Below, piece by piece: positions 1-64,000 of a stretch of 64,000 nucleotides of DNA (positions are counted from its first letter, which is position 1; each line of letters opens with the position of its first letter). The notes under the pieces were generated by a model. That model did not search any database. It worked only from the letters and a program-made list of their open reading frames with translations, and was not told the origin of the DNA. A program made the translations under genes and the position numbers. The stretch is from Qipengyuania proteolytica (GTDB lineage Bacteria > Pseudomonadota > Alphaproteobacteria > Sphingomonadales > Sphingomonadaceae): NCBI RefSeq assembly GCF_019711565.1, contig NZ_JAIGNN010000001.1:868001-932000 (forward strand), given 5' to 3'.

Positions 1-191
1 TGATCGAAACCGTCTGCACCGAGTTGCGCGCCGCATCCTGCCGCATGCGCCAGAAGGCCTTTCGTGGCGACGAACTCCTGGCCGAGGCACACTTGCGCGT
101 CGGCTTCGTTTCCCCAGAGGGCAAGCCGATCCGGCAGCCCGACGAATGGCGCGCGGCCTTCGCGCGTTTTGGCACCCAAGAGGACCGATGA
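1..191 (+). CDS. ybgC: YbgC-family acyl-CoA thioesterase, C-terminal fragment
   Basis: Only the last 62 codons are in the window, read in the third frame from base 3 and ending in TGA at 189-191. The visible peptide (IETVCTELRAASCRMRQ... to ...FARFGTQEDR) resembles the second half of the hot-dog thioesterase domain of YbgC proteins, with the usual strand that ends before a short charged tail. The catalytic Asp near the N-terminus lies outside the window. The stop codon overlaps the tolQ start as ATGA (188-191), the classical ybgC-tolQ arrangement, so the two genes are almost certainly cotranscribed. YbgC proteins hydrolyse acyl-CoA or acyl-ACP at the membrane. Identification rests mostly on context because so little sequence is present. 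Confidence 0.8.
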   Translation, partial: IETVCTELRAASCRMRQKAFRGDELLAEAHLRVGFVSPEGKPIRQPDEWRAAFARFGTQEDR

Positions 192-886
192 CGACACTTT
201 CCATGCTTGCCGCCGCGGCCCCGACCCGGCTCGATCCCGTCCAGCTGTTCCTCGACGCGGACATCGTGGTGCAACTCGTCATGGCGGGCCTGCTGCTCGC
301 CAGCGTCTGGGTCTGGACCATCATCGTCAGCTTCAGCCTCCGCATGGCGACCCTGCGCAAGCGCACCATCGCCTATGAGACCGATTTCTGGCAGGCGGAC
401 AATTTCGACCGCTTCACATCCGAGCGCGGCAACAAGGATATTCCCGCCGCGCGCGTCGCCCAGGCTGCGGTGGCCGAGTGGCGCAAGTCGACCAAGACCG
501 CAGTGCGCGACCCCGAAGCGCTGCGCGGACGGATCGCGACTGCCATGGACAGCCAGATCGCGCTGGAAGCCGACGATATCGCCGAGCGCCTGAACTTCCT
601 CGCCACGGTCGGCGCGGTTGCACCATTTGTGGGCCTGTTCGGGACCGTCTGGGGCATCATGAACAGCTTCTTCCAGATCGGCGCGCAGGAAAGCAGCTCG
701 CTCGCCGTGGTCGCGCCCGGTATTTCGGAGGCGCTGTTCGCCACGGCCATCGGCCTGTTTGCAGCCATTCCCGCGGTGATCGCCTACAACCGCTTTAGTC
801 ACCGCGTAGACCGCTACGAAGCGCGGCTGCAGCGCTTCGCCGACAAGCTCTCGGCCACCTTCAGTCGCCAGCTGGAGGCGCGCTGA
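188..886 (+). CDS. tolQ: TolQ, Tol-Pal proton-channel subunit
   Basis: A 232-residue MotA/TolQ/ExbB-family inner-membrane protein. It has one membrane segment near residues 25-48 (VVQLVMAGLLLASVWVWTII) and two more in the C-terminal half, including the conserved GLFGTVWGIM stretch that lines the TolQ-TolR channel. TolQ and TolR use the proton gradient to energise TolA during outer-membrane constriction at division. The start at 188 is chosen over an in-frame ATG 42 bases upstream because it makes the 4-base ATGA overlap with ybgC and gives the normal family length. The stop codon abuts the tolR ATG with no gap, indicating translational coupling. Confidence 0.96.
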   Translation: MTTLSMLAAAAPTRLDPVQLFLDADIVVQLVMAGLLLASVWVWTIIVSFSLRMATLRKRTIAYETDFWQADNFDRFTSERGNKDIPAARVAQAAVAEWRKSTKTAVRDPEALRGRIATAMDSQIALEADDIAERLNFLATVGAVAPFVGLFGTVWGIMNSFFQIGAQESSSLAVVAPGISEALFATAIGLFAAIPAVIAYNRFSHRVDRYEARLQRFADKLSATFSRQLEAR

Positions 887-1366
<480 letters not shown>

Positions 1367-1375
1367 CCGGTAACC

Positions 1376-2179
1376 ATGGAGAGGACAGGCATCAGGGCAG
1401 AGGAACGCACGGGGCTGATCGTTGCCGTGGCGCTTCATCTCGCGCTGCTCGCCGCCCTCGTAATCCGTGCCATGCTGCCGCAGCCGGTATTCGAAAAGCC
1501 GGCGCGCATGACCGTCAGCCTCACCGAAGACGTCGGCCTGGAAGATACCGCACCCGAACCCGTGCCTGAGAGTCGCGCAGCCGTCGCTCCGACGATGTCC
1601 GATATCCCGGCACCCTCGCCGCAGGTCGAACAGCCGATCCCGCGCGAAGTTGCGCCCCCGGTGCCGCGCGTGCAGTCGACGATCCCTGCGCCCCGTGCGC
1701 AGCCGCGCGAGACACGCCGCCCGGATGCGCCGCGGACGCAGGCGCAGCCACGCAACCGCGAGCGCAGCGGCGGATCGCGCCTCGGCGACAATTTTCTCGA
1801 GGGTGCCGGTAGCAGCACGAGCACGAACGAGACCCGTGTGCCCGCCTCGCGGATCGGCGCGAGCGCCAAGGCTTCGCTCGTCCAGGCGATCGCGCGCAGG
1901 ATCAAGCCGCGCTGGGAGCCGCCAAGCGGACCCGAGGTAGAGAAAATCACTACCTATCTGCGCTTCCGGCTCAATCCTGACGGCAGCCTAGCCGGCCGAC
2001 CCGAGATGATCCGCCAGACCGGCGTGAACGACACCAACCGTGCACAGGCGAACCGGCATGCCGAACAGGCAATCCGCGCGGTCCAGCTGGCTGCCCCCTT
2101 CGACGACTTGCCGCCCGAATATTACGAGGCCTGGAAGCTCGTCGGCCCATTCGGTTTCGACTGGAGACTGTCCCAATGA
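1376..2179 (+). CDS. tolA: TolA-like energy-transducing protein
   Basis: A 267-residue protein with an N-terminal membrane anchor (residues 14-33, LIVAVALHLALLAALVIRAM), a long Pro/Arg/Ala-rich periplasmic stretch (roughly 50-150) and a C-terminal TonB/TolA-type domain (about 165-267) containing ARRIKPRWEPP and LNPDGSLAGRPEMI. TolA links TolQR in the inner membrane to TolB-Pal at the outer membrane. Domain II is proline-rich and short instead of the long Ala/Lys/Glu helix of E. coli TolA, which is usual in sphingomonads. The 3-prime end overlaps tolB by four bases (ATGA), so the identity is secure by position as well as by sequence. Confidence 0.9.
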   Translation: MERTGIRAEERTGLIVAVALHLALLAALVIRAMLPQPVFEKPARMTVSLTEDVGLEDTAPEPVPESRAAVAPTMSDIPAPSPQVEQPIPREVAPPVPRVQSTIPAPRAQPRETRRPDAPRTQAQPRNRERSGGSRLGDNFLEGAGSSTSTNETRVPASRIGASAKASLVQAIARRIKPRWEPPSGPEVEKITTYLRFRLNPDGSLAGRPEMIRQTGVNDTNRAQANRHAEQAIRAVQLAAPFDDLPPEYYEAWKLVGPFGFDWRLSQ

Positions 2180-3558
2180 AGTACGTAATTCTGGCTACAC
2201 TCGGTTTTCTCGCGGCACCTTTGGCTGCGCAGAACCAGGATCTTGGCCAGCCCGTCCCCGAAGGCGGCGAGGTCGAGACGGTCGATGGGGGCGAGGGTTT
2301 GACCGGCTCGGTCAGCTTCGAAGGCAATCTCGACGACCTCGGGATCGCGATTCCCGGCTTCGCTACCGACGCTGACGTGCCCACACCGGCCAATTCCAGC
2401 GGCACTGCTGCGCTGGGCAAGGAACTCGCCCGGGTCATCACTGCCGATCTCAGGAACAACGGCCTGTTCAAGCCGACCGGGCCCGATGCCCTGCCGCAGC
2501 CGCGGTTCGCCGAGATCACCGCGCCGAACTACCCGACCTGGTCCAACCGCGGCGCGGAAATGCTCGTCCACGGTTATGTCCGTGCGCGCAGCGACGACAA
2601 GCTGACGGTGGGCTGCTATCTCTACGACATGGCGCTCGAGCAGCAGCTGGTGCGCGAAGGCTGGGTGGTCCAGCCGGCCGACTGGCGCCGCGCGGCACAC
2701 AAATGCGCCGACCTCATCTATTCGCGCCTCTCCGGCGAGAGCCCGTTCTTCGACAGCCGCATCGCCTACATCGCCGAAACCGGCCCCAAGGATAACCGGA
2801 CGAAGCGGCTCGCGATCATGGACAGCGACGGGGCGAACCACCGCTTCATCACCACCGGCCGTTCGACCGCGCTGACGCCGCGCTACTCGCCCGATTACAA
2901 GAAGCTGTCCTATCTCAGCTACGTCGACGGCAATCCGCGCATCTATGTCTACGACATCGGCACCGGTCGGCAGACGCTGGTGACGCAGAGCACCAATCCG
3001 ACCTTCGCCCCGCGCTGGAGCCCGGATGGGCGGTGGATCCTCTATTCGATGGCGGTCAACGGCAATACCGACATCTACCGCGTGCCGTCGACCGGCGGCG
3101 AACCGCGCCGCCTCACCGATACGCCCGGCATCGATATCGGCGGGTCCTATTCGCCCGACGGCAGCCGGATCGTGTTCGAAAGCGACCGTTCGGGCAGCCA
3201 GCAGTGCTATGTGATGGACGCCGACGGTACCAACCAGCGCCGCATCAGCTTCTTCGGCGGGCGCTGCGCCACGCCCGAATGGAGCCCGCGCGGCGACCAG
3301 ATCGCCTTCACCAATGCGAGCACTTTCAACGTCTCGGTCATGACGCCGTCGGGTGGCAGCGTACGCACTCTGACGCGTGGCTGGCAGGACGAGGCGCCGA
3401 CCTGGGCGCCCAACGGCCGCATCATTCAGTTCTTCCGCACCGAACGGAACAGCGGCAAGACCGGCTTGTGGCAAGTCGACCTCACCGGCGAGAACGAGCG
3501 CCGCCTGGCGACGCCTGTCGACGGTTCGGACCCGGCGTGGGGACCGATCCTGCCGTAA
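2176..3558 (+). CDS. tolB: Tol-Pal system beta-propeller protein TolB
   Basis: A 460-residue periplasmic protein. It has a Sec signal peptide (MKYVILATLGFLAAPLAAQ), an N-terminal alpha/beta domain (about 30-190) and a C-terminal six-bladed WD40-like propeller. The propeller repeats are visible as recurring units such as PRYSPDYKKLSYLSY, PRWSPDGRWILYSM, GSYSPDGSRIVFES and PEWSPRGDQIAFTN. TolB binds Pal and TolA and takes part in outer-membrane integrity and division. The start overlaps tolA as ATGA. Length and domain order match family norms. Pal follows after 75 bases. Confidence 0.97.
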   Translation: MKYVILATLGFLAAPLAAQNQDLGQPVPEGGEVETVDGGEGLTGSVSFEGNLDDLGIAIPGFATDADVPTPANSSGTAALGKELARVITADLRNNGLFKPTGPDALPQPRFAEITAPNYPTWSNRGAEMLVHGYVRARSDDKLTVGCYLYDMALEQQLVREGWVVQPADWRRAAHKCADLIYSRLSGESPFFDSRIAYIAETGPKDNRTKRLAIMDSDGANHRFITTGRSTALTPRYSPDYKKLSYLSYVDGNPRIYVYDIGTGRQTLVTQSTNPTFAPRWSPDGRWILYSMAVNGNTDIYRVPSTGGEPRRLTDTPGIDIGGSYSPDGSRIVFESDRSGSQQCYVMDADGTNQRRISFFGGRCATPEWSPRGDQIAFTNASTFNVSVMTPSGGSVRTLTRGWQDEAPTWAPNGRIIQFFRTERNSGKTGLWQVDLTGENERRLATPVDGSDPAWGPILP

Positions 3559-3633
3559 GTGCATTGAAAGCTTCAGGGGATGGATTCGGGGGGGCAAACC
3601 GAGTTGACCACGCTGTTTAAAAGGGGACAGCCT

Positions 3634-4143
3634 ATGAATACCCGCATTGCAACAGGACTGATGCTTGCTTCGACCATCGCGCTCGGCGCGTGTGCCAAGA
3701 AGGCACCGGAGGAACTGCCGCCGCCGCCGGTCGAGACCGCCACGCCGACGCCCACAGCACCCACCGGACCGAGCGTGGGAACGCAGCAGCACTTCGTCGA
3801 TGCCGTGGGCGTGACGAACACGACTGTCTATTTCGACACCGACCGGTACAACATCGACGCCGAGGATTCGGCCAAGCTGCAGGTGCAGGGCCAGTACTTC
3901 AGCCAGTATCCGCAGCTCAATTTTACGATCGAAGGCCATGCCGACGAACGCGGCACGCGCGAATACAACCTCGCGCTGGGTGAACGCCGCGCCAATGCCG
4001 CGAAAAACTACCTGGTCTCGATCGGTATCCCCGCCAACCGTATCCGCACGGTGAGCTACGGCAAGGAACGTCCGGTCGCGCTGGGTTCGTCCGAGTCTGC
4101 CTGGGCGCAGAACCGCCGCGCCGCCACGATCGTTATCAACTAG
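3634..4143 (+). CDS. pal: Peptidoglycan-associated lipoprotein Pal
   Basis: A 169-residue OmpA-family lipoprotein. The ATG at 3634 is preferred over an earlier in-frame codon because it begins directly at the signal peptide (MNTRIATGLMLASTIALGAC) and an AGGGGACAG Shine-Dalgarno-like stretch lies just upstream. The lipobox is LGAC, with the lipidated Cys near residue 20. A Pro/Thr-rich linker leads to the peptidoglycan-binding OmpA domain, with FDTDRYNID, IEGHADERGTREYN and LGERRANAAKNYL, which carry the diaminopimelate-contacting Asp and Arg. It anchors the outer membrane to the wall and is the terminal gene of the tol operon; a hairpin terminator follows at 4170-4197. Confidence 0.97.
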   Translation: MNTRIATGLMLASTIALGACAKKAPEELPPPPVETATPTPTAPTGPSVGTQQHFVDAVGVTNTTVYFDTDRYNIDAEDSAKLQVQGQYFSQYPQLNFTIEGHADERGTREYNLALGERRANAAKNYLVSIGIPANRIRTVSYGKERPVALGSSESAWAQNRRAATIVIN

Positions 4144-4169
4144 GCTTAGTCATTCAGCCAGCAACGAAG

Positions 4170-4197
4170 AAGGGCTCCCGTCACGATGGGAGCCCTT
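4170..4197 (+). terminator. Hairpin terminator of the tol-pal operon
   Basis: A perfect 10-bp inverted repeat, AAGGGCTCCC / GGGAGCCCTT, with an 8-base loop lies 26 bases after the pal stop codon. The poly-U tail is weak on both sides, but position and stem strength fit the end of the tol operon, and possibly also the end of the convergent small gene at 4227-4376. Confidence 0.75.
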
Positions 4198-4226
4198 CAA
4201 ACTGTCGCTTGGGGGGATGGGACTGG

Positions 4227-4376
4227 TCAGCGACCGATAGTGAGTCCAACCAGCGGAGTCGCGCCGGGACGGTCCGCAGGCAGCTCCACATCGGAACCGC
4301 CGAAGGCCACCGCGAACACGAACACCGCCATAAGCGCGGTGCTGATATGGGCGGACAGGGACAGTTGCTTGCTCAT
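4227..4376 (-). CDS. Small single-pass membrane protein, function unknown
   Basis: A 49-residue product starting MSKQLSLSAHISTALMAVFVFAVAFGG. It has one hydrophobic segment (about residues 9-27) followed by a short polar tail rich in Pro and Gly. The ATG at 4376 is chosen because an AGAGAAGAGAG purine run precedes it; an upstream in-frame ATG at 4445 would add an unlikely cysteine-rich leader. It faces the tol operon and ends about 30 bases from the pal terminator. I do not recognise a family. The clean membrane-anchor architecture and ribosome-binding site favour a real gene, but it is short and no partner can be named. Confidence 0.5.
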   Translation of the reverse strand: MSKQLSLSAHISTALMAVFVFAVAFGGSDVELPADRPGATPLVGLTIGR

Positions 4377-4532
4377 GCTCTCTTCTCTGGCGGTGGCGAT
4401 TGGCAGGGTCGGGTTAACAAAACTTACTGCAACGCAACATTTCACATTGAAACTGGTTCCCCAAGCTTGCGCGAAACGCCAGCGCGCCTAGATTGACCGC
4501 CATGCCACTTCGACAAACGACTTTTCCCGGCC

Positions 4533-5066
4533 ATGCCTAAGGCCCGGCGCTCCAACGACTGGGGTTTCCCGCGCTGGCGCGGCTACGGCTCGTCACGGGA
4601 GGCGACCAGCGTGCGCATCTGCGACCGGCATGGTTGCGACGAGCCGGGCGACTGCCCTGCGCCCAAGGCCCCGAACAGCCCGGATCGATGGTACTTCTGC
4701 CAGAAGCATGCCGCCGAATACAATTCCAAGTGGGACTATTTCGAAGGCCTCGACAAGGCCGAGAAGGAAGCGCGCGCGAAGGCCGAACGCAGCGAGAATG
4801 CGGGCTATGCCGAGGCGCAGCATTATGGCTGGGCTGGCAGCGGCGACGGTTCGCGCAGCCGCGACGAGATGCGCGCGCTCGACCTCCTGGAACTGGAAGC
4901 GGATGCCGACTTCCCGGCGATCAAGAAGGCCTGGCGCGAAAAGGCCAAGCTGGTTCACCCCGATGTGAAACCGGGGGACAGCGATGCAGCGGCCGAGTTC
5001 CAGAAACTGCAGGTCGCCTACGAGGTGCTCAAGGTGGCGGAGGAGCGCCGCGAGTGGAAGGGCTGA
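4533..5066 (+). CDS. J-domain (DnaJ-like) protein with Cys-rich N-terminal region
   Basis: A 177-residue protein with a C-terminal J domain (about 113-175). LDLLELEADADFPAIKKAWREKAKLVHPD carries the obligatory HPD at residues 142-144, which stimulates Hsp70 ATPase activity. Before it lies a Cys-containing segment (C30, C35, C41, C56 and H59) that could bind a metal; this is inference. A basic, charged helix links the two. This layout, with the J domain last and no G/F-rich or zinc-repeat region, is that of small class III J proteins of sphingomonads and rhizobia. The client is unknown. It is convergent with the DUF1963 gene, with six bases between stop codons. Confidence 0.85.
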   Translation: MPKARRSNDWGFPRWRGYGSSREATSVRICDRHGCDEPGDCPAPKAPNSPDRWYFCQKHAAEYNSKWDYFEGLDKAEKEARAKAERSENAGYAEAQHYGWAGSGDGSRSRDEMRALDLLELEADADFPAIKKAWREKAKLVHPDVKPGDSDAAAEFQKLQVAYEVLKVAEERREWKG

Positions 5067-5072
5067 AGCGCC

Positions 5073-6905
5073 TCAATAGGCGCTGATCACTGCTTTCACT
5101 TCGCCGAACTTGCGTGCGGCGAGGTCCGCTGGACGGATCAGATATTGCAGCACCCCTTCGCCGAAATGATGGCCCAGCGCATCGCGCGAGGATAGCTCGA
5201 GCAGGAGGATGTGGTCGTCAACCAAATCCTCGACGTAGCCCTGCACGTAGCTTGCGGGGCCGAGCATGCGCGGAGGATCGGGCGCGAAGACCTGCCGGAC
5301 GATCGCCAGCTCGCCTGCCGCCTTGCGCTCTTCGTAGACCTTCGCAGCGTCGGGGATCGACCAGTCGGGATACTCGAGCCGGTCATAGGCATGCGCGATG
5401 GCATGGCCGAGCGAATTGCGATCGATCCATTCGCGAGGGATCGCCTCGACCGCGACGCTGCCGTTGCCGAGGCTGAGGTTCACCGACGCCAGCGTCGTGT
5501 CGCGCAGGTTCAGGCGGAACACCGGTTCGAGCTGTTCGACCCACTGCCATACCTGCAGCGAAAGGTCCGGATCGACCCGTCCGGTCGAGCACTGGTGCCC
5601 GGCGAACTCGTAGAGTTCCTTTGCCTGTTCGAGCCATTCGGAAAGCCGTGCGGCTTTCTGCTCTTCGGTCAGATCGGACAAGGTACCCGGGCGGCGGGCA
5701 AGCCGGAAGCTGGTGAGTTCGTCGATGGCTTTCGCGGCAAGAACCCGGATCGCGCCGAAATCGTGGGGGAAGGCCTCGAAGGGGCGATCGAAGGGGGACA
5801 ATTTTTCGTCCGGCCGATGCGTCCAGAGCGGATCGCCGAGCGAATCCTGCGCGGCGAGCAGCCGCTCCGCGAGTTCCTCGCCGCCGCCCCAGAACCAGCG
5901 CTCTTGCGGGTCGTCGCTCTGGGGGGCAGGGAAATCCACCAACACCGGAGCAAAGGGGAAGTGCGGCATCAGCCGGGGGACGAAGCGGTCCGGATCGTCC
6001 ACCTTGGCGGTGCATCCCGCCATCTGCCAAGCGCCCTGGTCTTCATGCACGGGGCCCAAGTCCCCGGGCGGGTGGATCTGCACCCAATCGTCCCCCGGGC
6101 CCGGCACGTGGAGAAACCGGAAGCCGTCGTCCTTCCCCCAGCGGAAGTCGAGGAAGAAATAGAGCGCGCCGCTTTTCGGAAACAGGCCGGTCGGGTCGAT
6201 TGCCGCAAGGTCGGTACAGTCCCACTGCATCATGAAATGCAACGGCCGTCCATCCGCGCCACGGGGCCATGGGAATCCTTCGAAGGCCACCGGTAGCCCT
6301 CCGTAAAAGGACAGGCCCGCGCCTGGTTTGGGCGGATAGAGCTCACGCAACACGATCGCGTGCGCCCGCGCGGTCGATATGTCCGATGGCAGCGGGCCAT
6401 CGTGGGGCGGAGGCGGCGCATTGGCCTCGACAATTCCGGTGAGCAGTGCCGCATAATCGTCCGTGTCGGCGGGGCGCGCATCTTCTGCTTCAGGCGACCC
6501 CTCCTGCGCGCCAAGAAGAATGGCGATTTCGCCCTTGGTTTGAGCCTTCTGGAGCTCATCTTCGCCGGCTGTAGTCCCTTCGACCGGCATAGCGAACGCA
6601 CGGCGACGAGGCGGCGCAGCCGCCATCTCGGCCTCGACTGCGTCGTCTGCGGCCTTCGCCTCGCGCGCCATCCGGCGCTTGCGCAACTGGTTGAGTAGCG
6701 CCGCCGGCAGGATCGCACCGATGACGAGCGCTGCGGCTGTGACACCCCCAATCACGTCGACGACGAAGTGCAGGAAGCCGGTCAGCGGCTTTCCTTCCCA
6801 CGGCAGGCCCGGAAGGCTGCCGAAATAGAGCGTCGCTGCAAAGATCGCCGCGCCTGCAAGGCAGGCTGCTGCGATCTCGAGGAGGGAGTAGTCACGCCAT
6901 TCCAT
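5073..6905 (-). CDS. Membrane-anchored DUF1963 (YwqG-like) protein
   Basis: A 610-residue protein. Two hydrophobic helices at the N-terminus (about 10-30 and 47-70, the latter VVDVIGGVTAAALVIGAILPAALL) are followed by a charged linker and a long soluble region. It contains YwqG/DUF1963-type features: LYFFLDFRWGKDDGF, the preceding GLFPKSGA, and GGYAD-like blocks with many Pro, Trp and Phe residues around 210-360. YwqG-family proteins have no firmly established activity. The gene is monocistronic or the last of a short leftward set; an ATP-grasp gene ends about 50 bases upstream of its start. Function is left open. Confidence 0.7.
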   Translation of the reverse strand: MEWRDYSLLEIAAACLAGAAIFAATLYFGSLPGLPWEGKPLTGFLHFVVDVIGGVTAAALVIGAILPAALLNQLRKRRMAREAKAADDAVEAEMAAAPPRRRAFAMPVEGTTAGEDELQKAQTKGEIAILLGAQEGSPEAEDARPADTDDYAALLTGIVEANAPPPPHDGPLPSDISTARAHAIVLRELYPPKPGAGLSFYGGLPVAFEGFPWPRGADGRPLHFMMQWDCTDLAAIDPTGLFPKSGALYFFLDFRWGKDDGFRFLHVPGPGDDWVQIHPPGDLGPVHEDQGAWQMAGCTAKVDDPDRFVPRLMPHFPFAPVLVDFPAPQSDDPQERWFWGGGEELAERLLAAQDSLGDPLWTHRPDEKLSPFDRPFEAFPHDFGAIRVLAAKAIDELTSFRLARRPGTLSDLTEEQKAARLSEWLEQAKELYEFAGHQCSTGRVDPDLSLQVWQWVEQLEPVFRLNLRDTTLASVNLSLGNGSVAVEAIPREWIDRNSLGHAIAHAYDRLEYPDWSIPDAAKVYEERKAAGELAIVRQVFAPDPPRMLGPASYVQGYVEDLVDDHILLLELSSRDALGHHFGEGVLQYLIRPADLAARKFGEVKAVISAY

Positions 6906-6956
6906 AACCGCCTCATACTCCCCAAGCGTTGAAGAAGACTTGACTTCGAAACAGCC

Positions 6957-7844
6957 TCACAGGTGCATGCGGACAATCGCCTTCGCCAGCAGCTCGCCCA
7001 GATGCGGCCCCTGCTGCGGATAGAGATACGGCTCGATCATCTCCGCCTCCATTACCGCGAGTTCGCCGGTGGGCAGGCGCGCCATGTCGATCCGGCAATA
7101 GAGCGGTGCGGGAAACGGCAGGGCGGCGACTACCGCCCGAGCCGTATCCAGATCCTCGGCTGTCGGCGCGTAGTCGCACTCGTAGCCGCCGTAGAGCGAC
7201 TGGATGCGATACTCGCCCTCGGCGGCCCGCTTGAGCACGCCGTGGCTGAAATGGCCGTCGATGAAGAGGAAGGTGTATTCTCCTTCCTCGACCACGCTGG
7301 GCAGGAACGGCTGGACCATGCAGGGGCGGCCCATGCGCCAGTCCGCTTCGGGCAAAGCGGCGCGGCTGAAACTGTGCTGGCCGAGGCCGCCCGCGCCCAC
7401 CTGCCGTTTCACCACGAGCCGGTCGGTCGCGAACTCGTCCATAGCCGCAAGCACGCCGGCGCAATCAATGTCCTCGCGCCAGAGGGTCGGGACAATCGTC
7501 GCGCCGCGCTCTGCAAGGTCGCGTAAATAGCGCTTGTTCGCGTTCCAGCGCACGACCTCGGGCGGGTTGCACACTGCAATGCCGCGCGTGGCAAGCGCCT
7601 CCAGCCGGGCGAGAAACTCGTTTGGATGATCCTGGTAGTCCCACGCGGTGCCGAGCAGGACCATGGCCATCGTGTCGAACTGCTCCATCGGCGCGCGCCA
7701 GTCGATCTCGACCAGTTCCAGCCCTGCCTCCGCAAAGGCAGGGCGCAGCGCTGCGACTTCGAGATCGTGCTCGAACGCGTCTCCCCGGCGCGGGCCTGCG
7801 CCGGGGAGGGTATCCGCGCAAGCTAGGAAGCCGATGCGGGTCAG
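6957..7844 (-). CDS. ATP-grasp domain protein (RimK-like), CTG start
   Basis: About 295 residues, beginning LTRIGFLACADTLPGAG (first residue read as Met). An N-terminal alpha/beta domain is followed by an ATP-grasp fold: RLVVKRQVGAGGLGQHSF is the ATP-binding lysine and glycine-rich loop, MVQPFLPSVVEEGEYTFLFIDG is the central sheet, and CRIDMARL with MEAEMIEPYLYP supplies metal-binding acidic residues. Such enzymes ligate a carboxylate to an amine or thiol; the substrate is unknown. No ATG, GTG or TTG exists near the homologous start. The only candidate is CTG at 7844-7842, which overlaps the stop codon of the upstream PLP enzyme as CTGA, mirroring an ATGA junction. The start is therefore inferred. 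Confidence 0.8.
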   Translation of the reverse strand: MTRIGFLACADTLPGAGPRRGDAFEHDLEVAALRPAFAEAGLELVEIDWRAPMEQFDTMAMVLLGTAWDYQDHPNEFLARLEALATRGIAVCNPPEVVRWNANKRYLRDLAERGATIVPTLWREDIDCAGVLAAMDEFATDRLVVKRQVGAGGLGQHSFSRAALPEADWRMGRPCMVQPFLPSVVEEGEYTFLFIDGHFSHGVLKRAAEGEYRIQSLYGGYECDYAPTAEDLDTARAVVAALPFPAPLYCRIDMARLPTGELAVMEAEMIEPYLYPQQGPHLGELLAKAIVRMHL

Positions 7845-9103
7845 ACCGCCTCCAACGCCTGTTCGAAGTCGGCGATAAGGTCGTCCGGGTCCTCGATGCC
7901 GATCGAGATACGGATGAGGTTGTCGCCGATGCCCAGCGCCGCCTTGCGCTCGTCGGGGACCGAAAGATGCGTCATCGAGGCCGGGTGGCTTGCCAGCGTC
8001 TCGGTCCCGCCGAGGCTGACCGCGAGCTTGGCGATCTTCAGAGCGTCGAGGAAGCGGAAACATTCCGCCTCGCCGCCCCTGAGCAGCAGCGAGAAGGTCG
8101 ATCCTGCGCCGAGACAGTGGCGATCGTAAATGTCCTGCTGCCGCGCATCCTTGATCATGCCGAGATAGCCAAGGCCTTCGACCTTCGGGTGCTTAGACAG
8201 GAATTCACAGACCTTCGCCGCATTGTCGCCCGCCCGCTGCATGCGCAGTTCCACGGTCTCGAGGCTGCGGCACAGCATCCACGCGGTGTTGGGATCGCAA
8301 ATGCCGCCCATGGTGTTACGCAGCATCCGGACGGGATCCATCCACTTTTTCGCGCCGGCGATGCTGCCTGCGACGAGGTCCGAATGGCCGCCGACGTACT
8401 TCGTGAGCGAGTAGCAGACGATATCCGCGCCATGCTCCAACGGACGCTGCCACAGCGGACCGAGGAAGGTGTTGTCGATCGCGATCGGGCAGTCGAGGCC
8501 GGCCGCATCGACCGCGGCGCGCACCGCTTCGACATCGACCAGCGCATTGGTCGGATTGCCGGGGCTTTCGAGGTAGACCATCGCCACCTTGCCACCGTTC
8601 TCCGCCGCCTGCGCCTTTGCCCTGTCCAGCACCGCATCGATCTGCTCTCGCGTCGCACCGGCGGGGAAGTCGACATAGCTCACGCCCCAGCGCGACATCC
8701 ACTTGGCGACGAAACCTTCGGTAGCGGCGTAGAGCGGGCCGGAATGAACGATCACGTCGCCTTGGCTGGCATAGGTCAGCAGGAGCACGCAGATCGCGGT
8801 CATCCCGCTGGAGAAGCTCAGCGCATCCTCGGCCCCGTCCCAGATCGACAGGCGGTCTTCGAGGATTTCCTGGTTCGGCGCGTTGAAGCGCGAATAGACG
8901 AGGCCGTCCGCGCCGCCCGGGCGCTTTCCGGTGATGCCTTCGAAATGGCGCTTGCCGTCCGCAGCGCTGGGAAAGGCGAAAGTGCTGGTGAGGAAGATCG
9001 GAGGCTTCAGGCTGCCTTCGGAAAGGACGGGGTCGAAACCGTGGCCCATCATCAGCGTGCTGGGCTTGAGGGGGCGGCCATTGATCGTGGTGGCGTCGCT
9101 CAT
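7841..9103 (-). CDS. Cystathionine gamma-synthase/lyase family PLP enzyme
   Basis: A 420-residue type-I fold PLP enzyme of the Cys/Met metabolism family. It shows the family markers YSRFNAPNQEILEDRL, SFSSGMTAI, IDNTFLGPLWQRPLEHGAD and SLTKYVGGHSD; Lys235 in the last is the PLP-binding lysine. Near the end, SLGGTETLASHPASMTH contacts the substrate carboxylate. Members catalyse cystathionine gamma-synthesis, gamma-elimination of methionine, or sulfhydrylation of acylhomoserines. Sequence alone does not decide among these, so no symbol is given. The 5-prime leader (9104-9192) is highly structured and suggests post-transcriptional control. The gene is translationally coupled to the ATP-grasp gene downstream through a 4-base overlap. 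Confidence 0.9.
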   Translation of the reverse strand: MSDATTINGRPLKPSTLMMGHGFDPVLSEGSLKPPIFLTSTFAFPSAADGKRHFEGITGKRPGGADGLVYSRFNAPNQEILEDRLSIWDGAEDALSFSSGMTAICVLLLTYASQGDVIVHSGPLYAATEGFVAKWMSRWGVSYVDFPAGATREQIDAVLDRAKAQAAENGGKVAMVYLESPGNPTNALVDVEAVRAAVDAAGLDCPIAIDNTFLGPLWQRPLEHGADIVCYSLTKYVGGHSDLVAGSIAGAKKWMDPVRMLRNTMGGICDPNTAWMLCRSLETVELRMQRAGDNAAKVCEFLSKHPKVEGLGYLGMIKDARQQDIYDRHCLGAGSTFSLLLRGGEAECFRFLDALKIAKLAVSLGGTETLASHPASMTHLSVPDERKAALGIGDNLIRISIGIEDPDDLIADFEQALEAV

Positions 9104-9192
9104 GGGGCGAGCATCCTTCCTGTATCGTCGCTCCCAGGAAGGCGGGAGCCGATAGGGTTGCCGGGGCGCCCGTTCCTAACCTCCGCAGGAAC
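9104..9192 (-). promoter_or_regulatory. Structured mRNA leader, candidate riboswitch or translational switch
   Basis: Read on the minus strand, this leader of the PLP enzyme has: a stem GTTCCT/AGGAAC (9192-9187 with 9177-9172); the element CCCCGGCAACC (9166-9156); a long hairpin with stems TATCG/CGATA (9154-9150 with 9127-9123) and GCTCCC/GGGAGC (9149-9144 with 9135-9130); and then the Shine-Dalgarno AGGAAGG (9121-9115). The hairpin loop contains CCTTCCT (9142-9136), the exact complement of that Shine-Dalgarno. GGGCG (9171-9167) can also pair with CGCCC directly before the ATG. The CCCGGCAACC string resembles the core of SAM-I riboswitches, but the rest does not match that consensus clearly. 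Pairings are seen; ligand and mechanism are inferred. Confidence 0.6.
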
Positions 9193-9249
9193 GCTTCTCC
9201 GCCGCAACCTGGATTACGCGCGACCGATTACGAAGCGCGCTGCGGAAAT

Positions 9250-10662
9250 TCAAGCGGCAAGACCGTGCATCCCCCACACAACGCCCACGATCATCAGGAT
9301 GCCGAACAGGTCGAGCAACAGGCCCGCCTTGACCATCCGCTCGATCCTTATGCGTCCGGTCGACCAGGCGATCGCGTTGGGGCCGGTTCCCGCGGGCAGC
9401 ATGAAGCCCCAGCTGGCAGCCAGCGCGGCAGGCATGGCGAGGAGGATGGGGTCGGCCCCGAGCGCCACGACGAGAGCGGCGACCACCGGGATGATGCCGC
9501 TGGCGGTGGCGACATTGCTGGCGAATTCCGTGATCAGCACGACCATCGCAATTACCGCTATGGCAACGAGCACCAGCGGCCAGGCTTCGAGCGGCAGCAG
9601 CGCCTGCCCCAGCCAGTCGGCGAGGCCGCTTTCGGCCATGCCCGCCGCCAGCGCCAGACCGCCGCCGAACATCATGATCACGCCCCAGGGCGCGCGATTG
9701 GCTTCGTCCCAGGTGAGCAGCGGACGGCCGGTCCCGTCGGGCAGCAGGAAGAGCGTAAGGCCCATCAGAATGGCGATTGTCCCGTCGGTCAGCGAGCCTT
9801 CGGGAAGGAAAGGCGCAATCCACATCTGCCCCATCCATAAGAGAAACGTGACCGCGACCACCGGAACGAGGCGCTTTTCGGCACTCGACCAGGCGGCATG
9901 GGTGTCGATCGCGGCGCGCGCCTTCCGGGCATCGAAGGGGTGCTCGCTCACTTGCTGCACTCGCGCGACCAGATAGGCGGCGAGCGGCACGCCGATGATC
10001 ACCACGGGGAAACCGTAGAAAGCCCACTGCGCAAATGTGATGCGCGTGCCCGTCAGCGTATCGAGCAGGCCGACCGCGATGGCGTTGGTGGGCGATCCGA
10101 CCAGCGTGCCGAGCCCGCCGATGCTCGCGGCGAAGGCGATGCCCATCGGGAGTGCGCCCGAAAGCCCCTCCGTTTCGCCATCGTCAACTCCTCCACCGAC
10201 GAGCACCGCGACCGCCATCGGCATCATGATCAGCGCGGTCGAGGTGTTCGAGATCAGCATCGACAGGATTGCTGCTGTCCCCATGAAGGCGAGCAGCACG
10301 CCCGCCTGCCCGCCGCGCCCGCCGACGAGGCGCAACAAGGCGAGCGCGAGCCGCTTGTGCAACCCGGTTCGCTCGATGGCGAGTGCGATGAAAGCGCCAC
10401 CGAGGATCAGGAACAGGATCGGCGAGTAATAGGCGCTCGCCGTGGCCTTGGCATCCATGACCCCGGCAAACGGCAGCACGAGGAACGGCATCAACGCGGT
10501 GGCGGTCAGGGGCAACGCCTCGGTCATCCACCAGGCCGCCATCAGCACGACGAGACCGGCGACAACAAACGCCTCCCGGCTCATGCCTTCCGGAGTTGGC
10601 AGGACAATGCTCAGCAAGAGCGCTGCGGCACCCAGTAGCAGCCCGATGGTCTTGGCAGTCAC
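9250..10662 (-). CDS. DASS/SLC13-family sodium-coupled anion symporter
   Basis: A 470-residue polytopic protein with about 11-12 hydrophobic segments. Family features include SNTSTALIMMPMAVAVL near residue 140 and the second sodium-site motif ITEFASNVATASGIIPV near residue 385, the duplicated SNT/SNV hairpin signatures of divalent anion:Na+ symporters. Substrates in the family are dicarboxylates, citrate or sulfate; none can be assigned here. It reads leftward from a divergent promoter region shared with the S9 peptidase. About 60 bases separate its end from the structured leader of the PLP enzyme, so the two are probably separate units. Confidence 0.9.
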   Translation of the reverse strand: MTAKTIGLLLGAAALLLSIVLPTPEGMSREAFVVAGLVVLMAAWWMTEALPLTATALMPFLVLPFAGVMDAKATASAYYSPILFLILGGAFIALAIERTGLHKRLALALLRLVGGRGGQAGVLLAFMGTAAILSMLISNTSTALIMMPMAVAVLVGGGVDDGETEGLSGALPMGIAFAASIGGLGTLVGSPTNAIAVGLLDTLTGTRITFAQWAFYGFPVVIIGVPLAAYLVARVQQVSEHPFDARKARAAIDTHAAWSSAEKRLVPVVAVTFLLWMGQMWIAPFLPEGSLTDGTIAILMGLTLFLLPDGTGRPLLTWDEANRAPWGVIMMFGGGLALAAGMAESGLADWLGQALLPLEAWPLVLVAIAVIAMVVLITEFASNVATASGIIPVVAALVVALGADPILLAMPAALAASWGFMLPAGTGPNAIAWSTGRIRIERMVKAGLLLDLFGILMIVGVVWGMHGLAA

Positions 10663-10707
10663 GACGGCGCGATCCCCTCTCGCCTGCGGGTGCTACCAGC
10701 GCCCCCG

Positions 10708-10727
10708 GCGCGGCGCAATCGCCGCGC
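10708..10727. repeat. GC-rich hairpin between divergent genes
   Basis: GCGCGGCG-CAAT-CGCCGCGC is a perfect 8-bp inverted repeat with a 4-base loop, placed between the start of the DASS symporter (10662, leftward) and that of the S9 peptidase (10787, rightward). It lacks a T-run, so it is not an obvious terminator. It could be a 5-prime UTR hairpin of either transcript or chance in GC-rich DNA. Confidence 0.35.
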
Positions 10728-10786
10728 TTGCAGGCATGGCGCAAGGGGAATACCCATCGGGTGCAAACGAGACCGGGAGACCATCC

Positions 10787-12715
10787 ATGAAGCGTTCGAC
10801 AGCACTGCTGGCCGCCATTTCGCTCGCCGCCCTGACATCCCCAGCCATGGTGATGGCGCATGAAGGCCACACTGCCGAGGCGCAGGCAACGAAAACCTAC
10901 ACTGCGGAGCAGTTCTTCGAATCCACCGCCTTCTCGGTCGGATCGCCCAGCGGCTACAACTTCTCACCCGACGGTAAACACGTCCTCGTGAACAGCGACG
11001 AGAGCGGGGTCTTCAACGCCTATCTGATGCCGCTGGAGGGTGGCGATCCCGTCCCGCTCACGACATCGACCGGGAATGCGACCTTCGGGTCCAGCTTCTT
11101 CCCGAACGACGGGCGGCTGCTGTTTACCGCCGATAACGGCGGGGACGAGCTCAACCATGTGTTTCTGCGCGCCGAAGACGGCACGGTCATCGACCTCACT
11201 CCCGGCGAAAAGGTGAAAGCCTCCTTCGCCGGCTGGAATGCGGCGGGCGACACGTTCTACATTCTTTCCAACGAGCGCGACCCGGCCGCATTCGACCTCT
11301 ATGGCTATGCGGCGGACGGCTTCGAGCGGGCCCGCCTGTTCACCAATGAAGGCGGCTTCTCGGTCGACGCCATTTCGGACGACGGGCGCTGGGTGGCCCT
11401 GTCGAAGGCGATCTCGAGCGCAGACAGCGATCTCTATCTCGTCGACCTGGCCGCCGACGAGCCCCAGCCGGTGCTGATCTCCGAGCATGATGGAAACGTC
11501 AGCCATGGCGTCTACACCTTCACCCGCGACAATTCCGCGCTCATCTACGCGACCGACGAGCATGGCGAATTCAACCAGGCGTGGCGCTACGAACTCGCCA
11601 GCGGGGCGAAGAGCCCGGTCCTCGAAGCCGACTGGGACGTCGCCTTCCTGCAGTATTCGCCGAGCGGGCGCTACCGGGTGAGCGCGATCAACGAAGACGC
11701 GCTGACCGCGCTCACCATCCTCGACACGCGAAGCGGTGAGACGGTGACCCTCGACGGAGTGCCGGAAGGCAGTCTCGGCTCGATCCGCTTCGACCCACAG
11801 GAAACGCGCATCGCCTTCACCGTGACCTCGGACACCTCGCCGACCGACATCTACGTTGCAAATCTGGCGGGCGGGTCGGCCAAGCGCCTTACCACCGCAC
11901 TCAACCCGGCAATTGACGAGACCGACCTCGTCACGGCGACTGTCGCGCGCTTCCCGAGCTATGACGGGGTCGAGATTCCGGGCATCCTCTACAAGCCGAA
12001 CGGCGCGAGCGCCGCGAAGCCCGCTCCCATGGTCGTGCTGGTCCACGGTGGTCCGGGTGGCCAGAGCACGCGAGGTTACAACCCGATGGTGCAGCACCTC
12101 GTCAACAACGGCTATGCGGTGTACGCCATCAACAATCGCGGCTCGTCGGGCTACGGCAAGACCTTCTTCCACATGGACGACAAGAAGCACGGCGATGTCG
12201 ACTTGCGCGACGTGGTCGCGGCGAAAGGGTTCCTTCAGGGACTCGACTGGGTGGCGGACGACCGGATTGCGGTGATGGGCGGTTCCTACGGCGGCTACAT
12301 GACCGCCGCCGCGCTCGCCTTGCATCCCGAGGTGTTCGACGCGGGGATCAATATATTTGGCGTCACGAACTGGGTTCGCACCCTGAAATCGATCCCGCCG
12401 TGGTGGGGCAGCTTCCGCGATTCGCTGTATGACGAAATGGGCGATCCGGCAGTGGACGAGGAACGCCATCGCGCGATCTCCCCGCTGTTCCACGCCGCCA
12501 ATATCATCAAGCCGATGCTCGTGGTGCAGGGCGCCAACGATCCGCGCGTGTTGCAGGTCGAAAGCGACGAACTGGTGGCTGCGGTCAAGGCGAACGGGGT
12601 GCCTGTCGAATACGTGCTGTTTCCGGACGAAGGCCACGGCTTCCGGCGCAAGGAGAACCGCATCACCGCATCCGAGGCGTACCTGCAGTTCCTCGACGAG
12701 CACATCGGCCGCTGA
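10787..12715 (+). CDS. Secreted S9-family (prolyl oligopeptidase/DPP) serine peptidase
   Basis: A 642-residue secreted or periplasmic peptidase. The ATG at 10787 starts at a Sec signal peptide (MKRSTALLAAISLAALTSPAMVMAHE) behind a GGGAGA ribosome-binding site; the long open frame upstream has no coding look. An N-terminal WD40/propeller-like region (about 45-370) precedes the alpha/beta-hydrolase domain. The nucleophile is Ser500 in MGGSYGGYM, the oxyanion region is VLVHGGPGGQ, the acid is in VVQGANDPRV and the His in FPDEGHGF. These enzymes cleave oligopeptides after Pro or Ala. The Tol-B-like repeats could cause confusion, but the hydrolase domain settles the family. A strong bidirectional terminator follows. 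Confidence 0.93.
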   Translation: MKRSTALLAAISLAALTSPAMVMAHEGHTAEAQATKTYTAEQFFESTAFSVGSPSGYNFSPDGKHVLVNSDESGVFNAYLMPLEGGDPVPLTTSTGNATFGSSFFPNDGRLLFTADNGGDELNHVFLRAEDGTVIDLTPGEKVKASFAGWNAAGDTFYILSNERDPAAFDLYGYAADGFERARLFTNEGGFSVDAISDDGRWVALSKAISSADSDLYLVDLAADEPQPVLISEHDGNVSHGVYTFTRDNSALIYATDEHGEFNQAWRYELASGAKSPVLEADWDVAFLQYSPSGRYRVSAINEDALTALTILDTRSGETVTLDGVPEGSLGSIRFDPQETRIAFTVTSDTSPTDIYVANLAGGSAKRLTTALNPAIDETDLVTATVARFPSYDGVEIPGILYKPNGASAAKPAPMVVLVHGGPGGQSTRGYNPMVQHLVNNGYAVYAINNRGSSGYGKTFFHMDDKKHGDVDLRDVVAAKGFLQGLDWVADDRIAVMGGSYGGYMTAAALALHPEVFDAGINIFGVTNWVRTLKSIPPWWGSFRDSLYDEMGDPAVDEERHRAISPLFHAANIIKPMLVVQGANDPRVLQVESDELVAAVKANGVPVEYVLFPDEGHGFRRKENRITASEAYLQFLDEHIGR

Positions 12716-12735
12716 GCCCGGGCTTGGTGCAAACG

Positions 12736-12765
12736 AAAAAGGCGGGCCAGTGCGGCCCGCCTTTT
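12736..12765. terminator. Bidirectional rho-independent terminator
   Basis: AAAAAGGCGGGCC-AGTGC-GGCCCGCCTTTT: an 8-bp GC stem with a 5-base loop, flanked by A5 on the left and T4 on the right. It therefore works for both the rightward S9 peptidase and the leftward infC, whose stop codons flank it. Confidence 0.92.
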
Positions 12766-12788
12766 CTGATTCAGGTGATGGGGGTGCC

Positions 12789-13331
12789 TTACTTCGGCGC
12801 GAGCACCATCACCATCTGGCGGCCTTCGAGACGCGGGAAGCTTTCGACCTTGGCCAGTTCTTCCATGTCGTCGCGCACGCGATTGAGAAGGTCCATGCCG
12901 AGCTGCTGGTGCGCCATCTCGCGACCGCGGAAGCGCAAGGTGCACTTCACCTTGTCACCATGCTCGATGAACTTGATGACGTTCTTCATCTTCACGTCGT
13001 AATCGTGATCGTCGATGTTCGGACGCATCTTGATCTCTTTGATTTCCTGCGTCTTCTGCGTCTTGCGCGCGAGGTTCGCCTTCTTCTGCGCCTCGTAGCG
13101 ATACTTGCCGACGTCGAGGAACTTGCACACCGGCGGGTCCGCATTGGGGGACACTTCGACGAGGTTGAGGCCCAGTTCGTTGGCCTGCTCGACCGCTTCG
13201 CGGGTGTACATCACCCCCAAATTCTCGCCTTCGTGATCGATCACGCGGACCTTGGGGACATTGATCATGTTATCGTAGCGCGGGCCGCTTTTCACGGGCA
13301 TTTGCATGCTGCGCCGGGGTGGACGGGCTAT
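12789..13331 (-). CDS. infC: Translation initiation factor IF-3, probable ATA start
   Basis: IF-3 binds the 30S subunit, prevents 50S joining and proofreads initiator tRNA and start codon. The protein shows both domains: [25 protein letters not shown] at the N-terminus, a Lys-rich linker ([20 protein letters not shown]), and [23 protein letters not shown] near the C-terminus. The first ATG (13307) has no ribosome-binding site. Eight codons upstream, ATA at 13331-13329 lies 8 bases after AGGAG (13344-13340 on the minus strand) and gives 180 residues, the length of E. coli IF-3. Non-AUG starts on infC are established and underlie autoregulation, so ATA is the preferred start. Confidence 0.93.
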
Positions 13332-13406
13332 GGGGCATTCTCCTGATTCTGCCGATTGTCGAGGTGGCTATGTAGGGAGAAACTCGGGCTTTCGCCAGTG
13401 TGAAAC

Positions 13407-14111
13407 TCAGGCCGCGCTGCGCCACAGGGTGAAGCGCGCGAGTTTGCCCCTGGCCGGGACGACGGCGTCGATCCGCTCCGCCGGTTGCAGCGCGGTCAGG
13501 ATCGCCGGATCGGCGGCGTTCATCCCGCCGGTATAGGCGCCGAAGGCGGGCAGGATCATCCGGCCCGATGGCCTTCCATCCGCGCCTTCGTTGGCGCTGA
13601 CCACGGCACAGGGCCGGCGAATGCTGCGATCGCGGACCTTGAGTTGCAGACGCGGATGGTAGTGGCCGGAGAGCTCCGGCCGGGTCTCTCCGCGCTTCGC
13701 CCGGTGGCGCAGGATCACGCCCCCGATCTCGAGTTCGTCGGCGAGTGTTCCGCCGTGGCGGGCCTCCATCTCGGGATCGTGATTGCCGGTGATCCACACC
13801 CAGTCGACCGCCTTCGTCAGCGCGTCGAGCATGCCCGCAGCATGCTCTTCGAGCCGCTGCGAACCGTCCGAATCGTGGAAATTGTCGCCCAGCGTGATCA
13901 CCCGGCGGGCCCCCGTCTCGCGGATCGCCAGCGCCACCCGCTCGAGCGTCTCGCGGCTGTCGTAGGGTGGGACCATCTGCCCGTGACGCGCGAAGAAGCT
14001 GCCCTTCTCGAGATGCAGGTCGGCGACCAGCAACGCGTTTTCACGCGGCCAGAACAGCGCACGGCCCTCTGTCAGGAGCCATTCCTCGCCTGCGAACGAA
14101 AGGGGAACCAT
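13407..14111 (-). CDS. pdeM: Ligase-associated DNA-repair endonuclease PdeM
   Basis: A 234-residue calcineurin-like metallophosphoesterase. Metal-binding motifs are in order: VADLHLEKGS, TLGDNFHDSDGSQ, WITGNHDPE and LSGHYHPRLQLKVR. PdeM-type proteins usually cluster with a DNA ligase/helicase/exonuclease set; none of those partners lies directly beside it here, so the name rests on sequence. The ATG at 14111 is directly upstream of VPLSFAGEEWLLTEGRALFWP, the family's normal beginning. It is divergent from hemF, with an FNR-type box between the two genes. Confidence 0.85.
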   Translation of the reverse strand: MVPLSFAGEEWLLTEGRALFWPRENALLVADLHLEKGSFFARHGQMVPPYDSRETLERVALAIRETGARRVITLGDNFHDSDGSQRLEEHAAGMLDALTKAVDWVWITGNHDPEMEARHGGTLADELEIGGVILRHRAKRGETRPELSGHYHPRLQLKVRDRSIRRPCAVVSANEGADGRPSGRMILPAFGAYTGGMNAADPAILTALQPAERIDAVVPARGKLARFTLWRSAA

Positions 14112-14161
14112 GCGCCGCTATTGCCGCAGCGCCGATGAGATGGCAAGCCCCGCCTCGGGCC

Positions 14162-14175
14162 TTGATCGATATCAA
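14162..14175. promoter_or_regulatory. FNR/FnrL-type binding site
   Basis: TTGAT-CGAT-ATCAA is a perfect match to the FNR/FnrL consensus TTGAT-N4-ATCAA, extended symmetrically by CC/GG on the outside. It lies 60 bases upstream of the hemF ATG and 51 bases upstream of the pdeM ATG, in the divergent intergenic region. FNR control of heme-biosynthesis genes by oxygen is established in alphaproteobacteria. Whether it activates or represses hemF depends on the promoter position, which is not known here. Confidence 0.75.
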
Positions 14176-14234
14176 GGATGGACGAGCAGGAGCCGCCTAG
14201 TCGCGGTGCCGAACTGTAACCAACGAAGGACGTC

Positions 14235-15092
14235 ATGACCGACTGGACACCCCATACCGCACAGGCGAAAGACTGGTTTGAATCGCTGCGCGACCGCATC
14301 TGCGCCGCCTTCGAGGCAATCGAACGCGAAGCGGGGTCCGACGCGGCTTTCCAGTACACGCCGTGGGAGCGCGAAGAGGAAGGCAATCCAGATCCCGGCG
14401 GCGGGGTGCAGGGCCTGATGAAAGGCAAGGTTTTCGAGAAGGTCGGCGTCAACGTCTCGACGGTGCGCGGCAGTTTCTCGTCAGAATTTGCAGGCCAGGT
14501 GAACGGCGCCAGCGCGGAGCAGCCCGGCTTTACCGCGACCGGGATCAGCCTCGTCGCCCATATGGCCAACCCGCATGTGCCGGCCGTCCACATGAACACG
14601 CGCTTCCTGACGACGCAGGCGGCGTGGTTCGGGGGCGGGGCGGATCTCAACCCGCCGATCCCCTATGAAGAAGACACTGCGGATTTCCATGCCCGCTTCC
14701 GGGCCGCCTGCGCGGCGCACAATCCGACCTATTACGAGCGGTTCAAGAAGTGGGCGGATGACTATTTCTTCATTCCCCACCGCGGCGTCCACCGCGGCGT
14801 GGGCGGGATTTTCTACGATCATCTCGAATGCCCCGACGAAGCTGCCTTCGAGCGCAATTTCGCCTTCACCCGCGATGTGGGCGAGGCCTTCCTTCACATC
14901 TATCCGAAGCTGGTCCGCCGCCGGATGGAGAGCGACTTCACGAGCGCCGACAAGCTGACCCAGCTCGAATGGCGCGGCCGCTACGCCGAATTCAACCTCG
15001 TCTACGACCGCGGCACGCTGTTCGGGCTGAAGACCGGCGGCAATATCGACGCGATCCTGATGAGCCTGCCGCCCGAGGCTGTCTGGAGCTAA
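14235..15092 (+). CDS. hemF: Oxygen-dependent coproporphyrinogen III oxidase
   Basis: A 285-residue HemF. It catalyses the O2-dependent oxidative decarboxylation of coproporphyrinogen III to protoporphyrinogen IX in heme synthesis. The family signature is present: HMNTRFLTTQ followed by AWFGGGADLNPPIPYEEDT (about residues 122-150). HRGVHRGVGGIFYDHLE and RRGRYAEFNLVYDRGTLFGL-type blocks follow. The ATG at 14235 is preceded by GAAGGA. Its promoter region carries a perfect FNR box, fitting an oxygen-linked switch with oxygen-independent HemN elsewhere in the genome (inference). Confidence 0.96.
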   Translation: MTDWTPHTAQAKDWFESLRDRICAAFEAIEREAGSDAAFQYTPWEREEEGNPDPGGGVQGLMKGKVFEKVGVNVSTVRGSFSSEFAGQVNGASAEQPGFTATGISLVAHMANPHVPAVHMNTRFLTTQAAWFGGGADLNPPIPYEEDTADFHARFRAACAAHNPTYYERFKKWADDYFFIPHRGVHRGVGGIFYDHLECPDEAAFERNFAFTRDVGEAFLHIYPKLVRRRMESDFTSADKLTQLEWRGRYAEFNLVYDRGTLFGLKTGGNIDAILMSLPPEAVWS

Positions 15093-15117
15093 TCGCACGG
15101 CCACGCATTGTGCTGCC

Positions 15118-16449
15118 ATGAAGCGCGCGCTTCGCGATCCCGTCCGGCTGATTCCCCTGCTGTTTGCGGGGCTGATCTGTATCGGCACGATCGTTCTGAT
15201 GTTGCCTTGGTCCACGGCTGGGGGCGAGCCTGCGCCTTTTCTTACCGCGCTGTTCACCGCAACCTCCGCGGTTGCGGTTACCGGGCTCGTGACGGTCGAC
15301 ACCGGCGTTTACTGGTCGACCTTCGGACAAGTGGCAATCATGGCCATGTTCCAGATCGGCGGGTTCGGCATCATGGCCGCGGCGAGCCTGCTGGGGATGA
15401 TCGCGGGACGCGGCTTCGGCCTGCGCGACCGGATGGCGACGCAGGTAGAACGAGAAGGTCTGAAGCTGGCTTCGACCGGATCGGTCCTCAAACTCATCCT
15501 CGTTATCACCCTCACAGTCGAACTGCTCCTTACCGCCGTGCTGGCGGTCCGTTTTGCGACTGCGTGGGACATGCAGCCATTCCAGGCCCTCTGGCAGGGG
15601 CTCTTCCACGCGGTCAGCGCGTTCAACAACGCCGGCTTTTCGACCTTTTCGGACAGTGTGATGGGGTTCCAGAACGACGCCCTGGTGCTCGTCCCCATCG
15701 CGCTCGCGGTAGTCGTTTCGGCGCTCGGCTTCCCGGTCATGGAAGACTGGCGTGAACATGGTGGCGACTGGCGCCACTGGACCCTGCATTCCAAGATGAC
15801 GCTGGCAGGGACGCTGATCCTGCTGGTGTCGGGTTTCGTCGCCACCCTGGCGATGGAGTGGAGCAATCCCGCGACGCTGGGCCCGATGCCGGTCGGGACG
15901 AAACTGCTCAACGCCGCGTTTCATTCGGTCATGCCGCGGACCGCGGGTTTCAACAGCCTCGACATGGGTGCCTATCGCGAAGAGACGCTAGTGGTGAACT
16001 ACGTGCTGATGTTCGTCGGCGGGGGCAGCGCCGGAACTGCGGGCGGCATCAAGATCACGACCTTCATGGTGCTGATCGCGATCGTGCTGGCAGAGGTACT
16101 CCGTCGCCGCGATGCCGGCATGTTCGGGCGCCGCTTCGGGCACGCGCTGGAGCGGCAGGCGCTGACCGTTGCCTCGATTGCGCTGCTGCTCGTCCTGTCT
16201 GCGACGATGTTCATTACCGCGGTCACGCGCCTGCCGCTGCACGATGTACTTTTCGAAACCGTTTCGGCCTTCGCCACGGTGGGCCTTTCGACCGGCATTA
16301 CCGCACAGTTGCCGCCCTCGGCACTGGTCGTGCTCATCATCCTGATGTTCGTCGGCCGGGTCGGCACCATCACGGCTGCGACCGCGCTTGCCCTGGGCGG
16401 TAGCGACCGCCCCTATCGTTATCCCGAGGAGAACCCAATTGTCGGCTGA
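15118..16449 (+). CDS. KtrB/TrkH-type potassium channel subunit
   Basis: A 443-residue membrane protein with four M1-P-M2-like repeats, as in TrkH/KtrB/HKT channels. Selectivity-filter-like loops are visible as AVTGLVTVDTGVYW, AFNNAGFSTFSDS, PRTAGFNSLDMG and STVGLSTG-type (FATVGLSTGI). It forms the pore of a K+ uptake system and is gated by the RCK/KTN subunit encoded next, with which it overlaps by 11 bases. Length favours KtrB over TrkH (about 480). Loss of the GG-rich TrkH C-terminus is consistent with that, but both names are used for such proteins, so no symbol is assigned. Confidence 0.9.
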   Translation: MKRALRDPVRLIPLLFAGLICIGTIVLMLPWSTAGGEPAPFLTALFTATSAVAVTGLVTVDTGVYWSTFGQVAIMAMFQIGGFGIMAAASLLGMIAGRGFGLRDRMATQVEREGLKLASTGSVLKLILVITLTVELLLTAVLAVRFATAWDMQPFQALWQGLFHAVSAFNNAGFSTFSDSVMGFQNDALVLVPIALAVVVSALGFPVMEDWREHGGDWRHWTLHSKMTLAGTLILLVSGFVATLAMEWSNPATLGPMPVGTKLLNAAFHSVMPRTAGFNSLDMGAYREETLVVNYVLMFVGGGSAGTAGGIKITTFMVLIAIVLAEVLRRRDAGMFGRRFGHALERQALTVASIALLLVLSATMFITAVTRLPLHDVLFETVSAFATVGLSTGITAQLPPSALVVLIILMFVGRVGTITAATALALGGSDRPYRYPEENPIVG

Positions 16450-17101
16450 ATCGCGCAAACCCATCATCGTCATCGGCCTGGGCCGGTTCGGCAGTGCGGT
16501 GGCCTGCACGCTCGAGCGGATGGGTCACGAAGTGCTCGGCGCCGATGCCGATGGCGAAATCGTGCGCGATCACAAGGACCTGATCACCCAGGTCGTCGAA
16601 GCGGACTGCACCGAGCCGGAAACCCTGCGCCGGCTGGGGGCGGGCGAATTCGAAACCGCTGTCGTCGGGATCGGCACGAACCTCGAAGCCAGCCTGCTGA
16701 CCGTGCTGGCGCTGGTCGATCTCGGCCTGCCCAATATCTGGGCGAAAGCGAATACCGACCGCCATGGCCGGATCCTGGAGCGGACCGGGGCTCACCACGT
16801 CGTATTTCCCGAACAGAAGATGGGCGAGCGCGTGGCGCATCTGGTCAACGAGCGGTTGCTCGACTTCATCAGCTTCGATGGGCAATTCGCGATTGCCCGC
16901 CTCCGGGCGCCAGAGCCGATCATCGGCCTCCCGCTGGTGACCAGCCAGTGCCGGAAGAAATTCGACGTGACGGTCGTCGGCGTGAAGCGGAAGGGCGAAG
17001 ACTTCATACACGCCGTGCCCGACACGATCATCATGCCGGACGACGAGCTGGTGGTGTCTGGCAGGATCGACCGGATCGAGCTTTTTTCGGCGATCGGCTA
17101 G
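16439..17101 (+). CDS. KtrA/TrkA-type RCK gating subunit, TTG start
   Basis: A 220-residue cytoplasmic protein. The TrkA-N Rossmann domain begins with IIVIGLGRFGSAVA (GxGxxG nucleotide loop), and a TrkA-C domain spans about 135-220. It binds NAD(H) or ATP/ADP and gates the channel subunit encoded upstream. The TTG at 16439 is chosen because GAGGAGAA lies seven bases upstream and the protein then begins just before the Rossmann strand. Upstream ATG 16388 would require a large overlap and has no ribosome-binding site. The 11-base overlap with the channel gene implies coupled translation. Confidence 0.9.
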   Translation: MSAESRKPIIVIGLGRFGSAVACTLERMGHEVLGADADGEIVRDHKDLITQVVEADCTEPETLRRLGAGEFETAVVGIGTNLEASLLTVLALVDLGLPNIWAKANTDRHGRILERTGAHHVVFPEQKMGERVAHLVNERLLDFISFDGQFAIARLRAPEPIIGLPLVTSQCRKKFDVTVVGVKRKGEDFIHAVPDTIIMPDDELVVSGRIDRIELFSAIG

Positions 17102-17116
17102 GCCAGCGGGGGCGCG

Positions 17117-17980
17117 TTACTCCGCCGCATACACCCGCACCCAGTCGACCAGCATCGCCACTTTGCCAGTCTTCACCTTGTCGACCGTCTCCTGCGGCAC
17201 GCCATTGTAGGGCTCCTCGATCCCGTTGGTCTTGAACGGGTATGCGCCGCCCATGGCGAAGTTGAGGATCAGGTACTTGGGGTTGTCGAAACGCCACTTG
17301 CCGTAATTCTCGACCATCGGTCGGGTCACGCGGTAGAGCGTGTGGCCGTCGATCTGGAACAACAGCTCGTCCTCGGTCCATTCGACCGCATAGACGTGCC
17401 AGTCGGTCACGTCCTGGCCTTCGGGGAAGAAGAACTTGTTCACCAGCGGGGTCTCGCCCGAATAGCCGGGGCCGTGGAGGGCGACGCCGATCCAATCCTT
17501 CTCGCCGACATATTCCATGATGTCGATTTCGCCCGTGTCGGGCCATTTGTCGTTGCCGAGCAGCCACCACGCGGGCCAGGTGCCTTCCGCGTCGGGAAGC
17601 TTGATGCGCGCCTCGGCGCGGCCATAGGTGAAGTCGAACTTGCCCTTGCTCTCGATCCGGCCAGAGACGAAGGGCGCCTTGCGGTCCGGATGCGGGTCGA
17701 CTCCCGGCTTGTAGAGCGGGCGCAGCATCAGCACGCCGCCTTCCGCCCCTGCGGCACCATCGACGAAGCCGATCACCGCCGGATCGTCGACATAGGCCTG
17801 CTGTTCGTTGTTGACCCAGAAGTCCGGCCCGATCGTGATCCACTTGTCGCGATCGAGCGCGCCGTCGTTGAATTCGTCCGCGAACAGCAGCGTGCGCTCA
17901 TTGGCGCCATCCTGCGCCTGCGCGAGTGCCGGGAACGCGAGCCCTAGCGCAGCGGCGAGGGTGAGGGTGCGACGGATCAT
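17117..17980 (-). CDS. Secreted family 16 glycoside hydrolase (beta-glucanase/laminarinase type)
   Basis: A 287-residue GH16 enzyme with a Sec signal peptide (MIRRTLTLAAALGLAFPALAQAQ). The catalytic signature GEIDIMEY has the nucleophile Glu151, Asp153 and acid/base Glu156. Aromatic subsite residues (AWWLLGNDKWPDTG, WHVYAVEWTEDELLFQIDG) fit a jelly-roll beta-1,3 or beta-1,3-1,4 glucanase. Substrate is not fixed by sequence; laminarin is plausible for a marine sphingomonad (inference). AGGAG precedes the ATG by seven bases, and a LacI-type operator lies at 18000-18013 just upstream. No transporter or TonB receptor is adjacent. Confidence 0.9.
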   Translation of the reverse strand: MIRRTLTLAAALGLAFPALAQAQDGANERTLLFADEFNDGALDRDKWITIGPDFWVNNEQQAYVDDPAVIGFVDGAAGAEGGVLMLRPLYKPGVDPHPDRKAPFVSGRIESKGKFDFTYGRAEARIKLPDAEGTWPAWWLLGNDKWPDTGEIDIMEYVGEKDWIGVALHGPGYSGETPLVNKFFFPEGQDVTDWHVYAVEWTEDELLFQIDGHTLYRVTRPMVENYGKWRFDNPKYLILNFAMGGAYPFKTNGIEEPYNGVPQETVDKVKTGKVAMLVDWVRVYAAE

Positions 17981-17999
17981 GACGGCTCTCCTGTAATCT

Positions 18000-18013
18000 T
18001 GTGAACGTTATCA
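18000..18013. promoter_or_regulatory. LacI-type operator before the GH16 gene
   Basis: TGTGAACGTTATCA has the AACGTT core and TG/CA ends typical of LacI-family operators (for example TGATAACGTTATCA), symmetric at 10 of 14 positions. It sits 20 bases upstream of the GH16 ATG, where a repressor would block transcription or early elongation. No LacI-family gene is in the window, so the regulator would act from elsewhere. Confidence 0.5.
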
Positions 18014-18156
18014 TTACAGCTCGGGCGCCGGTTGGCCAGCCCTGCGGATACGTTTTCTCGCCAACGACTGGCGCAGGCGCGCTGGATCGGCAATAGGCTG
18101 GGCGCATTATGGAGACGAGCAGGGACCGACCTGCCGCCAGACCTTCGGAGACCGCC

Positions 18157-20049
18157 ATGCGCCGCCTGCTTCCCCTTGCCAGCATCCTGCTTGCCACCAG
18201 CGCCTGCACCACCACCGACGTTGCCGTGGCGCCCGACGCGCGCGATCCGGTGATGATCGCGCCGATTCTGACCAGCGCTGACGCGCTGGACACGTCGACC
18301 TACGCGCAGCCGCAAGTCGCACGGGTGACGCATGTCGCGCTCGACCTCGATCTCGATTTCGAACGCAAGCGGGTGGCAGGCTCGGCCCTGCTCGACGTGC
18401 AGGCCGCACCGGGGGCCGATGAGATCGTGCTCGATACCAAAAAGCTGACAGTCATTGCGGTCAGCGATGGAGCTGGAACTCCGCTGGTGTGGAACATGGG
18501 GCAGACCGACGGCGAGAGGGGCGCGCCGCTTACCATCGCGATCGGCGATGCCCGCCGGATTTCGATCACCTATGCCGCCAGCGATGCCGACGCGCTGCAA
18601 TGGCTCAGCCCCGAACAGACCGCGGGCGGGAAGCATCCCTTCCTTTTCAGCCAGGGTCAGGCCATCCTCAATCGCACTTGGATCCCAACGCAGGACAGCC
18701 CCGGCATCCGCCAGACCTGGGAGGCGCGTATTACCGCGCCCAAGCCGCTCGACGTGGTCATGAGCGGCATCGCGCAGGCGGAGCCGGAAGACCTCGGCGA
18801 TGGCCGCCGTGCTTTCCGTTTCGTGATGGACAAGCCGGTCGCACCTTATCTGATCGCGATCGCGGCCGGCGATATCGACTTCGCCGCAATCGGGCCGCGC
18901 ACCGGCGTCTGGGCGGAGCCTGCCACGCTCGAGCGCGCACGCTACGAAGTGGCCGATACCGAGGCCATGGTCGAGGCTGCCGAACGGCTCTACGGGCCCT
19001 ATCGCTGGGGGCGCTACGACATGATCGTCCTGCCGCCTGCCTTCCCCTATGGCGGGATGGAAAACCCTGTGATGACCTTTCTCACGCCCACGTTCATCGC
19101 CGGCGACCGCAGCCTGACGGGCCTCGTCGCGCACGAACTGGCGCATAGCTGGTCGGGCAATCTCGTGACCAACGCGGTGTGGGGCGATGGCTGGCTCAAC
19201 GAAGGCGTCACGTCCTATTTCGAGAACCGCATCGTCGAGGAGATCTATGGCGAGAAGCGCGCGAAGCAGGAAGTCGCACTCGACTACATGGCGATCATCG
19301 AAACGCTGGAAGAGGTTGGCTACGAAGCGCCGGGCACCGCGCTTCACCAGCCCGACGGCACGGATAGTGCGGGTTCGGCGATCGTCTACAACAAGGGGGC
19401 GGCCTTCCTGCGCACGCTGGAGCGGGAATACGGCCGCGAGCGCTTCGATGCGTGGCTGCGCCAGTGGTTCGACAGGCACGCTTTCCAGCCTGCGACCTCT
19501 TTGATGATATACGAAGACCTGAAGACCAATCTCGCCGGGAGCGAGGCCGAAGCTGAACGGATCAAGCTGCGCGACTGGATCTACGCACCGGGCTTGCCGT
19601 CGAATGTGGCCAAGCCCGACCCGGTTGCCTTTGCCGAAATCGACGCCGCCTCCGCTGACTATGCCGGGGCAGGGAGCATTCCGGGTGGCTGGCGCGACTG
19701 GACCAGCGCCGAGCGCCAGCGCTTCCTCCAGACTTTGCCGCAAGCCCGCACCGCGGCTGAACTGGCGCGGCTCGACGAGGCGCTGGGTCTTTCGACCACC
19801 GGCAATAACGAGGAGCTGTTCCTTTGGCTCGAACTTGCGCTGGCCAATCGCTACGCGCCCGCGGTGTCGCAGGCCGAGGCGTTCCTCGCCCGCGTGGGCC
19901 GCGCGAAGTTCGTCCGCCCGCTCTTCCAGACGCTGTGGGACCAGGGTGACTGGGGTCGCGAGATCGCCCGGCGCATTTATGGCGAGACACGCAGCAGCTA
20001 TCATGCGGTCACGCGCAGCGGCGTCGACAGGATCATGGCGAAAGACTGA
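18157..20049 (+). CDS. M1-family zinc aminopeptidase (LTA4-hydrolase-like)
   Basis: A 630-residue M1 metallopeptidase. The ATG at 18157 follows CGGAG with good spacing and begins a signal sequence (MRRLLPLASILLATSAC); the Cys could be lipidated although the -3 residue is atypical. The domain order is beta-barrel N-domain, then the catalytic domain with the exopeptidase motif GGMENP and zinc site H326-E327-L-A-H330 with Glu349 in LNEG, then a helical C-terminal domain of the leukotriene-A4-hydrolase type. It removes N-terminal amino acids from peptides in the periplasm. GGMENP instead of GAMEN groups it with LTA4H and aminopeptidase B. Confidence 0.93.
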   Translation: MRRLLPLASILLATSACTTTDVAVAPDARDPVMIAPILTSADALDTSTYAQPQVARVTHVALDLDLDFERKRVAGSALLDVQAAPGADEIVLDTKKLTVIAVSDGAGTPLVWNMGQTDGERGAPLTIAIGDARRISITYAASDADALQWLSPEQTAGGKHPFLFSQGQAILNRTWIPTQDSPGIRQTWEARITAPKPLDVVMSGIAQAEPEDLGDGRRAFRFVMDKPVAPYLIAIAAGDIDFAAIGPRTGVWAEPATLERARYEVADTEAMVEAAERLYGPYRWGRYDMIVLPPAFPYGGMENPVMTFLTPTFIAGDRSLTGLVAHELAHSWSGNLVTNAVWGDGWLNEGVTSYFENRIVEEIYGEKRAKQEVALDYMAIIETLEEVGYEAPGTALHQPDGTDSAGSAIVYNKGAAFLRTLEREYGRERFDAWLRQWFDRHAFQPATSLMIYEDLKTNLAGSEAEAERIKLRDWIYAPGLPSNVAKPDPVAFAEIDAASADYAGAGSIPGGWRDWTSAERQRFLQTLPQARTAAELARLDEALGLSTTGNNEELFLWLELALANRYAPAVSQAEAFLARVGRAKFVRPLFQTLWDQGDWGREIARRIYGETRSSYHAVTRSGVDRIMAKD

Positions 20050-20177
20050 CAACGCCTCCCGCGACCCCGAAAACTTGTAAAAACATGCGCTGTGGCAAGC
20101 GCCCTCTTGGTGCGGGCGGGAGAGGCGGTTAGGCTGTCCTGCGACATTGGCGTGCGCGGAGCGGGAAAGGACGTGCC

Positions 20178-21479
20178 ATGAAGCTGGCGATGGGATTGCT
20201 CCTGGCATTGGCGGGGCTGGTCGGGCTGCAGACCCCGGCAGCGGCACAGTCAGGCGAAACGGTCGAATACGTCGTCCGGCGGGGTGACACGCTGAACGAT
20301 CTGGCGCGCGAGTATTTCACCGGGCAGCGCGCCGTCCCCGCGGTCATGCGCCTCAACCGCATCCGCGACCCACGACGCATGCCGACGGGCAAGGTCCTCA
20401 CCTTGCCGCGCAGTATCTTGCGATACCAGCCCGAACCGTTGCGGGTGCTGGCCTTCTCCGGCCCTGTGAGCATCACCCGATCAGGTGCCGAACAGGCGCT
20501 TGCGGTGGGCAACCCCGTGCTCGAAGGCGCGCGGGTCACAACGGGGCGCGACGGGTTCATCTCGATCGGGGGCAGGGGCAATTCGCGCGTCTCTCTGCCC
20601 TCCAATTCGGCGGTCGAGATCCGCCAGGCGCGGCGCTACGTGATCAACGATGCGGTCGATTTCGACGTGCGGGTGCTGCGCGGCCGGACCGAGACGGTAG
20701 CGCCGAAGCTCAAAGCCAACGAACGCTTCCGGGTCGGCACGCCAATGGCTGTTACTGCCGTCCGCGGGACCGAGTTCCGCGTCGCCTTCTACGAGGGCGA
20801 AGATCGCTCGCTGACCGAAGTGGTCGAGGGTGCGGTCGTGGTCGCCACCGGTGCAGCGGAGCAGGTGGCCGAAGCTGGACTAGGCGTAGCGTCTGTCGGC
20901 GAGCGGCTGGGTGATCCCGAAGCGCTCCTTCCGGCCCCGGACGTCGTCGATGCCGGCCGGATTCAGACCGGCGAAGTGCTGGAATTCGTGATCGAAGAGG
21001 TGGCGAAAGCCGAAGGCTATCGGACCCAGATCGCGCGCGATGCCGGTTTTATCGAGCTGATCGCGGAGGAGGTGAGCGAGGCCCCCGTCGCCACCTTTGA
21101 GGATATCGGCGACGGGCGGCTGTTCGTCCGCAGCCGGGCGATTGCCGAAAGCAAGCTGGAAGGATTCGCGGACACGCATTCCTTCCGCCGCAAGCGCGTC
21201 GGCGCCGCCGCGAGCGTCGAAAGTTTGCCCTATGACGATGCCTTCAAGTTCGTCTGGCTGCCTGAAGGCGAGGGGAAGAGCTATGCCGGTTTCCAACTGT
21301 GGAACGCGACCCGCCCCGACGCGATGATCGTCGACGAGATCGGCCTGCAGACCAAGGGCTTCTATATCGGGTCGCTCGCGCCCGGGAGCTACAAGTGGCG
21401 CGTGGCGACCTTCCAGATCGACGATGGCGACATCATCAAGGTGTGGGGGCCGACGCAGGACTTCACCGTCTCGGACTGA
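20178..21479 (+). CDS. Secreted LysM and FecR domain protein
   Basis: A 433-residue exported protein (signal MKLAMGLLLALAGLVGLQTPAAAQ). LysM-like residues 30-85 (VEYVVRRGDTLNDLAREYF) should bind peptidoglycan. A FecR domain follows at about 95-220 (VTTGRDGFISIGGRGNSRVSLPSNSAVEI, then VRGTEFRVAF). The C-terminal half has Ig-like repeats ending with SYKWRVATFQIDDGD. It lies 27 bases upstream of the CHASE2 histidine kinase. FecR/LysM-CHASE2 pairs recur in proteobacteria and suggest that this protein feeds an envelope signal to the kinase; that link is inference. Confidence 0.82.
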   Translation: MKLAMGLLLALAGLVGLQTPAAAQSGETVEYVVRRGDTLNDLAREYFTGQRAVPAVMRLNRIRDPRRMPTGKVLTLPRSILRYQPEPLRVLAFSGPVSITRSGAEQALAVGNPVLEGARVTTGRDGFISIGGRGNSRVSLPSNSAVEIRQARRYVINDAVDFDVRVLRGRTETVAPKLKANERFRVGTPMAVTAVRGTEFRVAFYEGEDRSLTEVVEGAVVVATGAAEQVAEAGLGVASVGERLGDPEALLPAPDVVDAGRIQTGEVLEFVIEEVAKAEGYRTQIARDAGFIELIAEEVSEAPVATFEDIGDGRLFVRSRAIAESKLEGFADTHSFRRKRVGAAASVESLPYDDAFKFVWLPEGEGKSYAGFQLWNATRPDAMIVDEIGLQTKGFYIGSLAPGSYKWRVATFQIDDGDIIKVWGPTQDFTVSD

Positions 21480-21506
21480 CGGTTTTCAGCCGCAGGCATC
21501 GCCGCC

Positions 21507-23663
21507 ATGAGCAAGTTCCGCCTCTTCGCCGAATGGCTGGTGTTGCTGGCGATAGCGACCGCGTTGGTGGTCTTCGCGCAGCAGCGCGAACTGACCCAAA
21601 GGCTCGACCTGTGGATCCTCGATGCCGTGCTGTCGGCATCCGGGTCGCAGCCGGACCCGCGGATCGTCATCGTCGAGATCGACGACCGCAGTCTCGACCG
21701 GCTGGGTGCCTGGCCGTGGGGTCGCGATACCCATGCGGCTCTTGTCAGGCGCATCGAGCAGGCGAAACCGGCGGTGGTGGGCATCGATATCCTCTTCCTC
21801 GACCGTAGCGAGGAAGCGGTCGATGCCGATCTTGCCTCGGCGATCGCAGAGGGCGGCAATGTCGTGCTGCCCCACACCTTTGCTGCCACCCCCGATGGCA
21901 GCGCCCTGCAACCCGTAACCCCGATCGCCCCGCTGGCCGAAGCCGCCGCGACTATCGGCCATGTTGCCGTGGCGCCCGATAGCGACGGATCGCTGCGACG
22001 GTTCGACCTCGTCCGCGTCGCCTCCGGCCAGCGCTTTCCGCATTTCGCCGGCCGCGTTGCCGAACTGGCCGGTGCGCCTGCGCCGGTTACCGGCAAGGAC
22101 GCGGCGATCGTGCCTTTCGAGAGGGCAGGCTCCTTCCCTGCCGTCTCGGCTGGCGAGGTCCTCGACGGCGCGGTGCCGGAGGCATTCTTGCGCGACCGGA
22201 TCGTCCTCGTCGGCGCGACCGCACAGGGGCTCGGCGACCGGTATTCGGTGCCGGGCTACGCAGGCGGCCTGATGACCGGCGTGGAAACGCAGGCGAACCT
22301 GTTGAGTGCCATGCTCGGCGGCAGGCTCGTGACCGAGTTCTCACGGCCCTGGACGCTGGTGCTGCACCTCGCGATCATTGCCGTCCTGTTCATCGCATTC
22401 TGGCGCCTTTCGCCGCGTGGCGGGCTCAACACCGCGATTGCGCTGATCGCCGTTCTGCTCGCCGCCGCAGCCCTCTCGCTCAGGCTCGCAGGCGTCTGGC
22501 TGGCCATCGGGCCGGCCATCATCGCCATCATCGTCGCCTATCCGTTGTGGGGCTGGCGACGGCTTGCCGCGGTCAGCCGCTTCCTCGAAGCCGAGGTCGC
22601 GGCACTGGGCGCGGTGGAGCAAGAAAGGCACGAGCCCGCCGATGGCTTCGACCATGTCGCGCGGCAGGTCCAGAACCTGAAGCGCCTGACCGGCGACATC
22701 ACCAGCAACCTCGCCTTCGTGCAATCCGTGCTCGACGCCTCGCCCGATGCCATGGTCGTGCTCGAAGGCGATGGCATGGTTTCGATGACCAATGATGCGG
22801 CAGACATGTTGTTCGGGTCCGTGCTGACGGGTGGACCCTTACGGCTCGAGCGGGCCTATGCGGTGATCGGCGCCCATCTCGACGATGATGGCCGCGAGCT
22901 GGCCGTCGATGACGGGCGCTGTTTCCTTATCGCAAAAGCGCCGATCGATCACAGCGTGGGGAGCGAAGTGCTGGTGTTCCGCGACATTACCCGCATCAAG
23001 GAAGACGAGCGCCAGCGGCGCGAAACGCTCGAATTCCTGTCGCACGACATGCGCTCGCCGCAGGTTGCGATCATCGGGCTGACCAGCGAATCCGGGGCGA
23101 CGCTGGGCGCGGACGAGCGCCTTGCGCGGATCGAAAAGCAGGCGCGTCGTACGCTCAAGCTGACCGACGATTTCGTCCAGATCGCCCGGCTGTCGAGCGA
23201 GGGGATCGTGAAGGAGGAAACCGAGATCAATGCGCTGGCGATGGAAGCCGCGGACCGCGCCTTTCCGCTGGCGCATCGCAAGCAGGTGAAGGTGGCCGTC
23301 CAGGCGAGCGACGACTTGCTTTATGCCCACGTCGACCATTCGGCGCTGTCCCGCGCGCTGGACAATCTGGTCGGCAATGCAATCAAGTTCGCGCCACCCG
23401 GCTCGCAGGTCGATGTCGTCGTCGGCCCGGGCGACGGGGCCCGGTTTGTGCTGATCGTGCGCGATCATGGCCCGGGCTTGCCGCCCGAGCGTGCCGAGGA
23501 CCCGTTCGCGCGGTTCGGCGCACAAAGCGAGACGGCAGGCCCGAGCGCCGGGCTCGGCCTCGCCTATTGCAAGCAGGTGGTCCAGAGCCACGGGGGGGAG
23601 ATCGAAATCGACACCGCGCCCGGCAAAGGCACGAAATTTCGCCTCGCTATCCCCTATTCCTGA
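21507..23663 (+). CDS. CHASE2-domain sensor histidine kinase
   Basis: A 718-residue membrane sensor kinase. An N-terminal membrane helix (about 8-25) precedes an extracytoplasmic CHASE2 domain (about 35-270: VIVEIDDRSLDRLGAWPWGRDTHA, then DRIVLVGATAQGLGD). Two or three helices follow (285-350), then a PAS-like region (about 405-500), HisKA with phosphoacceptor His513 in EFLSHDMRSP, and a HATPase domain with DNLVGNAIKFAP, RDHGPGLP and GLGLAYCKQVV. It should phosphorylate a response regulator; the OmpR-type gene at 24228 is the obvious candidate although it is on the other strand. Its 3-prime end overlaps the convergent lipoprotein gene by ten bases. Confidence 0.93.
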   Translation: MSKFRLFAEWLVLLAIATALVVFAQQRELTQRLDLWILDAVLSASGSQPDPRIVIVEIDDRSLDRLGAWPWGRDTHAALVRRIEQAKPAVVGIDILFLDRSEEAVDADLASAIAEGGNVVLPHTFAATPDGSALQPVTPIAPLAEAAATIGHVAVAPDSDGSLRRFDLVRVASGQRFPHFAGRVAELAGAPAPVTGKDAAIVPFERAGSFPAVSAGEVLDGAVPEAFLRDRIVLVGATAQGLGDRYSVPGYAGGLMTGVETQANLLSAMLGGRLVTEFSRPWTLVLHLAIIAVLFIAFWRLSPRGGLNTAIALIAVLLAAAALSLRLAGVWLAIGPAIIAIIVAYPLWGWRRLAAVSRFLEAEVAALGAVEQERHEPADGFDHVARQVQNLKRLTGDITSNLAFVQSVLDASPDAMVVLEGDGMVSMTNDAADMLFGSVLTGGPLRLERAYAVIGAHLDDDGRELAVDDGRCFLIAKAPIDHSVGSEVLVFRDITRIKEDERQRRETLEFLSHDMRSPQVAIIGLTSESGATLGADERLARIEKQARRTLKLTDDFVQIARLSSEGIVKEETEINALAMEAADRAFPLAHRKQVKVAVQASDDLLYAHVDHSALSRALDNLVGNAIKFAPPGSQVDVVVGPGDGARFVLIVRDHGPGLPPERAEDPFARFGAQSETAGPSAGLGLAYCKQVVQSHGGEIEIDTAPGKGTKFRLAIPYS

Positions 23664-24202
23664 ACCGCTACAGGCGAGCCGGCGCCGAGCGCTTCGCGTA
23701 CGAGCAGGTCGGCGAGCGCTTCAAGCTTCGAAAGATCGTCCGGACAACCGATGTAGTTTCCCTCGGACTTGCCGACGAGCGTGTTGCTCGCGCGGTCATA
23801 GAGGGCCAGCGAGCCCTTGACCCGGGTCGGCCTGCACTTGTGGTACCACTTGGCGGCCGGATCATTGCCGGCTGGCTGCGCGACGGGATTCCCGTCCTGC
23901 CCGACGGCCACGATCGTGGTGCCGGCATCATGCGAGGCGATGGCGAAATCGGCGATCCTGCTGCTGCCCTTGCGATCCGCAATACCGCGTTCAGCGAGGG
24001 ACGACTTGAGCACGCCTGCAAACCGTGCGCGCAGGGCGCTTTCCTCTTCGGTCACCACGAATTCGACATCCTGCGGCGCAGAAACGTCGGCGGAACTGAA
24101 GGTCGTTACCGGATCACGCGCAATCGAGCAGCCCGCCAATTGAACCGCGCAAACAAGTGCAATCGATGCGCCGAAGGTGCTCGTCCTGCGTCCGTTGGTC
24201 AT
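23654..24202 (-). CDS. Hypothetical lipoprotein
   Basis: A 182-residue protein with a lipoprotein signal (MTNGRRTSTFGASIALVCAVQLAGC, lipobox LAGC). The mature part has an alpha/beta look: residues 40-65 are acidic and helical, and KWYHKCRPTRVKGSLALYDRASNTLVGKSEGNYIGCPDDL contains two Cys that could form a disulfide. I recognise no named family. The ATG at 24202 is preferred to an upstream TTG. It sits between the kinase and the response regulator, in the same direction as the regulator and 25 bases after it, so it may be cotranscribed with the regulator and belong to the same envelope-signalling locus. Confidence 0.75.
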   Translation of the reverse strand: MTNGRRTSTFGASIALVCAVQLAGCSIARDPVTTFSSADVSAPQDVEFVVTEEESALRARFAGVLKSSLAERGIADRKGSSRIADFAIASHDAGTTIVAVGQDGNPVAQPAGNDPAAKWYHKCRPTRVKGSLALYDRASNTLVGKSEGNYIGCPDDLSKLEALADLLVREALGAGSPVAVQE

Positions 24203-24227
24203 GGTCGGTCCCAATCAGTTGCTGCCG

Positions 24228-24920
24228 CTATTCATCATCAGCATACTGATCCATGCGATAACCAAAACCGAAAACTGTCCGGATAACAAAGCCGTTCTCG
24301 GGTGCGAGTTGCAGTTTAGAGCGCAGGCGCGACACGTGCATGTCGATCGTGCGGGTTTCGAGCTCGGCTTGTCCGCCCCAGACGCGCGAGAAAAGATAGC
24401 CGCGCGAGAGCGGCCTATCGAGATTTTCGAAGAACAGCTTGGCGAGCTCGAACTCCTTGGCGGTCAGCTGGACCGGCACGCCGTCGATGGTGATTGCGCG
24501 ATCGAGCCGGTCGATACGGTAGCGGCCGCGCCAGACCGTGCGCTCGCCCTCGGGATTGGCGTTACGCCGCGCGGCGGCTTCGATCCGCGCGCGGATGACA
24601 GCGTCGGATTCGGGTTTGACGATATAGTCAGTCGCGCCCGCTTCGAGGCCGCGCACGATGTCGTCCTTGTCCTGCCGGCTGGTCAGGAGGATTATGGCAG
24701 GCGGTACGTCGAGGTTTTCGGCGGCCCAAGCGACCACCTCCAGGCCGGTCTTGCCAGGCATGTTCCAGTCGAGCAGCGCCACATCGTAGGTTTCCCGCTG
24801 GAGCGCGTTGACGACATCCACGCCGTTGGAAAAGCAGTCCACATCGTGGCCGGCATTCCGTACCACGAAGGACACGTGCTCCAGGATGTCCTTTTCGTCA
24901 TCGGCCAGAGCAATCCGCAT
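24228..24920 (-). CDS. OmpR-family response regulator
   Basis: A 230-residue two-component regulator. The receiver domain has the acidic pocket ADDEKD and phospho-acceptor Asp51 in VALLDWNMPGKTG, switch Ser/Thr in LLTSRQDKDD, and Lys in YIVKPES. The winged-helix DNA-binding domain (about 130-230) has LTAKEFELAKLFFENLDRPLSRGYLFSRVWG and TRTIDMHVSRLRSKL. The ATG at 24920, with GAGG five bases upstream, is chosen over an upstream TTG. It is probably the partner of the CHASE2 kinase at 21507. The target genes are unknown. Confidence 0.93.
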   Translation of the reverse strand: MRIALADDEKDILEHVSFVVRNAGHDVDCFSNGVDVVNALQRETYDVALLDWNMPGKTGLEVVAWAAENLDVPPAIILLTSRQDKDDIVRGLEAGATDYIVKPESDAVIRARIEAAARRNANPEGERTVWRGRYRIDRLDRAITIDGVPVQLTAKEFELAKLFFENLDRPLSRGYLFSRVWGGQAELETRTIDMHVSRLRSKLQLAPENGFVIRTVFGFGYRMDQYADDE

Positions 24921-25223
24921 AGTGCCTCGCAACCTTCCCCGTTATTGCAACCGTGTTACAACCTCGGAACGAGTGCGCCAATGAATGGAGCCCTGCGTAG
25001 GGCCGGATTTACAAGTCTTTACATCGCTGGAAAAAGCGTGGCCTGCATCATTGTAGACACAGGCCACGCCCGTTCAGCCCTTACGGGTGCGACCCGATGG
25101 GCCCGAACTAGACGCCGCTTGCGGGCGGGCGCCTTTACAGTTCGGCGTTGGCATGGCGCCAATCGGTGATGCCGAACTTCAATCGATCCTGGTTCTGCCC
25201 ATTGGCGGGGTTTCCGCCTGCGG
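24921..25223. other. Non-coding stretch between response regulator and small membrane gene
   Basis: I see no convincing gene in these 303 bases. It should contain the response-regulator promoter near 24930-24990 and, on the minus strand, the 3-prime end of a transcript closed by the hairpin at 25031-25069. One short minus-strand frame (about 25220-25140) ends with a protein-like stretch, DRLKFGITDWRHANAEL, before a TAA, but it has no credible start, so it is not called. Confidence 0.5.
25031..25069 (-). terminator. Rho-independent terminator, leftward
   Basis: On the minus strand, GCGTGGCCTG (25069-25060) pairs perfectly with CAGGCCACGC (25045-25036) around a 14-base loop, followed at once by TTTTT (25035-25031). 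It ends a leftward transcript that would include the small gene at 25224-25403 and about 150 bases of 3-prime sequence. Confidence 0.88.
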
Positions 25224-25403
25224 CTAGCGCTCTCCTGCAGAAGCGCCCGCGTCAGGTTCACTCGCAATGGTCGGTGCGGCCGCTTCCCCGGACGTCTGGA
25301 CGATCGCCAGGAGAAAGCACGCGATGACCGATACGGCCCCCAGCCCGATACCAAGGCGCAGGAGGTGAACGCTGCCCTCCGCCCGATCGTCTGCCTCGTT
25401 CAT
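25224..25403 (-). CDS. Small single-pass membrane protein, function unknown
   Basis: A 59-residue product, MNEADDRAEGSVHLLRLGIG..., with an acidic N-terminus, one membrane helix (about residues 14-34, LGIGLGAVSVIACFLLAIV) and a Pro/Ala/Glu-rich tail. An upstream in-frame GTG at 25433 is an alternative start; neither has a strong ribosome-binding site. The transcript appears to end at the terminator at 25031-25069. No family is recognised, and it is called mainly for its membrane-protein layout and the downstream terminator. Confidence 0.4.
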   Translation of the reverse strand: MNEADDRAEGSVHLLRLGIGLGAVSVIACFLLAIVQTSGEAAAPTIASEPDAGASAGER

Positions 25404-25528
25404 CGCGTGCCGGCCCCCGGTCGCACCATGCACCGGGCTTTAGCAGGACCGGGCGATTCTGTTTGTAAACTGTTGCAAACTGCGCCGACCGGCTGGTGGA
25501 GCGGCTTCGCGGGCCTTGAGGCGGGACG

Positions 25529-25876
25529 TCAGGGCGTCAGCCTGACCCGCGCGAAATGCGCTGCGCCTGCAATCGACCGGCGCGGGGCGGTGTCGGATTG
25601 CCCAGCGGGACGGGTGAGGCCGGCCAGGTTGTCGACGACCTTGCCTGTCGCCTGCGTGTCGAGCGAATAGAACACGAGCTTTGCTTGGCGCCGGGTCTCG
25701 ACAAGTCCGGCCTTTCGCAGGACGGCGAGCTGCTGCGAAAGGCCCGGCTGGGCGATGCCGGTTGCCTCTTCAATCTCGCCCACGCTGAGCTCGCTCGCAC
25801 GCAGCGCCTCGAGCACGCGGAAGCGGACGGGATGGGCGATGGCCTTCAGCAGATCGACGGTTTCGTCTGCGCTCAT
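25529..25876 (-). CDS. ArsR/SmtB-family repressor without cysteines
   Basis: A 115-residue winged-helix regulator. The helix-turn-helix is ELSVGEIEEATGIAQPGLSQQLAVLRKAGLVETRR (about 35-70), followed by the wing (AKLVFYSLD). Gene context and sequence type resemble BigR/SqrR/YgaV regulators that sense sulfide-derived persulfides through a pair of cysteines. This protein has no Cys at all, so that mechanism cannot operate. The ATG at 25876 overlaps the peroxiredoxin stop codon as ATGA, so regulator and peroxiredoxin share a transcript. It likely binds the palindrome at 26554-26570 and so controls both its own operon and the rightward sulfur operon (inference). Confidence 0.85.
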   Translation of the reverse strand: MSADETVDLLKAIAHPVRFRVLEALRASELSVGEIEEATGIAQPGLSQQLAVLRKAGLVETRRQAKLVFYSLDTQATGKVVDNLAGLTRPAGQSDTAPRRSIAGAAHFARVRLTP

Positions 25877-26517
25877 CCTTCCTGCTCCCTTGTGAACCAT
25901 TCTCCCGGCGCCGCACCTGCGAATATCTGGTCGAGTTCCGTGCTGGCCTGCCGCAGCAAGGGCTCTCCGCTGTGCCAGTCTGCGGGCACGAGCGCATCGG
26001 TCGTATCGGCAGCCTGCAGCGCATCGAGCAGGCGCAGCATTTCGGGGATCGAGCGCCCGACATTGGCGGGATAGGTCGTGATGGCGCGGATCACGCCGTC
26101 GGGGTCGATGAAATAGGTGCTGCGGATGGTGGCGCTGTCGGCGTCTTCGCTGCCGATCATGCCATAGGCCCGGCCGATGACCATGGTCGGATCCTCAACG
26201 ACGGGAAAGCGCACCTCGACCCCGAAAGTATCGCGGATCAGCCGCAGCCAGGCGAGGTGGGAAAACAGGCTGTCGACCGAAAGGCCGATCAGCGTGCAGT
26301 TGCGGTCGGCGAAATCCCGCTCGCGGCGCGCCAGGGCGACGAATTCCGTCGTACATACGGGTGTGAAGTCTGCCGGATGGGAGAAGAAAACGACCCAGCG
26401 GCCACGCAGCTCGTCGAGATCGACCGGACCGGACGTGCTGCGTGCGCTGAAGGCCGGGGCGCGATCGCCGATACGCAGGGGCGAGGTCGGGGCTGATCTC
26501 ACTGATCGTTCGTCCAT
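25873..26517 (-). CDS. Peroxiredoxin (AhpC/Prx6-like)
   Basis: A 214-residue thiol peroxidase. The peroxidatic Cys55 lies in HPADFTPVCTTEF, with the conserved Thr and Pro. RSTYFIDPDGVIRAI and the long C-terminal extension (about 165-214) fit the Prx6-like/1-Cys group; no clear resolving Cys is present, and the second Cys (about 78, RNCTLIG) is in the core. It reduces peroxides and perhaps persulfide-related oxidants. The ATG at 26517 has GGTGG upstream; GTG at 26526 is an alternative. It is the first gene of a two-gene leftward operon with the ArsR regulator, divergent from the sulfide-oxidation genes. Confidence 0.9.
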   Translation of the reverse strand: MDERSVRSAPTSPLRIGDRAPAFSARSTSGPVDLDELRGRWVVFFSHPADFTPVCTTEFVALARRERDFADRNCTLIGLSVDSLFSHLAWLRLIRDTFGVEVRFPVVEDPTMVIGRAYGMIGSEDADSATIRSTYFIDPDGVIRAITTYPANVGRSIPEMLRLLDALQAADTTDALVPADWHSGEPLLRQASTELDQIFAGAAPGEWFTREQEG

Positions 26518-26533
26518 GCCGTCCACCTAACAC

Positions 26534-26570
26534 TTGACACGACTCACTGCAAGACATATTCATAATATGT
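26534..26570 (+). promoter_or_regulatory. Divergent promoter with perfect 17-bp ArsR-type operator
   Basis: ACATATT-CAT-AATATGT (26554-26570) is a perfect AT-rich inverted repeat in GC-rich surroundings. A TTGACA hexamer (26534-26539) lies 17 bases upstream of TATTCA (26557-26562), a fair sigma-70-like pair for the rightward genes whose -10 would lie inside the palindrome. A repressor bound here would block it. Position between the ArsR-peroxiredoxin operon and the sulfur operon makes the ArsR protein the likely binder (inference). Confidence 0.7.
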
Positions 26571-26593
26571 GTAAATGAAATGCGGAGAGCGCC

Positions 26594-27526
26594 ATGACCG
26601 CCACCGACACTTCCCGCGACGCAGCGGCATGCCAGATCCAGCGGGCGATTGCCGATGAATCCCTGCGTCCGACGATCGCAGGATTCTTCGACGAAGCGAC
26701 GAATACCGTCACATATGTCGTGAGCGATCCCGAAAGCCGCGAGGCGGCGATCATCGACTCGGTCCTCGATTTCGAGGCAGCCTCCGGTCGCACGTCGAAC
26801 GGTTCGGCTGATCTCATTCTGGAATACATAGATAAGCAAAAGCTGAAAGTGACATGGCTTATCGAGACCCATGCCCATGCCGACCACATTTCCGCGGCAC
26901 CCTACCTGCAGGAAAAGGTCGGCGGGAAGCTGGCGATCGGCAAAGACATCGTGCGAGTGCAGGAAGTCTTCGGCAAGCTGTTCAACGCCGGGACCGATTT
27001 CGAACGTGACGGTTCGCAATTCGATCACCTGTTCGCGGATGGCGAAACCTTCTCGATCGGCAAGCTCGAAGGGATTGCGCTGCACGTCCCCGGCCACACG
27101 CCGGCGGACATGGCTTTCATCATCGGCGACGCGGCCTTTGTCGGCGACACGATCTTCATGCCCGATTTCGGCACTGCGCGGGCGGATTTTCCGGGCGGCG
27201 ACGCAGGGCAATTGTTCCGTTCGATCCGCCGGCTCCTGTCCCTCCCGGACGAAACGCGGCTGTTCCTGTGCCACGACTACAAGGCGCCGGGGCGTGACGA
27301 GTACGCCTGGGAAACGACCGTGAAGCAGCAGCGCGAGCACAATGTGCATGTGAAGGACGGCGTGACCGAGGCCGAATTCGTGGAAATGCGGACGAACCGC
27401 GACAAGACCCTGGCCATGCCGACGCTCATCATGCCGAGCGTACAGGTCAACATCCGCGGCGGTCGCCTGCCCGAGCCGGAGGATAACGGCGTATCCTACA
27501 TCAAGATACCGGTGAACGCCGTATGA
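26594..27526 (+). CDS. MBL-fold persulfide-dioxygenase-like protein (Blh C-domain type)
   Basis: A 310-residue metallo-beta-lactamase-fold protein. The metal motif is His93-Ala-His95-Ala-Asp97-His98 (ETHAHADHISA), with later ligands in HVPGHTPADM, GDTIFMPDFGTARADFPGGDA and LFLCHDYKAPGR. This pattern is that of ETHE1/Blh persulfide dioxygenases, which convert glutathione persulfide to sulfite and GSH using Fe(II) and O2. In classical Blh proteins the MBL domain is fused to a DUF442 domain; here that domain is a separate gene at 28393. GGAGAGCG precedes the ATG. It overlaps the permease gene by four bases (ATGA). Confidence 0.88.
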   Translation: MTATDTSRDAAACQIQRAIADESLRPTIAGFFDEATNTVTYVVSDPESREAAIIDSVLDFEAASGRTSNGSADLILEYIDKQKLKVTWLIETHAHADHISAAPYLQEKVGGKLAIGKDIVRVQEVFGKLFNAGTDFERDGSQFDHLFADGETFSIGKLEGIALHVPGHTPADMAFIIGDAAFVGDTIFMPDFGTARADFPGGDAGQLFRSIRRLLSLPDETRLFLCHDYKAPGRDEYAWETTVKQQREHNVHVKDGVTEAEFVEMRTNRDKTLAMPTLIMPSVQVNIRGGRLPEPEDNGVSYIKIPVNAV

Positions 27527-27969
27527 TCCTGCCCGGTTTTCCTGATGCACAGCCGCTCGAGGGGCTGCTCGGCGGGCTGCTGATCGGCCTCTCGGCAGCG
27601 ATCATGCTGCTGGGGCTGGGGCGGATTGCCGGCGTCTCCGGCATGTTCGCACGCGCGACCACGATCGAGGACGGCAGCCCGCCCTGGCCCATCGCCGCCC
27701 TGTTTGTGGGCGGGCTGGTGCTCGGTGCGATCGTCTATCGCCTGGTCCTGGGCCCGGTCGAGGCGGCCTATCCGCCGGGCTGGGGCTGGTTGGCCGTGGG
27801 CGGTTTGCTGGTCGGTTTCGGCACGCGCCTAGGTTCGGGCTGCACCAGCGGCCACGGCGTCTGTGGCATGTCGCGCCTTTCGCCCCGTTCGCTCGTCGCG
27901 ACCGCGACCTTCATCCTGGCGGGCATGGCCACGGTGGCCGTCGTCAACATGCTCGGGGGAGGTTGGTGA
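27523..27969 (+). CDS. YeeE/YedE-family sulfur-compound permease, first half
   Basis: A 148-residue integral membrane protein with about four helices. It carries the family's glycine/cysteine motif GFGTRLGSGCTSGHGVCGMSRL (about 103-124), whose cysteines relay sulfur compounds in TsuA-type thiosulfate transporters. It is half the size of full YeeE and pairs with the next gene, which supplies the other half. The ATGA overlap with the MBL gene and TGATG junction with its partner show an operon. The likely cargo is thiosulfate, polysulfide or persulfide (inference). Confidence 0.85.
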   Translation: MILPGFPDAQPLEGLLGGLLIGLSAAIMLLGLGRIAGVSGMFARATTIEDGSPPWPIAALFVGGLVLGAIVYRLVLGPVEAAYPPGWGWLAVGGLLVGFGTRLGSGCTSGHGVCGMSRLSPRSLVATATFILAGMATVAVVNMLGGGW

Positions 27970-28379
27970 TGCGGCTGTTCCTTGCGCTTCTTTCTGGCGC
28001 CATCTTCGGCTTCGGCCTTGCGCTGTCCGGCATGATGGACCCGGGGCGCGTGCGCGGTTTCCTCGACGTCTTCGGGGCGTGGGACCCGACGCTCGCCTTC
28101 GTGATGGGCGGCGCGGTGCTGGTCATGGCGGTGACCTGGGTCGTCCAGCGCCGCATGACGCGGCCGGCCTTCGCGGTCGAATTCAACCTGCCCGGCACCC
28201 AGCTGCTCGATGCAAGGCTGATCGGCGGTTCGGCCATGTTCGGCGTCGGCTGGGGCCTGTCGGGCCTGTGTCCGGGGCCGGCAGTCGCCTCGCTGGCGAC
28301 CGCGTTCCTCCCTGCCGCGATTTTTGTCGGATCGATGACCGCCGGGATTTTCCTGCATCGCATCGTCACGCGGGGCTGA
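27969..28379 (+). CDS. YeeE/YedE-like (DUF6691) permease, second half
   Basis: A 136-residue membrane protein with about four helices. It has FGLALSGMMDPGRVRGFLDVFGAWDPTLA and FGVGWGLSGLCPGPA, the mirrored motif with its Cys that completes the pore of the half-size permease encoded upstream. The ATG shares its A with the preceding TGA stop (TGATG). Two-gene permeases of this kind are typically found beside Blh/persulfide dioxygenase genes and BigR-type repressors, as here. Confidence 0.87.
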   Translation: MRLFLALLSGAIFGFGLALSGMMDPGRVRGFLDVFGAWDPTLAFVMGGAVLVMAVTWVVQRRMTRPAFAVEFNLPGTQLLDARLIGGSAMFGVGWGLSGLCPGPAVASLATAFLPAAIFVGSMTAGIFLHRIVTRG

Positions 28380-28392
28380 AGGAGGCTGGTCC

Positions 28393-28725
28393 ATGCAAAT
28401 CGAGAAACTCTCCGATGCCCTGTCGGTAACCGGACAGGTCGATCCCGCTGAAACCGAGGCCATTGCGAAGCTCGGTTTCCGCTCCCTGATCTGCAATCGG
28501 CCGGATGGCGAGCAATCTGACCAGCCGAGTTGGAGCGCGGTTGAAGCTGCTGCGCGGAAAGCGGGCCTCGAAACGCGCCACATCCCGGTTGGTGGGGAAC
28601 TGACGATCGAGGACCAGACGGAGGTCTTCGCCGCCGCACTCGCGCAAATGCCAAAGCCGATCCTCGCCTTTTGCCGCACGGGCAACCGGTCGACACAATT
28701 GTACCGGGCGCAGGGAGAGGCCTGA
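28393..28725 (+). CDS. DUF442 / TIGR01244 sulfur-metabolism phosphatase-like protein
   Basis: A 110-residue protein of the DUF442 family, with LSVTGQVDPAETEAIAKLGFRSLICNRPDGE near the N-terminus. A phosphatase-like loop CRTGNRS starts at Cys94; the Arg is one residue closer than in the HCxxGxxR signature of tyrosine phosphatases. In Blh proteins this domain is fused N-terminally to the persulfide dioxygenase. Recent literature treats it as a sulfur-handling or rhodanese-like module; which activity applies is uncertain. GAAGGAGG precedes the ATG, and sqr starts one base after the stop codon. Confidence 0.87.
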   Translation: MQIEKLSDALSVTGQVDPAETEAIAKLGFRSLICNRPDGEQSDQPSWSAVEAAARKAGLETRHIPVGGELTIEDQTEVFAAALAQMPKPILAFCRTGNRSTQLYRAQGEA

Positions 28726-28726
28726 C

Positions 28727-29950
28727 ATGACGAATTCCCCGCACCACACCATCGTGATCGCGGGCGGCGGCTCGGCCGGGATAGCCACCGCCGCATCGCT
28801 GCTCCACCGCCGCGCCGGGCTCGACATCGCGGTGATCGAACCGCGGGAGCAGCATTACTACCAGCCCGGCTGGACGATGGTCGGCGGCGGGGTTTTCGAC
28901 AAGGAAGAAACCTGTCGCAGCGAAGCTTCGGTCATGCCCGAGGCGGTGACCTGGATCAAAACGGCCGTGTCGGGCTTCGATCCCGATGCCAAGACGGTGG
29001 CTCTGCAGGATGGCAGCACCGTAACCTACGACCTGCTGATCGTCGCCATGGGCAACCGCCTGGCGTGGGAAGAGATCGCGGGGCTGGAGGAAACGCTCGG
29101 CCGCAACGGCGTCACCTCGAACTATCGCTACGATCTCGCGCCCTACACCTGGGAGCTGGTCCAGAGGACACGCACGGGCCGCGCTCTGTTCACCCAGCCG
29201 CCGATGCCGATCAAATGCGCCGGCGCGCCGCAGAAGGCGATGTACCTGTCCTGCTCCGAATGGGAGACACGCGGGGTCCTCAAGGATATCGAGGTCGAAT
29301 TTCACAACCAGGGAGGCGTGCTGTTCGGGGTCGAGGCCTATGTGCCGGCATTGATGGAGTATGTCGCGCGTTACGGCATCCAGCTCAGGCTCGGCTCGAA
29401 CCTCGTGCGGGTCGACGGCGCGGCGCAGAAAGCCTGGTTCGCCACGGCCGACGGCGAGGTCGAGCGAAGCTTCGACATGCTGCACGTCTGCCCGCCGCAG
29501 AAGGGTCATGCGGTCGTCGCGGCGAGCCCGCTCGCCAACGAGGCTGGCTATGCCGACGTCGATCAGCACAGCCTGCGCCATGTGAAATATCCCGAGGTCT
29601 TCGCGCTCGGCGATTGCAGCAGCACGCCCAATGCCAAGACCATGGCCGCCGCGCGCAAGCAGGCGCCCGTGGCGGCGATCAATGTGCTTGCAGTGCTGGA
29701 TGGCAAGGCACCCACCGCCGCATACGACGGCTACGGAAGTTGCCCGCTGACGGTGGAGAACGGCAAGATCGTGCTGGCCGAGTTCACCTATGGCGGAAAG
29801 CTGGCACCGAGTTTCCCGAGCTGGCTGATCGACGGCACCAAGCCCTCGCGGCTGGCGTGGAAGCTCAAGGCGGATGTGCTGCCCGCGATCTACTGGAACG
29901 CGATGCTCAAGGGCCGCGAATGGCTCGCCAAGCCAACCGGAATGGCCTGA
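28727..29950 (+). CDS. sqr: Sulfide:quinone oxidoreductase, SQOR (type II)-like
   Basis: A 407-residue FAD enzyme that oxidises sulfide to a persulfide and reduces quinone. It has a Rossmann loop IVIAGGGSAGIATAASLL, a second site LLIVAMGNRLAW, and the two catalytic cysteines found in mitochondrial SQOR: Cys164 in KCAGAPQKAMYLSC and Cys296 in ALGDCSSTPNAKT. The C-terminal amphipathic region (LAWKLKADVLPAIYWNAMLKGREW) would dock it on the membrane. It feeds persulfide to the MBL dioxygenase encoded at 26594 and electrons to the quinone pool used by the bd oxidase downstream. Confidence 0.93.
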   Translation: MTNSPHHTIVIAGGGSAGIATAASLLHRRAGLDIAVIEPREQHYYQPGWTMVGGGVFDKEETCRSEASVMPEAVTWIKTAVSGFDPDAKTVALQDGSTVTYDLLIVAMGNRLAWEEIAGLEETLGRNGVTSNYRYDLAPYTWELVQRTRTGRALFTQPPMPIKCAGAPQKAMYLSCSEWETRGVLKDIEVEFHNQGGVLFGVEAYVPALMEYVARYGIQLRLGSNLVRVDGAAQKAWFATADGEVERSFDMLHVCPPQKGHAVVAASPLANEAGYADVDQHSLRHVKYPEVFALGDCSSTPNAKTMAAARKQAPVAAINVLAVLDGKAPTAAYDGYGSCPLTVENGKIVLAEFTYGGKLAPSFPSWLIDGTKPSRLAWKLKADVLPAIYWNAMLKGREWLAKPTGMA

Positions 29951-29957
29951 AAACGAA

Positions 29958-31712
29958 ATGCTTCAACGCTATTTCCCGATCCTCGAATGGGGCCGGACCT
30001 ACAACGGCACGGTTCTGACCAACGATCTTGTTGCGGCGGTGATCGTGACAATCATGCTGATCCCGCAGAGCCTCGCCTATGCGCTGCTCGCTGGACTTCC
30101 GCCCGTCGTCGGTCTGTATGCCTCGATCCTTCCGCTGGTTGCCTATGCCATTTTCGGGACGAGCCGGACGCTCGCGGTCGGGCCGGTCGCGGTGGTCAGC
30201 CTGATGACGGCGAGCGCAGCCGGAGCGGTCGCGGCGCAGGGGACGCCCGCATATCTCGAAGCGGCCATCACGCTGGCCGCGCTATCGGGCATCATGCTGG
30301 CAGTGCTGGGCCTGCTGCGGGCCGGATTCCTCGCCAATCTGCTCTCCCATCCGGTGGTCAGCGGCTTCATCACCGCGAGCGGCCTGCTGATCGCGACCAG
30401 CCAGCTCAAGCACATCCTCGGGATCAAGGCGGGCGGGGACAACTGGCCGGAAATGCTGGGTTCGCTCGCCACGTCGATCGGCGACACGAACCCGTGGACG
30501 CTGGCCATCGGCGTGCCTGCGACGCTGTTCCTCTTCTGGGTGCGCGTGGGAGCGAAGCCCGCCCTCCAGCGCCTCGGCCTCAAGCCCCGCGCCGCCGATA
30601 TCGTCGCCAAGGCGGGACCGGTCGTGGCCGTGGCTCTGACGATCCTCGCCGCGATCGCCTTCGATCTCGAAGGACGCGGTGTCGCGCTGGTGGGCGAGGT
30701 GCCGCAGGGCCTGCCGCCCTTTGCGGTCCCCTCGACCGATCTCGACCTGATCCGGCAGCTGTGGGTGCCGGCGCTGCTGATCTCGATCATCGGCTTCGTC
30801 GAAAGCGTCTCGGTCGCGCGTACGCTCGCCGCCAAGCGGCGCCAGCGGATTTCGCCTGACCAGGAACTCGTCGGCCTCGGCGCGGCCAACATCGCCAGCG
30901 CCTTTTCCGGCGGCTATCCGGTAACCGGTGGCTTCGCCCGTTCGGCGGTCAATTTCGACGCCGGGGCGGAGACGCCTGCGGCAGGGGCCTATACCGCCGT
31001 CGGGATCGCCTTGGCCTCGCTCTTCCTGACCCCGCTGCTCTACTCGCTCCCCATCGCGACGCTGGCTGCCACCATCATCGTCGCGGTGCTGAGCCTCGTC
31101 GACCTCAAGACACCGGGTCAGCTTTGGCGCTATTCCAAGGCCGACTTCGCCGCCCATATCGCGACCATCGGCATCACCCTGCTGGCGGGCGTGGAGCTGG
31201 GCGTGATCGCGGGCGTCGCGGTCGGCCTGCTGCTCTACCTCTGGGCCGCCTCGCGCCCGCATGCCGCGATTGTCGGCCGCGTGCCGGAGACCGAGCACTT
31301 CCGCAACATCGCGCGCCACAAGGTCTTCACCGCGCCGCACGTCCTCTCGATCCGGATCGACGAAAGCCTCACCTACCTCAACGCCCACTGGCTCGAGGAA
31401 TTCGTGATGGAGGAGGTCGCCGAGCATCCCGAGCTGCGCCACGTCATCCTCATGTGCAGCGCCGTCAACGCGATCGACGCTTCGGGCCTCGAGAGCCTCG
31501 AGGCGATCAACCACCGTCTCGCGGACGGCGGGATCAAGCTCCACCTCTCGGAGGTGAAGGGTCCGGTCATGGACCGGCTCGATCGGACGCACTTCGTCGA
31601 GGACCTGGGCGGCAAGGTCTACCTGTCACAGGCCAAGGCGTTCGCCGACGCGCTGGCCGACAACGGCGACGCCGACAGGCAGCCCGACGACCTTGCCCGC
31701 GGCATGATTTGA
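29958..31712 (+). CDS. SulP-family anion transporter with STAS domain
   Basis: A 584-residue SLC26/SulP protein with 12-14 membrane helices. The signature VAAVIVTIMLIPQSLAYALLAGLPPVVGLYAS covers residues 25-56, and the C-terminal STAS domain (about 440-555) has VLSIRIDESLTYLNAHWLEE and VILMCSAVNAIDASGLESL. Substrates include sulfate, bicarbonate or dicarboxylates. Its place directly after sqr suggests export or exchange of sulfite/sulfate, the products of sulfide oxidation (inference). The ATG at 29958, seven bases after the sqr stop codon, is used. Confidence 0.9.
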   Translation: MLQRYFPILEWGRTYNGTVLTNDLVAAVIVTIMLIPQSLAYALLAGLPPVVGLYASILPLVAYAIFGTSRTLAVGPVAVVSLMTASAAGAVAAQGTPAYLEAAITLAALSGIMLAVLGLLRAGFLANLLSHPVVSGFITASGLLIATSQLKHILGIKAGGDNWPEMLGSLATSIGDTNPWTLAIGVPATLFLFWVRVGAKPALQRLGLKPRAADIVAKAGPVVAVALTILAAIAFDLEGRGVALVGEVPQGLPPFAVPSTDLDLIRQLWVPALLISIIGFVESVSVARTLAAKRRQRISPDQELVGLGAANIASAFSGGYPVTGGFARSAVNFDAGAETPAAGAYTAVGIALASLFLTPLLYSLPIATLAATIIVAVLSLVDLKTPGQLWRYSKADFAAHIATIGITLLAGVELGVIAGVAVGLLLYLWAASRPHAAIVGRVPETEHFRNIARHKVFTAPHVLSIRIDESLTYLNAHWLEEFVMEEVAEHPELRHVILMCSAVNAIDASGLESLEAINHRLADGGIKLHLSEVKGPVMDRLDRTHFVEDLGGKVYLSQAKAFADALADNGDADRQPDDLARGMI

Positions 31713-31784
31713 TGCACCTTCATGCAACAAATCGTGCGCACAAGGCATTCGCCGAGAACGCGCTGAAACTGTAGGACCGTCGGC

Positions 31785-33245
31785 ATGTTCGACCATCTCG
31801 ACGCGCTCGTCCTGGCCCGCATCCAGTTTGCCTTCACGGTCAGCTTCCACTTCATCTTCCCGTCCTTCTCGATCGGTCTGGCGAGCTATCTTGCGGTGCT
31901 TGAGGGGTTGTGGCTGAAAACCGGCAAGCCGATCTATCTCGACCTGTTCAAATACTGGCTGAAGATCTTCGCCATCGCCTTCGCGATGGGCGTGGTGAGC
32001 GGGATCGTCATGTCCTACCAGTTCGGCACCAACTGGTCGGTGTTCTCCGACGTCGCCGGGCCGGTGATCGGACCGCTGATGGCCTATGAGGTGCTGACTG
32101 CCTTCTTCCTCGAAGCGGGGTTTCTCGGTGTCATGCTGTTCGGTATGGAGCGGGTGGGCAGGAAGCTGCATTTCGCTGCCACGCTGATGGTGGCGCTCGG
32201 CACGTTCGTCAGCGCCTTCTGGATCCTTTCGGTCAATAGCTGGATGCAGACGCCGACCGGATACGAGATCGCCGCGAATGGACAATATATGCCGGGCGAG
32301 AGCTGGCTGGCGATCATCTTCAACCCGAGCTTCCCCTATCGCTTGGTGCACACGGTGCTGGCAGCCTATCTCACCACCGCCTTCGTCGTCGGCGGGGTCG
32401 GGGCCTGGCACCTGCTCAAGGACCGCGCGAACCTGCATGCACGCAAGATGTTCTCGATGGCGATGTGGATGGCCGCGCTGGTCGTGCCGGTGCAGATTTT
32501 CGCGGGTGACATGCACGGGCTCAACACGCTCGAGCACCAGCCGCAGAAGGTCATGGCGATGGAGGGGCATTACGAAAGCCACCCCGACGGCGCGCCGCTC
32601 TACCTGTTCGGCATCCCGAACGACAAGGAGCAGCGGCTCGACTTTGCGGTCGGGATCCCCAAGCTGTCGAGCCTGATCCTGAAGCACGATCTCGACGCGC
32701 CGCTCGCAGGCCTGGACACGATTCCCGACGACGAGCAGCCGCCGGTCGGCATCGTGTTCTGGTCGTTCCGCATCATGGTCGGCATCGGCTTCGCAATGCT
32801 GGGCGTCGGGGCGTGGAGCCTGTTCGCGCGATACCGCAAGAAACTCTTCGACTGGAGCTGGCTGCACCGTGCGGCGGTGGCAATGGGGCCGAGTGGGTTC
32901 GTCGCCGTCATTGCCGGCTGGATCACGACCGAAGTCGGCCGCCAGCCTTATGTCATCTACAACCTGCTGCGCACCGCCGACGCGGCCAGTCCGCTCGACG
33001 CGCCGGCTGTCGCCACGTCGCTGATTGCCTTCGTGCTCGTCTACTTCGCCGTCTTCGGGGCGGGCGTGTGGTATATCCTGCACCTCATGCACAATCCGCC
33101 GCATGCCGGTGAATACGGCGTCAAGCGCGGCGACAAGGGGCCGATCCGGACAGCCGGGATCACCCCGGGGCCGACACAGGATCCGACCGACGAGACCAGC
33201 CGCGATCTGGCCGGATCCAAGCAGGAGCCGGAGGACGCACCATGA
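31785..33245 (+). CDS. cydA: Cytochrome bd quinol oxidase subunit I, CIO-like
   Basis: A 486-residue subunit I. His22 in FAFTVSFHFIFP corresponds to a heme b595 ligand; further heme-ligand regions are LVHTVLAAYLTTAFVVGG and MAMWMAALVVPVQIFAGDMHG. The quinol loop is short, as in cyanide-insensitive oxidases (CioA) of Pseudomonas and many alphaproteobacteria, compared with about 520 residues for E. coli CydA. bd oxidases keep working in sulfide, which poisons heme-copper oxidases; this is established. Location right after sqr/SulP therefore makes physiological sense. It overlaps cydB by four bases. Confidence 0.95.
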   Translation: MFDHLDALVLARIQFAFTVSFHFIFPSFSIGLASYLAVLEGLWLKTGKPIYLDLFKYWLKIFAIAFAMGVVSGIVMSYQFGTNWSVFSDVAGPVIGPLMAYEVLTAFFLEAGFLGVMLFGMERVGRKLHFAATLMVALGTFVSAFWILSVNSWMQTPTGYEIAANGQYMPGESWLAIIFNPSFPYRLVHTVLAAYLTTAFVVGGVGAWHLLKDRANLHARKMFSMAMWMAALVVPVQIFAGDMHGLNTLEHQPQKVMAMEGHYESHPDGAPLYLFGIPNDKEQRLDFAVGIPKLSSLILKHDLDAPLAGLDTIPDDEQPPVGIVFWSFRIMVGIGFAMLGVGAWSLFARYRKKLFDWSWLHRAAVAMGPSGFVAVIAGWITTEVGRQPYVIYNLLRTADAASPLDAPAVATSLIAFVLVYFAVFGAGVWYILHLMHNPPHAGEYGVKRGDKGPIRTAGITPGPTQDPTDETSRDLAGSKQEPEDAP

Positions 33246-34243
33246 CGTTCGACCTGACCACGATCTGGGCGTTCATCATCGCCTTCGCCGTCTTCGCCTA
33301 TGTGGTGATGGACGGGTTCGACCTCGGCATCGGCATCCTCTTCCCGACCTTCGATCCGGGGCCAGAGCGCGACCGCGCGATGAACTCCATCGCGCCGGTG
33401 TGGGACGGGAACGAGACCTGGCTGGTCTTGGGCGGGGGCGGTTTGTTCGCTGCCTTTCCGCTGGCCTATGCCGTGATCCTGCCCGCGACCTATCCGCTCG
33501 TCATCGCGATGTTGCTGGGCCTCGTCTTCCGTGGAGTCGCCTTCGAATACCGCTGGCGCGATCCGGGGCACCGGCGCCTGTGGGACGCGGCCTTCACCGG
33601 CGGGTCCTTCGTGGCGGCAATGGCGCAAGGGATGACGCTCGGCGCGTTGCTGCAGGGGATCGAGGTCACCGACCGCGCCTATTCGGGCAGCTGGTTCGAC
33701 TGGCTCACGCCCTACACGCTCATGACCGGAGTAGGCACGGTCGCCGGCTACGCGCTGCTCGGCGCGACCTGGCTGGTCTGGAAGCTCGATGGCGAGGGGC
33801 AGGCGCATGCCCGCCAGCTCGGCATCAGGGCAGCCTGGGCGACGCTGCTGCTGATGGGGGCTGTCAGCCTCTACAACATCTTCCTCAACGCCGACTATGC
33901 CGCCCGCTGGCTGAGCGCGCCGGAGATCTATTTCGCCGCGCCCGTGCCCATCGTGACCGCGATCGTCGCATTGTCGCTGCTGCGCGCGCTCAAGGCCGAA
34001 CGCAACAGCAAGCCCTTCTGGCTGTCCATCGCTCTGTTCTTCTTCGGGATGGCGGGCCTCGGCGTGACCATGTGGCCCTATGTCGTCCCGCCGGGCATCA
34101 CCATCTGGGACGCCGCCGCACCCGAGCGCAGCCAGGTGTTCATGCTGGTCGGCGTCGCGATCACCATGCCGCTCATCATCGCCTATACCGCCTGGGCCTA
34201 TTGGGTCTTCCGCGGCAAGGTGGGCCACGAGGGCTATCATTGA
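33242..34243 (+). CDS. cydB: Cytochrome bd quinol oxidase subunit II
   Basis: A 333-residue polytopic subunit with about eight helices. N-terminal FVVMDGFDLGIGIL-type sequence (YVVMDGFDLGIGILFPTF) and VWDGNETWLVLGGGGLFAAFP are the family markers; the acidic residues there belong to the proton path. It pairs with the CIO-like subunit I encoded upstream (ATGA overlap). A DUF2474 micro-gene starts at its stop codon (TGATG). Length is slightly below E. coli CydB (379), as usual for CioB. Confidence 0.95.
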   Translation: MTFDLTTIWAFIIAFAVFAYVVMDGFDLGIGILFPTFDPGPERDRAMNSIAPVWDGNETWLVLGGGGLFAAFPLAYAVILPATYPLVIAMLLGLVFRGVAFEYRWRDPGHRRLWDAAFTGGSFVAAMAQGMTLGALLQGIEVTDRAYSGSWFDWLTPYTLMTGVGTVAGYALLGATWLVWKLDGEGQAHARQLGIRAAWATLLLMGAVSLYNIFLNADYAARWLSAPEIYFAAPVPIVTAIVALSLLRALKAERNSKPFWLSIALFFFGMAGLGVTMWPYVVPPGITIWDAAAPERSQVFMLVGVAITMPLIIAYTAWAYWVFRGKVGHEGYH

Positions 34244-34365
34244 TGGCCGCCGAAACGCCCGGGCCGCTGTGGAAGCGGCTCGCCTGGATGGCAGCGATCT
34301 GGGCGGCGAGCGTGGCCGTGCTGGGTGCGGTCGGCGGTCTTATCCGCTGGTGGCTGATGCCTTGA
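34243..34365 (+). CDS. DUF2474 micro-protein, bd-oxidase accessory peptide
   Basis: A 40-residue single-helix peptide: a polar start (MAAETPGPLWKRLAWM) then AAIWAASVAVLGAVGGLIRWW. Its ATG shares the last A of the cydB stop codon (TGATG). DUF2474 peptides sit after cioAB-type genes and are thought to play the role of CydX/CbdX, which bind subunit I and stabilise the heme pocket; the role is inferred from the family. It is too short for many gene callers. The convergent decarboxylase-like gene ends ten bases beyond its stop codon. Confidence 0.85.
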   Translation: MAAETPGPLWKRLAWMAAIWAASVAVLGAVGGLIRWWLMP

Positions 34366-34375
34366 CGTCGCTGCG

Positions 34376-35323
34376 TCAGGTCGGCGCGACCCAGATCTGC
34401 TGACCCAGCTTCTGTTCGAAATCGAACTCGACCCAGCTGGCTTCGCCCGCGTCCTGCCAGCCGCTCTCGACCCCGAGCGCTTCCGCAAAGGGATGGCTGT
34501 CGTAGCTGGTGATGCGGACGTCGTAATGGTCCTGCGTGATCCCTGACCGGCGCATCTTGAGCACGCTCGCTTCGGATTCGACGACGCCCTGATAGCAGGC
34601 GAGATGCGGGTCGGGCGCATGCGGGAACTGCTTGAGGAATGCCATGGTCACGTTGCCCCCGGCAAGCACGGTGTTCACATGCGCGGCGATGTTGGCGAGC
34701 TCCCCGACGACGCGTTGCGCCATGTGTTCCGCAAAGGCTTCGAGACTGCCGAGGATGCCATGCTTGCGCTCGCTCTTCTGGCGCGGGCGCGCTTCGAAGA
34801 TCGGGGCGAGCTGCGCCTTCGCATCGTGACCGAACGTCTCGACTACCTGGGTGGAGACGGTGAAGTCGCGCGCCGCCCCGGGTTCGGAAGTCTGCGGGCT
34901 GAAGTCGAACCTGCCGATCTGCTTGGGAAAACCCCAGACCTCGCGTCCGCTGGCCAGCGCTTCGCCCGAGTCCACGAAGAGCCAGCTTGGAATGAACCGC
35001 AGGTCGGTCGGCTTGCCCCCGACCTTCCGGGCGAGAATCCACAGCGCGGTATCGATCTCGCTGGTGTATCCCTTGCCACCCTCCGGCCCGACGGCTCGCA
35101 GCTCGGCGATTTCGGCAATGGCGAAGAACAGGCGGTCGCCCAGCGCCTCGTACCGCACCTCGCCGCCCGTCGGCTCGGCGAAGAGCTGGTCGAGCCAAGC
35201 CTGGATGCGCTGTTTCGAAGCAGGCACGCAGAAATTGTGCATTACCACGCCGTGCGCGGTGACCGGGAACAGCGCCGTGTAGAGATTGGCGTTGACGACA
35301 AGCTTGGGCAGGGTCGGCATCAT
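34376..35323 (-). CDS. Acetoacetate decarboxylase-like family protein
   Basis: A 315-residue protein of the ADC superfamily. The hallmark SGREVWGFPKQIGRFDF (about residues 118-135) contains the WGFPK stretch around the Schiff-base lysine of acetoacetate decarboxylase. The protein is longer than ADC (about 245) and the surrounding sequence is divergent, so decarboxylation of acetoacetate is not assured; ADC-like enzymes with other keto-acid reactions exist. Two consecutive ATGs (35323 and 35320) follow GGAGG; the second has better spacing. It is ten bases downstream of the FAD oxidoreductase and probably its operon partner. Confidence 0.75.
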   Translation of the reverse strand: MMPTLPKLVVNANLYTALFPVTAHGVVMHNFCVPASKQRIQAWLDQLFAEPTGGEVRYEALGDRLFFAIAEIAELRAVGPEGGKGYTSEIDTALWILARKVGGKPTDLRFIPSWLFVDSGEALASGREVWGFPKQIGRFDFSPQTSEPGAARDFTVSTQVVETFGHDAKAQLAPIFEARPRQKSERKHGILGSLEAFAEHMAQRVVGELANIAAHVNTVLAGGNVTMAFLKQFPHAPDPHLACYQGVVESEASVLKMRRSGITQDHYDVRITSYDSHPFAEALGVESGWQDAGEASWVEFDFEQKLGQQIWVAPT

Positions 35324-35333
35324 CGTCCTCCGG

Positions 35334-37460
35334 TCATTCGTTCAGCGGTGGCAGCTTGCCGACCATGGCGAGCGCGCAGCGATAGCCGCTCCGCGCGGCG
35401 GACTCGGCGCAGCCCGAATTCAGACCGTTGCGGGTCCAGTCGCCGGCCGGGAACAGGTTGGTGAAGCCGGATTCATTGGCGTCCATGCGGTTGTAGACGC
35501 TGTTCTTGGGCGACTGGACGTAGAGGTCGGACGGCGCGCAGTTGGCCTTCACGAATTGCTGCGCGAAAGCACCGCCGTCGGCCCCCGGATCGGGGCAGTG
35601 AAGCAGGCCGGGCGCGAAGCCGAATTCGCTGTTGGCGCTGCCCGCTTCGGTCCAGTACCGCCCCACATTGTCCTGCAGCCACTTCTTCGCGTCTTCGCGC
35701 GCGATCCGGTCCGCCTCGGCCGGGGGCGCGTCGCCGGGTATCTGGCCGCACCAATAGGCGATGGCCAGCGGGCGTTCCTCGCCGGTCCAGTTCTCGCGCG
35801 AGAGCAGGTGCGACATGTCCGACCAGGTGCTGAACGGCTGGTCGGCGCCGGTCAGCGTTCGTCCGGCCGCCTGCGAGCCCAGGTCTTCCATCGTGCGGTT
35901 GAACCAGACCTGCATGGCGCAGGTCCGGGTGAGGGTGAGCGAGTCGAACATCGGGCCCCATTTCGAATGCGGCAGCCGCTCGGGCAGTTGCGAGCAGACC
36001 TGCTTCAAACCGCCTACCGAGATGCCGATGACGATCTCGTCGAAATCCTCGCCCTTTTTCAGCGTGAAGGGCCGGTCGCCGGCACCGGGGGCGCCGACAT
36101 GGTCGGCCTCGAAATTGCGGCCTGCGGTCTTGAGCGCGGCACCATCCTTCAGCTGGTCCCACAGCGGCTCGTTGGGCCAGCCCTCGAGCGTGTTGTCGCC
36201 CCAGCCGGGCAGCGGGAATTCGACGAGCGGCCGGTAGCCCGCCTGCGGATCGGCCAGCTCGGCCTGCCTCACCATGTCGATCGAAGCGATCTCGTCCAGC
36301 ACCGGGTTGGGATTGAGCGCGGTCACACGGGTGAAGTATTCGAACTTCACCCCGCGCTGCTTGAGCGCGAGATAGAGCGGGGCGATCACCACGTCGCCCA
36401 TCGCACCGCGCATCTTCCAGAAGAAGTGCCCCTTGTAGCTGATCATCAGCATGAACGAACGCAGCGCGGTGCCGGCAGCGAAGCTGCGCATCGCGGTGTC
36501 ACCGCCGTTGCCGAAGCCGAAGACGTAATCGTACATGGTCGCGACCGGCGCCCAGTCGATCAGCAGTTGCGCGCGCATGTGGGGATCGCCCCATTCGGGG
36601 TAGCGCTCCGCGATGACGACCGCGTTCTGGTAGAGCCACTCGCTGAACTCGTACTTGTCGAGGCAGTCGTAGCCTTCCTGGAGGACGTTATCCGCCGCCA
36701 CCCCGTGCAGGATGGCCTGCACCATGTAGGCCGAGCGGATGAAGCGCGACATCATGATGGTCATGTTCTTGTCGACTTCGGACTTCGACAGCTCCTTCAT
36801 CCGCTTCTCGATCATATGGATCACGTCGCGCATGATCGCTTGAGCCGCCAGCGCCTCGAGATGTCGCTCGACGTCCTTGGCCAGCTTCTTCAGCAGGTCG
36901 AGCGCGCCGTGCAGGAGACCGCTATGGGGCACGCTCGGCGGCGCCCCCGTGGGAGGCGCGAAGAGATTGTGCCGTGCATCGGGCGAGAAGTTGATCAGCG
37001 CTTCGACCAGCTTGGTGATCGCCACCTCGACCGAGGGGATGCCGAGATCGTCGCCGGGGACCGAGTCGTTGGGCTCGAAATTGAGATACCAGGTGAGATC
37101 GGGATATTGCTCGAAACTGTTGTCGACCAGCGCGATGGTGTCCTCTGGCGAGAACGCCTGCCACACGGTCCGATTGGGGTGGCCAGCGGGACGATCCAGC
37201 ACGTCGTAGGCGCGGCGCAGCAGGTCGAAGGACTGGTCGTAGAAGCCAGCGAAGATGTGGAGCCCGTGCTCGATAATCCGGTTGCCATAGCCCGGCCGCA
37301 TGTCGTGCCCGCTGGCGCATTTGCCGCCCAGCCGCCAGCCTTGCTGGTAGACCGTGATCTCGAACTTTTCGTCCCAGCCGGGCTGCTCGGTCAGGTAGAA
37401 AGCGGCGGACAGGGCCCCCACTCCGCCGCCCAGCACCGCGACGCGCTTCTTGGAACCCAT
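35334..37460 (-). CDS. Large FAD/NAD(P)-binding oxidoreductase (phytoene-desaturase/amine-oxidase type)
   Basis: A 708-residue flavoprotein. The N-terminal dinucleotide fold is VAVLGGGVGALSAAFYL, then the second half of the motif VYQQGWRLGGKCASG, both typical of amine-oxidase/carotenoid-desaturase flavoproteins. The C-terminal FAD-binding segment is NLFPAGDWTRNGLNSGCAESAARSGYRCA. The central region is longer than in phytoene desaturases, and no substrate can be read from it. It precedes an ADC-like gene by ten bases on the same strand, suggesting a two-enzyme oxidation/decarboxylation pathway (inference). The TIR gene is divergent from it. Confidence 0.82.
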   Translation of the reverse strand: MGSKKRVAVLGGGVGALSAAFYLTEQPGWDEKFEITVYQQGWRLGGKCASGHDMRPGYGNRIIEHGLHIFAGFYDQSFDLLRRAYDVLDRPAGHPNRTVWQAFSPEDTIALVDNSFEQYPDLTWYLNFEPNDSVPGDDLGIPSVEVAITKLVEALINFSPDARHNLFAPPTGAPPSVPHSGLLHGALDLLKKLAKDVERHLEALAAQAIMRDVIHMIEKRMKELSKSEVDKNMTIMMSRFIRSAYMVQAILHGVAADNVLQEGYDCLDKYEFSEWLYQNAVVIAERYPEWGDPHMRAQLLIDWAPVATMYDYVFGFGNGGDTAMRSFAAGTALRSFMLMISYKGHFFWKMRGAMGDVVIAPLYLALKQRGVKFEYFTRVTALNPNPVLDEIASIDMVRQAELADPQAGYRPLVEFPLPGWGDNTLEGWPNEPLWDQLKDGAALKTAGRNFEADHVGAPGAGDRPFTLKKGEDFDEIVIGISVGGLKQVCSQLPERLPHSKWGPMFDSLTLTRTCAMQVWFNRTMEDLGSQAAGRTLTGADQPFSTWSDMSHLLSRENWTGEERPLAIAYWCGQIPGDAPPAEADRIAREDAKKWLQDNVGRYWTEAGSANSEFGFAPGLLHCPDPGADGGAFAQQFVKANCAPSDLYVQSPKNSVYNRMDANESGFTNLFPAGDWTRNGLNSGCAESAARSGYRCALAMVGKLPPLNE

Positions 37461-37603
37461 GGTTACCTCCCCCGCAATTTCCCTTAGAATACGTTGCGCT
37501 TCGAGATCGGGGAAGGCAAGGTATCCCTAAGGGTCATCGGGGTGTCATACTGTCGGGTAGGACATTCGAGTTCGGGTCGCGCCTGTCATCACGGGGGAGA
37601 GAC

Positions 37604-40600
37604 GTGCCTGACATCTTCATCTCCTACAGCCATGCCGACCGCGACCATGCGCGGCGCTTTGCCGAGCGGCTGCGCGCGACCGGCCTGGATGTGTGGTGGG
37701 ACGATGCATTGCGCGGCGGGCAAGCCTTCGACCACGAGATCGAGGAGGCCTTGCGCGGTGCCCGGGCGGTCATCGTGCTCTGGTCGTCGCAATCGGTCAC
37801 TTCGCGCTGGGTAAGGTCCGAGGCGGCGCTGGCGCAGGATCTGGGCACTGTGCTGCCGGTGACGATCGAGCCCTGCAGCCTGCCGGTGATGTTCACGCTG
37901 ACGCATACCGTCGACATGGCCGGCTGGGACGGCAGCGACTCTCATCCTGCCTGGCAATCCTTCCTCGACGATCTCGATCACGTGCTCGCCGGCGAAGAGG
38001 CCGCAGCCCAGGCTGCACCCGCTCCGCCCCCACCTGCGGCGGGAACGCGGCGTGAAGTCGCGGTCCTGAGCATGGTGCCCGTGATGGACGGCGCCGCGCA
38101 TGCCGCGATCGATCCGGAGGACTGGCAGGACTTGCTCGCCGGCTTTCAGAAAGACGCTGCGGCGGTGATCGAAGCGGAGGGGGGCGACCTGCGCCCCTCG
38201 GTCGGCGGTGCGATCGTGGGCTTCTTCGGCAGCGGACGCGTGCATGAAGACGATGCCCTGCGGGCAACGCGCGCTGCTGCCGACATCCGGACCCGCGCGG
38301 CAAAGGAGGGCAACGGCCTCACTATCCAGGCGGGCGTCGAGGCCGGGCTGCTCGTGCTGCGCGGTGGCGAGGCGTTCGGCCCCGTTATCGAAACCGCGGA
38401 AAGGCTGCGGTTGCACGCAGAGCCGGGCACGATCCTCGTCGGCCCGGTCGCGGCTCACCAGATTGCCGGATATGCCGAACTCGAAGCCGCCTCGGCAACG
38501 GCGTTCCGGCTGAAGGAATTGCAGAGCGACCGCTCGCGCTTCGACATCTCGCGCCTGCGCGGCCTGTCGCGCTTCGTCGGGCGCGAGAACGAGATGACCG
38601 CGCTCGAGCGCGGGCTGGAGCGCGCCTCGCTCGACGGCCTGCAGGTGATCGGCGTGGTCGGCGATGCGGGATCGGGCAAGAGCCGCCTGTGCTTCGAATT
38701 CATGACCAGCTGCCGCGCGCAGGGCGTGCTGGTGGCCGAAGGGCGCGCGACCAGCGCCAGCGGGATCAGCCCCTATGCCCCGATCGTCGGCCTGTTCCAT
38801 TCTTTGTTCGGCGTGCTGCCCGACGAGACGCCGGAGGAGAAGCGGCGCAAGATCACTGCCTGGATCGAGGCGCTCGATCCCGATCTCGTGAACGAACTGC
38901 CCTCGCTCTTCGCCTTCATGCGCGTGTCGGACCCCGCCGTGCCGCCGTTGCCGATGGACGCCGGCACCCTGCAACGGCGCGTCCTTGCCATATTCAGGCA
39001 CGCTCTCGCCAAGCTGGGACGCGAGAGTTCGATCGTGGTCTATCTCGAGGACCTCCACTGGCTCGACGATGCCAGCGGCCAGTTCCTCGAGCGCCTGCTC
39101 GATGCCGAGGACATTGCACCCGTTCTGGTACTCGCCAGCTATCGCCCAGAATTCGAGGCGCGCTGGCTGGGATCGTCGCGCTGCCGCCAGCTGGCCTTGC
39201 GCCCGCTCGGCTCGGGTGCCATCGACGCACTGCTCTCCGACCTGCTCGGCATGGACGAGAGCGTCGCCGCGCTGGGCGCCAAGCTGCAGGACGCATCGGG
39301 CGGCAACCCCTTCTTCCTCGAGGAAATCGTCCGCAGCCTCGCGCAGGCGGGCCAGCTGACGGGCGAGCGCGGGGCCTATGTCTTCGCCGGCTCGGTCGAC
39401 GCCATCGAGATCCCCGGGACCGTCCGCGCGCTGCTGACGATGCGCATCGCGCGCCTGCCCGAGATGCAGCGGCGCCTGCTCCAGATCGCCGCCATCGCCG
39501 GCAAGCAGTTTTCCGAACCGCTGGTGGCCGAAGTCAGCCGCGTTTCGGAAAGCGAAGCGGCCGCAGCCCTTTCCGCGCTGGTTCGCCTCGGCTTCACCTC
39601 GGAACTCAGCCTCGTCCCCTATGCGCGCTACACCTTCGTTCATCCGCTCACGCTGGAAATGGCGGCGGCGAGCCTGCTCAAGGCCGAGGCGCGCGACTTC
39701 CACCGCGAGGTGGCGCGGGTCATCGAGCGCCGGCACGCGGACCGGATCGAGGAATTCGCACCCGAGCTGGCGCGCCATTACCAGGAGGCGGGCGATGCGC
39801 TGGTCGCGGCCGAGTGGCACCGGCGCGCGGCGGAGTGGGTCAGCCATACCGATTTCGGCATGGCCAACGGCCACTGGCTCGCCATCCGCGAACTGGTGCG
39901 CGATCTCGACGAGGAACCGGCAGCGATCAGGCTGCACCTGTCGGCCTGCATCCAGATGCTCTATTCCGCCCACCAGACTGCCTTGTCGATCGAAGAGGCG
40001 CAGGCCATCCTGGCGGAAGGCGATGCCCTGGCGGACCGCACCGGCAATCCCACCGCGCGTCTTATGCTGTCTTCGCTGTATGCTCGGGTGATCGGTGGTA
40101 CCGGAGATGCGCAAGGCTATCTCGAACTGGCGCGTCGCAATCATGCGTTGGCAGCGAGTTCGGGCAGCCTCGCCGCCGAGGCATCGACCCACCTGATCCT
40201 GATGGATGCTCTGGCAGTTTCGTCGCATGTTTCCGATGCACTCGACCTTGCCGAGCAAGGCGTCGAGAAATTCGCCGGGCTGGACCGGGATTCCTGGCCG
40301 ACGCCCGGCAATCCGGTCTCGTTTTGCCATTTCCAGGCGGCGGTAAACCTGATGTGGTCGGGCCGCGTGAAGGAAGCATTGGAGCGGTTCGACCTGTGCT
40401 GCCGGATGGGGGAAAGCGACGGTACGCCCGAAGTCCTCGCCTGGACCCACTGGATGGCGGGGATCACCCAGAGCCTTATCGGAAATCCCGAGGCAGCGCA
40501 CCGACATGCCGATGCGCTCGCGGCGATCAGCGACAAGGCTGGTTCGAGCCAGTTGGCGGCCTTTGCACACACAGCCCGGGCCCGCGCGCAACTTGCCGAA

Positions 40601-41071
40601 GGAGACGCCGAAGCGGCCCTGGCCAGCGCCCGGCAGGCGGTCGCGATCTTCAAAGCGGGTGAACGCCTGTGGTTGGGCATCGGCGAGGGGCTTGTGGCCG
40701 AGGCCTTGCTCGAGGGCGGACACCTGGCGGAGGCAATCGATGCCGGGCGTACCGCTGTCCGCACATGCCGTGCCCATTCGACCAGGCAGTCCGAGGTCGT
40801 CTGTCTCGGCATACTCGCGCGTGCGCGGATGCGGCATGACGGAGTCGCTTCGATTGAGGAGACGCGGGACCTGCTGTTGCGGGCCGAGCAGCTGGTCGAA
40901 GAGAGCGGGGCACGCTTCCAGCAGGCCATGCTCAAGGAATGGCGCGCCGAGCTGTCTGACCTCGAAGGGAATCGCGATGCCGCGGCCCGCCTGCGCGAGG
41001 AAGCGGCCGACCTGCACGAGACCTTCGGCCACAAGGGCCGGGCCCGCGAACTGAGAATGCAGGCGGCCTAG
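37604..41071 (+). CDS. TIR / degenerate nucleotide-cyclase / AAA-type ATPase / TPR-like fusion protein
   Basis: A 1155-residue cytoplasmic multidomain protein, GTG start behind GGGGGAGA. Residues 1-130 are a TIR domain (DIFISYSHADRDHARRFAERL; putative NADase Glu73 in SRWVRSE). Residues 150-315 align with class III cyclase domains (HEDDALRATRAAADIR is intact), but both metal-binding Asp positions are replaced (Val158 and Gly202), so cyclase activity is unlikely. Residues 325-600 are a STAND-like ATPase with Walker A GDAGSGKSR (353-361) and Walker B VVYLEDLHWLDD (about 478-489). The rest is helical TPR-like repeats. The cyclase-ATPase-TPR core resembles known signalling ATPases; the added TIR suggests ligand-triggered NAD+ cleavage or assembly (inference). 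It is monocistronic. Confidence 0.85.
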   Translation: MPDIFISYSHADRDHARRFAERLRATGLDVWWDDALRGGQAFDHEIEEALRGARAVIVLWSSQSVTSRWVRSEAALAQDLGTVLPVTIEPCSLPVMFTLTHTVDMAGWDGSDSHPAWQSFLDDLDHVLAGEEAAAQAAPAPPPPAAGTRREVAVLSMVPVMDGAAHAAIDPEDWQDLLAGFQKDAAAVIEAEGGDLRPSVGGAIVGFFGSGRVHEDDALRATRAAADIRTRAAKEGNGLTIQAGVEAGLLVLRGGEAFGPVIETAERLRLHAEPGTILVGPVAAHQIAGYAELEAASATAFRLKELQSDRSRFDISRLRGLSRFVGRENEMTALERGLERASLDGLQVIGVVGDAGSGKSRLCFEFMTSCRAQGVLVAEGRATSASGISPYAPIVGLFHSLFGVLPDETPEEKRRKITAWIEALDPDLVNELPSLFAFMRVSDPAVPPLPMDAGTLQRRVLAIFRHALAKLGRESSIVVYLEDLHWLDDASGQFLERLLDAEDIAPVLVLASYRPEFEARWLGSSRCRQLALRPLGSGAIDALLSDLLGMDESVAALGAKLQDASGGNPFFLEEIVRSLAQAGQLTGERGAYVFAGSVDAIEIPGTVRALLTMRIARLPEMQRRLLQIAAIAGKQFSEPLVAEVSRVSESEAAAALSALVRLGFTSELSLVPYARYTFVHPLTLEMAAASLLKAEARDFHREVARVIERRHADRIEEFAPELARHYQEAGDALVAAEWHRRAAEWVSHTDFGMANGHWLAIRELVRDLDEEPAAIRLHLSACIQMLYSAHQTALSIEEAQAILAEGDALADRTGNPTARLMLSSLYARVIGGTGDAQGYLELARRNHALAASSGSLAAEASTHLILMDALAVSSHVSDALDLAEQGVEKFAGLDRDSWPTPGNPVSFCHFQAAVNLMWSGRVKEALERFDLCCRMGESDGTPEVLAWTHWMAGITQSLIGNPEAAHRHADALAAISDKAGSSQLAAFAHTARARAQLAEGDAEAALASARQAVAIFKAGERLWLGIGEGLVAEALLEGGHLAEAIDAGRTAVRTCRAHSTRQSEVVCLGILARARMRHDGVASIEETRDLLLRAEQLVEESGARFQQAMLKEWRAELSDLEGNRDAAARLREEAADLHETFGHKGRARELRMQAA

Positions 41072-41134
41072 CCTAGCGCGTCATGCGGGCGAGGCTGTAG
41101 CCAAAGGGGCGGCGCGAGCGTACCTGTTTCCTGG

Positions 41135-42160
41135 ATGGATCAAGGGCCCACTCCTTTTGCCGCTCCGACGGACCGCAGGCTCGCGCTCGAAGACAGCTTC
41201 GGGCGGCGGTTTGAATACCTGCGCCTCTCGCTCACCGACCGGTGCAATTTCCGCTGCAGCTATTGCCTGCCGCAGGGATACCGCAAGGACGCGAGCCTGC
41301 CGCCCGAATTGTCGCGCCACGAACTGCGCCGTGCGGTCGCCGGTTTCGCCCGCCTCGGCCTGTGGAAGCTGCGGCTGACCGGCGGCGAGCCGACGGTGCG
41401 AAGCGATTTCGAAGCGATTGCGCGGGACCTGTCCGGGGTCGAGGGCATCCGCCGGATCGCAATGACAACCAATGGCTACCGTCTGACCGAGCGGGCGGAA
41501 ACGTGGCGCGAGGCGGGCGTGCATGCGGTCAATGTCAGTATCGACACGCTCGATCGCGAGAATTTCGCGCGGGTGACGGGCCATGACCGCTTGCCGCAGA
41601 TCGTTGAGGGCGTCGATGCGGCGCTTGATGCGGGTTTCGACGCGGTGAAGGTGAACAGCGTGCTGATGCGTTCGCTGGAACCGGAAGGCTGGGACAAATT
41701 GCTGGGCTTCATCGCCGCCCGGCCGGTTTCATGGCGCTTCATCGAATTGATGCGCACCAACGACAATGCCGGCTTCCATCGCCTGCAAGCGACAGCAGGC
41801 GATGCCATCGCGGAAAAGCTGCGTCAGGGCGGCTGGACGCCACTGGACCGCGCTACCGGCAGCGGGCCGGCGGTGGAATATGCCCATCCCGGTTTCGCGG
41901 GACGGATCGGCCTGATTGCGCCCTATTCGCCCGGTTTCTGCGACAGCTGCAATCGTCTGCGCCTGTCGAGCCGGGGCAAGCTCCACCTCTGCCTGTTCGG
42001 CGAACACGGCGTCGATTTGCGCGACCTGTTGCAGGAGGACCGGCAGCAGGACGACCTTGTTGCGCGCATCCTTGCCGCCCTGCCCGCCAAGCCGCGCGCC
42101 CACCGGCTCCACGAAGGGTCGAGCGGGTCGACGCCGCACCTGGCCTCGATCGGCGGATGA
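41135..42160 (+). CDS. moaA: GTP 3',8-cyclase MoaA
   Basis: A 341-residue radical-SAM enzyme of molybdenum-cofactor synthesis that, with MoaC, turns GTP into cyclic pyranopterin phosphate. The N-terminal [4Fe-4S] cluster is CNFRCSYC (Cys37, Cys41, Cys44). The GGE-type motif LRLTGGEPTVR follows, and the C-terminal second cluster is held by CDSCNRLRLSSRGKLHLC. The usual C-terminal GG pair is present (SIGG), needed for activity in characterised MoaA. The stop codon overlaps the moeA start (ATGA). No moaC, moaE or mobA is in the window. Confidence 0.95.
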   Translation: MDQGPTPFAAPTDRRLALEDSFGRRFEYLRLSLTDRCNFRCSYCLPQGYRKDASLPPELSRHELRRAVAGFARLGLWKLRLTGGEPTVRSDFEAIARDLSGVEGIRRIAMTTNGYRLTERAETWREAGVHAVNVSIDTLDRENFARVTGHDRLPQIVEGVDAALDAGFDAVKVNSVLMRSLEPEGWDKLLGFIAARPVSWRFIELMRTNDNAGFHRLQATAGDAIAEKLRQGGWTPLDRATGSGPAVEYAHPGFAGRIGLIAPYSPGFCDSCNRLRLSSRGKLHLCLFGEHGVDLRDLLQEDRQQDDLVARILAALPAKPRAHRLHEGSSGSTPHLASIGG

Positions 42161-43341
42161 TCGCCTATGACGAGGCGCTGGCGCGGATGCTTGCCGCTGT
42201 CGTTCCGCTGCCGGGGGAAACGGTCAAGATCGAGCAGGCGCAGGGGCGCTATCTGGCAGAGCCGGTGAGAGCGGCGATCGATGCGCCTCGCCACGATGTG
42301 TCGACGATGGACGGATATGCCGTGCGCCATGCAGATGCGGCGGCTGGCGGATGGCAGGCAATCGTCGGCGAGGCCGCGCCGGGTGCGCCTTTCGCGGGGT
42401 CGGTGGGTCGGGGCGAAGCGGTCAGGATTTTCACCGGCGCCCATGTGCCCTCCGGTGCGGACTGGGTTGTGATCCAGGAAGACGCCGAGCGCGAGGGCGA
42501 TCGCGTGCGGTTCGGCCAAGAACTGGGACCGGATCGCTATATCCGGCAACAGGGCAGCGACTTTCGCGAGGGCGACACGATCCTTGCGGCAGGTGCGCCG
42601 CTCGTGCCGACGGCGCTGGTCGCGCTTGCCGGGGCAGACCGGGCGAAGGTCTCGGTCGCACGGCGTCCGCGTGTGGCCATGATCGCCACCGGTGACGAGC
42701 TTGTCGCGCCGGGCAGCGCGGCGGCAACACCGTATGCGATTCCCGATTCCGGCAGCGTCGGCGTCGCGGCCATGGTGGCGCAAGGCGGCGGCGCGCTGGC
42801 CGGCAAGGCGCGCGGCCGCGACCGGCTGGAAGAGCTCGCGGCCTTGGCAGAGGCTGCGCTTGCCGGTTCGGACCTCGTCGTCGTGCTGGGCGGTGCCTCG
42901 GTCGGGGACCGCGATTTCGCCAAGCCGATGTTCGGCGATCTCGGCCTAGAGCTGCATTTTTCCAAGGTGGCGATCCGGCCCGGCAAGCCGGTGTGGTTCG
43001 GCAAGGTTGGCGAGACCTGCGTCCTGGGGCTGCCGGGCAATCCCGGCTCCGCCATGGTCACCGCGCGCCTCTTCCTTGCGCCGCTGCTGGCTGCGCTGCA
43101 GGGCGGCGCGGGGAAGGACTGTGTAGCGACCTTTCCGCAGAGACTTGCGGCCGACCTGCCGCCCTCCGGCATGCGCGAAACCTTTACCCGGGCACGCTTG
43201 GGACAGGATGGCCTTTCGCCGGTGTCCAACCAGGACAGCGGCGCTCAGTCCCCGCTCGCCGCCAGCGACTGGCTGATCCGGCGCGCACCCGACGACGGAG
43301 CGCGCAGAGCGGGCGAGTGGGTGCGTGCCATGCCGTTCTGA
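42157..43341 (+). CDS. moeA: Molybdopterin molybdenumtransferase MoeA
   Basis: A 394-residue MoeA that inserts molybdate into adenylylated molybdopterin. Characteristic blocks are VRAAIDAPRHDVSTMDGYAVR (substrate loop with DGYA), IFTGAHVPSGADWVVIQED, IATGDELVAPG, and VVLGGASVGDRDFAKPMF. The beginning (MIAYDEALARMLAAV) is the standard N-terminus, so the ATG at 42157 is used despite the longer open frame upstream. The 4-base overlap with moaA indicates coupling. The C-terminal domain IV is intact. Confidence 0.95.
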   Translation: MIAYDEALARMLAAVVPLPGETVKIEQAQGRYLAEPVRAAIDAPRHDVSTMDGYAVRHADAAAGGWQAIVGEAAPGAPFAGSVGRGEAVRIFTGAHVPSGADWVVIQEDAEREGDRVRFGQELGPDRYIRQQGSDFREGDTILAAGAPLVPTALVALAGADRAKVSVARRPRVAMIATGDELVAPGSAAATPYAIPDSGSVGVAAMVAQGGGALAGKARGRDRLEELAALAEAALAGSDLVVVLGGASVGDRDFAKPMFGDLGLELHFSKVAIRPGKPVWFGKVGETCVLGLPGNPGSAMVTARLFLAPLLAALQGGAGKDCVATFPQRLAADLPPSGMRETFTRARLGQDGLSPVSNQDSGAQSPLAASDWLIRRAPDDGARRAGEWVRAMPF

Positions 43342-43510
43342 CCGCCGCCGGCGTCGCCCGCACTTCGGCGCACGCGCGGCGCGGGCTGCCGCAAAGCTGT
43401 CGAGCGGTTAGGTTTTTGGTCAGCTGCCGCTGCGATGGGCATTGCCACGCGCCGGGTCCCTGCCGGATAGGAAAGGCCGGGCTCACGGGTCGTTGGACGA
43501 GGGACAGAAA

Positions 43511-44491
43511 ATGCCGGTGAGGCAGTCGAGATCGGCGGCGATGTTGCTGGCAGGCGCCGCGGCCTGTCTGCTGTCGGCATGTGGCGGATCGGGCGACAAC
43601 TCGCCGGGGCCGCCGCCGACGAGCGGGACACCTGCGCCGTCGCCAACGCCCACCTCCTCGCCCACGCCTTCGCCCACTCCGACACCCGCCCCTACAATCC
43701 CGGCGGGGGTGGGGACCTTCACCTTCGCCAATTGGGCGGGGCCGGCGATCCCGGTGCATTATTACCGGCCCGCGACGGTCACCGCAACGACCCCGGTGCT
43801 GCTGGTCTTCCATGGCACCAGCCGGACCGCCGGCAGCTATCGCGACGCCTGGGTCGATGCCGCGACCGCTGGGCATTACATCGTCCTCGCGCCGGAGTTC
43901 AGCGAGCAGGACTTCCCGGAATCGCTCGCCTATCAGGAAGGCCATGTGCTCGATGCCGCCGGCCAGCTACGCCCGCGCGAGCAATGGAGCTTTGCCGCGA
44001 TCGAACCCTTGTTCGATGCCGTCCGCACCGCCACGGGCACGCAGGTTTCGCGCTATGCGATGTACGGCCATTCGGGCGGGGCGCAGTTCGTCCACCGGTT
44101 CCTGATGCTGATGCCCGAAGCGCGCTATTCACGCGCGATTGCTGCAAATGCCGGCTGGTACACGCTCCCGCAGATGTCGCGGGCGTATCCGGTTGGCCTC
44201 GGCGCAACCCCCGTCACGCGGGACGATCTCGCCGCGGCGCTGCGCAAGCGCCTGATCATCCTGCTGGGGACCGAGGACACCGATCCCAACGATCCCACGC
44301 TGCCCACGTCGAGCGTCGCGATGGAGCAGGGGCCGAACCGGCTCGAGCGGGGGCGGTATTTCTTTGCCCGCGCGCAGGAGGCGGCAGCGGACCAATCCGT
44401 GTCGCTCGTCTGGCGGATCGAATATGTGCAGGGCGTCGGGCACGACAACCGCGGCATGGTCGCCGCGGCGAAGGACCTCGTCTGGAACTGA
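43511..44491 (+). CDS. Secreted lipoprotein serine hydrolase (paralogue 1)
   Basis: A 326-residue alpha/beta-hydrolase with a lipoprotein signal (MPVRQSRSAAMLLAGAAACLLSAC, lipobox LSAC) and a Pro/Thr/Ser-rich linker (about 28-65). The nucleophile is Ser188 in YGHSGGAQF; His311 in GVGHDN is the likely catalytic His. VLLVFHGTSRTAGSYRDAW supplies the oxyanion hole. It resembles polyester/esterase-like hydrolases, but the substrate is unknown. A clear paralogue lies at 48847 (shared EPLFDAV, GHSxGAQFV, AGWYTLP and LERG...FF.RA). Together they bracket the barrel-ABC-DUF1611 genes. It is convergent with the barrel gene, three bases apart. Confidence 0.82.
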   Translation: MPVRQSRSAAMLLAGAAACLLSACGGSGDNSPGPPPTSGTPAPSPTPTSSPTPSPTPTPAPTIPAGVGTFTFANWAGPAIPVHYYRPATVTATTPVLLVFHGTSRTAGSYRDAWVDAATAGHYIVLAPEFSEQDFPESLAYQEGHVLDAAGQLRPREQWSFAAIEPLFDAVRTATGTQVSRYAMYGHSGGAQFVHRFLMLMPEARYSRAIAANAGWYTLPQMSRAYPVGLGATPVTRDDLAAALRKRLIILLGTEDTDPNDPTLPTSSVAMEQGPNRLERGRYFFARAQEAAADQSVSLVWRIEYVQGVGHDNRGMVAAAKDLVWN

Positions 44492-44494
44492 CGC

Positions 44495-45436
44495 CTAGCG
44501 GGCGATCCAGAACCGCTTTTCGAGCGACAGGACCCCGCGATAGACCGTGCGGTCGTAATCGGGGTCGTTCGAATTGCGCCAGATGATCGAGCCACCGCCG
44601 CTCAGCGTCCAGTCGTCGCCGAATTCGTAGGTCAGTTCCACTTCGGGAGCGATCGAGCTGGCGGTGCGCTTTTCGGTGCCGATCAGGCGGAAATCGTTGT
44701 CCCAGTCGCGCCAGCGCAGGCCCAGATCGAGGTCGAGATCGCGCGACAGGCGCACGCGTCCCGCACCGCGCACGGTGACCCGGTCGTAGGTCAGCCGCTC
44801 GATATCGGAATCGATGGCGTCGTAGATCACTTCGGCGAGAACGAAGTTCCCGCGCCCGATGCGATAGCGGTATTCGATTTCCGCCATCGGGCCGTCGCCG
44901 GTGCCGGTATCGCGGTCCTGATAATTGCGCCAACGCCAACCGCCCGTCACGCGCACACGGTGGTTCCCGTCCTGAAAGGCGACGCGCCCTTGCAGGCGGG
45001 CTTCGTCGGCCTCGCGGCTCTCCAGTGTCGACAGCCGCGTGGCGGCGCGTCCGCGCAGGCTCAGCTGCACGGTATCCGAGATGTCCCGGCCATAGGCGAG
45101 GGACAGCGCATTGCTCCACCGGTCGGAGCGTTCCTCGTCCGTGTAGGCGTAATAACCGGTCGATGCGATGGCGTCGAAATGGTTGGCACCGGCGTCGCGG
45201 TCCCATCCCAGTTCGGCACGGAAGAGCCCGCCCGATCGGTCCTCGTCCTCGTTCGCGTCGAAGGACCGGCCGGACGCAGCCACGCCGGTCGCCGAAAGGT
45301 CCAGCCAGGCCCGTTCGCGGACGTCCGTCTCCAGCTCGTCATCCGCGTCCTGCGCCCAGCCGGCGGAGGCAAGGAGGATGCTGGCGAGGGCCGTTGCCCG
45401 TGCCAGGCGACGGGCGTTCACATGCAAAGGTTTCAT
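44495..45436 (-). CDS. Outer-membrane beta-barrel-like protein
   Basis: A 313-residue exported protein with a Sec signal (MKPLHVNARRLARATALASILLASAGWAQ). The mature part is dominated by alternating polar/hydrophobic strands with Arg, Asp, Trp and Tyr at strand ends: HRVRVTGGWRWRNYQDR, AEIEYRYRIGRGNFVLAEVIYD, DLDLDLGLRWRDWDNDFR, ELTYEFGDDWTLSGGGSI. This is the look of a 12-16 strand barrel, although the last residue is Arg, not Phe. The ATG at 45436 begins the signal peptide; the upstream open extension is not coding-like. It lies 98 bases after the ABC exporter and may form its outer-membrane exit (inference). Confidence 0.75.
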   Translation of the reverse strand: MKPLHVNARRLARATALASILLASAGWAQDADDELETDVRERAWLDLSATGVAASGRSFDANEDEDRSGGLFRAELGWDRDAGANHFDAIASTGYYAYTDEERSDRWSNALSLAYGRDISDTVQLSLRGRAATRLSTLESREADEARLQGRVAFQDGNHRVRVTGGWRWRNYQDRDTGTGDGPMAEIEYRYRIGRGNFVLAEVIYDAIDSDIERLTYDRVTVRGAGRVRLSRDLDLDLGLRWRDWDNDFRLIGTEKRTASSIAPEVELTYEFGDDWTLSGGGSIIWRNSNDPDYDRTVYRGVLSLEKRFWIAR

Positions 45437-45534
45437 GGCGTTATCACTAGTCCTGCCGAGTCCGTCACGCAAAGTCGCGGCCGAAGTCGATGGTGGAAAC
45501 CGTGGCCCCCTCCGACGCCGGCCATGATGGCCTG

Positions 45535-47253
45535 TCAGGCAACCGAAGCCAGCCGCAGGAACGCGGGCATGGCAGGCTGGCGATCGCGCAGGTACTGGCT
45601 CGCGGCGATCTCCTCTACCACGGTACCCCGTTCGACCCGCCATACGGTGTCCGCGATGGCAAGGTCGTCCGCGTTCTCGCTGACGCTCAGGATCGTACCG
45701 GCATAGCGTGCGATGACGCTGCGGAAGACCGTGCGAGTGTCGTCGTCCAGTCCGTCCATCGCCTGGTCAAGCAGGAGGATCGGCGGGCTGCCGAGGAGGG
45801 CGCGGGCAAACCGGATACGCTGGCTTGCGCCGCCGGGCAGGTTGGCGCCGCCTTCGGTCAGCCAGAAATCGAGGCCGCCCGGAAGCTCGTTGACGAGGTC
45901 GTTGAGGTGGCAGCTGTCGAGCAGGGCCTGCACGTCCTCGTCGGTCGCGGAAGGATTGCGATAGGTCAGGTTGCGCCGCAGCGTCCCGCGCATGAGCGGA
46001 AGTTGCGGGCTGACCATGCCGACCCGGCGATAGATCGTGTCGAGCTGGCAGGTCGCGAGATCCTGGTCGCCAATCGCCACGGTACCGCTTTCCGGATCGG
46101 CAAGACGGGCTACGAGGCCGAGCACGGTCGACTTGCCCCCGCCGCTCGGGCCGACGAGCGCAACGTGGCGTCCGGCGTCCACCCGTGCCGAGAACGGCGT
46201 GGAGCCGCCCGCCAGCACGACGTTGTCGAAGCAGATAGGGGCACGGCGATGGCGCAGCGGTTCCTGCTCGACGTGCGACGGCGTGCGGCTGGAACTGTTG
46301 AGGAAATCCTCAAGCTTGCTGCGCGAAATCTGCGCGCGGCGCCAGTATTCGTGCGAATTGGCCAGCTGTCGCACGTAGCCGTGCATCAGGCGGATGGCGA
46401 GGAGCGTCACGAACAGCGAGGCAAGGTCGATGTCACCGTTCAGCAGCAGGCGGGTGCCGACCCACAGCGAAATGACCACGGCAGTCCAGCCGGCAAAGTC
46501 GGAAACGCCGCGCAGCATGCCGCGCAGCCGGGCTTCGCGAGACAAAGCCTCAGTCATGTGCTCGCTCTGGCGCGAGAGACGTTGCGTCTCGCCCGCGGTC
46601 CGGCCGAAGACCTGAACGACCGCCAGCGCATGGACCTGCTCGTCGATATTGCTCGTCAGGCGCGAGCGGCGCCGGCGCACCGCCTTGGTCCATTCCTGCA
46701 ACCGCCGGCCGACGAGGGTCGACACGATGGCAAAGCCCAGGAAGGTTGCGGTGATCACCCCTACCAGCAGCAGGCTGAAATAGGCCACTACGCCCAAGCA
46801 GGCCAGCAGCGAGAACACCGCGACAAGGCCGCGCGAGAAACCGCGGGCCAGCCAGGTCCGCAGCATGGTGAGGTCACCGGTGAGCCGCAGGATCAGGCTG
46901 CCGCGCGAGCGGTGGCGGATCTGGTCCGGCGCCATTCCCGTCATGTGGTTGTAGAGGTCCATCCTCAAGCGATGGGTCGCGTTGAAGCTGATCGTTTCCG
47001 AAACCGCGAATTCGGCGCCGCGAAGGATGGCGAAGACCACCGTCGCGCCCGCGAGGACCGCCAGCGGGAACAGCAGCAGGTCCGTCACCCCTTCAACCGC
47101 CGTGGTCTCGAGGATCTGGAGGATCCTGCGGACGGCGAGGATGAGGACACCCGTCGCCGTGGCCGTGGCCAGTGCCATCAGCACGACGATCGCGATCTCC
47201 TTGCGTGTCAGACAGTCGCTGAAACGCAGCTTGCGGCGTGGTTCCTCGCTCAT
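45535..47253 (-). CDS. ABC exporter (fused TMD-NBD) with substituted catalytic residues
   Basis: A 572-residue half-transporter. Six helices span about 15-320. The nucleotide domain has Walker A GPSGGGKST (about 367-375), Q-loop MVSPQLPLMRGTLRRNL, signature LPGGASQRIRFARAL, Walker B ILLLDQAMDGLDD and D-loop. The residue after the Walker B Asp496 is Gln497 instead of the catalytic Glu, and the switch-loop His position is Glu526 (LSVSENAD). Degenerate sites normally pair with a canonical site in a heterodimer, but no second NBD gene is nearby. It overlaps the DUF1611 gene as ATGA. The cargo is unknown. Confidence 0.88.
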   Translation of the reverse strand: MSEEPRRKLRFSDCLTRKEIAIVVLMALATATATGVLILAVRRILQILETTAVEGVTDLLLFPLAVLAGATVVFAILRGAEFAVSETISFNATHRLRMDLYNHMTGMAPDQIRHRSRGSLILRLTGDLTMLRTWLARGFSRGLVAVFSLLACLGVVAYFSLLLVGVITATFLGFAIVSTLVGRRLQEWTKAVRRRRSRLTSNIDEQVHALAVVQVFGRTAGETQRLSRQSEHMTEALSREARLRGMLRGVSDFAGWTAVVISLWVGTRLLLNGDIDLASLFVTLLAIRLMHGYVRQLANSHEYWRRAQISRSKLEDFLNSSSRTPSHVEQEPLRHRRAPICFDNVVLAGGSTPFSARVDAGRHVALVGPSGGGKSTVLGLVARLADPESGTVAIGDQDLATCQLDTIYRRVGMVSPQLPLMRGTLRRNLTYRNPSATDEDVQALLDSCHLNDLVNELPGGLDFWLTEGGANLPGGASQRIRFARALLGSPPILLLDQAMDGLDDDTRTVFRSVIARYAGTILSVSENADDLAIADTVWRVERGTVVEEIAASQYLRDRQPAMPAFLRLASVA

Positions 47254-48542
47254 TGGTCGCTCCAGCCGAAGACGCTCTTGCCGTTCTTGTCGGAAAGCTC
47301 GTGGGGCAGGGGCGCCTCGAGGGTCGCGTCAAGCACTTCCCCGAGGGCGATTTCGGCGGTCTCCAGCTCGCGCTTCGACAGGATGCCGACCGGCAGTGGC
47401 TGCGCGAATTCGCGCAGGGAAAGCGAGGACATCGTCACGCGGCCCGACAGGGCGACGACCGGGAGTCCAAGCTCCTTGAGCACGGCGAGGCCGTGCACCG
47501 CGCCGAGCGAATCGCCCGCTGCGAAAACGATGCGGTCGACGGCTTCCCTGAACACGTCCGACCGGATCAGTTCGCTGTTCTGCGCCTGGAAGATGCCGTC
47601 GGCAATCTCGAGGACCGCCACATCGACCCCTTGAGCGGTGGCATGGGCGAGCAGGTCGACCAGCAGGGTTTCCAGCTCCGCGAGGTTGAGCTTGTATGTG
47701 GCGGAGAAACCGACGTCGGTGAAATCGGCCACCACATGCGCGCCAGCATCGACCATGGCCCAGTAATCGCCGCCCGAACCGGTGCCGGTGACCTTGATCC
47801 CGGCCACCCGCTTGCCGGCAGCCCTCAGGCCGCGGATCAGCGACTTGCAGACCGTGGTCTTGCCCGAATTCATGCCGGTCCCGAGAACCGCGATCGTGCC
47901 GGGACGGTTGGTCCCGGGCATGTCGGTGGTGAGCTTGAGATCGTGCAGATTGATCGGATCGCCACGCAGGTTGCCGAGCAACCCGATCGGGGTGATCTGC
48001 GTGGCCGATCGCATGGCCGCGTTGCGCGACACCATGGTCGCGGCGACGCCCCCGGTGGCGATCAGGTTCGTCGGGCCGAGGTCGAACGGGACCAGCCCTT
48101 CGTACTGATCGGTTGCATAACGGTTGCCGTAGGCCACGATGATCTCGTCGCCCCGGTGGAGGAGCGCCTTGCGGCCGTTCGCGAGTTCGATGCGGCGATG
48201 ATACCGCAGGCGGTCGACCCGTGCGAGGACGAGGTCGCCGGCGCGCGGCCGGATCGGGCCTTCGATCAGGCTGGTAACGTGGGCGAGATCGAGCCGCCGG
48301 GTCGCGAAACCCTGCCGCGCATCGCGCAGGCGCTGCTGTTCTACGGGCGTGATCTTGAGGCGGCGCTTGAGGCCGACCTTGGCTTTGGCGGATGTCGGCA
48401 GTGGCTTTTCGGGTGCGCGGACATCGTCCGGGAAATCCACCAGATCGGCTACCGCCGGATCGGCCAGATCGAGCACCTCGGTAGCATCGTCTTCTGCCAT
48501 GTGCGCATTGCTACGCAGCTTTTCCAAACGCATTGAGCCCAC
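47250..48542 (-). CDS. DUF1611-family P-loop protein
   Basis: A 430-residue protein. The N-terminal 90 residues are charged and not family-typical. The DUF1611 region begins near FATRRLDLAHVTSLIEGP and includes a P-loop GTGMNSGKTT (about residue 220), followed by KVTGTGSGGDYWAMVDAGA and ADGIFQAQNSELI. DgcN, a characterised DUF1611 protein, takes part in D-glutamate breakdown with the epimerase-like DgcA; no dgcA is present here. GTG at 48542 is chosen because AGGGGAAG precedes it; ATG 48533 is possible. The stop overlaps the ABC exporter start (ATGA), so the two are coupled and likely act on the same molecule. Confidence 0.8.
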   Translation of the reverse strand: MGSMRLEKLRSNAHMAEDDATEVLDLADPAVADLVDFPDDVRAPEKPLPTSAKAKVGLKRRLKITPVEQQRLRDARQGFATRRLDLAHVTSLIEGPIRPRAGDLVLARVDRLRYHRRIELANGRKALLHRGDEIIVAYGNRYATDQYEGLVPFDLGPTNLIATGGVAATMVSRNAAMRSATQITPIGLLGNLRGDPINLHDLKLTTDMPGTNRPGTIAVLGTGMNSGKTTVCKSLIRGLRAAGKRVAGIKVTGTGSGGDYWAMVDAGAHVVADFTDVGFSATYKLNLAELETLLVDLLAHATAQGVDVAVLEIADGIFQAQNSELIRSDVFREAVDRIVFAAGDSLGAVHGLAVLKELGLPVVALSGRVTMSSLSLREFAQPLPVGILSKRELETAEIALGEVLDATLEAPLPHELSDKNGKSVFGWSDQ

Positions 48543-48846
48543 GAAACTTCCCCTGTCCAATTTGCGCGCGACTCGATGTTCTGGTGATTATTTCGTTAAA
48601 CTAAGTGTTTACTAAACGGTTTACCAGTAAACTCGATTAGACGAGGCTGGTCGGGGCGCAAGGAGGCTGCGGGCAGCGTCCCAAAATTGGGCGATTCCCT
48701 AGGCGGAAGTAACCGATTGGCGAATTTGTAAAATCTTTCGTCGATATAGCCGCAGGGCGGGTGTTTCGCCTGTTTCGCGGGTTTTGACATGATGCCGGGG
48801 CTGCGGCTAATTGCCATGCGCGCCTTGCGATCCGGGGGCGTTTATC
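48543..48846. other. Divergent intergenic region with AT-rich operator cluster
   Basis: About 300 bases without a gene between DUF1611 (leftward) and the second serine hydrolase (rightward). It is clearly AT-richer than its surroundings around 48570-48760 and holds the palindromes listed at 48607-48632. TTCGTTAAACT and TTTGTAAAAT stretches could be promoter elements for the two directions. I see no small gene in it. Confidence 0.6.
48607..48632. promoter_or_regulatory. Tandem palindromic operator
   Basis: GTTTA-C-TAAAC (48607-48617) and GTTTAC-CA-GTAAAC (48619-48632) are two perfect palindromes one base apart sharing the GTTTA half-site; a further half-like GTTAAAC lies at 48595-48601. Spacing of whole sites is about 13 bp centre to centre. 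This is the form of a site for a dimeric helix-turn-helix repressor between divergent genes. The regulator is not in the window. Confidence 0.7.
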
Positions 48847-49752
48847 GTGCCATCCAAGCTGGAAGGTGTAGTGCTTGATCCGGTCACCCGCCGTCGTTTC
48901 GGATCCCTTGCCGTGACGCTTCTGGCCGGCGCTGCCGCCGCAGGAGCCTGCGCGGGATCGGACGGCTCGCCAGCCGGCTTCGAGCAAGTGGAACTGGACG
49001 GGTGGGGCGGACCGCGCCTGCAGGCTTATTTCCACCGCGCGGACGGCTGGGACGAAAGCTGGCCCGTGGTGATCGTCCTCCACGGCGCCAATCGGAACGT
49101 CGATTACACGGCATCGACCTGGTTGCCTTTGGCCGGGCAAATGCAGGTCATGCCGGTAATCCCGCATTTTAGCGAGCACAGGTTCCGCGGCGATCGCTAT
49201 GCTCTGGGCGGCATCCGGCGTGGATCGATGGGGCCGAAATCGGCATTCAACGCCATCGAACCCCTGTTCGACGCCGTGTGCGACGCGACCGGCAGTCGCA
49301 GCCCGCGTTATTCGCTGTTCGGCCATTCCGCCGGCGCCCAGTTCGTGGAGCGGTTCCTGCTGTTCAACCCCGATGCCCGGGTCGCCCGTTCGGTGATGTC
49401 GATGGCCGGATGGTACACTCTGCCCGATACGCGGCTGCCGTGGCCCTACGGTCTGGCGCAGGTCTCGCTCGGAGAAGATTCGTTCGCGCGCCTGCTCGCG
49501 CGCGAGTGCATGGTCGTGCTGGGCGTCGAGGACGACGATCCGAGTGACGAGCGCCTGCGCCGCACCTCGCTCGCAAGGCGGCAGGGCGCCCACCGGCTGG
49601 AACGCGGGCTCAATTTCTTCTCCCGCGCGACCCGCTTCGCCGAGATAAACGGATTGCCGATGAAGTGGCAGCTCCGCGTCCTGTCGGACGTCGACCACGA
49701 CAGTCGCGCCGCGGCTATCGCCAGTGCGGAGTGGCTCGCCAACGGCGCGTGA
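48847..49752 (+). CDS. Tat-signal serine hydrolase (paralogue 2)
   Basis: A roughly 301-residue alpha/beta-hydrolase. The N-terminus carries a twin-arginine motif (TRRRFGSL) and a hydrophobic stretch ending AAAAGACAG, so export is by Tat, unlike the Sec lipoprotein paralogue at 43511. The nucleophile is Ser161 in FGHSAGAQF; His284 is in DVDHDS. VVIVLHGANRNVDY forms the oxyanion region. Starts at GTG 48847 (after GGGGG) or GTG 48871 (after GGAAGG) are both plausible. Its promoter region carries the palindromes at 48607-48632. It is convergent with the CapA gene, two bases apart. Confidence 0.8.
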   Translation: MPSKLEGVVLDPVTRRRFGSLAVTLLAGAAAAGACAGSDGSPAGFEQVELDGWGGPRLQAYFHRADGWDESWPVVIVLHGANRNVDYTASTWLPLAGQMQVMPVIPHFSEHRFRGDRYALGGIRRGSMGPKSAFNAIEPLFDAVCDATGSRSPRYSLFGHSAGAQFVERFLLFNPDARVARSVMSMAGWYTLPDTRLPWPYGLAQVSLGEDSFARLLARECMVVLGVEDDDPSDERLRRTSLARRQGAHRLERGLNFFSRATRFAEINGLPMKWQLRVLSDVDHDSRAAAIASAEWLANGA

Positions 49753-49754
49753 GG

Positions 49755-50936
49755 CTACCGGCTCGGTTCGAGCTCGTAATAGGCACCCAGTTCGGTCTCG
49801 CCGAAGGTCCCCGCCAGCCCGTTGGAGCCCTCGCGCGCCTGGATCGCACTCATTACCCTGCGGGCTTCGCGAATGTCGACCGGACGGGCCTGGAAGCCGG
49901 TGGTGCGGTTGTTCGCGGCAATCGGGAACAGACGCACGCGCGGCGCGCTGCCCTTCTCTCCCGGGAATGCCAGTTGCGCGGCAAACCCGTAGGGCTGCAC
50001 CTTGGTGAAATCCTTGTACCGGCCGGGCGCGAGGAAGATGAAATTGCCGAGCCCGTACACGATCCACTTGCCGCGATACCGCTCGATCTCCTGCACCGTG
50101 TGCGCATGATGGCCGAGCACCATGTCGGCACCTGCATCGATCAGGGCGCGGCCCAGTTCGATTTCCTTGGTGTAGACCCATGCATAGTTGCGCCCCCAAT
50201 GCGGATAGGCGATGACGAACAGATCAGGATACTGAGCGCGCAGGCGGGCAATTTCTCCGCGCAAGTATTTCGGGTCGACCGGCGCGAGGCCGGGCGCATC
50301 GGCTCCGGCGTAGGAATCGAATCCATCTGGCGCCGGAATGTTGGGCGCAAACCCTGCGAAGACGGCCACCGCCGCTTGGGATCCATCGGCCCGGTCGAAA
50401 GTGTAGACGAAGGGCGCGCGCGCCTCTGCGAGATCGGCGCCGCCACCGAAATGGGCCGTGCCTTGTGCGTCTAGTTCGGCGATGGTCTGTTCGAGGCCGG
50501 CCACGCCCTGGTCCATGCCGTGGTTGTTCGCCAGGCTGACCACGTCGATCCCGGCGAATTTGATCGCGCCGGCGGCTTCCTCGGGCCGCGACCAGTGCAG
50601 ATATTCGCGCGTTGCGGCGAGCGGATTGTCCGGCTGCGGGAGCGACAGCGGCCCTTCGAGATTGGCGATGGTCAGGTCCGCGTCTGCGATCAGCGGCATC
50701 AATCCCTTGAGGCTGTCGCGATAGCGCCCCTCGAACGTATGCGGGCCGTCCTTGAGCCGCCCATCGGCAGTTCGCTCGTAGCTCTCGGCAAAATGGAGGT
50801 CGCCGCCGACGAGGATGGTTGTGGCGGGGGGAGAGGCGGGTTCGTCGGTCGCGGCGGGGCCGCAGGCGGATATGGCGCCCACGGCAAGGGCAAAGAGCGC
50901 CCGGCGCATCCAGCTTGCGTAGCGGCTTTGCATCAT
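49755..50936 (-). CDS. CapA-like metallophosphatase lipoprotein
   Basis: A 393-residue CapA/PgsA-family protein with a lipoprotein signal (MRRALFALAVGAISAC, lipobox ISAC). Family motifs appear in order: LVGGDLHFAES, LEGPLSLP, SLANNHGMDQG, IAYPHWGRNYAW, DMVLGHHAHTVQEIERYRGKWIVYGLGNFIF. CapA proteins act in poly-gamma-glutamate capsule systems, though many lone homologues have no known role, and no pgsB/pgsC ligase genes are present. Two adjacent ATGs (50936 and 50933) follow a GAGGGGGGAG run. Proximity to a DUF1611 protein related to D-glutamate metabolism and an exporter is suggestive only. Confidence 0.82.
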   Translation of the reverse strand: MMQSRYASWMRRALFALAVGAISACGPAATDEPASPPATTILVGGDLHFAESYERTADGRLKDGPHTFEGRYRDSLKGLMPLIADADLTIANLEGPLSLPQPDNPLAATREYLHWSRPEEAAGAIKFAGIDVVSLANNHGMDQGVAGLEQTIAELDAQGTAHFGGGADLAEARAPFVYTFDRADGSQAAVAVFAGFAPNIPAPDGFDSYAGADAPGLAPVDPKYLRGEIARLRAQYPDLFVIAYPHWGRNYAWVYTKEIELGRALIDAGADMVLGHHAHTVQEIERYRGKWIVYGLGNFIFLAPGRYKDFTKVQPYGFAAQLAFPGEKGSAPRVRLFPIAANNRTTGFQARPVDIREARRVMSAIQAREGSNGLAGTFGETELGAYYELEPSR

Positions 50937-51076
50937 CTCCCCCCCTCTTCGATCATCGGGCAGACAGGGGTGGACTATCGGACCGGCTTTGGAAAGGGCC
51001 GGAGGCCGTCGAACCTGCCGCCGACCCATAGCAAGACAGGTGCGGCGCCAAGCGGTTGGATGCCGTAGCAGCCGGC

Positions 51077-53026
<1,950 letters not shown>

Positions 53027-53166
53027 CGGGGGCTCTCCTGCGTAATCCTTATCCGCCGGTTATTCAGAACCGGACGCGGCACCGCAAGGGCGAAAACGCC
53101 CGATTCTTGCTGTGTTAAGGCTCCCGGTGTAGAAGGCGGGCAACGACCAGCAAGCGGGAAGCAGAC

Positions 53167-53589
53167 ATGCGCAAGGTTCTCATCGGTGTTGCGGCCATGG
53201 CGACGCTCCTGACGGGCGGTGCTACGGCGTTCGCCCAGAACGAAGCTGACCAGGCGATCGCATCCGACCAGACAGGCGCGCTAGATGCGCCGGAAACGTG
53301 GAACTGCCGCAAGATCCAGCCCGAATATTCGGACTGGCTGGAGGATGGCAACGCGCCCGAAAGCTGGCGCTATGTCGGCAAGACCTATCGCGATGTCGCG
53401 ACCGGGGAAACCTACACCTGGCAGGATTGGCTCGACTGGGCCGACCGCGCCAATTGCGCCGCGCTGGCCGATCCGGGGACGACCGCCGGTGCATCGCAAA
53501 GCAGGCTACTGATCGGCGCGGCGATCACTGCGTTCGGGACCGGACTGATCGGGGCGAGCGGCGGGTCGGGGCCCAAAAGCCCGGGCTGA
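53167..53589 (+). CDS. Small secreted protein, function unknown
   Basis: A 140-residue protein with a Sec signal (MRKVLIGVAAMATLLTGGATAFAQ). The mature region is acidic and aromatic, with Cys in WNCRKIQPEYSDWLEDG and RANCAALADPG that may form a disulfide. A short hydrophobic, Gly-rich stretch (LLIGAAITAFGTGLIGASGG) closes the protein. No family is recognised. A strong bidirectional terminator follows 20 bases after the stop, supporting a real monocistronic gene divergent from acs. Confidence 0.72.
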   Translation: MRKVLIGVAAMATLLTGGATAFAQNEADQAIASDQTGALDAPETWNCRKIQPEYSDWLEDGNAPESWRYVGKTYRDVATGETYTWQDWLDWADRANCAALADPGTTAGASQSRLLIGAAITAFGTGLIGASGGSGPKSPG

Positions 53590-53608
53590 TCGCGGCCCGA
53601 CCCGCACG

Positions 53609-53640
53609 AAAAAAGGGGCGCCTTGCGGGGCGCCCCTTTT
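53609..53640. terminator. Bidirectional rho-independent terminator
   Basis: A run of six A residues, GGGGCGCC (53615-53622), loop TTGCGG, GGCGCCCC (53629-53636) and TTTT. The stem is 8 bp of G-C pairs with A-T extension, serving the rightward secreted-protein gene and the leftward cysNC. Confidence 0.93.
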
Positions 53641-53660
53641 CGTTTGTCAGTGGCCGGTGA

Positions 53661-55568
53661 TCACTTCAGCGGGAGGATTTTGCCGATGATGTAGTCGGCC
53701 GCCTCTTCGGGGCTCATCTCGACCGTGTTGACCCGGATTTCCGGGTCCTCCGGCGCTTCGTAGGGGCTGTCGATCCCGGTGAAGTTCTTGAGCTTGCCCT
53801 CGCGCGCCTTCTTGTAGAGGCCCTTGACGTCGCGCGCTTCGGCAACCTCCAGCGGCGTGTCGACGTGGATCTCGATGAACTCGCCTGCGTCGATCATCTC
53901 GCGCACCAGCTGGCGGTCGGCCCGGAAGGGCGAGATGAAGGCGGTGAGCACGATCAGGCCCGCATCGGTCATCAGCTTGGCGACTTCGCCGATGCGGCGG
54001 ATGTTCTCGATCCGGTCGCTCTCGGTAAAGCCGAGGTCCTTGTTGAGGCCGTGGCGGACATTGTCGCCATCGAGCAGGAAGGTGTGGCGGTTCATGATCG
54101 CCAGTTTCTTTTCCACCTCGTTGGCGATGGTCGACTTGCCCGAGCCGGACAGGCCGGTGAACCACAACACGCGCGGCGTCTGGTTCTTCATGCCCGCGTG
54201 ATGCTCGCGGGTGATGTCGGTCGCCTGCCAGTGAACGTTCTGGCTGCGGCGCAGGCTGAAGTGCAGCATGCCGGCGCCGACCGTGTGGTTGGTGATCTTG
54301 TCGATCAGGATGAACCCGCCGAGCGCGCGGTTCTCCGCATAGGGATCGAACACCACGCGCTTGTCGGTGGTGATCTCGCACACGCCAATCTGGTTGAGAT
54401 GGAGCGTCTGGCTGGCCAGATGGTCCATCGTGTTGACGTCGATCTCGTACTTGGGATGCGCGACGGTGACGCTGACCATCTGCGTGCCGAGCTTCATCCA
54501 GTAGGCGCGGCCGACGACGAGCGGTTCGTCGTCCATCCACACGATGGTGCTCTCGAACTGGTCGGCAACTTCCGGCGGGCTGTCGGCCGCGGCGAGCACG
54601 TCGCCGCGCGAACAGTCGATCTCGTCCTCGAGGCAGATGGTGACCGACTGGCCGGCCACCGCCTCGTCGAGATTGCCCGACATGGTGACCACGCTCTTGA
54701 CCTTGCTGGTCTTGCCCGAAGGCAGCGAGCGCAGCGTGTCGCCGGGCTTCACGGTGCCGCTGGCGATCAGGCCGGAGAAACCGCGGAAGTCGAGGTTGGG
54801 GCGGTTGACCCACTGGACCGGCATGCGGAAGGCCTTGTCGACATCGCCCGCAGCGTTGACTTCGACGCTTTCGAGGTGGTCGACCAGCACCGGGCCCGAA
54901 TACCACGGCGTGTTGGCCGAATGGGTGGTGATGTTGTCGCCCTTGAAGCCCGAGATCGGGATCGCGGTGAAGCTTTCGATACCGATGCTTTCCGCGAAGT
55001 GCGCGTAGTCTTTCACGATCGCGTCGAACTGCGCCTGGTCGTAATCGATAAGGTCCATCTTGTTGACCGCGAGGACGAGGTTCCTGATGCCCAGCTGGTG
55101 GCACAGGAAGCTGTGGCGCTTGGTTTGCACCAGCACGCCCTTGCGCGCATCGATGAGGATCACGGCGAGGTCGGCGGTCGAGGCACCGGTCACCATGTTT
55201 CGCGTGTACTGCTCGTGGCCCGGACAGTCGGCGACGATGAACTTGCGCTTCTCGGTCGCGAAAAAGCGATAGGCGACGTCGATCGTGATGCCCTGTTCGC
55301 GCTCGGCGGCAAGACCGTCGACCAGCAGCGCGAAGTCGATTTCCTGCCCCTGCGTGCCGACCTTCTTGCTGTCGTTCTCGAGCGCGGCCAGCTGGTCTTC
55401 GAAGATCATCTTCGAATCGTACAGCAGGCGGCCGATCAGGGTCGACTTGCCATCGTCCACGCTCCCGCAGGTGATAAAGCGCAGCATCGACTTGTTCTGG
55501 TGCTGCTCGAGATAGGCGTCGATGTCCTCGGCGATGAGGGCGTCGGTCTGGTAGATGGGGTCGGTCAT
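53661..55568 (-). CDS. cysNC: Bifunctional sulfate adenylyltransferase large subunit / APS kinase CysNC
   Basis: A 635-residue fusion. Residues 1-430 are an EF-Tu-like GTPase (CysN): G1 GSVDDGKST, switch [24 protein letters not shown] and NKMDL. Residues about 440-635 are APS kinase (CysC): P-loop [24 protein letters not shown], and [15 protein letters not shown] with [26 protein letters not shown]. With CysD it makes APS from sulfate and ATP at the cost of GTP, then phosphorylates it to PAPS. The ATG at 55568 shares a base with the cysD stop (TGATG). The long open frame upstream overlaps cysD and is not coding. Confidence 0.96.
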
Positions 55569-56488
55569 CAGAAATAACCCTCCTGCTTCTTCTTCTCCAT
55601 CGACGCGTCGCCCGCGTCCTTGTCGATCACGCGGCCCTGGCGTTCGCTGGTGGTGGTGAGAAGCATTTCCTGCACCACCTCGCTCAGCGTGGCGGCCTCG
55701 CTCTCGACCGCGCCGGTCAGCGGGAAGCAGCCGAGCGTGCGGAAGCGGATCGATTTCTCGGTGATTTCGGGGCGGTAGCCCATGACCTTTTCCAGCCGCT
55801 CGAGGTCGTCGGCCATGAACAGGCCGCCTTCGTATTCGAAGGTCGGGCGCGGCGCGCTGAAATAGAGCGGCACGATCTCGATGTTCTCGGCCATGATGTA
55901 CTGCCAGATGTCGAGTTCGGTCCAGTTGGAGAGCGGGAAGACGCGAATGCTCTCGCCCTTCTTCTTGCGCGCGTTGTAGAGGTTCCACAGCTCGGGGCGC
56001 TGGTTCTTGGGGTCCCAGCCGTGCGAGGCGGTGCGGAAGGAAAAGATGCGCTCCTTGGCGCGGCTCTTTTCCTCGTCGCGGCGGGCGCCACCGAAGGCCG
56101 CATCGAAGCCGTATTTGTCGAGCGCCTGCTTGAGGCCCTCGGTCTTCCACATGTCGGTGTGGAGGGGGCCGTGGTCGAACGGGTTGATGCCGCGCTCGAC
56201 GGCTTCGGGGTTCTGGTAGACGAGCAGTTCCATGCCCGCGTCCTGCGCACTCTTTTCGCGCAGCGCGTACATGTCCTTGAACTTCCAGGTCGTGTCGACG
56301 TGGAGCAGCGGGAAGGGCGGCGGCGAGGGGTAGAACGCCTTCTTGGCCAGGTGCAGCATCACGGCGCTGTCCTTGCCGATCGAATAGAGCATCACCGGCT
56401 TGTCCGCCTCGGCAACCACTTCGCGCATGATGTGGATGCTCTCGGCCTCGAGGCGCTGGAGATGGGTGAGGGTTGTCGCGTCGCTCAT
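55568..56488 (-). CDS. cysD: Sulfate adenylyltransferase small subunit CysD
   Basis: A 306-residue PAPS-reductase-fold ATP pyrophosphatase. [20 protein letters not shown] is the SGGxDS-like P-loop, followed by [36 protein letters not shown] and the C-terminal [19 protein letters not shown]. CysD adenylates sulfate together with CysN. AGGAG lies five bases before ATG 56488. It is the first gene of cysD-cysNC and is divergent from a LuxR-type regulator across a perfect palindrome, which probably governs its expression. No cysH or cysI is in the window. Confidence 0.96.
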
Positions 56489-56536
56489 CGGAACTCCTTT
56501 TCGGTTCAGATAGGTAGCGATTGAGGAATCCGTTGG

Positions 56537-56554
56537 ACCTCCCAAATGGGAGGT
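56537..56554. promoter_or_regulatory. Perfect 18-bp inverted repeat in the cysD/LuxR promoter region
   Basis: ACCTCCC-AAAT-GGGAGGT is a perfect 7-bp inverted repeat with a 4-base centre. It lies 48 bases upstream of cysD and 14 bases upstream of the LuxR-type ATG at 56569. A site in this place can act on both directions. The adjacent LuxR-type regulator is the simplest candidate to bind it (inference). Confidence 0.75.
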
Positions 56555-56568
56555 ATTACAGGGCCCGC

Positions 56569-57579
56569 ATGCGTATTCCCAATATCGGCGAGGTCGAGCT
56601 GCTCGTGCCGCTGCAGGACGGCGTGTTCGAACAACCGATGTGGGGGACGTTCTTGCGGCGGCTCAGGCGCGTGGCGGGCGTGTCGGCGGCGGTGCTGAAG
56701 GTGCGCCTGCCGGGATCGCGCGACCCGCTGCTCCTGTCCGATGGCGAAACGGAGCGCGCGCAAGAACTGCTGCATGCCGACATGCGCGAAGGCCGGGTCT
56801 ATTCGGGTGACGAGCTGGCACTGGGGCAGGGGACAGACATACGTGCCCTGCGCCTCAGCGAGGAGAGCGGCGTCGAGGCATGGATCGCGCTGGTCGGCGT
56901 GGACCTCGACGCGGAGCATTCGAGCCTGCTCACCGCGCTCGCACCCTATCTGCGCGTCGCGTTGCGCGTCCTCGCCAGCCTCGAGCGCGAGAAAGCCCGC
57001 GCTTCGCTGAGTGCCGATGCGCTGAGCCGCATGAATTTCGGCTGGATCGCGCTCGACGAGCGATGCCGGATCGTGGAGTGCGACCCGCAGGCCGAGCGAT
57101 TCCTCGCCCGCTCCGGCGCGCTGCGGCGCGGGCCGTACAACCGCCTGACGCCGTCTTCCCCCGCCATCGACCGCCAGCTGACCGCGCTCGTCCGCGAATG
57201 CGCGACCGACCGGCGGCTGCGTCCCCGCGCGCTCAACCTCAGCCGCGACCCCTGGATCGAGGTGCTGGTCTCGCCCGTCCATGTCGAATCGCTGGCGGGA
57301 GACAGCCGGGCGGTGGCGATGGTCTACCTCCGCGGCGACCGTTCCTCCAGCGCGGACCGGCACGAACAACTGGCCGACCTGTTCGACCTGACCCCGGCGG
57401 AAGCGCGACTGGCGTGGTCGCTGTCGCAAGGGCTGTCCATCGCCGAGGCGGCCGAGCAGCACGGGCTGACCGTCGAAACAGCGCGCTACTATTCGAAAAA
57501 GATCTACGCCAAGACCGGCGCGCGGGGGCAGGTCGACCTGGTGCGCAACATCCTCACCGGCGTGCTCGCGCTGGCATGA
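56569..57579 (+). CDS. LuxR-type (PAS-like + HTH) transcription regulator
   Basis: A 336-residue regulator. The N-terminal and middle parts look like PAS/GAF-type sensory regions ([27 protein letters not shown] at about 155-180). The C-terminal HTH (about 268-330) has [58 protein letters not shown], the LuxR/FixJ layout in which [17 protein letters not shown] is the recognition helix region. The ATG at 56569 with AGGG upstream is preferred; an in-frame TTG at 56521 would place the perfect palindrome inside the coding region. It is divergent from cysD and likely regulates sulfate assimilation (inference). Confidence 0.83.
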
Positions 57580-57730
57580 CTTTCCTACAGGGCGGGAGAC
57601 GCGCTAGGACGGACGCCGCTCTTTCTCGTGACCAAGTTCCCAAGCCACCCCCCGAAAACGGGCAATGTGTCGCCTTCGGCCCGATCTGGTCGAAAAACAC
57701 ATGATAAATCAATCGAATATTCCGGACGAG

Positions 57731-57753
57731 CAAAGGCGACACCGAGTCGCCTT
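57731..57753. terminator. Hairpin terminator between convergent genes
   Basis: AAAGGCGAC-ACCGA-GTCGCCTTT is a perfect 9-bp stem with a 5-base loop between the LuxR-type gene (ends 57579) and the convergent acyl-CoA dehydrogenase gene (ends 57761). A/T triplets at the ends give a short T-run in each direction. Confidence 0.75.
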
Positions 57754-57760
57754 TGTCGCC

Positions 57761-58522
57761 TTAGTCGCGCTGCTCCGGATCGGTGCGTGCGGTCAGGTCC
57801 GGCCAGAAGGCGTCCGCGCCGCGCGCGATCACCGCTTCACCCAGCACCTTGCTCCAATGCGCATCGCCGCCGAAGTCGCTGCGCCACTGCCACAGGCGGC
57901 GGGTGAGTTCGTGCAGGCCGTATTCGCGCGTGAAACCGATGGCGCCGTGGACCTGGTGCGCCACGTTCGTGCCGATCCCGACCGCGCGATTGGCGCGCAG
58001 CTTGGCGGCGGCGACTTCGAACCGCGCCTCGCCGCGGTCGAGCGCCTGCGCCGCGCCCATCGCCGCGCAATTGGCGGCTGCCGCTTCGCAGGCGAAACTC
58101 GCGAGGCTCTGCTGCACCGCCTGGAACTTGCCGAGCGGGCGGCCGAATTGCTGGCGCTCGTTGACGTAGGCCACCGCGATGCCGAGCGCCGCATCGAGCG
58201 CGCCGGCGATCTGTGCCGAACGGGCAAAGGCGCCAAGCAGGAAATGCGTGTCGCTGCCTTCCTCGGCCCGGCTGGCGATAATGGCCTCCGGCAAGGGCAG
58301 GGCGAGGGCATGGAAGCCTGCAAGGCGGAACACGACGAGCGCGTCCTCCCAGCTACCGCCGAAACCGCCGTCCGCTTCGCTCACCAGTAGCTGCGGCAGG
58401 CCCAGTTCCTCGATCCGTGGCCAGTCGCGCTCCATAGTCGCGCCCGGGCCGAGTTCGGCGAACAGCGGATCGGCCATCTCGGCCAGCATGCGGCGGGTAT
58501 CGTTCATCCCAGTCCCCGTCAT
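57761..58522 (-). CDS. Acyl-CoA dehydrogenase-like protein, short form
   Basis: A 253-residue protein with the C-terminal acyl-CoA dehydrogenase domain: RSAQIAGALDAALGIAVAYVNERQQFGRPLGKFQAVQQ and VHGAIGFTREYGLHELTRRLW. The N-terminal and middle domains are much reduced compared with about 380 residues normally, and the usual catalytic Glu context is not obvious. It starts by overlapping the full-length dehydrogenase gene (ATGA at 58519-58522); MNDTRRM at 58507 is an alternative start. Such short/long pairs form heterotetramers in steroid side-chain degradation (FadE28-FadE29 type), a sound parallel but not proof. Confidence 0.82.
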   Translation of the reverse strand: MTGTGMNDTRRMLAEMADPLFAELGPGATMERDWPRIEELGLPQLLVSEADGGFGGSWEDALVVFRLAGFHALALPLPEAIIASRAEEGSDTHFLLGAFARSAQIAGALDAALGIAVAYVNERQQFGRPLGKFQAVQQSLASFACEAAAANCAAMGAAQALDRGEARFEVAAAKLRANRAVGIGTNVAHQVHGAIGFTREYGLHELTRRLWQWRSDFGGDAHWSKVLGEAVIARGADAFWPDLTARTDPEQRD

Positions 58523-59655
58523 CGAAGCCCGAGCCCCCGCGCGATGATGCCCTTGAGGATTTCGCGCGTCCCCCCGCGCAACGAGAAGCTGGGCGATACC
58601 TGCAACAGATACGCCGTGACCCGGGCGAGCGCCTCCTCGCCCGCGAGGTCCATCTCCACCGCAGCCTGCACCAGTTCGGGGATCGCCTGTTCGTAGGAAT
58701 TGCCGAGGTCCTTGACGATGGTCGCCTCCAGCGCCGGGTCCTCACCGCGCGCCAGCTTGGCGGCGACCGAGGCGCTCATCAGGCGCAGCGTCCACGCCTC
58801 TGCCGCCAGCCGCCCGACGAGGTCGCGCACCGCCGGATCGGGATGCGCTTCGGCATGCCGCACCAGTTTGAGGAACAGCACCATCGACGAGAGGTACCGC
58901 TCCGGCCCCGAGCGTTCGAGCGAAAGCTCGGCCGTCGCCTGCCGCCAGCCCTGGCCTTCCTCGCCCAGCAGGGCCGAGGCGGGGAGGCGCACGTCCTCGA
59001 AGAAGACCTCGTTGAACTCGTGCGCACCGGTCAGGTCGATGATCGGCTTCACCGACACGCCCGGCGCATCCATCGGGATGACGAATTGCGAGAGGCCCGC
59101 CTGCCGCTCGCTCCCTGCCTCGCTGCGGATAAGCGCGATCATGAAATGGCTGACATGCGCTCCCGTGGTCCAGACTTTCTGGCCGTTGATGACCCACTCG
59201 TCCGCATCGCGCCGTGCCGATGTGCGCACCGAGGCGAGGTCAGAACCCGAACCCGGTTCGGACAGGCCGATGCAGGCGAAGGCCTCGCCGCGTGCAATCG
59301 CGGGGACCCAGCGGCGCTTCAATTCCTCGTTTCCCAGTCGAAGCAGCAACGGGCCGCTCTGCCGGTCGGCGATCCAGTGCGCGCCCACCGGGGCGCCTGC
59401 CGCAAGTAGTTCCTCGATCACCACGTAGCGTTCGAGCTGGTCGCGCTCGTGCCCGCCGTAGTCCTTGGGCCACGTCATGCCGAGGAGGCCAGCCTCGCCC
59501 AGCTTCCGGCTGAATGCGGGGTCGGCCTTGGTCCAGCAGTTCGCGCGGCGCACCGGGTCGCCCTCGCCGTGTTCGGCGACCAGCGCGCGGACCTGTTCGC
59601 GCAATTGCACGGCCGTATCGGGCCATTCGATCGCTTCGGTGGCGAAGGTCTGCAC
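58519..59655 (-). CDS. Acyl-CoA dehydrogenase, full-length
   Basis: A 378-residue FAD acyl-CoA dehydrogenase. Blocks are TWPKDYGGHERDQLERYVVIEELL, FACIGLSEPGSGSDLASVRTSA (FAD/substrate loop), WVINGQKVWTTGAHVSHFMI, and the C-terminal FSLRGGTREILKGIIARGLGL. GTG at 59655, with GAGGAG six bases upstream, is the start; the very long open frame continuing to 61428 is noncoding and runs antisense to the aldehyde dehydrogenase. It overlaps the short form by four bases, so the two are likely made in equal amounts and act as one enzyme. Confidence 0.93.
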   Translation of the reverse strand: MQTFATEAIEWPDTAVQLREQVRALVAEHGEGDPVRRANCWTKADPAFSRKLGEAGLLGMTWPKDYGGHERDQLERYVVIEELLAAGAPVGAHWIADRQSGPLLLRLGNEELKRRWVPAIARGEAFACIGLSEPGSGSDLASVRTSARRDADEWVINGQKVWTTGAHVSHFMIALIRSEAGSERQAGLSQFVIPMDAPGVSVKPIIDLTGAHEFNEVFFEDVRLPASALLGEEGQGWRQATAELSLERSGPERYLSSMVLFLKLVRHAEAHPDPAVRDLVGRLAAEAWTLRLMSASVAAKLARGEDPALEATIVKDLGNSYEQAIPELVQAAVEMDLAGEEALARVTAYLLQVSPSFSLRGGTREILKGIIARGLGLR

Positions 59656-59707
59656 GCGCTCTCCTCTCCCTGCCTCTCTCACCAATTTGCCGCCGCATCG
59701 CAAGACC

Positions 59708-59724
59708 CGTTGCAACGAGCAACG
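59708..59724. promoter_or_regulatory. Inverted/tandem repeat between divergent dehydrogenase genes
   Basis: CGTTGC-AACGA-GCAACG is a perfect 6-bp inverted repeat, which is also the tandem GCAACGA-GCAACGA (59712-59725). It lies between the acyl-CoA dehydrogenase start (59655, leftward) and the aldehyde dehydrogenase start (59794). It could be a TetR-type operator for both directions; no regulator gene is adjacent. Confidence 0.45.
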
Positions 59725-59793
59725 AATCCCGACAGTGTATCGGCAAGAGAGACGAGTCCCCCCTGATCCCCAAGACTCCCGAGGAGAGAACCC

Positions 59794-61215
59794 ATGACCG
59801 ACTACAAGAACCTGATCGACGGCGAGATGGTCGACAATGGCCAATGGCTCGACGTGGTGAACCCGGCGAACGAGCAGGTCATCGCCCGCGTGCCCGCCTG
59901 CGGCAAGGACGAGCTCGACCGCGCTGTCGCCGCCGCGCGCCGCGCGTTCAAGGAGTGGAAGAAGACCTCGCCCGAAGAACGCCAGAAGGTCGTCCAGGGC
60001 ATCGCCGCCGCGATCAAGGACAATGCCGACGAACTGTTCCGCCTGCTGACGAGCGAGCAGGGCAAGCCGCATGCGCAGGCGCAGCAGGAAATCTACGGCG
60101 CGGCGGGCCTTGCCGCGGCCCAGTCGACGCTGACGCTCGACGACGTAATCAACCAGGATGACGAGCAGCGCCTCAGCCGCACCCGCCGCGTGCCGGTGGG
60201 AGTGGTCGGCGGCATCGTGCCGTGGAACTTCCCGGTGATGATGGCGATCCAGAAGATCGTGCCCGCGCTGGTCGCGGGTTGCACTATCGTGCTGAAACCC
60301 TCGCCCTTCACGCCGCTCACGACGCTGCGGATCGCGGAACTGATCAAGGACGTGGTTCCGGCCGGGACGGTCAACATCATCACCGGCGAGGACAGCCTCG
60401 GCCCACTGATCACCGAACACCCCGACATCGACAAGATCACCTTCACCGGCTCGACCGCGACTGGCAAGAAGATCATGGAAGGCGCCGCGGGCGACCTCAA
60501 GCGCATCACGCTGGAACTCGGCGGCAACGACGCCTCGATCGTCCTGCCCGATGCCGATGTCGAGAAGGTGGCCGAACAGCTGTTCTGGTCGAGCTTCTCC
60601 AACGCCGGCCAGATCTGCGTCGCCGCCAAGCGCGTCTACATCCACAAGGACATCTACGATGACCTGTCGAAGGCGATCGCGGACTACGCGAAGAGCGTCG
60701 TCGTGGGCGATGGATCGCAGCAGGGCACCGGCGTCGGTCCGATCCAGAACAAGAAGCAGTTCGACCGCGTGTGCGAGCTGATCCAGGACGCCAAGGACCA
60801 GGGCTACCAGTTCCTGACCGGCGGCAATGTCGATCCTTCGGGGACCGGTTATTACGTGCCGATCACCATCCTCGACAATCCGCCCGAAGACGCGCGGATC
60901 GTCGCCGAAGAGCAGTTCGGCCCGGTCATGCCGCTGATGAAGTTCGACACGGTCGACGAAGTGATCGAGCGCGCGAACAATTCGGAATACGGCCTCGCCG
61001 GTGCGGTCTGGACCAAGGACACCGAGAAGGGCCTCGAGATCGCCGAGCAGCTCGAGACCGGGACGGTGTGGATCAACGAATTCCTCCACCTTTCGCCCTT
61101 CGCGCCCTTCGGCGGGCACAAGCAGTCGGGCTTCGGCGCGGAATACGGCGTCGATGGCCTCAAGGAATTCACCTACCCGCAGGTGATCACGATCAAGCGC
61201 GACGCGATGGTCTGA
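59794..61215 (+). CDS. NAD(P)-dependent aldehyde dehydrogenase
   Basis: A 473-residue ALDH. Catalytic Cys275 is in SNAGQICVAAKR and general base Glu241 in LELGGND; the cofactor loop is FTGSTATGKKIM, and PWNFPVMMAIQKIVPALVAGC is the conserved N-terminal stretch. The C-terminal GGHKQSGFGAEYGVDGLKEFT is typical of the betaine/succinate-semialdehyde-like groups, but the substrate cannot be fixed. GAGGAGAG precedes the ATG. It converges on the hydantoinase operon across a shared terminator, and is divergent from the acyl-CoA dehydrogenase pair. Confidence 0.94.
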   Translation: MTDYKNLIDGEMVDNGQWLDVVNPANEQVIARVPACGKDELDRAVAAARRAFKEWKKTSPEERQKVVQGIAAAIKDNADELFRLLTSEQGKPHAQAQQEIYGAAGLAAAQSTLTLDDVINQDDEQRLSRTRRVPVGVVGGIVPWNFPVMMAIQKIVPALVAGCTIVLKPSPFTPLTTLRIAELIKDVVPAGTVNIITGEDSLGPLITEHPDIDKITFTGSTATGKKIMEGAAGDLKRITLELGGNDASIVLPDADVEKVAEQLFWSSFSNAGQICVAAKRVYIHKDIYDDLSKAIADYAKSVVVGDGSQQGTGVGPIQNKKQFDRVCELIQDAKDQGYQFLTGGNVDPSGTGYYVPITILDNPPEDARIVAEEQFGPVMPLMKFDTVDEVIERANNSEYGLAGAVWTKDTEKGLEIAEQLETGTVWINEFLHLSPFAPFGGHKQSGFGAEYGVDGLKEFTYPQVITIKRDAMV

Positions 61216-61244
61216 TCGCCGAGTGACAAAAGTGACATGAGCTG

Positions 61245-61282
61245 CGCCGGCAGCGGGGTATCCTAGAGCTCCGCTGCCGGCG
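61245..61282. terminator. Convergent terminator
   Basis: CGCCGGCAGCGG (61245-61256) and CCGCTGCCGGCG (61271-61282) form a perfect 12-bp stem with a 14-base loop, followed on the right by TTACTTTT. It lies directly between the aldehyde dehydrogenase and the stop codon of the cysteine hydrolase and would stop both. Confidence 0.82.
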
Positions 61283-61921
61283 TTACTTTTGCGCCGTGCC
61301 GCGCAGGATTTGTGCAGCGATGTCCTGCGAGATGACTTCGGCATACTTTGCCTGGAGGTCGAACAGGTTCGCCTCGTGCGGTGTCTCGTGCCGGTCGGCG
61401 CAGGCCTCGCGCACGACGAAGGGCGCAAAGCCGTACTGCAGTGCGTCGAGCGTGCTCGCGCGGACGCAGCCCGAGGTCGAGAAGCCGCCGATCACAAGTG
61501 TGTCGACGTCCCATTCGCGGAGCCGCTCGGCGAGAGCGGTCCCGAAGAAGGCCGAGGGGTACTGCTTGGTGACAACCAGATCGTCGCCCTGCGGCTGGAG
61601 GCCGGCAGGGAATTCGCCCAGCGGGGATCCCGCGTCGAAAGCCTTGAGGGCGGGGACCTTGCGGTAGAATAGCCCGCCATTCGCGCCGCCAGGCTCGTAT
61701 TCGACAGTGGTGAAGATCACCGGGAGGCCGGCCGAGCGCGCCGTGGCGGCAAGCTGCGCGGCGACCTCGACCGCCGCACTGGCGGTGGCGCAATAGAAGG
61801 GCGATCCTTCGGCGGTATAGGCGCGCACCATGTCGACCAGCAGCAGGGCGGGGCGGCTGCCCGGCGTCAGGTGCCCGTCGTAGGTCGCAGCGTAGTTGGT
61901 GCCGAGGTCTTCGCCGGCCAT
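61283..61921 (-). CDS. Isochorismatase/N-carbamoylsarcosine-amidase family cysteine hydrolase
   Basis: A 212-residue hydrolase with the family triad Asp30 (LLLVDMVRAY), Lys119 (VVTKQYPSAFFGT) and Cys152 (GFSTSGCVRAS). N-carbamoylsarcosine amidase and related enzymes split carbamoyl or amide groups, forming ammonia. Its ATG shares a base with the CoA-transferase stop codon (TGATG), which itself overlaps hydantoinase B. A downstream amidase in a hydantoin-type pathway fits that order: a hydantoinase opens the ring, then the N-carbamoyl product is hydrolysed (inference). Confidence 0.87.
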   Translation of the reverse strand: MAGEDLGTNYAATYDGHLTPGSRPALLLVDMVRAYTAEGSPFYCATASAAVEVAAQLAATARSAGLPVIFTTVEYEPGGANGGLFYRKVPALKAFDAGSPLGEFPAGLQPQGDDLVVTKQYPSAFFGTALAERLREWDVDTLVIGGFSTSGCVRASTLDALQYGFAPFVVREACADRHETPHEANLFDLQAKYAEVISQDIAAQILRGTAQK

Positions 61922-63117
61922 CAGATCACGCCCTGCGCCTGCATCGCTTCCAGCTCCCGCGCACCGATGCCGAGCAGATCGCCATAGACCGCGGCATTGT
62001 CCTGACCGGGTTCGGACGGCGCGGGCCGCCTGACCGACGAGGGCGTCTTCGAGAATTTCGGGAAGGCGTTCTGCATTTTGATCGGGCCGCGTGTCTCGGT
62101 ATCGACCTCGATGATCGCCTCGCGCGCCTGGAAATGCGGATCGGCCAGCATGTCCTTCGCCGTATAGACGCGGCCCGCCGGGATCGAATGCTCGATCATC
62201 AGCGCGTCGACCTCGTCGATGGTCAGGGTCGAAGTCCAGGCGTTGACGCGTTCGTCGAGTTCGAGCTGGTTCTCGCCCCGGGCGAGGTGGGTGGCATAGC
62301 GCGGATCTTCGGCGAGGTCCGGTTGCCCCATCGCGATGGCTAGGCGGGCGAAGATCGCGTCCTTGTTTGCGCCGATCATGAAGGGGCCGTCCTTGCAGCT
62401 ATAGACGTTCGACGGCGCGATACCCGGCAGGATGGAGCCAGAGCGTTCGCGAATGAAGCCGTTGAAGTCGTATTCGGGGACCAGCCCCTCCATCACCTGC
62501 AGCACCGCCTCGTAGAGCGCCGTGTCGATCACCTGCCCTTCGCCGGTCCGTTCGCGGTGGTGGAGTGCGGCGAGCACGCCCATCGTGCCGTAGGTCGCGC
62601 ACAGCGTATCGCCGATGGAAATGCCCATGCGCGCCGGCGGCCGGTCGGGCTCGCCTACGACGTAGCGCCAACCGCCCATCGCCTCGCCGATGCCGCCGAA
62701 GCCGGCGCGGTCCGAATAGGGGCCGTCCTGCCCGTATCCCGACATGCGCGCGATGATCAGCGAGGGCTTTTCCTTCAGCAACTCGTCGGGCCCGAGGCCC
62801 CATTTCTCGAGTGTGCCGGGCTTGAAGTTCTCGACCAGCACGTCCGCTGTCAGGATGAGCCTGCGCGCCAGCGCCTGCCCTTCGGGAACGCGCAAATTGC
62901 AGGTCACCGAGCGCTTGTTGCGCGCGATCACTTCCCACTGCACCTTTTCTTCGCCTTGGCCCCATACGCGCATGGGATCGCCCGCGCCGGGCGGCTCGAC
63001 CTTGATGACTTCAGCGCCCATGTCGCCGAGCAGCTGGCCGCAGAAGGGCCCGGCGAGCAGCTGGCCGAGTTCGACCACCCGCAGGCCGGCGAGGGCACCG
63101 GGCGACACCGAAGTCAC
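61921..63117 (-). CDS. Family III CoA-transferase (CaiB/BaiF/Frc)
   Basis: A 398-residue protein. The N-terminus LAGLRVVELGQLLAGPFCGQLLGDMGAEVIKVEPP is the family hallmark, and Asp170 in SIGDTLCATYGTMGVLAAL matches the catalytic Asp of formyl-CoA transferase. It moves CoA between carboxylic acids; the acceptor is unknown. GTG at 63117 overlaps the hydantoinase stop codon as GTGA and has GGCGGAGGCGGA upstream. A CoA-transferase between a hydantoinase and an amidase is unusual and suggests a heterocycle degradation or acyl-CoA shuttling route. Confidence 0.92.
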   Translation of the reverse strand: MTSVSPGALAGLRVVELGQLLAGPFCGQLLGDMGAEVIKVEPPGAGDPMRVWGQGEEKVQWEVIARNKRSVTCNLRVPEGQALARRLILTADVLVENFKPGTLEKWGLGPDELLKEKPSLIIARMSGYGQDGPYSDRAGFGGIGEAMGGWRYVVGEPDRPPARMGISIGDTLCATYGTMGVLAALHHRERTGEGQVIDTALYEAVLQVMEGLVPEYDFNGFIRERSGSILPGIAPSNVYSCKDGPFMIGANKDAIFARLAIAMGQPDLAEDPRYATHLARGENQLELDERVNAWTSTLTIDEVDALMIEHSIPAGRVYTAKDMLADPHFQAREAIIEVDTETRGPIKMQNAFPKFSKTPSSVRRPAPSEPGQDNAAVYGDLLGIGARELEAMQAQGVI

Positions 63118-64000
63118 TCCGCCGCCTCCGCCATCTGCACGTGACCCCACTCGGGCTGGATCGGCGGTTTTAGCCCGGTCTCGGCCTCGCAATTGGCGCG
63201 CAGTTCCTCGATCGAGGGACCGTAGTCGAACAGCTTGTCTTCCGTGCGCGCGCTGCGCATCTCGTCACGCAGCGAGGCCGTCGCGGCCCCGTCGACCGTG
63301 CCGCTGGCGTCGGCCACCACGCCATAGTCACGCGCGCCTTCGGACGTCACGAGCCCCTGCCGGATCTCGAGCCCGACCGTCGCTGGATCGCGGTCGAGCG
63401 GATCGCCCCAGCCGCCGCCACCCCAGGTGATGTAGTGCAGCTGGTCGCCCGCGCGCACGGCGATGTCGTCGGTCTTGTTGCCGACGATCTCGGTCGTGCC
63501 ATCCGCGCGTTCGAGCACCTTCCTCGCCCGCTTGCCCGGCAGGCCGTTGTTGACCCCCCAGGGCGGGACGAACCAGCGGTCGTCGTGGATGCCGATCTGC
63601 CCGTCGGCGAGGAAGCGGTACGTCATGTGGATGCCGTTGCCGCCGCGGTGGAGGCCCGCCCCGCCACTGTCGGGCTCGGTCTCGTACCGCTCGATCCGCA
63701 TCGGGAAATAGCGTTCGAGGAATTCGTTGGGCACGTTGGTGAAGCCGGGCCAGAGCGAGTGCCCGTCCGGCCCGTCGCCCAAGGGGCGGCCGGGGATCCC
63801 GCCGAAGCCGATCTGGAACAGCTGGAACCAATCGCCCTCGCGTCCCTCGCGGTTGTCCCACCCCGAATAGAACAGGTGCGGGGAGGAGCTGAAACCCGCG
63901 GCATTGAGGAACTCCGGGGTCTTCTGCCCCAATAGTCCGCCGAGGATATCGAAGATACGCCCGAGGGCGTGGGTGCGACCCGACAGGGCTGCCGGGAACT
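63114..64000 (-). CDS. Hydantoinase B / oxoprolinase family protein, partial
   Basis: The last 295 codons of a leftward gene whose 5-prime part lies beyond the right edge; the frame stays open to base 64000. Family features are LLGQKTPEFLNAAGFSSSPHLFYSGW, FQIGFGGIPGRPLGDGPDGHSLWPG, RYETEPDSGGAGLHRGGNGI and YITWGGGGWGDPLDRDP, all of which are typical of the HyuB/OplA C-terminal half. HyuB works with HyuA in ATP-dependent opening of hydantoin or 5-oxoproline rings; hyuA would be expected just upstream. An in-frame TTG at 63932 is internal, not a start. Confidence 0.92.
   Translation of the reverse strand, partial: FPAALSGRTHALGRIFDILGGLLGQKTPEFLNAAGFSSSPHLFYSGWDNREGREGDWFQLFQIGFGGIPGRPLGDGPDGHSLWPGFTNVPNEFLERYFPMRIERYETEPDSGGAGLHRGGNGIHMTYRFLADGQIGIHDDRWFVPPWGVNNGLPGKRARKVLERADGTTEIVGNKTDDIAVRAGDQLHYITWGGGGWGDPLDRDPATVGLEIRQGLVTSEGARDYGVVADASGTVDGAATASLRDEMRSARTEDKLFDYGPSIEELRANCEAETGLKPPIQPEWGHVQMAEAAE

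What the first reader, a model, noticed from the sequence alone, without database searches (positions are those of the whole stretch)
37604..41071. TIR domain fused to a catalytically dead cyclase domain, a STAND-like ATPase and helical repeats
Seen: TIR with putative catalytic Glu73; cyclase-homology domain with the usual C-terminal HEDDALRA helix but Val158 and Gly202 in place of both metal-binding Asp residues; intact Walker A and B; long repeat tail. Cyclase-ATPase-TPR signalling ATPases are common; TIR-NADases are established effectors in antiphage and signalling systems. Inference: the cyclase module now only binds a nucleotide or acts as an assembly scaffold, and the repeats sense a trigger that lets the ATPase cluster the TIR domains. 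It stands alone in the genome neighbourhood, which would suit a single-gene defence or cell-death switch.
Basis: partly seen in the sequence, partly recalled or inferred. Interest (0 to 1): 0.75.

Follow-up and report, generated by a model that had tools for sequence, protein, structure and literature searches.

The report
TIR–dead-cyclase signalling ATPase with partners
A bacterial signalling ATPase has a TIR domain on its front end and a cyclase domain that lost its active site; relatives suggest that the TIR took over as output domain, and that the protein belongs with a membrane protein and a pair of metabolic genes rather than acting alone.

Summary
The 1155-aa ORF at 37604-41071(+) is TIR–cyclase homology domain (CHD)–AAA_16/STAND ATPase–TPR; the CHD keeps the cyclase fold but lacks both metal aspartates. 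Of 143 CHD-ATPase proteins compared, 9 of 9 with a TIR lack both; 126 of 134 without keep both. The TIR glutamate is kept in 9 of 9. The ATPase tree rejects one TIR clade (p 8e-6); the shorter CHD tree does not (p 0.31), so TIR joined at least two ATPase lineages but the cyclase may have died once or more. "Stands alone" is wrong: the gene is divergent from a flavoenzyme/acetoacetate-decarboxylase-like gene set in 3 of 3 close relatives, and a putative SLOG–SLATT membrane protein occurs in 27 of 27 TIR-positive genomes (13 known beforehand) and 0 of 17 TIR-negative congeners; in this genome it is unlinked. Best reading: a STAND switch whose output passed from cyclic nucleotide to an NAD-derived signal, the dead cyclase kept as scaffold, a SLOG–SLATT channel as probable receiver. 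Single-gene phage defence is possible but has no positive support. Activity, trigger and receiver are inferred.

The parts
37604..41071 (+). TIR–pseudo-cyclase–STAND ATPase–TPR protein, 1155 aa, GTG start
37613..37927 (+). TIR domain, residues 4-108 (TIR_2)
   Evidence: PDB TIR relatives (3h16, 7uwg, 8g83 and others) aligned up to E73
37820..37822 (+). codon of E73, the position of the catalytic Glu of TIR NADases (S-x-W-V-R-S-E)
   Evidence: that this Glu is catalytic in NADase TIRs is recalled
37988..38041 (+). Ala/Pro-rich flexible linker, about residues 129-146
   Evidence: pLDDT under 50 at 132-141 in the full-length model; sequence
38042..38533 (+). class III cyclase homology domain without active site, residues 147-310
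38075..38077 (+). V158 codon, in place of the first metal Asp
38207..38209 (+). G202 codon, in place of the second metal Asp
38570..39130 (+). AAA_16 / STAND ATPase core, residues 323-509
   Evidence: Foldseek top hit STAND-TPR protein 6mfv
38660..38683 (+). Walker A GDAGSGKS, residues 353-360
   Evidence: invariant G356, G358, K359 in 7 TIR-CHD proteins
39035..39052 (+). Walker B VVYLED, residues 478-483
   Evidence: invariant D483 in 7 TIR-CHD proteins
39680..41068 (+). TPR-like helical repeats, about residues 693-1155
   Evidence: secondary structure of the full-length model; weak TPR_12/TPR_2
35334..37460 (-). flavoenzyme, 708 aa (NAD_binding_8; weak HpnE/desaturase-like match), divergent neighbour
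   Evidence: homologue near the TIR-CHD gene in G209 and G549
34376..35323 (-). acetoacetate-decarboxylase-like protein, 315 aa, partner of the flavoenzyme (fused to it in L275)
37461..37603 (.). 143-bp divergent intergenic region between flavoenzyme and TIR gene
   Evidence: coordinates

Best explanation
A STAND-type signalling ATPase whose output domain was exchanged. Its closest ATPase relatives are zinc-ribbon–cyclase–ATPase–TPR proteins with intact cyclases, so the ancestor probably made a cyclic nucleotide (inferred from the ATPase tree). Now a TIR stands in front, both metal aspartates of the cyclase are gone, and the cyclase fold stays (shown). Mechanism, inferred: the TPR tail senses a trigger; ATP binding lets the ATPase oligomerise; the dead cyclase domains, whose active relatives work as dimers, pair up and bring the TIR domains into the arrangement in which E73 can cleave NAD+ and release an ADP-ribose-type signal, with or without NAD+ depletion. 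The most likely receiver is the putative SLOG–SLATT membrane protein that accompanies this TIR family (co-occurrence shown; binding and channel function inferred). The divergent flavoenzyme/ADC-like genes belong to the same functional unit, as source of the trigger or as target of control (linkage shown, role unknown).
For: Architecture and models. TIR fusion against cyclase state: 9 of 9 TIR proteins lack both Asp, 126 of 134 others keep both (Fisher 5e-10, kinship not corrected). TIR on at least two ATPase lineages: one clade of all nine rejected, p 8e-6; without L019 p 2.4e-5. Active-site columns lost and framework columns kept. Nearest intact-cyclase relatives by ATPase: L003, L004, L005. 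Partners: flavoenzyme and ADC-like genes divergent from the gene in 3 of 3 clade-A loci. Qingshengfaniella: a flavoenzyme homologue followed by a zinc-ribbon cyclase-ATPase with both Asp (Asp read by eye). SLOG–SLATT-like protein in 27 of 27 TIR+ and 0 of 17 TIR- genomes; 14 of 14 among TIR+ genomes not looked at before (Fisher 4e-9); within 10 kb of a TIR gene in 19 of 27 (hand count from the coordinates).
Against: No enzymatic data. In a tree of the CHD alone (166 columns, metal columns masked) one TIR clade is not rejected (p 0.31 with, 0.13 without L019) and the query does not group with L003-L005, so a single TIR–dead-CHD block that later joined different ATPases is not excluded. SLOG and SLATT assignments rest on weak or sub-cut-off matches, and no structure was predicted for that protein. 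Its gene in this genome is far away (C1:1491402), and the genome has a second TIR protein that could be its real partner. On a moaA tree of 24 rows TIR presence changes 4 times, but only 2 independent pairs lie on strongly supported branches. TIR-CHD and SLOG–SLATT genes lie within 10 kb of each other in only 3 of 9 TIR-CHD genomes (one of the nine is on a 4.3-kb contig).
Confidence: 0.48

Rival explanations
1. Single-gene antiphage or cell-suicide switch: the TIR depletes NAD+ by itself when the repeats sense a phage.
For: TIR matches models of defence-system TIRs (SAVED_TIR, Aga_TIR, bSEFIR); STAND+TPR layout with partial structural hits to RPP1, CED-4 and Avs3 (TM-scores low); patchy distribution: 2 of 60 genomes of the genus, its own included, at 36% identity between the two.
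Against: Conserved partner genes; no defence-type Pfam family among 10 neighbouring ORFs; no match in 50,697 phage records and none covering 80% of it on 72,556 plasmids.
Confidence: 0.2
2. The dead cyclase domain is a ligand sensor: it still binds a nucleotide (cAMP, cGMP, ATP or a TIR product) without turning it over and sets the threshold of the TIR.
For: Fold kept; inactive cyclases in conflict systems were proposed to bind nucleotides or act as dominant-negative regulators (PMC7159879, passages).
Against: The lost columns include the two metal Asp and a neighbouring Phe, replaced by different residues in most proteins, which looks like released constraint rather than a conserved new pocket.
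Confidence: 0.18
3. The TIR is a non-enzymatic assembly or docking domain and the protein works by protein contacts, like a transcriptional or metabolic regulator.
For: The same N-terminal position holds DNA-binding or activator domains (BTAD, winged helix) in other relatives with degenerate cyclases; the gene lies beside metabolic genes.
Against: The motif S-x-W-V-R-[AST]-E with its Glu is kept in 9 of 9 TIR-CHD proteins; co-occurrence with a nucleotide-sensor-like membrane protein.
Confidence: 0.12
4. Two unrelated facts: the TIR protein is an accessory gene at a variable locus, and the SLOG–SLATT protein serves the other TIR proteins (TIR–TolB–TPR) only.
For: The stretch between 27.5 and 41.1 kb is arranged differently in 10 of 24 congeners with a matched moaA; own SLOG–SLATT gene unlinked.
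Against: TIR-CHD within 10 kb of the SLOG–SLATT gene in G549, G015 and G166, and of the flavoenzyme/ADC-like genes in 3 of 3 clade-A genomes.
Confidence: 0.15

Closest known systems
TOMM system kinase/cyclase fusion protein (NCBIfam TIGR03903) and zinc-ribbon cyclase–AAA_16–TPR proteins
   Same: Collinear from the cyclase domain to near the C-terminus (residues 147-1103; L003 and L005 34-35% identity over residues 147 to 1150-1153).
   Different: Kinase or zinc ribbon replaced by a TIR; both metal Asp lost; 190 bits against a cut-off of 706.
Thoeris (ThsB TIR + ThsA with a STALD domain)
   Same: TIR protein with a putative SLOG-type partner; the TIR matches ThsB_TIR weakly (23.9 bits, cut-off 21.2).
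   Different: TIR is joined to a STAND/TPR module; the putative receiver has three to four hydrophobic segments with SLATT-like hits, not SIR2; the curated Thoeris model ThcB4 is not reached. Thoeris logic from passages of PMC12578639.
TIR + SLATT neighbourhoods in firmicute phages and GTPase-centred conflict systems
   Same: TIR gene near a SLATT membrane gene; SLATT predicted to be an ADPr-derivative-regulated effector (PMC9503650, passages; PMC7159879, passages).
   Different: Here the membrane protein has an N-terminal SLOG-like part and up to two TM hairpins, and the TIR is on a sensor ATPase or a TolB–TPR protein.
NLR/STAND receptors with an N-terminal TIR (RPP1) and bacterial Avs
   Same: Effector domain–STAND ATPase–repeat layout; partial Foldseek hits 6mfv, 7dfv, 4m9s, 8dgc.
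   Different: A cyclase fold sits between TIR and ATPase; no NACHT or Avs family match to the query.
Inactive cyclases in MoxR-vWA conflict systems
   Same: Catalytically inactive cyclase domains kept in modular conflict-type proteins (PMC7159879, passages).
   Different: Those are fused to vWA components; here the dead domain lies between a TIR and a STAND ATPase and its loss goes with the TIR fusion.

Membership tests
TIR NADase / cADPR synthase | TIR domain with Glu in the W-x-x-x-E position | tested here: met
   E73 in the query and Glu in 9 of 9 TIR-CHD proteins
TIR NADase / cADPR synthase | NAD+ cleavage or cyclisation | not testable with these tools
   needs an assay
Class III nucleotidyl cyclase | cyclase fold | tested here: met
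   Z 24.0, 163 aligned, rmsd 2.1 A
Class III nucleotidyl cyclase | two metal-binding Asp | tested here: not met
   V158 and G202; both columns are Asp in 126 of 134 non-TIR relatives
STAND / NLR-type switch | P-loop ATPase with Walker A/B followed by helical repeats | tested here: met
STAND / NLR-type switch | trigger-dependent oligomerisation | not testable with these tools
   no experiment
TIGR03903 TOMM kinase/cyclase fusion | curated cut-off and N-terminal kinase | tested here: not met
   190.4 bits against 705.75; no kinase in the Pfam scan
Thoeris | curated Thoeris TIR model at cut-off; SIR2-type ThsA | tested here: not met
   ThcB4 22.5 bits against 220; no SIR2 family among the hits of the putative receiver; the genome was not searched for ThsA
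SLOG–SLATT (partner protein) | SLATT 2TM domains and a SLOG domain at curated cut-offs | tested here: inconclusive
   SLATT_1 in 11 of 12 members at E up to 1, best 2.6e-9, the member shown in full being below the curated cut-off; YspA SLOG in 4 of 12 at E 0.14 or worse; 3-4 hydrophobic peaks in each of 14 proteins
PADLOC-listed defence systems | whole-protein match to a listed system protein | tested here: not met
   12 hits of the query, all confined to residues 1-129; partner: 1 of 12 members, E 0.0098

The most novel reading that the evidence does not exclude
A STAND signalling platform has changed its second-messenger currency from cyclic nucleotides to NAD-derived nucleotides, perhaps more than once, keeping the dead cyclase as the dimerising platform, and uses it with a SLOG–SLATT membrane receiver to serve a flavoenzyme/decarboxylase or isoprenoid gene module: TIR signalling in cell physiology or metabolism rather than in phage defence.
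Probability: 0.33. Interest if true: 0.85.

Novelty: new variant of a known kind. Interest (0 to 1): 0.68.

Why it matters
It gives natural before-and-after pairs for how a modular ATPase switch exchanges one second-messenger enzyme for another and what becomes of the displaced enzyme. The dead cyclase between TIR and ATPase makes a clean test of whether cyclase dimerisation can drive TIR activation. The phyletic link to a putative SLOG–SLATT membrane protein offers a testable TIR-to-channel pathway outside the Thoeris models tested here, and the flavoenzyme/ADC-like partners raise the question whether bacterial TIR signalling also serves metabolism.

Tried and rejected
Phage and plasmid origin: no phage match; 493 plasmid records match, none with one place covering 80% of the query. 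Viral contigs: the CHD-ATPase proteins from them that entered the alignment were all of the non-TIR kind with both Asp.

TIR-CHD outside the family: in the phylum sample no listed match outside the family reached the TIR part (all start at profile position 106 or later), and 19 loci taken from it had no TIR hit. In some searches only 2-3 candidates per genome were scored, so absence is not shown.

How often the cyclase died: on the ATPase tree one TIR clade is rejected, but on a tree of the CHD alone it is not (p 0.31 and 0.13; that tree needs 2 changes, run as a last control). I therefore claim TIR on at least two ATPase lineages, not two proven cyclase deaths, and lowered two odds slightly for it. 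A third ATPase lineage (L019) is marginal, p 0.044, on a long branch.

TIR tree: too short for firm placement; it holds 7 of the 9 TIR-CHD domains, because L051 and L052 fell out as duplicates of shorter loci that the script then skipped.

Independent-pairs test of TIR against dead cyclase: 3 pairs, too few for significance. Of 143 CHD rows, 138 entered the first tree; 48 chosen rows entered the second.

Non-TIR proteins that had lost at least one Asp: 8 of 134 and 4 of 18. Eight of these 12 carry DNA-binding or activator N-termini (BTAD or winged helix), two a zinc ribbon, one a SAM domain, one another CHD in front (labels of the last four partly by eye). One BTAD protein (L196) keeps both Asp. 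Rows with both Asp were not Pfam-scanned for BTAD, apart from L196, and the 'zf/other' labels are regular-expression labels.

Moving-gene test at moaA: shows a rearranged neighbourhood, not a clean empty site; inconclusive.

Literature: 10 searches; none of the titles and abstract starts listed describes a TIR–dead-cyclase–STAND protein. That is a statement about these listings only. Papers: passages of PMC7159879, PMC8195603, PMC9503650, PMC12578639, PMC13236601 and PMC2447327 (the last gave nothing useful); others seen as search listing only.
Full report
What is there. The ORF at 37604-41071(+) codes for 1155 residues without internal stop. It has a TIR domain (4-108), an Ala/Pro-rich linker, a class III cyclase homology domain (CHD, about 147-310), an AAA_16 ATPase (323-509) and a long helical repeat tail. 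Pfam does not detect the CHD, but the AlphaFold2 model of residues 1-325 (pLDDT 91.1) matches solved class III cyclases at Z up to 24.0 over 163 residues. The full-length model (pLDDT 92.8, pTM 0.80) has the STAND-TPR protein 6mfv as best Foldseek hit, followed by parts of RPP1, CED-4 and cyclases, with low whole-length TM-scores.

The cyclase is dead wherever a TIR was seen in front. I collected 143 proteins with CHD plus ATPase from samples of the genus, family, order and class, from named genome contigs and from viral contigs. All 9 with an N-terminal TIR lack both metal Asp; of 134 without, 126 keep both (Fisher 5e-10, kinship not corrected). The replacements differ in every case but one pair (V/G, N/E, A/S, R/H twice, S/H, E/P, R/G, L/N). 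Columns conserved in the relatives with both Asp split cleanly: the two Asp and a neighbouring Phe (94%) are absent in 9 of 9, whereas D170, E172, F208-G209, E215, A221, G244, A265 and A272 of the framework are kept in 9 of 9. The TIR Glu is kept in 9 of 9. The domain lost its active site, not its fold. In a further 18 loci from the phylum sample, none with a TIR, 14 keep both Asp.

How often. In a tree of the ATPase part (138 rows; 48 rows with bootstrap) the query, G209 and G549 (clade A) sit among zinc-ribbon proteins with intact cyclases (L003, L004, L005), five others (clade B) sit elsewhere, and L019 stands apart. A single TIR clade is rejected (p 8e-6; p 2.4e-5 without L019); L019 apart from clade A is only marginal (p 0.044). 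A last control tells against part of this: in a tree of the CHD alone, with the metal columns masked, TIR proteins need 2 changes, clade A and L019 form one strongly supported group with the query, and one clade of all TIR proteins is not rejected (p 0.31; without L019 p 0.13). So the TIR sits on at least two ATPase lineages, but whether the cyclase died in each or once, in a TIR–CHD block that then moved, is open. A similar decay is seen where a DNA-binding or activator domain is in front: 8 of the 9 such proteins that I scanned have lost at least one Asp, L196 being the exception. In G140 a CHD with both Asp (by eye) stands in front of a second CHD that lacks the first metal Asp. The common theme is that the front domain is the output and the inner cyclase domain becomes a structural part.

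It does not stand alone. The neighbour at 35334-37460(-) is a 708-aa flavoenzyme (NAD_binding_8, weakly HpnE-like) and the next, 34376-35323(-), an acetoacetate-decarboxylase-like protein. Homologues of both are divergent from the TIR-CHD gene in all three clade-A genomes (own, G209, G549); in G209 and G549 a further flavoenzyme (c28) stands directly next to the TIR gene. In L275 flavoenzyme and ADC-like domain are one protein. Homologues of the flavoenzyme recur near TIR genes of another architecture, TIR–TolB–TPR, in part of these loci with the ADC-like gene. In the genus, 17 of 60 genomes hold a flavoenzyme homologue (E up to 1e-20), 16 of them among the 20 genomes that I counted as TIR-positive (Fisher 5e-10; kinship not corrected; five genomes with only weak TIR matches were counted negative). 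In named plasmid records: Qingshengfaniella has a flavoenzyme homologue (in a 968-aa protein; no ADC hit) followed directly by a zinc-ribbon, intact-cyclase ATPase of this family. Azospirillum has flavoenzyme and ADC-like gene divergent from a protein with a kinase-like front (by eye) and a related ATPase. Rufibacter has the flavoenzyme (no ADC hit) divergent from a kinase-like (by eye), ATPase and C-terminal cyclase protein. Catenovulum has the pair without such a gene in the stretch shown. Clade B lies beside other isoprenoid-type genes: polyprenyl synthetase, a desaturase-like flavoenzyme and a GGR-like flavoenzyme, syntenic in 4 of 4 clade-B loci that could be read (the fifth contig is 4.3 kb).

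A candidate receiver. A 569-771-aa protein (cluster c2, mostly 600-667 aa) lies in 14 of the 26 neighbourhoods that I clustered, all of them chosen around TIR or flavoenzyme genes, including clade A (G549) and clade B (G015, G166). Its N-terminal half looks like a SLOG-type Rossmann domain (by eye; weak profile hits) and its C-terminal half has three to four hydrophobic segments with SLATT matches in 11 of 12 members (NCBIfam, E up to 1, best 2.6e-9), the member shown in full being below the curated cut-off. A profile search of 44 chosen genomes found it in 27 of 27 TIR-positive genomes (9 with TIR-CHD, 18 congeners with other TIR proteins) and in 0 of 17 congeners without any TIR match. Reserve: 13 of the 27 were already known to have it, since it was found there, and 11 of them gave sequences to the profile; of the 14 TIR-positive genomes not looked at before, 14 have it (14 of 14 against 0 of 17: Fisher 4e-9). 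The weakest of the 27 is G020 (2e-84, in part). The 17 are half of the 35 congeners without any TIR match, taken roughly in list order with some skipped, G235 being included because it has the flavoenzyme without a TIR. On a moaA tree (24 of 25 fetched loci) TIR presence changes 4 times and the protein goes with it in the 16 rows tested, though only 2 independent pairs lie on strongly supported branches. It is within 10 kb of a TIR gene in 19 of 27 (hand count from the coordinates). In this genome it is unlinked (C1:1491402-1493189), beside genes that read like yajC-secDF (by eye). In Novosphingobium sp. RL4 it lies directly beside a TIR-coding stretch, and in Caballeronia a DUF4231 homologue lies beside an annotated TIR gene. 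Published work predicts SLATT to be an ADPr-derivative-regulated membrane effector and YpsA-like SLOG domains to include sensors of cADPR (passages of PMC9503650, and PMC7159879).

How it most likely works. Shown: architecture, dead cyclase, kept TIR Glu, TIR on at least two ATPase lineages, conserved gene partners, co-occurrence. Inferred: the repeats sense a trigger; the ATPase oligomerises; the cyclase folds, dimeric in active class III cyclases (established knowledge), pair the TIR domains; the TIR makes an NAD-derived signal; the SLOG–SLATT protein responds at the membrane; the flavoenzyme/ADC-like genes supply or receive the regulation. I put about 0.48 on this chain as a whole.

Novelty. 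TIR-STAND receptors (RPP1 and kin), inactive cyclases in conflict systems and TIR–SLATT neighbours are each in print. The combination, with cyclase loss going with the TIR and a metabolic gene set as companion, did not show in the listings of the 10 literature searches named under Tried and rejected. I rate it a new variant of a known kind.

Noticed in passing
L166, L167, L168, L169, L172, L173 (IMG/VR contigs; L169 and L173 are one contig): Several contigs filed as viral carry two to four CHD–ATPase–TPR genes in tandem, with both cyclase Asp in every copy aligned and a zinc-ribbon label in all but one.
   Followed up: no
L030, L149, L152, L165, L193, L198, L246, L252: CHD–ATPase proteins with BTAD or winged-helix N-termini have lost one or both cyclase metal Asp (L196 keeps both): similar decay with a transcription-type output domain.
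   Followed up: partly
L284 6933-10940(-) (G140): A protein with a CHD that keeps both Asp (by eye) and a degenerate second CHD before a STAND ATPase lies between the flavoenzyme and the ADC-like gene.
   Followed up: partly
L255 10606-18000(+) (G209): Two tandem RTX (HemolysinCabind) proteins of 1242 and 1188 aa lie directly downstream of the TIR-CHD gene.
   Followed up: no
L117, L118, L022, L024: The same TIR domain is also fused to an FHA domain in proteins of about 300-350 aa: a third architecture for this TIR.
   Followed up: no
window 27550-41071: The gene at 26594-27526 is next to moaA in 10 of 24 congeners with matched moaA, but here about 13.6 kb (sulfate permease, cydAB, ADC-like, flavoenzyme, TIR gene and others) lie between the two.
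   Followed up: partly
window 37589-41032(-): A 1147-aa open frame runs antisense to almost the whole gene; codon-position GC marks it as a likely shadow of the + strand gene.
   Followed up: yes
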